Shown: in pieces, positions 1 through 26,311 of the stretch
How positions within the stretch are numbered: the first letter of the stretch is position 1
Layout: every line of letters starts with the position of its first letter
DNA from: a virus
Reading direction: 5' to 3' (one strand)
IMG/VR virus record: IMGVR_UViG_3300027513_000042
Coordinates: 1-26,311 of that record
DNA length: 26,311 bases
The notes under the pieces: model-generated
Told to the model about the DNA's origin: nothing
What the model saw: only the letters and a program-made list of their open reading frames with translations
Database searches by the model: none
Translations under genes and position numbers: made by a program

Positions 1-266
1 GTCCGGTAAGTGGCACCTCTAAAAAACAGGGCAGGCTGCTGCGCGTCGCTCCTCGCTCCCTTGTGCAGGTTGCAGGGCTTGCACGCGGCTCGTAGGTTCG
101 ATGGGTCCACTCCTCCACCCCACGCCTTCGGATGGATGTGGTCGATGCATGTCGCCACCCCGGTGCAGTACGGCCCGCGTATCTGGCACTCGTAGTTATC
201 CCGGCGCATGACCAGCGGCAGTACCTTACGCTCCACGTTGGCAGGCCAGTGGCGTTGGCGCTTCAT
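1..266 (-). CDS. HNH endonuclease, C-terminus cut by window edge
   Basis: Open to the left edge (88 codons plus two bases), so the 3' end is missing. The ATG at 266 overlaps the glycosyltransferase stop as ATGA. The protein has the zinc-HNH pattern: C27, C34 and C40, then the IDHIHP core (D42, H43) and, after a Gly-rich loop, DPSNLRAACKPCN with N57, C62 and C65. HNH proteins of this type nick DNA and in many siphophages sit beside the terminase and assist packaging. Here the gene follows a holin-like gene and a glycosyltransferase. If position 1 is joined to position 26311, the frame continues 14 more residues to a TAG at 26271-26269, giving 103 aa, a normal length. The family call is firm; the packaging role is inferred. 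Confidence 0.85.
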   Translation of the reverse strand, partial: MKRQRHWPANVERKVLPLVMRRDNYECQIRGPYCTGVATCIDHIHPKAWGGGVDPSNLRAACKPCNLHKGARSDAQQPALFFRGATYR

Positions 267-1543
267 GCCGGCATCTCCACCAAGGTGTCATGACCATCGG
301 CGTCCATGACCTCGCGGATGCGGTACTTCGGTACGTCGACGGCGATGCGTCGTACCTTCTGCGCGATGTGCGGGTGTGGGATGCGGGCCACTCCATCGCG
401 GAACGTCACCATCTGGTTGCCCACCCGCAGCTTCAGCGTGGGTAGCTCAGTGCGGAAGATGCCCGATTCGACCGGGAACTCCGGCCCTTGGATGGGTAGC
501 GGGGCTGCGGCCATCTTGCGGATCGCCATGCCGTACAGCTCGGCGAGACGGGCGAGGGCGGGCTTCTCGGCGTGGTAGCGGTTGACGTGGGCCAGCCCCT
601 TGACGGCGTACTCGGCTCGGAGGTCGGGGTTCTGCACCATGTCCCGCAGTGCATCGGCGATGGTGTCCACCGTGGCCTCGTAGAACGGCAGGCGGTCGGT
701 GTTCCACTCCTGGCGCATGCGGGCCAGCGTCCACTCGTCGGCCCCTGCAATGACGGGAATCCCCATGCCCCATGCCTCGATAGCGTTGCAGCCGTAGCCG
801 AGGCCCACCTGATCGAAGTACACATCTCCTGCGGCCTTCGCCCTCAGCGATTCGGACCACGTCTTGCCCGTGACCACGACCAGCTCGACCGGCAGCCCTT
901 CGGCCTGGAGGGTCCGTACGGCGGCCTCGAGGGCGTCGGTGGACTTGATCTCCCGGTTGGTGGGGCAGGACACCACCCGCACCTTGCCATCGTCGGGGCG
1001 GCGGTGTTCCTCTCGAATGGCGGCCAGCTCGTCGAGGTCGTAGGCGGTGGGCAGCCAATGCAGGATGTCGGGCGCCTTGCGCTGGAGGTCGATGGTCGAC
1101 ACGGCCTGCACCATGTGGAACCGCTTAGCCGCTGCCAGCAGGGGCTCGGGGCTGTTGCGGAACAGGGTTCCGTGGTGGTGCAGCACGGCCGGCTTGCGCT
1201 GCGCCGGCATGTGCAGCTTGCGGTAGGCGGCGTCCGAATTGTTGAGATGGATGACGTCGGCCTCGTCGGCCAGCGCCTGCACCTCGGCATGCGTCTGACG
1301 TGACCAGTGGATGTCCTGCGGGAACTGGAAGTACGCGGTCGACGAGTGCGCCGAGCGGATGGACAGCGTTCCGACCTTCTTGGCGGCCTCGCGGAACCGC
1401 CCTCCGACGTCGGCAGGGTCGTACAGGCCCACGATCAGCGCCTTGAGGACGTCAGGGTCGTCCCCGTAGCGCTCCGCAGCCTTGTGGAATCGGTATCCCT
1501 GGCCGTTGGTGTCGAGGGCAGTGCCCACGCGCAGTACCTTCAC
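263..1543 (-). CDS. GT4-like glycosyltransferase with C-terminal extension
   Basis: The 426-aa product resembles GT-B fold glycosyltransferases. An N-terminal Rossmann-like half starts at VKVLRVGTALD, with a histidine-rich HHHGT (122-126). The C-terminal half carries the donor-binding region GYGCNAIEAWGMGIPVIAG (249-267), with a conserved glutamate at 256. Residues about 345-426 form an extra basic, beta-rich tail not expected in a plain GT4 enzyme. The GTG at 1543 is chosen because it overlaps the previous stop as GTGA and lies just before the first beta strand; the open frame upstream to 1789 is an overlap with the membrane-protein gene. It probably transfers a sugar from a nucleotide donor to phage virion protein or host wall polymer. 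The acceptor is unknown. Confidence 0.85.
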   Translation of the reverse strand: MKVLRVGTALDTNGQGYRFHKAAERYGDDPDVLKALIVGLYDPADVGGRFREAAKKVGTLSIRSAHSSTAYFQFPQDIHWSRQTHAEVQALADEADVIHLNNSDAAYRKLHMPAQRKPAVLHHHGTLFRNSPEPLLAAAKRFHMVQAVSTIDLQRKAPDILHWLPTAYDLDELAAIREEHRRPDDGKVRVVSCPTNREIKSTDALEAAVRTLQAEGLPVELVVVTGKTWSESLRAKAAGDVYFDQVGLGYGCNAIEAWGMGIPVIAGADEWTLARMRQEWNTDRLPFYEATVDTIADALRDMVQNPDLRAEYAVKGLAHVNRYHAEKPALARLAELYGMAIRKMAAAPLPIQGPEFPVESGIFRTELPTLKLRVGNQMVTFRDGVARIPHPHIAQKVRRIAVDVPKYRIREVMDADGHDTLVEMPA

Positions 1544-1713
1544 CTTCGCATGGGCCTGCTGTCGCCGATGTGACTCTGCACGTCGAGGGTGGGGTCGTCG
1601 TCCACCATCTCGCCCTCTCGGTCGCCTGCCGCCCACATCCACACCAGCGCAGCGATCAGCACCAGCATGACGCCGATGACCACGAGCTGCGTGAGCGACA
1701 GGCCGAGAATCAC
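1540..1713 (-). CDS. Small single-pass membrane protein (57 aa)
   Basis: Short gene with a GTG start at 1713 overlapping the holin-like stop (GTGA) and a TGA at 1542-1540 overlapping the glycosyltransferase GTG. An N-terminal hydrophobic helix of about 25 residues (ILGLSLTQLVVIGVMLVLIA then ALVWMW) is followed by an acidic segment (DREGEMVDDD) and a short basic end (RPMRR). It has one membrane span and a charged tail. Placed directly after a holin-like gene, it could be a second lysis membrane protein (antiholin or spanin-like), but no family is recognised. The two overlapping junctions and the clean hydrophobic profile are the evidence that it is real. Confidence 0.7.
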   Translation of the reverse strand: MILGLSLTQLVVIGVMLVLIAALVWMWAAGDREGEMVDDDPTLDVQSHIGDSRPMRR

Positions 1714-2090
1714 GTCGCGTCAACTTCGGGCTTGAGGGCCGATTCGGAGGCGCGGCTGATGGCGGTTTCCTGCGGGGCGACCTGTCCACGGGTCAGCAGG
1801 CCGAGGCCCATGACCGTGACGCCGTTTAGCATGGCGAGGGTTTCGGGGCTGACCTCGAGGCCGTAGGCGGCGAACACGCCCACCACGGCGCCGACGGCGT
1901 AGGTGAAGATGGCCGGCGGGATGGGCCGCACGGTGTAGGCGTTGACCGCTGCGGCCACGGCGTTGATGGCGACCACCACGATGGCGGCCTGGTCGCCGTC
2001 CAGCCAGCGGAAGCCGAGCGTGCCGAGCAGCAGCACCAGCGATGCGGTGAAGCTGATCCACAGGGTCGGTTCACGTCCGAGGAAGTGCAT
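1710..2090 (-). CDS. Holin-like multi-pass membrane protein
   Basis: 126 aa. The ATG at 2090 follows a good Shine-Dalgarno (AAGGAGA). Hydrophobic segments lie at about residues 10-27, 34-55 and 60-78, with a weaker one near 85-98, then a polar tail. Small proteins of this shape beginning near an FLGREP-type motif and located beside lysis genes are usually annotated as holins or phage membrane proteins. It would sit in the cytoplasmic membrane and let the endolysin out or collapse the membrane potential. It is the first gene of the third leftward block, immediately downstream of a -10 box at 2120-2115. The M23 endolysin lies about 0.8 kb upstream, separated by the plus-strand cassette. Holin function is inferred. 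Confidence 0.6.
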   Translation of the reverse strand: MHFLGREPTLWISFTASLVLLLGTLGFRWLDGDQAAIVVVAINAVAAAVNAYTVRPIPPAIFTYAVGAVVGVFAAYGLEVSPETLAMLNGVTVMGLGLLTRGQVAPQETAISRASESALKPEVDAT

Positions 2091-2098
2091 TGGCGTCT

Positions 2099-2114
2099 CC
2101 TTGATGCAGTGCTG
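2099..2114. repeat. 16-bp direct repeat, copy 1 (left border of plus-strand cassette)
   Basis: CCTTGATGCAGTGCTG, identical to 2678-2693. On the minus strand it lies just before the holin-like gene and supplies the AAGG of its Shine-Dalgarno. The minus -10 box (2120-2115) touches its other edge. Together with copy 2 it brackets the only plus-strand genes. Confidence 0.9.
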
Positions 2115-2120
2115 ACTATA
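2115..2120 (-). promoter_or_regulatory. Leftward -10 box for the holin/glycosyltransferase block
   Basis: Minus strand reads TATAGT, a near-consensus sigma70-type -10 box. Transcription would start near 2108, leaving a short leader with AAGGAGA before the ATG at 2090. A -35 is weak (TAGCAA at 2146-2141, 18-bp spacer). If the genome is circular, this promoter could serve lysis, HNH, terminase and structural genes. Confidence 0.5.
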
Positions 2121-2148
2121 TCCGTTGCGGACTGAAACTTGCTAGGGG

Positions 2149-2157
2149 TGATACACT
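2149..2157 (+). promoter_or_regulatory. Extended -10 promoter of the plus-strand cassette (leaderless)
   Basis: TGATACACT is an extended -10 (TGN followed by TANNNT). Only six bases (2158-2163) separate it from the ATG at 2164, so the predicted transcript starts at or next to the start codon. No Shine-Dalgarno sits at a usable distance. No convincing -35 is seen, which is normal for extended -10 promoters. Confidence 0.55.
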
Positions 2158-2163
2158 TACGCT

Positions 2164-2541
2164 ATGGAAGTGAATCAAACGGAGTACGGAGAACGCCCCG
2201 AGGTCGCCGCTATGCTGCGGAGAACCGGGCGGGGCAACGTAGCTGGGGTGTTCGTCGGCGGATGCGTGAGCCGAGGCATTGGCTCGTCGTTCCGCGCAGC
2301 GGCCCATACGCACTGGCCCGATGACGACGAAGGCCACGGTCGGTGGATATGCATCAGGTCGCCGAAGCGCGTTCTCACGCCGTCGGGCGGGCCGTCTCGG
2401 CTGCTCCTGCACGAGTGCGCCCACGTCATCGCACCCAACGCCAGCCACGGATCGGCCGCCTTCATCGCTGCATTGCGGGCCGTGGGCATACGGACGGATT
2501 CGTACTCGCGGGCGGGACGCCTCAGAAAGACCCGAGGATGA
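2164..2541 (+). CDS. HExxH metallopeptidase-like protein
   Basis: 125 aa on the strand opposite to nearly all other genes. The clear motif is LLLHECAHVIAP, with H83, E84 and H87 forming an HExxH zinc site; H95 (NASHGSAAF) is a likely third ligand eight residues after H87. This arrangement (HExxH, short spacer, HG..F) resembles the SprT/Wss1-like and phage metalloprotease folds, although the protein is short. The N-terminal half has no recognised domain. The start is fixed by the -10 box ending six bases upstream, predicting leaderless translation. The stop overlaps the next ATG (ATGA). The gene is flanked by 16-bp direct repeats and is probably an acquired moron. Its substrate is unknown; it could act on a repressor or host protein. 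Confidence 0.65.
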   Translation: MEVNQTEYGERPEVAAMLRRTGRGNVAGVFVGGCVSRGIGSSFRAAAHTHWPDDDEGHGRWICIRSPKRVLTPSGGPSRLLLHECAHVIAPNASHGSAAFIAALRAVGIRTDSYSRAGRLRKTRG

Positions 2542-2654
2542 AGCGGCGCTGCTCCGAGTGCGGCGCCGAAATCGACGGGCGACGGGACCGGCTGACTTGC
2601 TCCGCCCGTTGCCGCGTCGCTCGTGCGCGCCGGTTGAAGCGGCTCCGTCCCTGA
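2538..2654 (+). CDS. 38-aa four-cysteine zinc-finger protein
   Basis: The ATG at 2538 overlaps the TGA of the metallopeptidase-like gene (ATGA), so the pair is translationally coupled. The protein starts MKRRCSECGAEIDG and contains C5xxC8 and C21xxxC25, then a strongly basic tail (RVARARRLKRLRP). This is the pattern of small phage zinc-ribbon proteins with a nucleic-acid-binding tail. It ends six bases before the convergent stop of the minus-strand gene at 2661; no terminator is seen between them. Together with its partner it may form a two-protein module. Function unknown. Confidence 0.65.
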   Translation: MKRRCSECGAEIDGRRDRLTCSARCRVARARRLKRLRP

Positions 2655-2660
2655 ACGCAC

Positions 2661-2855
2661 TCACGGGGCGCCCTCGCCCTTGATGCAGTGCTGGCATAGT
2701 CGGATGTCGCCGCTCTGCTCGAGCGCCGCTCCGGTGGTCACGTCCAGCGTCTCGCGACCCTCCACGTCGTCCACATTGCACTCCTCGCGCGGGTTGCGGT
2801 GCAGCGTGTCGACCCCTTCGTTGCGGTTGAGGACGTAGTACGGCTCGGTCATCAT
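2661..2855 (-). CDS. Small conserved phage protein (64 aa), possible zinc site
   Basis: ATG at 2855 overlaps the endolysin stop (ATGA) and follows GGAGGA at good spacing; a second ATG three bases on could also serve. The protein reads MMTEPYYVLNRNEGVDTLHR, then NPREECNVDD, and ends RLCQHCIKGEGAP. C26, C54 and C57 with H19 could bind one zinc. I recognise the general type as small proteins found in many actinophage genomes but know no function. Its last codons contain copy 2 of the 16-bp direct repeat, so this gene was probably adjacent to the holin-like gene before the plus-strand cassette arrived. Confidence 0.7.
   Translation of the reverse strand: MMTEPYYVLNRNEGVDTLHRNPREECNVDDVEGRETLDVTTGAALEQSGDIRLCQHCIKGEGAP
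2678..2693. repeat. 16-bp direct repeat, copy 2 (right border of plus-strand cassette)
   Basis: Identical to 2099-2114 (CCTTGATGCAGTGCTG) in the same orientation. On the minus strand it encodes the QHCIK end of the 64-aa protein. It lies 23 bases beyond the stop of the plus-strand zinc protein. Confidence 0.9.
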
Positions 2856-3640
2856 CGTCGGTATCCTCCATTGATGACGTACACATGGCGCCCCAACCCG
2901 TACAGGTGACCCCATGAGCCGTCGTCGTTGGTGGTGGTGCCGCGCAGCTGCCAGCCGCTCAGATTCGCCACCTTCTTTCCGGTCCGGTCGTAGACACCGT
3001 CGGCGCGCGTGAGATAGGCGATGTTGGCGTCACCGACGTCGAGGTCCGGTGTGGAGCGCACGTTGAATCCGGGGACCAGCGTGATGAGGGGGTAGCTGGT
3101 CGCACCGCCGGGTCGGATGCGCGCATCATTCTGCTGCGCTCCCCCGAGCATGAAGTCGGCGAAGTCGTACAGCATCCAGCGCCCGCTCTCGAGGATGAGA
3201 AGGTTCGTGTGGCAGTGAACGCCATACGTCGAGCGCACGTAATAGGAGCCGTTCCATATCGTGCCGGTGGCGCCGACGGTTGCGATCACCTGGCCCCGGC
3301 TGACCTTCTGGCCGACCTTGACCGACAGCGAGTTGCAGTGGTTGTACGAGTAGCGCGTGCCCGCGCGGATCTCCACCTCGACCACCCAGCCGCCGCCGTT
3401 GTACTTGTCATAGGCGGCGCGGGTCACGGTGCCCGCCTCGGCCGCCCTCAGCGGCGACCCGGCGGGCATGCCGGCGAAGTCCGTGCCGGCGTGGACGTTA
3501 TCGTGGAGGACCGCGCCCTGGAACCAGACCCAGTACGCCTTGATCGTGCCGAGGTACCACATCGTCGGCTGCACGGCCATCTGTGACGGCCCGAAACGCT
3601 GCGAGATGTGGCCGCCGTCGAGCGGTAGGCGCAAGCTCAT
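2852..3640 (-). CDS. Endolysin: M23 metallopeptidase with C-terminal wall-binding-like domain
   Basis: 262 aa. The M23 (LytM/lysostaphin) domain spans about residues 40-160. Zinc ligands are visible as H50-A-G-T-D54 and the H142-C-H144 pair, with another active-site histidine at H101. It would hydrolyse peptide bonds in peptidoglycan cross-bridges. From about 185 the sequence becomes an SH3-like beta-rich module (GFNVRSTPDLDVGDA to the end) with SDGT-like aromatic positions, a likely wall-binding domain. There is no signal peptide, so release depends on a holin; candidate membrane genes flank it. The N-terminal 40 residues include the typical ISQRFGPS start of phage M23 lysins. It may alternatively be virion-associated, but its location among small membrane genes favours lysis. 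Confidence 0.88.
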   Translation of the reverse strand: MSLRLPLDGGHISQRFGPSQMAVQPTMWYLGTIKAYWVWFQGAVLHDNVHAGTDFAGMPAGSPLRAAEAGTVTRAAYDKYNGGGWVVEVEIRAGTRYSYNHCNSLSVKVGQKVSRGQVIATVGATGTIWNGSYYVRSTYGVHCHTNLLILESGRWMLYDFADFMLGGAQQNDARIRPGGATSYPLITLVPGFNVRSTPDLDVGDANIAYLTRADGVYDRTGKKVANLSGWQLRGTTTNDDGSWGHLYGLGRHVYVINGGYRR

Positions 3641-3742
3641 TTACTTCTCCCTGCGGGTGAGCAGCACGCCGGCCAGCAGGCCCACCAAGCCTGCCCCGGT
3701 CAGCAGGCCCAGCACGAACATCATGCCGTGGTCGAGGGTCAT
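3641..3742 (-). CDS. 33-aa single-pass membrane protein
   Basis: ATG at 3742 overlaps the preceding stop (ATGA) and its TAA abuts the endolysin ATG at 3640. The peptide starts MTLDHGMMF, has one hydrophobic helix rich in Leu, Gly and Val, and ends with a basic LTRREK. Single-span peptides of this kind beside an endolysin are holin or lysis-accessory candidates. No family is recognised. Confidence 0.6.
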   Translation of the reverse strand: MTLDHGMMFVLGLLTGAGLVGLLAGVLLTRREK

Positions 3743-3804
3743 GGGATGAGGTTCACGACGACCACGAGGATGCCCACGATGGTGCCGGTGAGGCCGACAT
3801 TCAC
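3739..3804 (-). CDS. Possible 21-aa membrane peptide
   Basis: GTG at 3804 preceded by GAGG with a six-base spacer; the stop overlaps the next ATG as ATGA. The peptide is VNVGLTGTIVGILVVVVNLI plus P, almost entirely one hydrophobic segment. Coupling at its 3' end and the ribosome site argue that it is translated; the very small size keeps confidence modest. It could be a leader that couples translation to the 33-aa gene. Confidence 0.45.
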   Translation of the reverse strand: MNVGLTGTIVGILVVVVNLIP

Positions 3805-3820
3805 GTCGCGCCTCGAAGTG

Positions 3821-4120
3821 TCACCTGAACGATCCTCGGAAGTACAGCGCCAGCCACCACACCGATGGCAGGCTGACCAGCAGCATGGCGAAGATGAGCA
3901 TGGGCACCGCCGTGCCGGTCGGCAGGGTGATGAACTCCAGCCGCGACAGGGCCAGCGTGGCGGCGATTGACGCCACGATGAAGTCGCGGATGGCGAGTAC
4001 GGCCCGCTCGCGCAGCGAGGTTGAGCTTTCCTTGAAGTGGCGGGACAGAATCCACACGGCCGCCAGGGGTGCGATGGGCAGCACGACGAGTGCCCCAACG
4101 GCCACGTCCTCGACGCTCAT
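3821..4120 (-). CDS. Membrane protein next to endolysin (holin candidate)
   Basis: 99 aa. ATG at 4120 overlaps the upstream stop (ATGA). It has an N-terminal span (about 8-25), an amphipathic basic stretch (SRHFKESSTSLRERAVLAIR), a central span (about 48-62) and a C-terminal span (about 72-92), then a short basic end. Three spans with a charged loop are compatible with a class I holin. It is one of several small membrane proteins packed around the lysin, and which of them is the holin cannot be decided from sequence. Confidence 0.55.
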   Translation of the reverse strand: MSVEDVAVGALVVLPIAPLAAVWILSRHFKESSTSLRERAVLAIRDFIVASIAATLALSRLEFITLPTGTAVPMLIFAMLLVSLPSVWWLALYFRGSFR

Positions 4121-4308
4121 CGGTGATGGCGGAGGATCTTATCGGCACGTCGGTAGTCCATCAGCTCATTCGGGTCGCGGCCGGTGACGGCGGACAGGCG
4201 CTCGGCCACCCTGCGCTGTCGCCGTGAGACTTCCACGGCGAGGTCGTCGTCGACATGCGGCTCCTCCGGCGGTTCCCCGCGCAGCCAGGAGACGACCCTA
4301 CGCACCAT
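4117..4308 (-). CDS. Small charged protein (63 aa), unknown
   Basis: ATG at 4308 lies inside the last codons of the preceding 73-aa gene (11-base overlap), and the stop overlaps the next ATG (ATGA). The product starts MVRRVVSWLRGEPPEEPHVD and continues with a highly charged helix-forming stretch (EVSRRQRRVAERLSAVTGRD). The ribosome-binding site is weak, consistent with coupled translation. An alternative start farther upstream would only extend into the neighbouring frame. Function not recognised. Confidence 0.55.
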   Translation of the reverse strand: MVRRVVSWLRGEPPEEPHVDDDLAVEVSRRQRRVAERLSAVTGRDPNELMDYRRADKILRHHR

Positions 4309-4519
4309 CGGTACTCTGCTCGGCGACGTCGGCTCCGGCTTCAGCCAAGCTGGTTCCGACCAGCGCCCGATCACGCCAGAACGCCAAGTCATCGAGGGCT
4401 CGCCGATGGACGCTTCCGGCCACGAGATCACCGTGGCTGAGAGAACGGATGACGAAAAGGAGGGTGGCAACGGCGACAGCCCAACCGCTGGCATTCGCAA
4501 GGGCGGGCAGGAGTTCCAC
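4298..4519 (-). CDS. Small membrane-anchored phage protein (73 aa)
   Basis: GTG at 4519 with AGAGG about nine bases upstream. There is one hydrophobic helix near the N-terminus (about residues 10-24, SGWAVAVATLLFVIRSL), then a charged helical part with the FWRDRAL pattern. Actinophage genomes commonly carry proteins with a single span followed by a WRDRAL-type helix near the lysis genes, but their role is unknown. The gene lies between a cysteine-rich 115-aa gene and the 63-aa gene. Confidence 0.6.
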   Translation of the reverse strand: MELLPALANASGWAVAVATLLFVIRSLSHGDLVAGSVHRRALDDLAFWRDRALVGTSLAEAGADVAEQSTDGA

Positions 4520-4534
4520 GTCACGTCGTGGCCT

Positions 4535-4882
4535 CTACGCGCGACTGGGCGACGGAGTGGACCCGCACCGCTGAGGTATACCACTTCGGACAGGTGGCGT
4601 GTAGGTGCTTGCGGCCTTCACGTGAATCTCGAGCGACTGGACCATCTCGACCGCAGAATAACGCGGGCCGGCGCAGATGCACTCTGCGCTGGGCGATAAG
4701 TGTTGACCGTGGACACCGCACGCTGGGTCAATCTTCAGCCCGTCCTGGTCGAACAGGTCCGCGATCTCCATGAGGATGGCGATGGACGGCGCCAGCGCTG
4801 CCACCCGGTCCTCGGGCAGGATGATGCGCGAGCCGCGTGCCCAATGCGGGCAGCGGGAGCGACAGTGGCAGCGGCGTGGCAT
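4535..4882 (-). CDS. Cysteine-rich small protein (115 aa), unknown
   Basis: ATG at 4882 shares one base with the upstream stop (TGATG). An N-terminal cluster C5-H-C7-x3-C11-P-H13 and later C55, H58, H61, C68 and C70 suggest one or two metal sites. The middle (ILPEDRVAALAPSIAILMEI) is helical and acidic. The last 25 residues (Thr/Pro/Ser/Arg) look less protein-like, so the true C-terminal part is less certain. It is in the same coupled run as its neighbours. Function not recognised. Confidence 0.5.
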   Translation of the reverse strand: MPRRCHCRSRCPHWARGSRIILPEDRVAALAPSIAILMEIADLFDQDGLKIDPACGVHGQHLSPSAECICAGPRYSAVEMVQSLEIHVKAASTYTPPVRSGIPQRCGSTPSPSRA

Positions 4883-5049
4883 CAGCTCGCCCGCCTCATC
4901 CAGGCGTAATGGCCGCAGGGGATGCACAGCACGTCCTCGCAGCCGTCGAGGGGTGGCATGACGGTGCCGGTGTTCTGGCAGCCACAGTCGGGGCAGTAGC
5001 CCCAGTCGTCCTCGGCTTCGTCGGTCGGGGCCGGACAGAAGTCGATCAT
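4882..5049 (-). CDS. 55-aa zinc-ribbon protein
   Basis: ATG at 5049 overlaps the upstream stop as ATGA; its TGA shares a base with the next ATG. The peptide reads MIDFCPAPTDEAEDD, then WGYCPDCGC and CEDVLCIPCGHYAW. The CPDC and CIPC knuckles form a classic rubredoxin-like zinc ribbon. Such minimal ribbons in phages may bind nucleic acid or partner proteins, but nothing here names the partner. It is supported by both coupled junctions and the double CxxC pattern. Confidence 0.7.
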   Translation of the reverse strand: MIDFCPAPTDEAEDDWGYCPDCGCQNTGTVMPPLDGCEDVLCIPCGHYAWMRRAS

Positions 5050-5495
5050 TGCCCGGTTCCCTTCTCAGCCCCGAGACGGGCGAGGCGGTTCACAAACATC
5101 GAGGCGTTAGCCCGGTCCTCGTTGGGCCGTAGGCACGTTGCTAGATCGGTGCCGCCGCCGTGGAACATCGAATGGAACACGCGAGCTACGGTGTCCACGT
5201 CGAGCGAGGGTTCGGGTAGGGCGGCTTCGCGGGCGTCAATGAGGGTGCAAAGGCCGCGAGCGACTAGGAACTCATCCCATGTGACGACGGTTGGCCTGCC
5301 GTTGCGGAACCCGTCCGGGTCCATGATGGTCATGCCGTCCGGGTGAGGCAGCCGGTTCCATTCAGCCCAATCCAGCCGGGGCTCCGCGCCCTCGGGGCTG
5401 CGGGAGTCGGCCCGACATTCGCCTTCGCATCCGGGCATTCGGCAACCCGGTGCGTGGGGGCTGGGGGTAGAGGGCTGGGGAGTGGGCCCTGTCAT
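5046..5495 (-). CDS. Hypothetical protein (149 aa)
   Basis: ATG at 5495 overlaps the stop of the exported-protein gene (ATGA). A Pro/Ser-rich start is followed by a small cysteine cluster (GCRMPGCEGECRAD, residues 17-29). The body contains HPDGMTIMDPDGFRNGRP and WDEFLVARGLCTL, a pattern seen in small actinophage proteins without assigned function, then a helical C-terminus (ANASMFVNRLARLG). The longer frame up to 5780 is only the antisense-like overlap of the neighbouring gene, so the coupled start is preferred. Confidence 0.6.
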   Translation of the reverse strand: MTGPTPQPSTPSPHAPGCRMPGCEGECRADSRSPEGAEPRLDWAEWNRLPHPDGMTIMDPDGFRNGRPTVVTWDEFLVARGLCTLIDAREAALPEPSLDVDTVARVFHSMFHGGGTDLATCLRPNEDRANASMFVNRLARLGAEKGTGQ

Positions 5496-5929
5496 TGGCT
5501 TGCCTTCATTGCGGTGTCGGGCAGGACGATGCTGGCAGGCTCCACCGACACCCGGTACAGGCCCGCGTTCCAGTCCAGCCCCAGCGCCGCCACGGCGGCA
5601 GGGTCGAGGTCGACGAGGCGCAGCTGCTCGCCGTTCGGTCCCAGTCGCTGGTAGCAGTCGCAGAACATGGTCGGGGTCACGATGATGTTCTGCCCGGTGT
5701 CCAGCGCCGTGACTTGGATGGGGGCGCAGTCGGTCCACGGGTACTCGCAATCGTTGCGCGCCACGCCCGGACCGGGCCACCTCGAGGCGATGCCCTCGCC
5801 GTATCGGACGCAGCCCACCAGGCCGGAGGGCGAGTGTTCGGTGACGGGGTACGGCTTGCAGCCATCGTCAGCCCGGGCGGGACCCGCGCACAGGAGCAGT
5901 AGGACGACGACCAGGATGGCGCGGGTCAC
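5492..5929 (-). CDS. Exported double-psi beta-barrel (RlpA/barwin-like) protein
   Basis: 145 aa. GTG at 5929 overlaps the upstream stop (GTGA) and puts a signal peptide exactly at the N-terminus: one arginine, a Leu/Val core (ILVVVLLLLCAG) and a likely cut after ARA at about residue 20. The mature part shows the RlpA-type order: GEGIASRW (45-51), IQVTALDTGQNIIVTP (71-86), then RLVDLDPAAVAALGL (104-118) and GLYRVSVEP. These match the beta strands and IDLS-helix of double-psi barrels. The usual catalytic aspartate region is replaced by FCDCY, and seven cysteines suggest disulfides. It probably acts outside the membrane on the cell wall. Fold moderately sure, role unknown. Confidence 0.6.
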   Translation of the reverse strand: MTRAILVVVLLLLCAGPARADDGCKPYPVTEHSPSGLVGCVRYGEGIASRWPGPGVARNDCEYPWTDCAPIQVTALDTGQNIIVTPTMFCDCYQRLGPNGEQLRLVDLDPAAVAALGLDWNAGLYRVSVEPASIVLPDTAMKASQ

Positions 5930-6456
5930 GTCGGCGCCTCCACCGGGAAGCACACCATGCAGCTGCGCCCATGCCGGCCGTCGTGGAGTCCCTTGCCACG
6001 CCAGCCCATGTACGTGGCGGGTGGATACGTTCCATCCGGTGCGCGTGACGGCGCACCGTCTCCGCTATTGTCACCGCTACCGCCTCCGCTATACGGTACC
6101 GTTACGGTCCCCACCGTAACGGTAGGCGTATCGGTCGGCGTAACGTCCTTACGGCGGGACCGTAACCGCTTCATGCGCTCCGATACGGTGACATCGCCTT
6201 CCTGCCACTCGTCCCAGCCGTCGACGTACAGCGCACCGGACGCCAGTTCGATGAGGTCGCCGTGCTGAATCAGGTACGGAATCCACCTGGAACGACGCTC
6301 CAGCAGCACCGAAAGTAGCCGGCGATTGCGGAATCTGCCACGCTTTGGCTGCTGTTCTGCGTGCATCAGGCACTCGAAGAAGGCCCGAAAGGCACCGTCG
6401 GGGTACTCGGACTTGCGGTCAACGGCGTTCGGATCGAGCCGAAGATACGACCTCAT
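5926..6456 (-). CDS. Putative replication-type DNA-binding protein
   Basis: 176 aa, ATG at 6456 with GAGGGTG upstream and ATGA overlap with the preceding stop. The N-terminal 95 residues (MRSYLRLDP, YPDGAFRAFFECLMHAEQQP, RFRNRRLLSVLLERRSRWIP, YVDGWDEWQEGD) form a basic, probably winged-helix domain common to phage proteins in the replication region. A basic stretch (SERMKRLRSRRKDV) follows, then a Thr/Val/Gly linker. A C-terminal piece with MGWRGKGLHDG, a lone CMVC and RHGRSC could bind zinc. The linker DNA holds a perfect 12-bp inverted repeat, as in initiators that carry their own origin (lambda O). Initiator function is inferred. Confidence 0.55.
   Translation of the reverse strand: MRSYLRLDPNAVDRKSEYPDGAFRAFFECLMHAEQQPKRGRFRNRRLLSVLLERRSRWIPYLIQHGDLIELASGALYVDGWDEWQEGDVTVSERMKRLRSRRKDVTPTDTPTVTVGTVTVPYSGGGSGDNSGDGAPSRAPDGTYPPATYMGWRGKGLHDGRHGRSCMVCFPVEAPT
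6097..6124. repeat. Perfect 12-bp inverted repeat inside replication-type gene
   Basis: TACCGTTACGGT, a CCCC loop, then ACCGTAACGGTA. Related half-sites recur nearby: TTACGG at 6149-6154, CCGTAA at 6160-6165, and TACGGT at 6092-6097 and 6184-6189. The arms also encode the Thr-Val repeats of the linker. It could be a replication origin element, an RNA hairpin, or both. Confidence 0.75.
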
Positions 6457-6554
6457 GGCACCCTCACAGCACAGCTCGTGCACACCGAGGCAGTGATGGA
6501 GTCGTGATACCGACGCGGCGTACGTTCGATATCGAAGAGCCGCTGCTGGGTCAT
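6453..6554 (-). CDS. 33-aa protein with CxxC
   Basis: ATG at 6554 and the stop both sit in ATGA overlaps with the neighbouring genes. The peptide is MTQQRLFDIERTPRR followed by YHDSITASVCTSCAVRVP. One CxxC motif may contribute to a dimeric metal site. Its reality rests on the two coupled junctions. Function unknown. Confidence 0.55.
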   Translation of the reverse strand: MTQQRLFDIERTPRRYHDSITASVCTSCAVRVP

Positions 6555-6787
6555 GCGTCCATCTCGGAGTACGTACGTAGTCGCAGCAGGTTGGCCGTGT
6601 GCAGCTCCACCAGCAGGCGCTCGGCACGGTCCAGCACGTCCAGCGGCACCACATCGAGGGCGGTGAACTCGCGGACCAGCACCTCCATGCCGCGCACCAA
6701 TGCCTCGGCCTGCTGGCGCTTGGCTTCAACCCTGTCGTGGTACGGGTGGCGGTAGTCCAGGCTGACCCGGACGGCGGGAGCCTTCAT
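6551..6787 (-). CDS. Small helical protein (78 aa), unknown
   Basis: ATG at 6787 overlaps the upstream stop (ATGA) and the stop overlaps the next ATG. After an N-terminal strand-like part (APAVRVSLDYRHPYHD), residues 20-73 are predicted to be helical with heptad-like Leu/Val spacing (QAEALVRGMEVLVREF, LDVLDRAERLLVELHTANLL), suggesting a coiled coil and dimerisation. No known family. Confidence 0.6.
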   Translation of the reverse strand: MKAPAVRVSLDYRHPYHDRVEAKRQQAEALVRGMEVLVREFTALDVVPLDVLDRAERLLVELHTANLLRLRTYSEMDA

Positions 6788-6981
6788 GCGGGCACCTCAT
6801 CCTCGGGCCATGTGTAACCCGCGTACGAGCCTCGTTCAATCGCCGCGACCCCATCGGCGTACGTCTGGCGGGCACGCCGAATCATCTTGGGTGTCGCCTG
6901 CCCTAGTTCTACCGCGCGCAGCGTGTCGTCGAGCATCGCGGCGAAGTGATACGGGTCGGGATCGCGAGGCCATTCGGTCAT
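6784..6981 (-). CDS. Small acidic helical protein (65 aa), unknown
   Basis: ATG at 6981 overlaps the HNH stop (ATGA). The peptide starts MTEWPRDPDPYHFAAMLDDT and is mostly helical with a TYADGVAAIERG segment. It is coupled at both ends. A longer frame reaching 7440 is an overlap with the HNH gene and is not used. No recognisable domain. Confidence 0.6.
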   Translation of the reverse strand: MTEWPRDPDPYHFAAMLDDTLRAVELGQATPKMIRRARQTYADGVAAIERGSYAGYTWPEDEVPA

Positions 6982-7262
6982 GCGAGGAACCCCTTGCGCT
7001 TGGCCTCGGCCGGGTTCTCGTGCAGGTATGCATGGCAGATGCGGTGCACGGCCACCAGGTTGCTCGCCACGTCCTTGCCGCCCTGCGAGCGCCGGATGAC
7101 GTGATGGCAGTCCAGTCGACCGCCGTGGACGCCGCACCATACGCACGTCCCCTCGGCCTCGCGGATGACCTCGGCGCGGATGCGCCAGTCGATGACGTGG
7201 GGCTTGGACTTCATGCGCTGCCGTTGGCGCACCGTCATGGGCGGCTTGGGGGCGGCAGTCAT
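6978..7262 (-). CDS. HNH endonuclease
   Basis: 94 aa, starting MTAAPKPPMTVRQRQRMKSK at an ATG that overlaps the upstream stop (ATGA). The zinc-HNH domain covers about residues 30-82: C40-V-W-C43, then LDCHH with H53 and H54, N68 in SNLVAVH, and C76-H77 with H81. All expected HNH metal and catalytic residues are present, so an active nicking nuclease is likely. Its place in the replication block, between a winged-helix gene and small genes, suggests recombination or a homing role rather than packaging; the left-edge HNH is the better packaging candidate. Confidence 0.85.
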   Translation of the reverse strand: MTAAPKPPMTVRQRQRMKSKPHVIDWRIRAEVIREAEGTCVWCGVHGGRLDCHHVIRRSQGGKDVASNLVAVHRICHAYLHENPAEAKRKGFLA

Positions 7263-7486
7263 ATCGCCCACGCGGCCAGCTGCTCATCCTCGTGCGGCAG
7301 GCGATACTCCGGCACACGGGTGCCACGTACGTACCGCTTCTCCCATGCGTAGCCGTGGTCGTGCGCCAGCTCATGCAGGCGTGCCCCGTATCGGGTGCCG
7401 GCCACCTCGAACAGGCGGTTGCCGCTGACCCACTCGCCACGGTGGACGCGCAGGAACGCCGCTAGGCGGGCTGTCGACGGCTTCAT
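7259..7486 (-). CDS. Winged-helix DNA-binding protein (75 aa)
   Basis: ATG at 7486 and the stop are both in ATGA overlaps. The order is MKPSTARLAAFLRVHRGEWV (first helix), SGNRLFEVAG (second helix), TRYGARLHELAHDHGY (recognition helix) and a wing ending VPEYRLP. This matches small winged-helix proteins widespread in actinophage and related genomes, usually of unknown target. It may regulate or assist the adjacent recombination genes. Confidence 0.7.
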   Translation of the reverse strand: MKPSTARLAAFLRVHRGEWVSGNRLFEVAGTRYGARLHELAHDHGYAWEKRYVRGTRVPEYRLPHEDEQLAAWAI

Positions 7487-8349
7487 GGCTTCACCCCCTG
7501 CTTCTGCCAGTAGGCGCGCGCTGCGGCCCTCTCAGTGGCTCCCAGCGCCTTGTATTCGTCGGTCCCTGCCTTCGGTGGCAGGAGTTCCCCGCCCGACGCG
7601 GCCAGCACGTCCTCGAGGGTGGGTTGTGCCGGCTCCGGCGGTGGGGGGGAGGCCGCCGCCGGAGCCGTAGGCCCATCGGAACCGGACAAGACCGGGCTGC
7701 CCTCCGACTGGACCGTATCTGCGGGGAAGGCGGGGACCGAGCGACCCGCCTCCCCCTCGCCAGACGACGTGGGCACGCCCGCGCCTGGCGTTGTCATGCG
7801 CGCGATCATCTCTCGCAGCTGGTCGGCGGTGGCATGCTCCCCGACGGGAACGCCCACCGCATTCGCCAGCAGCGTCATGCGCGAATAGGTGATGCCGGGG
7901 ATTGCCAGCAGCTCGTCGAGCAGTTGCTGCTCCTCGGCGCTGCGCTGCGGAGCAGGGCGGGTCGTGGCAGGCTGGTGAGCCGTACGCCTCCCAGCGGCCG
8001 GTGCCCGCTCGCCGCCCTGCTCCTGCTTATTGCGGACTTCCTCGCGTGAGGATAGCCCGCGCTTGACCTCGAATCCTAGTGCCGCGATGGCCCGCCCCCA
8101 TGCCGATGTCTCGGCGTTCTCAATCTCGGAGCCGCGCGTGAACGGCGTGGAGCCGGGGATGTTCAGCGACGAGTGGCCGATGCCAGGGCGCAGGTCGTCG
8201 GCGCTGCGGTAGGCGTATGCCTTGACCGTCACGCGGTCCGGGGTCAGCTCGACGATGTCGGACTGAAGCGAGCCGTCCGGGTACGTGGCGTAGAACGCCT
8301 CGACCCGCTCGGCAACGGGGACGTAGTCGTCCATCTTGAAGTCGGTCAT
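7483..8349 (-). CDS. Putative single-strand annealing / recombination protein
   Basis: 288 aa, ATG at 8349 in an ATGA overlap. The N-terminal domain (1-105) contains RVTVKAYAYRS, GHSSLNIPGSTPFTRGSE and the strongly patterned IENAETSAWGRAIAALGFEV (77-95). A TSA.GRAxAxLG helix in a small alpha/beta domain is shared with several phage ssDNA-annealing (Erf/Sak-type) families, so annealing activity is a reasonable guess. A helical segment (140-188) resembles a tether, followed by a long Pro/Ser/Gly linker and a C-terminal mini-domain (YKALGATERAAARAYWQKQG). The middle resembles a three-helix module rather than an OB fold. Function is inferred. Confidence 0.5.
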   Translation of the reverse strand: MTDFKMDDYVPVAERVEAFYATYPDGSLQSDIVELTPDRVTVKAYAYRSADDLRPGIGHSSLNIPGSTPFTRGSEIENAETSAWGRAIAALGFEVKRGLSSREEVRNKQEQGGERAPAAGRRTAHQPATTRPAPQRSAEEQQLLDELLAIPGITYSRMTLLANAVGVPVGEHATADQLREMIARMTTPGAGVPTSSGEGEAGRSVPAFPADTVQSEGSPVLSGSDGPTAPAAASPPPPEPAQPTLEDVLAASGGELLPPKAGTDEYKALGATERAAARAYWQKQGVKP

Positions 8350-8837
8350 CGGGTAGCCTCCCTCACGGCCAGCGACAGCCTGCGAGCTTCCTCGCGGCGC
8401 CAGCCCTTCTCGTTGAGTTGGCGGTACAGGTCGATGGCGTTCTGCCCGCCGAGTTGCACGTCAGTGGCGAGTGCCAGCACGTCAATCTCAAGATGGGCAG
8501 GCACGCGGTGGACGTAGCCGTTGTATCGCTCATCCCTGCTGAGTTCGGCCATGCCCTCTTGGACGGTCACGTCCTCCCAGTTCTCCCGCGCGTTGCAGGG
8601 GTAGGACGGGTCCACGGCGGTCGACTTGACGGTGAGCGGCCCGAGTGCCTTCAGCCCCTGGCGCTCCATGCCCACGATGATGTCGTCACGGTTGGCCTTC
8701 AGTGCACGGTCGATGCGGAGCCGCACCTGTTGCAGGACGGCGTACGCGGCGGCGCGTTCGTCGAGCGTGACGGATGAATCGCCGAGGATGGCGAGCAATG
8801 CTTCATCGCGGTCGATACGAGTGAGGTCCGTAGTCAT
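8346..8837 (-). CDS. Hypothetical protein of recombination block (163 aa)
   Basis: ATG at 8837 is in an ATGA overlap, and the stop overlaps the putative annealing protein start. Residues 1-60 form a long helix pair (DERAAAYAVLQQVRLRIDRA). The centre holds LGPLTVKSTAVDPSYPCNAR and YVHRVPAHLEIDVLA, and the C-terminus is a basic helix (EARRLSLAVREATR). It is directly upstream of and coupled to the annealing-type protein, as partner nuclease or accessory genes often are, but it shows no nuclease motif. Not recognised. Confidence 0.55.
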   Translation of the reverse strand: MTTDLTRIDRDEALLAILGDSSVTLDERAAAYAVLQQVRLRIDRALKANRDDIIVGMERQGLKALGPLTVKSTAVDPSYPCNARENWEDVTVQEGMAELSRDERYNGYVHRVPAHLEIDVLALATDVQLGGQNAIDLYRQLNEKGWRREEARRLSLAVREATR

Positions 8838-9079
8838 CGCAACCCCGCCCACGTCGTCCACTCGTCGAACGTAGCCTCGACCGGGTTCAGCACCTCGGCC
8901 TTGATGGGCGTCCACTCCGGGTGATCCTCGCGTGCCTGGTTCTGCGCGTCGCGTGGTCCCATGGCAGCGGCGACCGTGACCCATATGCGGCCCTCGTCGT
9001 CCCCTTCCATGAGGACGCGGTAGCGGTGCAGGGAGTAGTCCGAGTCGGCGCCGTTCAACGGCTGATGTCGTCCGCTCAT
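8834..9079 (-). CDS. Small protein (81 aa), unknown
   Basis: ATG at 9079 and the stop are in ATGA overlaps. The product starts MSGRHQPLNGADSDYSLHRY and contains EGDDEGRIWVTVAAAMGPRD and EATFDEWTTWAGLR. The predicted alternation of strands and one helix suggests a small alpha/beta fold, similar to short phage proteins that carry a repeated strand with an RDAQxxA helix. No function assigned. Confidence 0.55.
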   Translation of the reverse strand: MSGRHQPLNGADSDYSLHRYRVLMEGDDEGRIWVTVAAAMGPRDAQNQAREDHPEWTPIKAEVLNPVEATFDEWTTWAGLR

Positions 9080-9285
9080 GCGAACGGCTCCGACCCGTAG
9101 CGTTCCTTCCACAGAGTTCGACATGTGGGGCACACGTCCTCCTCTTCACGGGCAGGTCCGAGGCGCCAGCCATAGTTGCCCGCAGCTCGGACAAGTTCTG
9201 CGGAAGTCCTCCACGGTCCCAATGTTTCCTCGCAATCAGGACTGAGATTGAGGTCGCAAGTGACCTCCCAATACGTGGCCCTCAC
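9076..9285 (-). CDS. Zinc-ribbon-like small protein (69 aa)
   Basis: GTG at 9285 overlaps the upstream stop (GTGA); the TGA overlaps the next ATG. It opens VRATYWEVTCDLNLSPDCEE (C10, C18) and closes with EEEDVCPTCRTLWKER (C52, C55), a likely four-cysteine zinc site separated by a helix (SAELVRAAGNYGWRLGP). Proteins of this pattern occur in many phages of high-GC hosts. The role is unknown; zinc binding is inferred from spacing. Confidence 0.65.
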   Translation of the reverse strand: MRATYWEVTCDLNLSPDCEETLGPWRTSAELVRAAGNYGWRLGPAREEEDVCPTCRTLWKERYGSEPFA

Positions 9286-9494
9286 GTCGCGTACCCCGCC
9301 ACGGCGATGACGAGGGCGTATCCCGCCACGACCAGCAGCAGGGCCACGGCGAGGGCACGCCAGAAGTCGCCGGGTGTCTCGTCGGGTTGGGTCACGGGGA
9401 ACCTCCGATGCGGCTGGCCGCAGGTGTTGCAGCCCAGCCACTGCTCGCCGCGTCGCTTGGCTGCGGTGGCGTAGCCGCCGTGTGAGCCTCGCAT
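9282..9494 (-). CDS. Small protein with CxxC knuckle and transmembrane helix
   Basis: 70 aa, ATG at 9494, four bases after the preceding stop. It begins MRGSHGGYATAAKRRGEQWL and has GCNTCGQPHRRFP, a single knuckle. From about residue 45 to 67 it is one hydrophobic helix (FWRALAVALLLVVAGYALVI). It is probably membrane-anchored with the metal knuckle in the cytoplasm. The reading frame continues upstream to 9659 but only by overlapping the next gene out of phase. Confidence 0.55.
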   Translation of the reverse strand: MRGSHGGYATAAKRRGEQWLGCNTCGQPHRRFPVTQPDETPGDFWRALAVALLLVVAGYALVIAVAGYAT

Positions 9495-9498
9495 GCAG

Positions 9499-9696
9499 CT
9501 ATTCACGGCCAGCCTCGCGGGCGCAGCGCCCGATGAGTGTGATGCCAGCGTCGGGAGCCTGCCCTGCCGCCCAACAGCGGTTGGCGGGGGTCGCGTCGAA
9601 CCCGACCACGACGGTGATGATGAGCGGCATGACGATGAGTCCGGCGACGACGACGACACCGCCCACGAATGCGAAGAATGCGGCTAATGGTGTCAT
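9499..9696 (-). CDS. Small membrane protein (65 aa)
   Basis: ATG at 9696 preceded by AAGGGG, a clear ribosome site. Residues 3-32 form one long or two short hydrophobic segments (MTPLAAFFAFVGGVVVVAGL then IVMPLIITVVV). The tail is polar with two cysteines (NRCWAAGQAP, IGRCAREAGRE). It is the second gene of the early block, after the HTH regulator. No family recognised; a superinfection-exclusion or similar membrane role is possible but untested. Confidence 0.6.
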   Translation of the reverse strand: MTPLAAFFAFVGGVVVVAGLIVMPLIITVVVGFDATPANRCWAAGQAPDAGITLIGRCAREAGRE

Positions 9697-9759
9697 GCTA
9701 TTGTTCCCCTTCTGGAGCCCCTGCCTAGCGTTCACGCGCTGTGATGGCGGGGGCTTCGG

Positions 9760-9939
9760 CTATGCGATCTCGACAGACCGCTTGACGGTGATGTTGCGGG
9801 TCCGCATCCAATACAGGATGGTCCCGCGCTGCACGCGCAGCAGTTCCGCAGCGCGCGTCGGCGAGCCATCGGCAGCGATGAGCGCCCGCCGAACGATCTC
9901 CTCGGACAGGCCAGCGTGGACGGGAGGCTTGCGAGTCAT
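9760..9939 (-). CDS. Fis-type helix-turn-helix regulator, first gene of early block
   Basis: 59 aa. Residues 12-50 form a three-helix HTH of the Fis/NtrC C-terminal type: SEEIVRRALIAADGSPTRAA, then ELLRVQRGTILYWMRTRNI, matching the usual G-x-x-x-AA-x-LL-x-V-x-R-x-T pattern. The ATG at 9939 is fixed by the promoter, whose -10 box ends seven bases upstream, so the mRNA is probably leaderless. A 8-bp-arm palindrome overlaps that -10 box, which suggests the protein represses its own operon. Downstream, 63 bases separate it from the next gene. The DNA-binding fold is likely; autoregulation is inferred. Confidence 0.7.
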   Translation of the reverse strand: MTRKPPVHAGLSEEIVRRALIAADGSPTRAAELLRVQRGTILYWMRTRNITVKRSVEIA

Positions 9940-9941
9940 GC

Positions 9942-9959
9942 CGCGTACTCTAGTACGCG
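9942..9959. promoter_or_regulatory. Palindromic operator over the early -10 box
   Basis: CGCGTACT, CT, AGTACGCG: perfect 8-bp arms with a 2-base centre. It covers the whole -10 box (9952-9947) and the start region of the leftward early promoter. A dimer bound here would block RNA polymerase. The HTH protein encoded immediately downstream is the obvious candidate ligand. Confidence 0.65.
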
Positions 9960-9976
9960 CGCATATGGCGTGTCAA
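9947..9976 (-). promoter_or_regulatory. Leftward early promoter (TTGACA, 18 bp, TAGAGT)
   Basis: On the minus strand a consensus -35 TTGACA (9976-9971) is followed after 18 bases by TAGAGT (9952-9947). Seven bases then lead to the ATG at 9939. It is the best -35/-10 pair I can see in the window. It stands between the last tail gene and the regulator and would drive the block from 9939 to 2661. Confidence 0.8.
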
Positions 9977-10011
9977 CCCCCGCCCCGCGTTGTGGCTGGC
10001 GATCCCGCGGC

Positions 10012-10431
10012 TCATGCGGGCGACCAGTAACCCGTCACGGTCAGCACGTAGGTGATCGTATTGGCGGTCCGGTTGACGGTATAGTACAGCTTCGACCCAC
10101 TTGACTGTTGCACCTTGCAGGTAAACGCCGCGTCCAGCGTGACGCCCGAGGCGATGCCAGCACGAGCAATAGCCGCCTCCTCGCCGTCGTTGTTGCCGTG
10201 CCACACCGCGAACCAGTTGCCGTTGTTCGGTGCCGCGTTGACGTTGATCTGGATGATTCCGGTCGCCAGCACGGCATCGGCAGGCACGGCCGCGATGGCG
10301 GGAGTCAAGGTACGCGCCACGGTGGACGTAGTGCTGGTGTTGAGGACCACTTCCTCGGGACTGACCGCCGTCCAGAACAGTCCGCCGGCTCCGGTTAGCC
10401 CGCTATGGTCAATGGCTGAGTGCTGAACCAC
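10012..10431 (-). CDS. Minor virion protein downstream of tail tip (139 aa)
   Basis: GTG at 10431 directly abuts the tail-tip stop, with GGAG seven bases upstream. The sequence is beta-rich, with Thr/Ser/Asn-rich strands (LNTSTTSTVARTLTPAIAAV, VLATGIIQINVNAAPNNG) and a terminal TYVLTVTGYWSPA. The composition and position right after the tail spike fit a small adhesin or head/tail decoration beta-sandwich. It is the last gene of the structural block. No signature residues for an enzyme. Confidence 0.55.
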   Translation of the reverse strand: MVQHSAIDHSGLTGAGGLFWTAVSPEEVVLNTSTTSTVARTLTPAIAAVPADAVLATGIIQINVNAAPNNGNWFAVWHGNNDGEEAAIARAGIASGVTLDAAFTCKVQQSSGSKLYYTVNRTANTITYVLTVTGYWSPA

Positions 10432-13400
10432 TTAGGTGCTCCAATCGTGAACTAGGTCGTCGCCGTCCCAGACGAACACGTCTTCTCCATCGGTCACGGC
10501 TTCCCACTTGCGGGCGTCGTTGACCCACACCGAGCCGTTGTAGCGGAGGTCATCATCGAGCGTGGCCGACGAGATGGTCACGTCGGTCAGGTCATCGAGG
10601 TCCGAAGCCCCACCCGTCCCCAGCTCGGTGATGTTGGTCGAGCCCGAGTTGGTGTAGAGCGAGGTGAAGTTATCGACCAGGATGTTCCCGGCCAGCATCA
10701 CGTTGTCGACGTTGGTGAGCTGGATCGCCGAACGGGCGGTGCCGTCGGTCGAGAAGACTGAGTTGGAGATAACGATGTGGTCCAGCGCCGCCACGTCCTC
10801 GGCGACGATGGAGATGGCCTTGCCGGTGTTGTTGGAATGCAGGCCAAACTGGTTGCCCGCAAGGATGATGTTGGAGAAGGTCGAAGTCCCGACCTGGGTG
10901 ATGTTGATGCCGTGGCCGGTGATGTTCTCGATTGACGAGTTGGAGACCATCAGGATGATGGTGGCAATCGAGCCCGCCATTGCCACTTGGATACCGTCGC
11001 CGAAGAAGTGGGAGCGGCCGTTGATCTTGACGTTGGTGAGCTTCAACCCACCGCCGGACTCGAGGCGAATACCAGCCGTGGAGTTGACTCCCTCGGCGGT
11101 GATCCATGTGTCCGAGATGGACCCGTCCCCGCCGTCGGGAAGGTCGATGTGGCGGATCTTGAGGCCGTACGTGATCGGGCCGAGCAGATGGCAGCCCGCC
11201 ATGCGCCACTCAGCGCCCTCTTGGATATCGACGTTGATGTAGAACCCTTCGACGCTGATGTTGCGGAACTGGCCGTGGTCGCCGTTGGCCGTAATCGCAA
11301 TCCCCGCTCCCGCCGTGGGCGAGCCCTCCGAGTTCATGATCGCCAGCCCCTCGAAGGAGTAGCCGTGCGCCCCGATGGTGAAGGCGTTGGCGGTGTCCGA
11401 GGACTGCTTGACGCGGGAGGCGTAGGTTGAGAACGACGTACCGCCCGCCGCCATCCCGTCACCGAGGATGCGGCAGGCCACGGTGATCGTGGTCAAGGCC
11501 GAGGAGATGAGATAGTCGCCGGCCGGGAAGTACAGCACGCCCCGCCCCGCCGAGTTCAGCGCAGCGATGGCAGAGTTGATATCGGACGTGTCGTCGGTCG
11601 TCCCGTCCCCCGTTGCACCGTAGTCGGTGACGTTGAACCAGCCCAGCGGCACCCCGCCCGGTCCTGCGGCCCCGAGTTCCTGCAGCGCGGCCTCCACGTC
11701 GTTGCCGCTGAAGTAGGCGCCGGCGTCGGTGATGACGATGGCCGAGGCGGGGTGCGAGGTGCCTTCCTTGTGCAACTCGAGCGTGTCGTGGCCCTGCTTC
11801 GGCCCCACGCTGTACGGAGCCTCCTTGATGGGCCGGTCGAGCTGCATGCGAGCCCAGAACACGCCAGGTACCGGCGTCGTCCAGCGCAGCTGCGCGATGC
11901 GGCGCGGGACGTACTGGTCGTCGGCGTCGGGGATGGCGCGAGCCTTGATGTACAGGAGCTGCCCGTACTTGATGCACCCGACCTGCTCGCGGCCCAGCGG
12001 CCCGATGCTCACGTTGTAGGTGCGGTCCTCGCGCTTGATGCGCTCGTGGATGGCGGCGGCCAGCACGTCCGCCTTGCCGGACGTGTTGATGGCCGGGTCG
12101 TTGGTATAGAACGACTTCTCGGCGTGCCAGTACTCGTCGTGCGTGATGTCGTCATGCAGCGACACGTAGGCGCCGTCCTGCCCGTAGTACAGGCGCAGCC
12201 CGCACAGCAGGTCCAGCCCGTCCTCAGTCGACGACGGGCCGACGTCCCACTTCGGCGGGAACACGAGCGTCGTGCCGCCGCCACCAGTTCGGGTATAGCC
12301 CACCGCGATGGCGGACCAGTCTCGGTTGGGGCTGATTGCCACCGTCCACGGGTTCGTCCCGCCCTGCTCGGTGAGCTGCTGCGCGATCATGGCCTTGACG
12401 TTGTCACTGGTGCCGCTCACGCCCAGGGCGGCCACCATGCTGTCCCAGTCTCCGTCGGGGGTCAGCTCGCCAGAACCACCGAACACCGACGCACCCGCGA
12501 TGACCACGTCCCCGGCCGGGGCGGTGATGGAGATGAGGCCGTTGATTGTCCCCGCGCCCGTCCCCACGTCAGGACTGCCCAGCGCCCCCGCGTACGACCA
12601 TGCGCCGATGGCCCGCCCGCCCCACGGCGTACCGCTGATCTGCATGGCGTAACGGATGTAGTCACCAGACGACAGCGGGTTGGTGACGTTGCAGCGCCAT
12701 ATCTCGATGACGTCGTCAGCCGACGAGGCGGTGTTGATGTGGTAGGCGTCCAGCCCCCAAGTGTTGCCCTGCTCGTCGTAGATGCCGCCCGTCTTGAGTT
12801 TGTAGTTCCACGCCGCGACCAGAATGATCGTATCCCCGACTGCCACGTCGGCGGCCAGGGTGATCTCGACCCGCTCCTCCTCCGCTCCGGGCCAGTCGGG
12901 GTTGTCGGTGTTGAGTTCCGTGTTGGCGTTGGAGGCCGCCGAGCCGAGGAACGTGTCGGCGCCCGACGAACACACCCCTTCCATGCTCCACTCGGCAGGG
13001 CGGTCGCTGATGCTGATGCCCGCCGGGTACGTGGTCGAGTCCCAGGTGTCGTACCACAGCTCATCGTCGACGGTGACGAACACGTTCTTGTTGGCGAGCT
13101 GCGATATCTCTTGCAGCACCTCAAGCGGCGTGACGCCGTCGTAGGTCTTGGCGTCAAGGGTGATGGTGCTGCCCGATGCCACGTAGGTGTTGGATATGAC
13201 GGTGGTCGGGCGCGGGTCGCCGTTGAGGTAGGTCGTGATGAGGGCGTTGACGCGGGCCACGTCGGTTTCCTCGGGCCGCACCCAGTCGTCGATGATGATG
13301 AGTTGCAAGTCCTCGTTGGAGTCGCCCGCCGTCATCACCAGCTCGCGCGCACGGTCCGCCTTCTGCCGCCCGCGTGAGTAGTCCTTGGTCCCCACCCGGC

Positions 13401-13683
13401 CCACCGCCATGCGGACCTCGTCACCGTCCGGCCCGTCCAGCCAGTACCAGCGCGACCCGCGCGAGATGCTGACGTTGTCCAGGCCCGAGGGCAGGTCGAG
13501 CGAGTTGCCGGTCTGGCCCTGCTCGTCGCGCATGGGGATGGTGGACGTGTTCGACTCGCCACGGAAGGCACGCCCGCCGGCTTCGACTTCCTCCCAGATG
13601 ACGTGAACCGGCGAAGTGGCGTCGGTCAGGTCGGACTCGGGGGTTTCGTCCTCGCCCTGCTTGATGACGAACGAGCGGGCCAC
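10432..13683 (-). CDS. Tail tip / spike protein with pectin-lyase beta-helix domain
   Basis: 1083 aa, GTG start at 13683 sharing one base with the tape-measure stop (TAGTG). Residues 1-238 and about 465-650 look like a siphophage tail-tip (baseplate hub, Tal-like) module, with YDGVTPLEVLQEISQLANKN and DVLAAAIHERIKRED. Between them, about 239-464, sits an inserted beta-sandwich. From about 680 (GWFNVTDYGATGDGTTDD) the sequence is a pectate-lyase-3 type right-handed beta-helix to about 1010, typical of phage spikes that cut surface polysaccharide. The end (SDLDDLTDVTISSATLDDDL, YNGSVWVN) is a short fibre-like motif. It would bind and perhaps degrade host glycan. Catalytic residues cannot be assigned from sequence alone. 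Confidence 0.8.
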   Translation of the reverse strand: MARSFVIKQGEDETPESDLTDATSPVHVIWEEVEAGGRAFRGESNTSTIPMRDEQGQTGNSLDLPSGLDNVSISRGSRWYWLDGPDGDEVRMAVGRVGTKDYSRGRQKADRARELVMTAGDSNEDLQLIIIDDWVRPEETDVARVNALITTYLNGDPRPTTVISNTYVASGSTITLDAKTYDGVTPLEVLQEISQLANKNVFVTVDDELWYDTWDSTTYPAGISISDRPAEWSMEGVCSSGADTFLGSAASNANTELNTDNPDWPGAEEERVEITLAADVAVGDTIILVAAWNYKLKTGGIYDEQGNTWGLDAYHINTASSADDVIEIWRCNVTNPLSSGDYIRYAMQISGTPWGGRAIGAWSYAGALGSPDVGTGAGTINGLISITAPAGDVVIAGASVFGGSGELTPDGDWDSMVAALGVSGTSDNVKAMIAQQLTEQGGTNPWTVAISPNRDWSAIAVGYTRTGGGGTTLVFPPKWDVGPSSTEDGLDLLCGLRLYYGQDGAYVSLHDDITHDEYWHAEKSFYTNDPAINTSGKADVLAAAIHERIKREDRTYNVSIGPLGREQVGCIKYGQLLYIKARAIPDADDQYVPRRIAQLRWTTPVPGVFWARMQLDRPIKEAPYSVGPKQGHDTLELHKEGTSHPASAIVITDAGAYFSGNDVEAALQELGAAGPGGVPLGWFNVTDYGATGDGTTDDTSDINSAIAALNSAGRGVLYFPAGDYLISSALTTITVACRILGDGMAAGGTSFSTYASRVKQSSDTANAFTIGAHGYSFEGLAIMNSEGSPTAGAGIAITANGDHGQFRNISVEGFYINVDIQEGAEWRMAGCHLLGPITYGLKIRHIDLPDGGDGSISDTWITAEGVNSTAGIRLESGGGLKLTNVKINGRSHFFGDGIQVAMAGSIATIILMVSNSSIENITGHGINITQVGTSTFSNIILAGNQFGLHSNNTGKAISIVAEDVAALDHIVISNSVFSTDGTARSAIQLTNVDNVMLAGNILVDNFTSLYTNSGSTNITELGTGGASDLDDLTDVTISSATLDDDLRYNGSVWVNDARKWEAVTDGEDVFVWDGDDLVHDWST

Positions 13684-15410
13684 TAGATGCCCGCCGAGTT
13701 GGTCGACTCAGAGAAGCCCGTCGAGGTCCTCAGCACGGTGGAGCGGTACATCTGGTTGGCGATGACCGACACGCCCACCGTGTTGTTGACGTTCACGTTA
13801 TTGCGGACGTCCACGTTGTGCGGCGTACGGGCCACCGCGTCGATGCGCGGGCCCAGCCCGCCTACCGCGCCTGAGACGCCGCGCGTCGCGTCAACGGACG
13901 TGAGGATGGCCGAACGCTCGTCCCGCGTGAGCGATTCGACCCGCTTCAGGGACTGCGCGACGGCGCCGTGGTTCCACAGGCGGTCGAACTCGGACCTGGT
14001 CATCTCGCCGCTCTTGACCTTCAGCCGGTCCGCTTCCATCTGCGCGTTGTTGTTGGTCGACCCCGACAGCATCAGCGGCAGCGCCGCGAGGCCCGCCACG
14101 AGGGGCAGCTTGCTCGCTGGCCCCTTGCCGCCGCCCGGTCCACCCGTAGGACCGTTGACATTGACGACGCCGGCCTGGACCGTCATCAGCCCGAGCTTCT
14201 GCGTGATCCACTTGCCGAGTCCGGTCGTCACGCCTCCGAGAATCCCACCCAGCGCCCCGCCGGTGAGCTTGTTCAGCCCCCAGCCGGTGAGGACGGCGGT
14301 CTGCACCCACGGCGGCAGGCCCATGAACGCGTCGAGCAGCGCCTTGGAGCCGGTGCCCAGCAGGCGCGCGGCGTTGCCGATGGACTCCCACGGCAGCCCG
14401 CCCACGGTGGAGGCGATGCCACCGATGTCGGCCGAGATGCCCGAGAAGTCGCCGCTGGTCAGGGCGTCCATGCCCTGCTCCAGCAGGGCCACCCCGCGCT
14501 CCAAGTTGGCGTCGGTGAACAGGCCGGCGATGGACTCGCCCAGCTGCTCGGCGCCTTGGAGGACGCGGTCGGAGCCGAGGAAGTCGATGAGCTTGTCGCG
14601 CACCCGGTCGATGGCCGGGAGCAGCGGGCCGGCGAGTGCCTTCTGTACGTCCTCGATGCGGTCGGCCAGTGCCGCCTGCTTGCCGGCTGCGGTGTCACCC
14701 GCCGCCGCGAAGCGGCCACCGTACAGGTCGGCCAGCCGGTCGAGGATGATCTCCTGCGCTCCCAGCATGTCGCCGGATTCTTGGAGCGCCTTGATCTCTT
14801 CCTTCTGCTGGTCGGTGAACGTCGCGCCACGCTTCTCCAGCCGCGACAGCCCCTTGGCCGGGTCGTTCAGCGCACGCCCGAGGGTCGTGACGATGCCTTG
14901 CAGGCCCTCCGGCCCACCGCCGAGCGCCTCGTTCATGTTCAATGCGGCCTCGAGCGTCGGCTCGAAGGCCTTGTCTCGGATGTTGGTGAACGTCAGCAGC
15001 AGGTTGGCGCCGGACTGGATGACCTTGTCGTCGATGGTGGCGTTGAGGTTCTCGTACTCCTCGGACATCTCGCGGATGCCCTCGGCCGTCTGCCCGCTGA
15101 TGCCGTTCGTGGACTTGAGTACGGTCTGGGTGGCGACCGTGACGTTCTCAAGCTCGTTCAGCGCATCGACGCCCTTCTTGACGTTGACCACCAGCAAGCC
15201 GACGCCCGCCACGGCTCCGACCACGCCGATCTTGGCGAGGTTGGTCAGCCCACGGTTGACGCCCTGGCCGGCCAGCGCCGCGTTGCGCTGCATGCCCGAC
15301 AGGCGCTTCTCGAACCCGCCGATGGCTCCCTCGGCCTTGCCCAGGGGCTTGCTGAACTTGTCTTGCAGCTCGAGGGCTGCGATGAGCTTCGCAGTCTCAG
15401 CGGTTGCCAC
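13683..15410 (-). CDS. Tape measure protein
   Basis: 575 aa. GTG at 15410 three bases after the frameshift-frame stop, with AAGGGG upstream. It follows the tail-chaperone pair and precedes the tail tip, the canonical tape-measure position. The N-terminus has a coiled, charged region, then a hydrophobic span (about 60-76, KIGVVGAVAGVGLLVV). The middle is helical with the typical tape-measure pattern around EALGGGPEGLQGIVTTLGRA and RLEKRGATFTDQQKEEIKAL. A Gly-rich stretch (GPTGGPGGGKGP) precedes the C-terminal domain. At roughly 0.15 nm per residue it predicts a tail near 86 nm. No muramidase or peptidase motif is visible. Confidence 0.88.
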   Translation of the reverse strand: MATAETAKLIAALELQDKFSKPLGKAEGAIGGFEKRLSGMQRNAALAGQGVNRGLTNLAKIGVVGAVAGVGLLVVNVKKGVDALNELENVTVATQTVLKSTNGISGQTAEGIREMSEEYENLNATIDDKVIQSGANLLLTFTNIRDKAFEPTLEAALNMNEALGGGPEGLQGIVTTLGRALNDPAKGLSRLEKRGATFTDQQKEEIKALQESGDMLGAQEIILDRLADLYGGRFAAAGDTAAGKQAALADRIEDVQKALAGPLLPAIDRVRDKLIDFLGSDRVLQGAEQLGESIAGLFTDANLERGVALLEQGMDALTSGDFSGISADIGGIASTVGGLPWESIGNAARLLGTGSKALLDAFMGLPPWVQTAVLTGWGLNKLTGGALGGILGGVTTGLGKWITQKLGLMTVQAGVVNVNGPTGGPGGGKGPASKLPLVAGLAALPLMLSGSTNNNAQMEADRLKVKSGEMTRSEFDRLWNHGAVAQSLKRVESLTRDERSAILTSVDATRGVSGAVGGLGPRIDAVARTPHNVDVRNNVNVNNTVGVSVIANQMYRSTVLRTSTGFSESTNSAGI

Positions 15411-15413
15411 GGC

Positions 15414-15692
15414 TCACCCCTTCACGCTGACGCGCAGGCGGCGCATGGCAGCGTCCTCCGAGGTCGCCTGGTTGGCGGCCTGCTGGCGCCACTTCGTGCC
15501 CACCTGTCGGTCGGCGATGACCTGCAACCGCCATCGCGCTAGCTCGAAGTCGTCGCGGTGACGGCCATCTCCGTAGTGGTAGTCGAGGACTGCTTCGATG
15601 GCCGGTGCCGTTTCGTCCCGCCACCATTGCGGATCACTGACGTCGGTCCGCCTGTCGTTGTGGAGGGCGACGAGTTGGCAACCCTGTTCACT
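15414..15692 (-). CDS. Tail assembly chaperone, -1 frameshift extension
   Basis: This frame has no start of its own. It is entered from the chaperone gene by a -1 slip at CCCTTTA (15698-15692); the first codon after the slip is AGT at 15692-15690. It encodes 92 residues that read like real protein: DVSDPQWWRDETAPAIEAVL, DYHYGDGRHRDDFELARWRL and a basic end (AAMRRLRVSVKG). The stop lies three bases before the tape-measure GTG. The fusion would be 212 aa (120 + 92), the counterpart of lambda gpGT. The unshifted frame by contrast ends in a low-complexity Thr/Ser tail. Confidence 0.78.
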   Translation of the reverse strand, partial: SEQGCQLVALHNDRRTDVSDPQWWRDETAPAIEAVLDYHYGDGRHRDDFELARWRLQVIADRQVGTKWRQQAANQATSEDAAMRRLRVSVKG

Positions 15693-16051
15693 AAAGGGAC
15701 CACGTACCGGGTGGCGTACAGGTCATCGGCCTTGTCGGCGGCCACGGTGCTGCGCTCGAAGTCACTGAGCAGCTGGTCGCGGATGGACTCGGGCGTGACC
15801 GGGATGGCCTTGCCCGTCTCGTCGACGAGGTTCCACGACTCAACCCCGACCAGCAGATACGCCTCGCCGAGGATGCCGGTCACGGCGGGGCCACTCAGCC
15901 CCGAGTTGCTGGCCGCGATGATGGACGATTGGAGTTGGACGCCAGCCGCCAGCCCGAGCTTCTCGCGCAGGTTGACGACGTCGCCCTCCTCATGGGGCGC
16001 GCCCGGACAGGCGCACGGTCCGATACGGACCGCCACGGTTGGCGACTGCAT
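15539..16051 (-). CDS. Tail assembly chaperone (gpG-like, unshifted form)
   Basis: 170 aa. ATG at 16051 is two bases after the tail tube stop. It begins MQSPTVAVRIGPCACPGAPH; the folded part ends about residue 120 (GEAYLLVGVESWNLVDETGK, SIRDQLLSDFERS, DDLYATRYVVPL). After the slippery site the 0 frame continues as a disordered Thr/Ser/Arg-rich tail. Chaperones of this class coat the tape measure and recruit tail-tube subunits; a small fraction carries the -1 extension. The N-terminal CACPGAPHEEGD motif is shared with other phages of this type as far as I recall. The gene's place between tail tube and tape measure is diagnostic. Confidence 0.85.
   Translation of the reverse strand: MQSPTVAVRIGPCACPGAPHEEGDVVNLREKLGLAAGVQLQSSIIAASNSGLSGPAVTGILGEAYLLVGVESWNLVDETGKAIPVTPESIRDQLLSDFERSTVAADKADDLYATRYVVPLVNRVANSSPSTTTGGPTSVIRNGGGTKRHRPSKQSSTTTTEMAVTATTSS
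15692..15698 (-). promoter_or_regulatory. Programmed -1 ribosomal frameshift site CCCTTTA
   Basis: In the chaperone frame the codons read GTC CCT TTA, so the heptamer is C CCT TTA, an exact X XXY YYZ slippery sequence. Slipping back one base joins the frame encoding the 92-aa extension. A convincing downstream pseudoknot or stem could not be identified by eye. Confidence 0.75.
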
Positions 16052-16053
16052 GG

Positions 16054-17151
16054 CTACAGCGACGCAGTCGCGAGAGTGTTGACCAGGACCGAACGGAAGG
16101 CGTAGCCGAGAGTCGAGTGGTAGAACGCCCGACCGACCAGCGTGACGGTCGTGTTGTTCCCGATGGCGCCGTCCTCGCGGGTGTAGTAGCGCAGCGGCAT
16201 CCGCAGCTGCCACGAGTAGGGGATGTCCGGCGAGCCGGCCGTCTGGGCGAAGGCGGTCGACGTGAACTCGATCTCGACGAAGCGGTTGACCGCCGTCTCG
16301 CTGAACCATGCGTCCGACTCCGACCCGACGCCGACCGTGTCGGCCGTCTTGGCGAACTGCATGGACAGCTCGATGGAGCGGGGCCCGACGCCGTAGCCCG
16401 ACAGGTCGAAGCCGTTGCCGTTGGCAAGGCGCTTGAGGTCGAGTTCGCGGCTGATGGTCAGGGTGAACGAGTGCAGCGCATCCGAGATGGCCGTGGTCCC
16501 GATGTCACCGTGCGCCGAGTCGATGGACAGCACCGCGTTGCCGAGATAGACCGGCACGCCTTCGCTGTCCACGCTGAGGGCGGCGGTGGGCACCGACGGG
16601 GTGGGTTGCAGGCCCGACTCGGTCGAGCCCTCGTAGCGCACCATGCCGAAGCGCCAGGCCAGGTCAGCCGACAGCGCGCCTAGGCCCTCAGGGCCGGTGA
16701 TGGTCAGCGACTCGAGCAGGCCGTCGCCGAACTGGAACCAGTCGTTGGGCTTGCCACCCGTGCCGTCGAGGTCGTCGCCGAACTCGTACGTGTACAGGTC
16801 CAGCTCGTCGGCAGTGAGGGAGGCGGGCTGGTGGGTCCACGTCTTTGCCGTGCCAGCACCGACCGCGTCGACGTCGTCGCCCAGCATGGCCGACAGCATC
16901 AGCGGGATGTCGTTGTAGTACAGGGCCGGCGCGTTGTGCGCGGCGGTCAGGTTCTCGGCCTCGCGGTACGGGGCCACGATGGGGTCGAGCGATCCCGCAT
17001 CCACCTCGGGGTCGGTCCATGCGAGGTCGGTGTCGGGAACGCCCGTGAACGGATACCTCCGCACGGCGGCGACCGGCGTGGCGAACGCCGTCTGCCGTGC
17101 GAACTGGTGGGCTCGCAGCTTGACGAGGCCCGGAGTCGCGGCGACTGTCAC
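16054..17151 (-). CDS. Major tail tube protein
   Basis: 365 aa. GTG at 17151 preceded by GGAGGATC, the strongest ribosome site in the window, as expected for an abundant virion protein. Position directly before the chaperone pair identifies it. It is beta-rich, with repeated segments such as YEFGDDLDGTGGKPNDWFQF, FTLTISRELDLKRLANGNGF and AFYHSTLGYAFRSVLVNTLA. The internal similarity of two beta-sandwich halves is typical of tail tube subunits that stack as hexamers. A 72-base gap upstream contains the ribosome site and no recognisable gene. Confidence 0.82.
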   Translation of the reverse strand: MTVAATPGLVKLRAHQFARQTAFATPVAAVRRYPFTGVPDTDLAWTDPEVDAGSLDPIVAPYREAENLTAAHNAPALYYNDIPLMLSAMLGDDVDAVGAGTAKTWTHQPASLTADELDLYTYEFGDDLDGTGGKPNDWFQFGDGLLESLTITGPEGLGALSADLAWRFGMVRYEGSTESGLQPTPSVPTAALSVDSEGVPVYLGNAVLSIDSAHGDIGTTAISDALHSFTLTISRELDLKRLANGNGFDLSGYGVGPRSIELSMQFAKTADTVGVGSESDAWFSETAVNRFVEIEFTSTAFAQTAGSPDIPYSWQLRMPLRYYTREDGAIGNNTTVTLVGRAFYHSTLGYAFRSVLVNTLATASL

Positions 17152-17223
17152 TGGTAGATCCTCCGGTATGTACGGGACACGATTGGGACGCCGGCTGCGT
17201 ACTGTCCCGCAGCCATGGACACG

Positions 17224-17664
17224 CTAGAGGGCACTGAACTGGCCCTCGGTCGAGAGGAGGAAGGTCGTCGAGTAGTACGGCAGGGCCGTGTCGGCGGGCA
17301 TCCACTCGGGCACCCAGCCGTCGTCGTCGTTGGACTCGACCGGCAGGGTCAGGGTGGCGCCTCCGGCAGCATGCTTGTTGTCGATGACGTACTGCCAGAA
17401 GCCGTCGATGAGGGCGTCGTTGGCCTCCACCACGTCACCCCGAGCCACCAGGCCACGGACGAAGCGGATGAGGATCTGCCAGTTCGGCATGACCACCGCT
17501 CCGGTGTAGGTAACGTCGCCGGTGTTGATGGACTCCACGAACGCAGCTGGCGGGTGCAGCGACATCGGGCGGGTCGGGAAGGTCTGCATCAGGTCGCCGT
17601 CGTTGGCGGCCTTATAGCCGTCCAGCAGGAGCATGGCAGCCGTGCGGGCTTCGACACGGTTCAT
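17224..17664 (-). CDS. Tail terminator / head-tail completion protein
   Basis: 146 aa. ATG at 17664 overlaps the upstream stop (ATGA). It has an alpha/beta layout: helix MNRVEARTAAMLLLDGYKAA, then DLMQTFPTRPMSLHPPAAFV, strands VVMPNWQILIRFVRGLV and LPYYSTTFLLSTEGQ. Place in gene order (after an HK97 gp10-like protein, before the tail tube) matches the tail terminator (lambda gpU-like), which caps the tube and joins it to the head. Sequence alone would not name it, so the call rests mainly on synteny. Confidence 0.6.
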   Translation of the reverse strand: MNRVEARTAAMLLLDGYKAANDGDLMQTFPTRPMSLHPPAAFVESINTGDVTYTGAVVMPNWQILIRFVRGLVARGDVVEANDALIDGFWQYVIDNKHAAGGATLTLPVESNDDDGWVPEWMPADTALPYYSTTFLLSTEGQFSAL

Positions 17665-18080
17665 GCCGCCTGGTTCCACTGGCGGATGAGTTCTTCGGCC
17701 ATCGGGTTCTTGCGTAGCGCCTCGGATGCGGCGCGCTTGGCGAAGTCGCTCTTGCCGTGGCCGGGATGCTTGACGCGCTTGGCGAAGCGAGGCTGCCCCG
17801 CGACGTTGAACTTGACCGCCCGCATCTTCTTCGGTCGGATGTCGTGCGCCTTCGAGCCCGCCATGAGGATGCGAGCCTGGTAGGCGGCCTGCACCGTGGC
17901 GCGCTTCATCGAGGCGTTCTTGCGGCGGATGGAGCGTTCGGTCTTGCCGGTGTCCTTCGGGACGTAGCGCTTCGCCAGCTTGACGGTGTCGTCCGCCCAG
18001 CGCCGACCGACCGGCTTGAACACGGTCTTGATGGCCTTCATGCGGCGGCGCAGCTCGCGCCCGCCCTTGAGGGTTGCCAT
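17661..18080 (-). CDS. HK97 gp10-like head-tail joining protein
   Basis: 139 aa, ATG at 18080 sharing one base with the upstream stop (TGATG). It is very basic with the gp10 pattern: KLAKRYVPKDTGKTERSIRR followed by beta strands, a Gly/His-containing loop (GSKAHDIRPKK) and a C-terminal helix (KNPMAEELIRQWNQ). The PKDTGxxxxSI signature is the most recognisable element of the family. It follows the connector gene and precedes the terminator, as in HK97-type neck modules. Confidence 0.75.
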   Translation of the reverse strand: MATLKGGRELRRRMKAIKTVFKPVGRRWADDTVKLAKRYVPKDTGKTERSIRRKNASMKRATVQAAYQARILMAGSKAHDIRPKKMRAVKFNVAGQPRFAKRVKHPGHGKSDFAKRAASEALRKNPMAEELIRQWNQAA

Positions 18081-18385
18081 CAGGCGATGGCGAACCGGCG
18101 CCGGTGGCCCTTGAGGAGCCGCTGGTACGCCGGGTCCGCCGCCGCTTCGATGGGGATGTTGGCTTCGGCCGGTGCCTTGGCGATACGCACCGCCAGCAGC
18201 ATGGCCGCTCGAGCGAGGGAGTAGTCCGGCGCGTCGCTCGCGTCGTCCCAGTCCCCCACGTCGAGCTTGACCTGTTCGATGGCGGCCTGGCGCACGCCTT
18301 CGAGGTGCTGGTCGCCGTCCCAGTCGTCGCTCGTGACGTCCAGGACTTGCTTCAGCGCCGCGAGGGTGGGCCAGGCCGCCGCCAT
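18080..18385 (-). CDS. Head-tail connector (gp6-like adaptor)
   Basis: 101 aa. ATG at 18385, 13 bases after the capsid gene stop; no good Shine-Dalgarno is seen. The protein is helical: AAWPTLAALKQVLDVTSDDW, RQAAIEQVKLDVGDWDD, YSLARAAMLLAVRIAKAPAE and a basic end (RLLKGHRRRFAIA). This is the usual shape of the DNA-packaging adaptors that sit between portal and neck. Location immediately after the capsid gene supports it. It could also be a different small neck protein. Confidence 0.65.
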   Translation of the reverse strand: MAAAWPTLAALKQVLDVTSDDWDGDQHLEGVRQAAIEQVKLDVGDWDDASDAPDYSLARAAMLLAVRIAKAPAEANIPIEAAADPAYQRLLKGHRRRFAIA

Positions 18386-18398
18386 CGTCAGCTACCGG

Positions 18399-20096
18399 CT
18401 AGCTGGCGACGTTGTAGAGGGTGAACGCCTCGGGATACCAGGGGGCGTGCCACACCATGCCCACCAGCGCCACGTCGCGTCCGGCCTTGCTCGGCACGTC
18501 CACTTGAAGGGTATACGTCCCATCCTCGGCCCACGCGAAGCCGTCGGACGGTCCGACGATGGCGTACGCGCCCTTGGCGTCGAGGGCGGGCACGTGGACC
18601 GCTCGCAGACCCTGAATCGTCCCGCCCACCCCGCCGGGGACCGAGAAGTCCGCCGTGAGGTTGCCGTACAGCGGGGCGTTGGTGCCGCTCGCCTTGGCGT
18701 CGATGAACTCCGCCACGGCCTCGCTCGACATCCAGATGGTGTCCGGTCCGCGCCGGATGGCGTTGAACGACGTCTGGAATGCCGCGCCGAGGGCGAGGGC
18801 CGCCGGGTTGAGTGCGATGGCCGGCTCCGGCCCGCCGTCGTTGATGGCGGCGATGAGGGCCAGCACTGCGGCCTCCTCCGTCTCGATGGCGTACGCCTCG
18901 GCCAGCAGCCGCAGGTACAGCTCGAGGAACGAGGGGTCCGACCGCTTCAGCAGCTGGATGGAGATGTCACCGACGCCGCCGTACGTCTGCACGTTGAACG
19001 ACTCGGTCGTGATGCTCGTCTCACCGGACGAGAGTTCGTCCTTCTCTGCCGTCTGCCGCGCCACGGTGGGGCGGGTGACGATCTTCGGGACCACGAGCTG
19101 CATGCCCGACTCGGGTGTCGGGATTCGCTCGGTCGTCGCCATGAACGGCCGCCGGGGGTCGATCACGCCGATGATGCGGTCGCTGAATGCGTCCGGCACG
19201 ACGCCCGCGTTGTCGGTCGTGACCAGCTCCGCCACGATGCGGTACTGCTCCGACGTGGGCGGGATGCGCTCGCCGGTCAGCAGGCGCAGGGCCGTGTCGG
19301 TCCACTGGCCCATGCTGAACTCGGCCTTCTTCTCGGGTGCGGCCGGGACGGTGAACTGCGACCGGGTCCGCTCCTCCATGCGCTCCAGGCGCCCGACGAT
19401 GTCCTCGATGGGCTTGTTGACATGGTGGGCGAACTGCGACAGGAGCGACATCTCCTGTTGGCTGCGCGCCGCATGGACCTCCTCGAGACGAACCGGCTCG
19501 TCCGGCTTCTCGTCGACTGCGGGTGCCCCGGTGGCCGGGGCGCTTTCCTCTGCCACTGGGGCATCCTCCTCTTGGGACCGCACCGCGAGGACTTGTGCCC
19601 CCGCATATGCCGGTCGGTACGTGGGCGACAGCGCGCGAAGGTCAGCGAACTCGACGGAGTTCATGCGCCGACCGTTGTGCGTTGACGTGCGGAATCGGCG
19701 CTTGCTGCCCATCTCGATGGACACGCCACGGACGACGCCCTCGTCGGCGAGGGCCAGAATCTCGTCGCCGCTGGCCGTCCGAGCCACGCGGAAGGTGGCG
19801 TAGGCGCCGTCCTCGCGTTCCTCGATGGTCAGGGCTTTCCCGGTGGGGTGACGGGTGGGGACGATGTTGCCGCCCTGGCCCATGCCGAGATGCACCTCAT
19901 GCTCGAGGCCCATCAGCAGGACGTCGTCGGGATTCGTCCCCGCGAACGCCCCGCGCACGATTGTCTCGGGGCCGTCGTTGGTTTCAATGACCGTGTCGAA
20001 CGGGGCGATGCGGACGTCGATCTCGCGCTTCGCCAGGTTGCGGACGGCGACCTCGGCGACCGGGATGCTGAGGTTGGTCAGCTCCTCGTCGCTCAC
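18399..20096 (-). CDS. Prohead protease fused to major capsid protein
   Basis: 565 aa. GTG at 20096 overlaps the upstream stop (GTGA). Residues 1-175 look like an HK97-type (S78) prohead protease: GLEHEVHLG (63-71) with candidate histidines H66 and H69, EREDGAYATFRVARTASGDE (93-112) and GVVRGVSIEM with S126 as the likely nucleophile. Residues 176-255 form an acidic Ala/Pro and coiled linker that could act as a scaffold (delta-domain). From about 260 to 565 the sequence is an HK97-fold capsid protein (RRPFMATTERIPTPESGMQL, VARQTAEKDELSS, NAIRRGPDTIWMSSEAVAEF). One polypeptide would therefore cut itself after shell assembly. The cleavage site is not identifiable by eye. Confidence 0.8.
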   Translation of the reverse strand: MSDEELTNLSIPVAEVAVRNLAKREIDVRIAPFDTVIETNDGPETIVRGAFAGTNPDDVLLMGLEHEVHLGMGQGGNIVPTRHPTGKALTIEEREDGAYATFRVARTASGDEILALADEGVVRGVSIEMGSKRRFRTSTHNGRRMNSVEFADLRALSPTYRPAYAGAQVLAVRSQEEDAPVAEESAPATGAPAVDEKPDEPVRLEEVHAARSQQEMSLLSQFAHHVNKPIEDIVGRLERMEERTRSQFTVPAAPEKKAEFSMGQWTDTALRLLTGERIPPTSEQYRIVAELVTTDNAGVVPDAFSDRIIGVIDPRRPFMATTERIPTPESGMQLVVPKIVTRPTVARQTAEKDELSSGETSITTESFNVQTYGGVGDISIQLLKRSDPSFLELYLRLLAEAYAIETEEAAVLALIAAINDGGPEPAIALNPAALALGAAFQTSFNAIRRGPDTIWMSSEAVAEFIDAKASGTNAPLYGNLTADFSVPGGVGGTIQGLRAVHVPALDAKGAYAIVGPSDGFAWAEDGTYTLQVDVPSKAGRDVALVGMVWHAPWYPEAFTLYNVAS

Positions 20097-20314
20097 TGGT
20101 TGGCCGCCAGTCGCTCCTCGAGCTCCTCGCGCGTGCCGGCTGCGTTCAGCCCTGCGGCCTTGGCCTGCGCCTGAAGGTCGCGGTACGAGGGAGCGTCGCC
20201 CACGTCCTCGGGTGCCTCGGGTGGCGCGTCACTGGGAAGCGTGTCGTCCCCGTTGCCGGGAGCGTTGCGGAGATCGCGGACTGCGGCGACCTTGCGGTAG
20301 AAGCGTCGTGCCAT
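20093..20314 (-). CDS. Small SAP/HeH-like protein (73 aa)
   Basis: ATG at 20314 preceded by TAGGAGG at good spacing. It has a basic N-terminus (MARRFYRKVAAVRDLRNAPG), an acidic Pro-rich linker and a C-terminal helix-extension-helix motif SYRDLQAQAKAAGLNAAGTR with EELEERLAA. Such SAP/Rho-N-like modules bind nucleic acid or proteins and are frequent just upstream of capsid genes. Its stop overlaps the capsid GTG, so expression is coupled. It may be a head assembly or neck factor. Confidence 0.65.
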   Translation of the reverse strand: MARRFYRKVAAVRDLRNAPGNGDDTLPSDAPPEAPEDVGDAPSYRDLQAQAKAAGLNAAGTREELEERLAANQ

Positions 20315-20416
20315 AGGTAAAGCCTCCTAGCCGTGGGGCTCGAAGGCTCTCGTCGATGTACGGCGGGCTCGATGGCCCTTGCGCCGTCAGTGATTCGATT
20401 GCGTATGGGGACCGTA

Positions 20417-20436
20417 CCACACCCACGCAAGTGTGG
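20417..20436 (-). terminator. Weak hairpin after the HNH gene
   Basis: Minus-strand arms CCACAC and GTGTGG with an 8-base loop begin about six bases past the HNH stop. No T-tract follows, and an alternative 5-bp pairing (CACGC/GCGTG) competes. It may be a processing or weak termination site. Confidence 0.2.
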
Positions 20437-20441
20437 CGTGC

Positions 20442-20930
20442 TTACTTACGCGAGATTTCCATAGGTTGTGTCATACGGACGTCGCAGTACGCTTCCACGG
20501 CTTGCCGAATAACATCTGAACGTGACGACTGCGCGGCGACCGACATGCGTTCTAACTTGCCTAGCAGCACACTCGACATGCGCACGGTGACAATCTCGCC
20601 CGCCGGATCGAACTCGCCACGCGTATCTCGCGCTCGTACTCCTCGGATTCGGCCCGCTTCCCGGCTGTCCTGAGCATTGTCCCAAGGCGTACCGAGATAC
20701 AGATGGTCCGGCCGGACGCAGCGTGGGACATCGCAACGATGGAGTACCCACTTACCGTCAGGGAGTGGACCGTGCGCCAGTTCCCAACTGACGCGATGAG
20801 CCATTTCGGGGTGATGGGACTTGCCCCGGAACTGACCGTATCCCTGACTCCCGGTCACCGCTCCCTGCCACAGCCAGCAGGCGCCATCGGTCTTGACCTT
20901 CGCCCAAAACCGTTCTTCCAACGTACGCAT
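20442..20930 (-). CDS. HNH homing-type endonuclease fused to ribbon-helix-helix domain
   Basis: 162 aa. ATG at 20930 chosen for the GAGG six bases upstream; a GTG 12 bases farther is possible. Residues 1-95 match HNH_3 homing endonucleases: ERFWAKVKTDGACWLWQGAV, MAHRVSWELAHGPLPDGKWV, then LHRCDVPRCVRPDHLYLGT with H64, C66, C71 and H76. Residues about 110-150 (GEIVTVRMSSVLLGKLERMS, then AAQSSRSDVIRQAVEAYC) look like a CopG/Arc ribbon-helix-helix DNA-binding domain, a plausible targeting module. The gene is isolated by non-coding flanks on both sides and is visibly less GC-rich than its structural neighbours, as expected for a mobile insertion within the head gene cluster. Confidence 0.8.
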   Translation of the reverse strand: MRTLEERFWAKVKTDGACWLWQGAVTGSQGYGQFRGKSHHPEMAHRVSWELAHGPLPDGKWVLHRCDVPRCVRPDHLYLGTPWDNAQDSREAGRIRGVRARDTRGEFDPAGEIVTVRMSSVLLGKLERMSVAAQSSRSDVIRQAVEAYCDVRMTQPMEISRK

Positions 20931-20949
20931 ATCCGGCCTCACAACAAAC

Positions 20950-21012
20950 GGCCGCCAGTGGGTTCAGCACTGACGACCGTTCAATGATGTTACCCGCTGA
21001 ACCCAGGCGGCC
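20950..21012. repeat. Long imperfect inverted repeat between tail gene and HNH gene
   Basis: Arms GGCCGCCAGTGGGTTCAGC (20950-20968) and GCTGAACCCAGGCGGCC (20996-21012) pair over 17 bp with a 2-base bulge; the loop is 27 bases. On the minus strand the stem is followed by a T-rich GTTTGTTGT. It lies 12 bases past the stop at 21025 and could be a terminator-like or RNA-processing element that limits HNH expression. Confidence 0.7.
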
Positions 21013-21024
21013 TCATTCTACCCG

Positions 21025-22740
21025 TCAACCGATATCGGCGCGCACCGTGTCGCTCGACTCCACCACCACCCGAACGGGCTGCCCGTCGCTCATCTCAACC
21101 GACAGCGGAGCATCCGGCACGACCACCGCGCCCATGCCATCGGAGTCGATGGCCGCGCCAAGGCCGGCGAACGCCACCGTCACCGATGGCCGGTACATGG
21201 TCGTGGTCAGGGTCGCCGGTCCAGGCCGGTAGGTGCCGGCGCTGTCGAGCTCGACCGAAGGCGCGAACGTCGTCAGGGTCAGGGCCGCCGTCGTGGGCGT
21301 GACGCTGGTGTTGGCCGTGGCCGTGACGGTCGGGGCGAACGTGGACAGGGTGAGCGCCACAACGCCCGGCGTGACGAGCTGGTGCTGCGTGACCGCGACC
21401 GTCGGCGCGAAGGTGGAGGTCGTCAGGCTCGCCACGTCCGGCGACACGCGAATCGACACCGAGATGGTCGGCGCGAACGTAGAGGTCGACAGGCTGGCGG
21501 TCGCCGGTGTGACGCTCTTGTGGTCCGACGCCGTGACCGTGGGCGAGAATGTCACCGTGCTGAGAGCCGTGGTGGTCGGCGTGACGAGCTGGTGATCGGT
21601 GGCGACCACCGTCGGGGCGAACGTCGCGGTCGACAGGCTCGCGGTGGTTGGTGTGACCGTGACGTGAGCCGTCGCCGTCACCGTCGGAGCGAACGTCGCG
21701 GTGGTCAGGCTTGCGGTGTCGGGCGTGACGAGCTGGTTCTGGGTCGCGCTCACCGTCGGCGCGAACGTAGAGGTCGACAGTGAGGCGGTGGCAGGCGTCG
21801 CCAGGACCGGCGTCGTCACCGTGGGAGCAAAGGTGGCAGTCGTCAGCGAGGCCGTGGTGGGGGTGACGGTCTGGTGTGCGGTGGCGGTGACGGTAGGCGC
21901 GAACGTCGCGGTGGTCAGGCTCGCGGTCGTGGGGGTGACACTGACGTTGTTCGGCACCGTCACGGTCGGCGCGAAGGTGGCGGTCGCCAGGCTCGCCGTG
22001 GTCGGGGTCACGGACTGCGGAGCAGCTGCCGCCACCCGCAGGCGGATGAAGCCGGTGACGCCCGTCTCGGCCGCCGCCTGGGTGCCAGTGCAGACCGGAG
22101 CGGCCGATGCAGTGCCCGACGTGACCGACCGATAGGCCGAGGTGCCGGCCATGTCGTCCGACGTGCCCGACGCGATGGGCGTGGCCGGGAACACCGTCAC
22201 CGCCGCGAGCGTGGCGCTGGTGGCCGTCCAGGTCGGGACGGTCAGGGCCGAGTCGTCGCGGGTGGTGTGCGTCACGATGCCGAAGTCGCCGGCGGTGATG
22301 CCGGGGTTGGCGCCCATCGTCACGCTGATGGACGTGGCGTTGTTGGTGGCAGCTTGGACGATGGCGGGCACGTTCCACGTCTCGCCTGCGCCCTTGGTGA
22401 AGCACAGCGCCACCGCGATGCCGGGGGTGGAGGTCTGGGAGCCGCCCCACGTCACGACTGGGTTCGTCTCCGCTCCCGACGTAGCCTCGCGCCAGAAGAT
22501 GGCTTGCGTCACCGACCCAACGCCGACGCCCGAGGCGGTGGTGCCGTCGGCGAACGACGCCGCCTTATGCCAGCCGCTGGCCGGGGTCGTGACCTGGAGG
22601 TTGAGGCTGGCGGGCGTAGCCGACTTGCACGCCGCGATGAGGACGAGGATGTTCCCCGCCGCGTGTGACGGCAGGGTGACGGTCTGCGTTGTTGCGTTGA
22701 CGGCAGCCCATGCGCCGGCAGCGCCAGCGCCGATTGCCAT
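21025..22740 (-). CDS. Virion protein with beta-sandwich and twelve Thr/Pro-rich repeats
   Basis: 571 aa. ATG at 22740 is three bases past the upstream stop. Residues 1 to about 235 form a Gly/Ala/Thr-rich beta-sandwich (AGNILVLIAACKSATPASLN, TTRDDSALTVPTWTATSATL). From about 243 to 517 there are about twelve copies of a 22-24 residue unit of the form VTPTTASLTTATFAPTVTA; the last is degenerate (YRPGPATLTTTMYRPSVTV). A short C-terminal domain follows (VEMSDGQPVRVVVESSDTV). The repeats resemble a mucin-like stalk or beta-solenoid. It lies between portal-linked small virion genes and the head genes, so it may be a head fibre or decoration. The role is inferred from composition and place. Confidence 0.6.
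   Translation of the reverse strand: MAIGAGAAGAWAAVNATTQTVTLPSHAAGNILVLIAACKSATPASLNLQVTTPASGWHKAASFADGTTASGVGVGSVTQAIFWREATSGAETNPVVTWGGSQTSTPGIAVALCFTKGAGETWNVPAIVQAATNNATSISVTMGANPGITAGDFGIVTHTTRDDSALTVPTWTATSATLAAVTVFPATPIASGTSDDMAGTSAYRSVTSGTASAAPVCTGTQAAAETGVTGFIRLRVAAAAPQSVTPTTASLATATFAPTVTVPNNVSVTPTTASLTTATFAPTVTATAHQTVTPTTASLTTATFAPTVTTPVLATPATASLSTSTFAPTVSATQNQLVTPDTASLTTATFAPTVTATAHVTVTPTTASLSTATFAPTVVATDHQLVTPTTTALSTVTFSPTVTASDHKSVTPATASLSTSTFAPTISVSIRVSPDVASLTTSTFAPTVAVTQHQLVTPGVVALTLSTFAPTVTATANTSVTPTTAALTLTTFAPSVELDSAGTYRPGPATLTTTMYRPSVTVAFAGLGAAIDSDGMGAVVVPDAPLSVEMSDGQPVRVVVESSDTVRADIG
21190..22016 (-). repeat. Twelve coding tandem repeats, 66-72 bp each
   Basis: The repeats encode the VTPTTASLTTATFAPTVTA-type units of the virion protein. 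They are diverged copies with variable short spacers (for example TATAHQT, VPNNVS, ASDHKS), not identical as in CRISPR arrays. Nucleotide divergence and fixed reading frame show long selection on protein. Confidence 0.85.
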
Positions 22741-22743
22741 GCG

Positions 22744-23172
22744 TTAGGCCAGCGTAAAGATGCCGCTCGCGTGAAGTGCGACGGTGAGGGTGTTGCCGTT
22801 GGTGGCGGTCACGTCGGCCGGGGTGGAGTCGAGCAGGCAGTAGCACAGCACGTTACCGCCGGACTCGTAGATGACCGCGAAGCGGGCCACGATGGACCCG
22901 CCGGAGGCCGTCCACACCGCATCGGCGGGGTCGTCGACCGTGACGGTGGTCGTGCCCGACAGGGTGAGCGCCCCGAGCGAGAAGCCGCCCGTGGTGTAGC
23001 CGTTGGCGTTGGCGTGTTCGTTGGTGACGCCCGCGTAGGTGGTCGAGGCGGCGCCAATGTTCGAGGTCGACAGGAACAGCGCCATGAGGAAGGTGTTGGT
23101 GTCGAGGTCGAAGTCTCCGTTGAGCAAGCTCGTCCTGCTCGCGTTGGTGAATGTCCAGGCTCCTGCGGCCAT
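22744..23172 (-). CDS. Small virion structural protein (142 aa)
   Basis: ATG at 23172 preceded by GCAGGAGA. It is beta-rich with no charged clusters: AGAWTFTNASRTSLLNGDFD, TFLMALFLSTSNIGAASTTY, GFSLGALTLSGTTTVTVDDP and FAVIYESGGNVLCYCLLDST. Similar small proteins occur in many siphophages between portal and head genes and are usually called structural. It could be a head decoration or a fibre-associated protein. There is one CYC pair; no enzyme motif. Confidence 0.6.
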   Translation of the reverse strand: MAAGAWTFTNASRTSLLNGDFDLDTNTFLMALFLSTSNIGAASTTYAGVTNEHANANGYTTGGFSLGALTLSGTTTVTVDDPADAVWTASGGSIVARFAVIYESGGNVLCYCLLDSTPADVTATNGNTLTVALHASGIFTLA

Positions 23173-23188
23173 CGGTATCTCCTGCTGC

Positions 23189-23524
23189 TTACTCGGGGAT
23201 GGTCACGTCAGGCGTCACGACGAACAACCCACGCAGCGGCGTCTTGACCGTTCCGTCGGCGAGCGTCACCTGGACGTCGTAGCGGTGGGCGCGTCGATAG
23301 TCCGAGGCGCCGTTGGTGTCGTCGGGGTCCACGGTGATGACGGCCACGCCCGTCTCGGGGTCCGCCACCGTGATGCCATCCCCCACGCTCTTGTCGAACA
23401 GGTCGCCCACCGTGAAGTCCACTGCGGCGTCGGTCAGGTCATACGGGTCGCCGGCGTCGTCGGTCATGGTCACGGTGAACGTGCGCGTGTCGCCGCGCGT
23501 CATGGTCAGCTGGTTCTGGTTCAT
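23189..23524 (-). CDS. Ig-like / BppU-N-like virion protein (111 aa)
   Basis: ATG at 23524 overlaps the portal stop (ATGA). The N-terminus MNQNQLTMTRGDTRTFTVTM followed by DDAGDPYDLTDAAVDFTVGD is the typical opening of BppU N-terminal-like beta domains, with a RGDTxxFxVTxxD edge strand. A second sheet follows (VAVITVDPDDTNGASDYRRA, YDVQVTLADGTVKTPLRGLF). In other phages this domain anchors fibres. It is coupled to the portal gene, so a head-fibre anchor or decoration is possible. The function is inferred from fold type. Confidence 0.6.
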   Translation of the reverse strand: MNQNQLTMTRGDTRTFTVTMTDDAGDPYDLTDAAVDFTVGDLFDKSVGDGITVADPETGVAVITVDPDDTNGASDYRRAHRYDVQVTLADGTVKTPLRGLFVVTPDVTIPE

Positions 23525-24858
23525 GCCGCCACCACCATTGCTCCGCATCGCTGGCACTTGATCTCGGCCGCGCCGGCCACCCTGCCCGCCAGCCGCCCGC
23601 ACTTGCCGCAGCGCAGCTCCTCGAGCGCCGAACGGCTGGCCAGAAGCTGCCGGTCGGCCGCTACCAGCGACGGGATGGCCTGCGGTGGCGCGAACGGCAC
23701 CGGCGCATATTCCGAGCTGCCGGGCTCGAGCCCTTCCTTCTGGCGCGCCTCCTCCGGGGTCAGGAACCCTGCGTCGATGCCAGTCGCATACGACTCATAG
23801 CGCGTCTTGACGTCCGAGCGCAGCATGCGGTCGTAGCTGAACTGCGCCGTCCACGAGCGGGGCAGCAGGTCCGACAGGTCCTGCTCGACCGGCTCGGCGA
23901 ACACCGGACCCAGACAGCGGGCCTGGAACTCCTTCCAGATGCCCTCGTCGTTGCGGTAGGTCAGCGACGACCCGGCCGACTGGTACTCGATGAGGGCGCC
24001 GGGGATGTTGAACATGCGGGCCACCTCGCCCACGTTGTACTGGCGCGTTTCGGTCAGCTGCGCGCGCTCGGGGTCGAACGGTGACTCCGTCATGGTCACG
24101 CCGCGCCCCAGCCAGCGCGGCAGGTTGGGCGGCTTCTCCAGCCACTGCTTGTCGAGCTGCACCAGCTCGTCGGGCGTGAGCATCTCGTCGGTGGTGCCGA
24201 TCATGGACGGGATGGAGCCGCCGTAGAAGTTTGCCGCCCACTCCTCGGCTTCGACCGCCACCGACACCGCCGCGCCGGCCTTCTGCAACGGCCCCACGCC
24301 CCTGAGCCCCGAATGGTCGGGGAACCAGAAGTCGCTGATCATGTCGCGGTTGGGGATGATGCGGTCGTTCCACCGGATCGTGGGTTGCAGGCGGTTGTTG
24401 TCGTTCTGCTCGACCTGCACCTCCCACGGTGGGACCGGGAACAGGCTCATGGGCGTGTCGTCGATGGGGTCGCGCGCCGCCACCCACCACCAGCGCTCGC
24501 CGCGCGTGGCCTTGTAGAAGGCCGACAGGAACCAGAACCACTGCGGCCGGCTGAACGGGTTGGGCCGCACCAGGATGCGCGGCCGGTCCGCGCTGGCAAC
24601 CTTGACCTCGTTGCGGTAGGCGTCCATGGTCAGGGTGCCCATGGTGCCGGCGATGAGGGTCACGGCGCTGAAGATGGCGGGCACACTCAGGGCGTCGTCG
24701 ACACTTGCACCGCGATACGCGCCCAGTGGGCGGTGGCGATTGCGGATAATCGCCATCTGCTCCTCGAAGGATGGGAACTCAGAGGCGTGGCGCGCCTGCA
24801 CGTCGACGGGGCCGATGCCGTCGAGGAACATGGCGCCCAGCTGCGACAGAAGCGACAT
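23521..24858 (-). CDS. Portal protein (HK97 family) with C-terminal zinc ribbon
   Basis: 445 aa. ATG at 24858 shares one base with the terminase stop (TGATG). The HK97-portal pattern is clear: SVPAIFSAVTLIAGTMGTLT, FYKATRGERWWWVAARDP, FWFPDHSGLRGVGPLQKAGA, WAANFYGGSIPSMIGTTDE and the crown/stem region EVARMFNIPGALIEYQSAGS. It forms the dodecameric DNA channel at the capsid vertex. Unusual is the tail: after residue 410 comes ELRCGKCGRLAGRVAGAAEI, then KCQRCGAMVVAA, with C417, C420, C435 and C438 forming a Com-like zinc ribbon. That module is normally a separate small phage protein. The start at MSLLSQLGAM is supported by coupling; the longer frame is an overlap. Confidence 0.9.
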   Translation of the reverse strand: MSLLSQLGAMFLDGIGPVDVQARHASEFPSFEEQMAIIRNRHRPLGAYRGASVDDALSVPAIFSAVTLIAGTMGTLTMDAYRNEVKVASADRPRILVRPNPFSRPQWFWFLSAFYKATRGERWWWVAARDPIDDTPMSLFPVPPWEVQVEQNDNNRLQPTIRWNDRIIPNRDMISDFWFPDHSGLRGVGPLQKAGAAVSVAVEAEEWAANFYGGSIPSMIGTTDEMLTPDELVQLDKQWLEKPPNLPRWLGRGVTMTESPFDPERAQLTETRQYNVGEVARMFNIPGALIEYQSAGSSLTYRNDEGIWKEFQARCLGPVFAEPVEQDLSDLLPRSWTAQFSYDRMLRSDVKTRYESYATGIDAGFLTPEEARQKEGLEPGSSEYAPVPFAPPQAIPSLVAADRQLLASRSALEELRCGKCGRLAGRVAGAAEIKCQRCGAMVVAA

Positions 24859-26237
24859 CAGCCAATCCTCGGAATGCTGCGCGGAGCCGCCGCCTGCCAC
24901 ACCGCTCGGATGGCAGCCAGCACGGCAGTTACTGAGCGCTCATGCGTGGCAGGCACGGCCAACCATGCTCCGGAGTCGTGCGGCTTGCGGGCGGTCCAGG
25001 TCAGGTCGTCGGTGACGTGCGTCGCGCCATCCCATGCCAGCCGGCCGGACAGGACGATGCGGGCGAAGTGTTCGGAGGCGTTGGCGAACTCCTTGCCATC
25101 GAGGGCTTCGGCGCTCGGGACGTGGCGAGCCAGATCCTTGTCGGTCCACGACGCGTAGGATACCTTGCGCGCGTTGTGCTTCTGCACCAATGCGCTAAGG
25201 TCCGCGCCGAGGGCGGGCAGGTCGATGGGGTCGCCCACCGCCTCCAGCAGCTCCACCAGCGCGATGCGGCCATCGGTCATCTGCCACGCCATCGCCGCCG
25301 ATGCCCTGCGGCCGGAGGGGTCGACGTTGAACGCCACCGCCGGCCGGATGGGCTCCGACTCGATGGTGGTACGGCACTGCATCCATGCCGCGTCACCCAC
25401 CAGGCGCGGCTGCATGGACGCCACCCAGCGGCACAGGTGTTCCGTCTCGAATGTGGCCGGCGGGAGCGTGCTGAACGCCGTCTCGAGCGATGACATCTTG
25501 AGGAAGTGCCCCAGCGCCGGGTTGGCCTCGGCCCAGCCGGCGCGGTCGTCGATGCTGCGGTCCGCCGCCGCGCTCCACTCCAGGTACGCCAGCCCGCCCT
25601 CGGCATCCTCGCCACGGCGCTTGAGGTCGTTCAGCACCACCGACGCGTCCGAACCGGCATTGCTCAAGTAGATGGTCTGAGGGTCCGGCGACGCGGTCAG
25701 GGTCGGCGAAGCGGCGGCGATGATGTCGAAGTCCTCGAACTCGCGTAGCTCGTCGAAGATGAGCGTGTCGGCGCCCAACCCACGAGCGCCCCGCTTCGGT
25801 GCCACGATGAGGTACTCGCCGCCGTTGCGCATGATGATCTGCTCCTGCCCGTTGGCGTAGCGGATGGAGCCGATCTCGTCGGCGCGTAGCGAGTGGGCCA
25901 CCCGCATGAACACCCGGCGCGGCAGGGTCCGGTTCTGCGCGGTGTGCAGGACGTGCTTGCCGGCGCGCAGGTCCATCACGATGCGCGGCACGAGAATCTC
26001 GGTCTTGCCGTTACGGCGCGACTCGATGATGGCGACCTCGCGGAACAGCCAGCCGTCGGGCCCGGTGGCGGTGAGGTAGCGGCAGGCCGTGTCCTGGGCC
26101 GGGATGAGCTTGATGCCCACGTCGGCGGCCACCGCCCGCAGCTCGGCGATACGCGACTTGGCGGGCATGGGAGGAGCAAGGCGCGGGGTCTGCACCCCGA
26201 CCAGTGCCTTCGGTTGGGTAGGGGCGGATACGGTCAC
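24858..26237 (-). CDS. terL: Terminase large subunit
   Basis: 459 aa ATPase/nuclease motor that packages DNA through the portal. Walker A-like ESRRNGKT is at 72-79, Walker B TLIFDE at 158-163, and a coupling motif SNAG at 192-195. The nuclease domain starts near FNVDPSGRRASAAMAW, with other acidic positions around YASWTDKD and HVTDDLTW. GTG at 26237 is preferred: the protein then begins VTVSAPTQPKALVGVQTPRL, a start pattern common among related terminases, and it forms a GTGA overlap with an upstream open frame. A GTG at 26282 in frame is an alternative. Neither has a clear Shine-Dalgarno. It leads the packaging and head genes, coupled to the portal. Confidence 0.93.
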   Translation of the reverse strand: MTVSAPTQPKALVGVQTPRLAPPMPAKSRIAELRAVAADVGIKLIPAQDTACRYLTATGPDGWLFREVAIIESRRNGKTEILVPRIVMDLRAGKHVLHTAQNRTLPRRVFMRVAHSLRADEIGSIRYANGQEQIIMRNGGEYLIVAPKRGARGLGADTLIFDELREFEDFDIIAAASPTLTASPDPQTIYLSNAGSDASVVLNDLKRRGEDAEGGLAYLEWSAAADRSIDDRAGWAEANPALGHFLKMSSLETAFSTLPPATFETEHLCRWVASMQPRLVGDAAWMQCRTTIESEPIRPAVAFNVDPSGRRASAAMAWQMTDGRIALVELLEAVGDPIDLPALGADLSALVQKHNARKVSYASWTDKDLARHVPSAEALDGKEFANASEHFARIVLSGRLAWDGATHVTDDLTWTARKPHDSGAWLAVPATHERSVTAVLAAIRAVWQAAAPRSIPRIG

Positions 26238-26311
26238 GTATCGGACGGCTTTCGGGAGTAATCGGCGACTACGGGCGTCCACGGTGAGGTAAGGGGAGGT
26301 ATTTTGCGGAG
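26234..26311 (-). CDS. 3' end of the gene upstream of the terminase (partial)
   Basis: The right edge holds only the tail of a minus-strand gene. One frame stays open from 26311 and stops at 26236-26234 (25 residues, ending ADYSRKPSDT), overlapping the terminase GTG as GTGA like many junctions here. A second frame stops at 26271-26269 and is the one that continues the left-edge HNH gene if the ends are joined. Which is real depends on the missing sequence; it may be a small terminase subunit or the HNH gene. Confidence 0.35.
   Translation of the reverse strand, partial: LRKIPPLTSPWTPVVADYSRKPSDT

Follow-up and report, generated by a model that had tools for sequence, protein, structure and literature searches.

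A small metallopeptidase cassette between short direct repeats in a phage lysis cluster: a probable moron-like insertion

So tight is the packing of phage genes that stop codons overlap with ribosome-binding sites, and it has to be asked how extra genes enter such genomes. The question is posed by a locus of an IMG/VR virus record, the whole 26,311 bases of which were analysed and are here called the window. Since an identical contig of 13.7 kb (L003) joins both ends of the window, with 7 bases between them (L003 955-985; window 26311/1), the window is near-complete and the genome maps as a circle of approximately 26.3 kb; that contig ends before the cassette considered here, the junction of the 64-aa and holin genes being outside its span. 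No DNA match of the window was found among 50,697 phage records, and no defence-system model was matched. The minus strand carries all of the late genes, namely terminase, portal, capsid and tape measure, followed, in this order, by an M23 peptidase (2852-3640), a probable endolysin; a 64-aa protein (2661-2855) of the YVLNxN...CN.D...CxxC family, with homologs in the phages L045, L017 and L020 and a shortened one in L048; a holin (phrog_9752; 1710-2090; profile match with E 8.7e-19); a 57-aa small membrane protein (1540-1713), to which a small similar protein corresponds in the same order in L045; and a glycosyltransferase. Inside this minus-strand lysis cluster, the holin gene is separated from the 64-aa gene by the only plus-strand genes of the window, two in number (2164-2654). 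Elsewhere in the window, at 21025-22740, a gene of about 571 aa contains 24-aa (72-bp) repeats of the type VTPTTASLTTATFAPTV, which are present in the relatives as well, and its product is likely a decoration or surface protein.

The plus-strand pair is flanked by CCTTGATGCAGTGCTG, exact at 2099-2114 and 2678-2693, as the initial annotation had reported; the third-best match in the genome, at 25372 within the terminase gene, has 3 mismatches. The repeats had been placed immediately outside the plus-strand genes, and they do flank them; however, 49 bp separate copy 1 from the first plus-strand ATG downstream of it, and copy 2 starts 23 bp past the last plus-strand stop, inside the 64-aa gene, that is, near the gene borders and not exactly at them. 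Both copies translate to QHCIK on the minus strand, and the frame of copy 1 runs on through ETP into the holin ATG at 2090, in agreement with the earlier reading. Copy 2 holds the CxxC codons near the C-terminus of the 64-aa protein, while copy 1, which reads as a relic of the 3' end of the 64-aa gene, contributes the AAGG of the holin Shine-Dalgarno sequence AAGGAG (2097-2102, minus strand). The identity stops sharply at 16 bp in both directions, and a longer decayed duplication around the repeat was considered and rejected, the extension being not significant.

The number of exact 16-bp direct repeats to be expected by chance, formerly put at about 0.1 in 26 kb, is higher in simulations, from 0.45 (Markov-1) to 2.0 (Markov-5) per window, and a second exact pair is present at 14063/16890, outside the repetitive gene at 21-22 kb; therefore, the 16-mer pair alone means little. 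It is the position that distinguishes it: only 0.01-0.1 such pairs are expected within 700 bp, neither of two models, each simulated 5,000 times, ever gave 16 matching bases across the two flanks of the plus-strand pair, and with this layout shifted over the actual genome sequence, 16 bp were reached only in the placements over the CCTTGATGCAGTGCTG pair itself. The initial judgement that chance is improbable at the cassette borders is thus upheld. The repeat might still be a coincidence helped by the Shine-Dalgarno constraint on copy 1, with the cassette acquired independently or ancient in the lineage, as the second pair in the non-repetitive genome and the approximately two pairs per window expected by the higher-order models would allow; the simulations, the failure of this layout to yield such a match anywhere else in the genome, and the correspondence of copy 1 to a segment lying at the 64-aa/holin overlap in L045 make this explanation unlikely.

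The two plus-strand genes are real; since the conserved protein is the plus-strand one, a 161-aa open reading frame antisense to them on the minus strand (2175-2660) was not accepted as a gene. The first gene (2164-2541, plus strand) encodes P0001, an HExxH zinc metallopeptidase of 125 aa that belongs to a phage family of the SprT/minigluzincin-like kind, assigned from an 11-member alignment and a fold comparison. Single-sequence scans with P0001 and with the holin yielded no relatives, and tblastn of P0001 against the 50,697 phage records gave nothing above noise; the family was found by a two-sequence profile search alone, at ten viral loci and in one Planctomycetales MAG. Invariant in the 11 aligned members are GxFVGGCV, HxxAH and a distal His; P0001 carries HECAH, with H83, H87 and H95 kept in 11/11 members and E84 in 10/11, the exception being L037 (HGIAH), where the catalytic Glu is gone. 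The members at L037 133-498 and L038 5941-6309, with HGIAH instead of HExxH, are probably inactive as proteases, to judge by the motif. The invariant cysteines C34 (GGCV) and C63 (WIC) of P0001 are near the conserved HxH and might conceivably provide a cysteine switch of the Wss1 kind.

P0001 has no Pfam match, its family relatives score at most 17.2 bits against the Pfam SprT-like family, below the cut-off of 25.6, and NCBIfam gave nothing over cut-off; since no profile match attains a curated threshold, the protein is called SprT/minigluzincin-like only, without being assigned to the Pfam family. Among solved structures, the minigluzincin proabylysin is its best profile match, and the AlphaFold2 model of P0001 (pLDDT 81.5) has abylysin (Z 6.0), SPRTN (5.4) and Wss1 (5.0) at the top of its list of similar structures, all under 8; the model also resembles SprT-like phage proteins in BFVD, and Foldseek alone gave no significant PDB match. 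Like abylysin (PDB 4JIU), its best match both by profile and by VIA-align, P0001 is a small single-domain HExxH peptidase, although the sequence score is marginal (E 0.015) and the Z moderate. Wss1 and Spartan have themselves been described as minigluzincins (PMC4559962). With the actinobacteriophage SprT-like proteases, such as those of the Gordonia phages Yakult, Button and others and MPC00488 of mycobacteriophages (PMC12363180), the P0001 family shares the HExxH motif, the distal His followed by W/F and, to judge by the model, a similar fold; it differs from them by its size of approximately 100-125 aa, the strongly conserved N-terminal half GxFVGGCVxRGxGSSFRAxAHxH and scores below the Pfam threshold, P0001 having no convincing tblastn relative in sequenced phages. 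The best guess as to function, by analogy and from the model, is that of a small zinc protease which would act, like SPRTN and Wss1, on DNA-bound or damaged proteins.

The second gene (2538-2654, plus strand), which overlaps the metallopeptidase gene by ATGA, encodes a 38-aa CxxC...CxxxC zinc-ribbon/treble-clef protein with a homolog, 68% identical over 25 aa, in a promoter-led cassette beside the endolysin gene of L020. The GC3 of the two genes (0.75/0.79) is below that of the neighbouring lysis and structural genes (0.88-0.92), several non-structural genes of the same phage being as low; an atypical overall GC of the cassette was looked for and rejected (66.8% against 67.3%). A promoter of its own had been attributed to the cassette, of which a candidate extended -10 stands, TGATACACT (2149-2157, plus strand), and a sigma-70 match does not, none being given by the sigma-70 scan. 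The candidate precedes the start codon of the metallopeptidase gene by six nt, from which a leaderless mRNA would be expected; on the two strands of the window it is the single TGNTANNNT at such a distance (4-8 nt) from an ATG, where 0.53 occurrences are expected by chance. An own terminator is an often cited property of morons. At the cassette end, where only 6 bp lie between the two convergent stop codons, no stem with a T-run, the terminator type covered by the scan, was found.

The ancestral arrangement is approached through the relatives. The 50-kb phage L045 encodes a homolog of the 64-aa protein, 65% identical over its length, and there, with no cassette, the last 8 bases of this gene are shared with the beginning of a holin-like membrane gene, and the Shine-Dalgarno sequence of the latter, CAGGAGG, sits within the 64-aa gene. 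In L048 the shortened 64-aa homolog overlaps the endolysin gene, so that a small gene of the 64-aa type overlaps the next lysis gene in two of the phages examined, and in L005/L008 a holin-like gene directly adjoins the endolysin gene, again with no cassette. The earlier proposal that the 64-aa and holin genes were once adjacent is borne out by L045 to the extent that a cassette-free overlap exists; however, L045 is a distant phage whose holin-like gene has no detectable homology to the window holin, which has to be counted against an insertion, and the comparison of junctions that had been proposed as a check brought out no close empty-site relative with a single repeat copy in the collections searched.

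The cassette gene itself is variable in place, as another of the proposed checks revealed. In L028/L029, the capsids of which are 56-57% identical to that of the window, the metallopeptidase gene is directly upstream of the major capsid gene (MCP), as part of a cassette headed by a sigma-70 promoter (10/12) and, in L029, with two additional genes; thus, its place with respect to the core genome has changed. A search of 19 other relatives, of which several are fragments, brought up no family member, the empty result being weak evidence. The site just upstream of the MCP holds different accessory genes in the relatives (metallopeptidase cassette, glycosyltransferase, HNH endonuclease), at L028 5156-6048, L029 4930-6579, L004 6136-6741, L019 5028-5891 and window 20442-20942.

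Sister phages L017 and L020 differ by the presence or absence of promoter-led small-gene cassettes at two sites, the endolysin gene and the 3' end of the gene for the 64-aa protein. The cassette with the 38-aa homolog stands before the endolysin gene in L020 and has no counterpart there in L017, while in L017 the 64-aa gene is directly followed by a promoter-led cassette (L017 9548-10000), where L020 retains a 24-bp relic, CTCTCACCGGGGAGCATCTGTAG (L020 9736-9760). The relic corresponds to the end of the HTH gene closing the L017 cassette, a deletion footprint. Because the two phages differ there, the 3' end of the 64-aa gene is a place where cassettes come and go. These cassettes and that of the window belong to the same lysis cluster and consist of small genes; unlike the latter, those of L017/L020 are co-oriented with the lysis genes and contain no metallopeptidase.

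By another route, the 64-aa gene would have been acquired jointly with the cassette from a donor phage that already carried the cassette behind its 64-aa gene, as in L017, and both would have been joined at the 64-aa/holin junction of the recipient, copy 1 being the remnant of the recipient's own 64-aa gene and no duplication being involved. The L017 cassette directly behind the 64-aa gene and the relic of the same in L020 speak for this swap, as does the sequence after copy 2: the 64-aa family has a conserved tail GxxAP, the window tail past copy 2 is GEGAP, and the bases beyond copy 2 may hence be native to the 64-aa gene, as this resemblance hints. The swap also raises no stop-codon problem. 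However, 16 identical bases are long for otherwise diverging homologs, the 64-aa homolog of L045 differs within the corresponding stretch, and a donor was not found; the exchange is possible, though we are doubtful of it. As regards the abrupt end of the repeat and the native-looking tail, recombination with a donor suits them at least as well as pure duplication.

The native-looking tail argues as well against a simple target-site duplication. Direct repeats of such length can be target-site duplications of a transposon-like element, but the 0.56 kb between the copies contain only two small genes and no transposase or recombinase, terminal inverted repeats of the repeat-bounded segment are absent (493/500 shuffles score as high), and no recognisable ends of an element adjoin the repeats; such an element, lacking inverted repeats and transposase, was rejected and is to be regarded as highly improbable.

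The reading frame across the junction had been offered in support of an insertion, and it is rather a difficulty: when the flanks are joined in silico, an uninterrupted in-frame 64-aa/holin fusion results, with no stop, so that one has to assume at least a small indel (1-2 nt) or else an ancestral junction of another kind. The fusion could alternatively be one state of a reversible cassette, in which 579 bp would be lost by recombination of the two copies and the phage would alternate between separate genes and a 64-aa/holin fusion; the deletion would leave the frame intact and keep the holin Shine-Dalgarno sequence, whereas a repeat of 16 bp is rather short to recombine efficiently by homology, the neighbourhood has no gene for a site-specific recombinase and the excised form was not found, and we hold this switch to be very unlikely.

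The explanation preferred by us, as probable, is the entry of a moron-like cassette at the 64-aa/holin junction with a duplication of approximately 16 bp of it. In the ancestor, the two genes would have overlapped, with the holin Shine-Dalgarno sequence contained in the final codons of the 64-aa gene; the SprT-like metallopeptidase and zinc-ribbon cassette, on the strand opposite to the late genes, would have entered there by an illegitimate recombination that duplicated the junction bases, so that copy 2 still ends the 64-aa gene with its CxxC codons and copy 1 still provides the holin ribosome-binding site, the cassette being transcribed on its own from the candidate extended -10. Both genes would thus be kept intact because the junction was duplicated; otherwise, the insertion would cost either the CxxC end or the ribosome-binding site. 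The insertion is well supported in outline and the duplication step is probable. Accordingly, the moron insertion of the initial annotation is retained in part: the cassette-free adjacency in L045, the metallopeptidase elsewhere in L028/L029, the failure to find it in the 19 other relatives searched and the low GC3 are for it, and the missing clean single-copy empty site, the fusion of the joined flanks and the native-looking GxxAP tail are against it.

Morons are defined as looking inserted when an operon is compared across related phages (PMC2629481) and as having their own promoter (PMC6814406). A moron is also dispensable for lytic growth. The presence and position of the metallopeptidase vary among the relatives; an inserted look may be given by the cassette-free overlap of L045, with its non-homologous holin, no close relative spanning the junction; and the cassette has the extended -10 only, while the cassettes of the relatives have 10/12 promoters. 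Like the phage morons, such as the 'ant moron' of P22-like phages (PMC2629481), it consists of independent-looking genes in a late operon, variable among relatives, here in the orientation opposite to the late genes. Unlike known morons, it has a promoter candidate only, and it is bordered by a short direct repeat which seems to be a duplicated gene overlap.

With this locus, a subfamily of minimal SprT-like metallopeptidases not described before is recognised, occurring in phages of different groups. As to the acquisition, the kind of phenomenon is already known, of which this is a tidy example with an instructive scar. It is a speculative extension that duplicating a shared stretch of stop codon and ribosome-binding site lets morons enter overlapping phage genes undamaged, that short direct repeats at such junctions are general, recognisable scars of moron acquisition, and that cassettes can leave by recombination between them. 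For the question of how extra genes enter tightly packed phage genomes, the locus and the overlapping relative together offer a concrete and testable answer, namely that the overlap gets copied.
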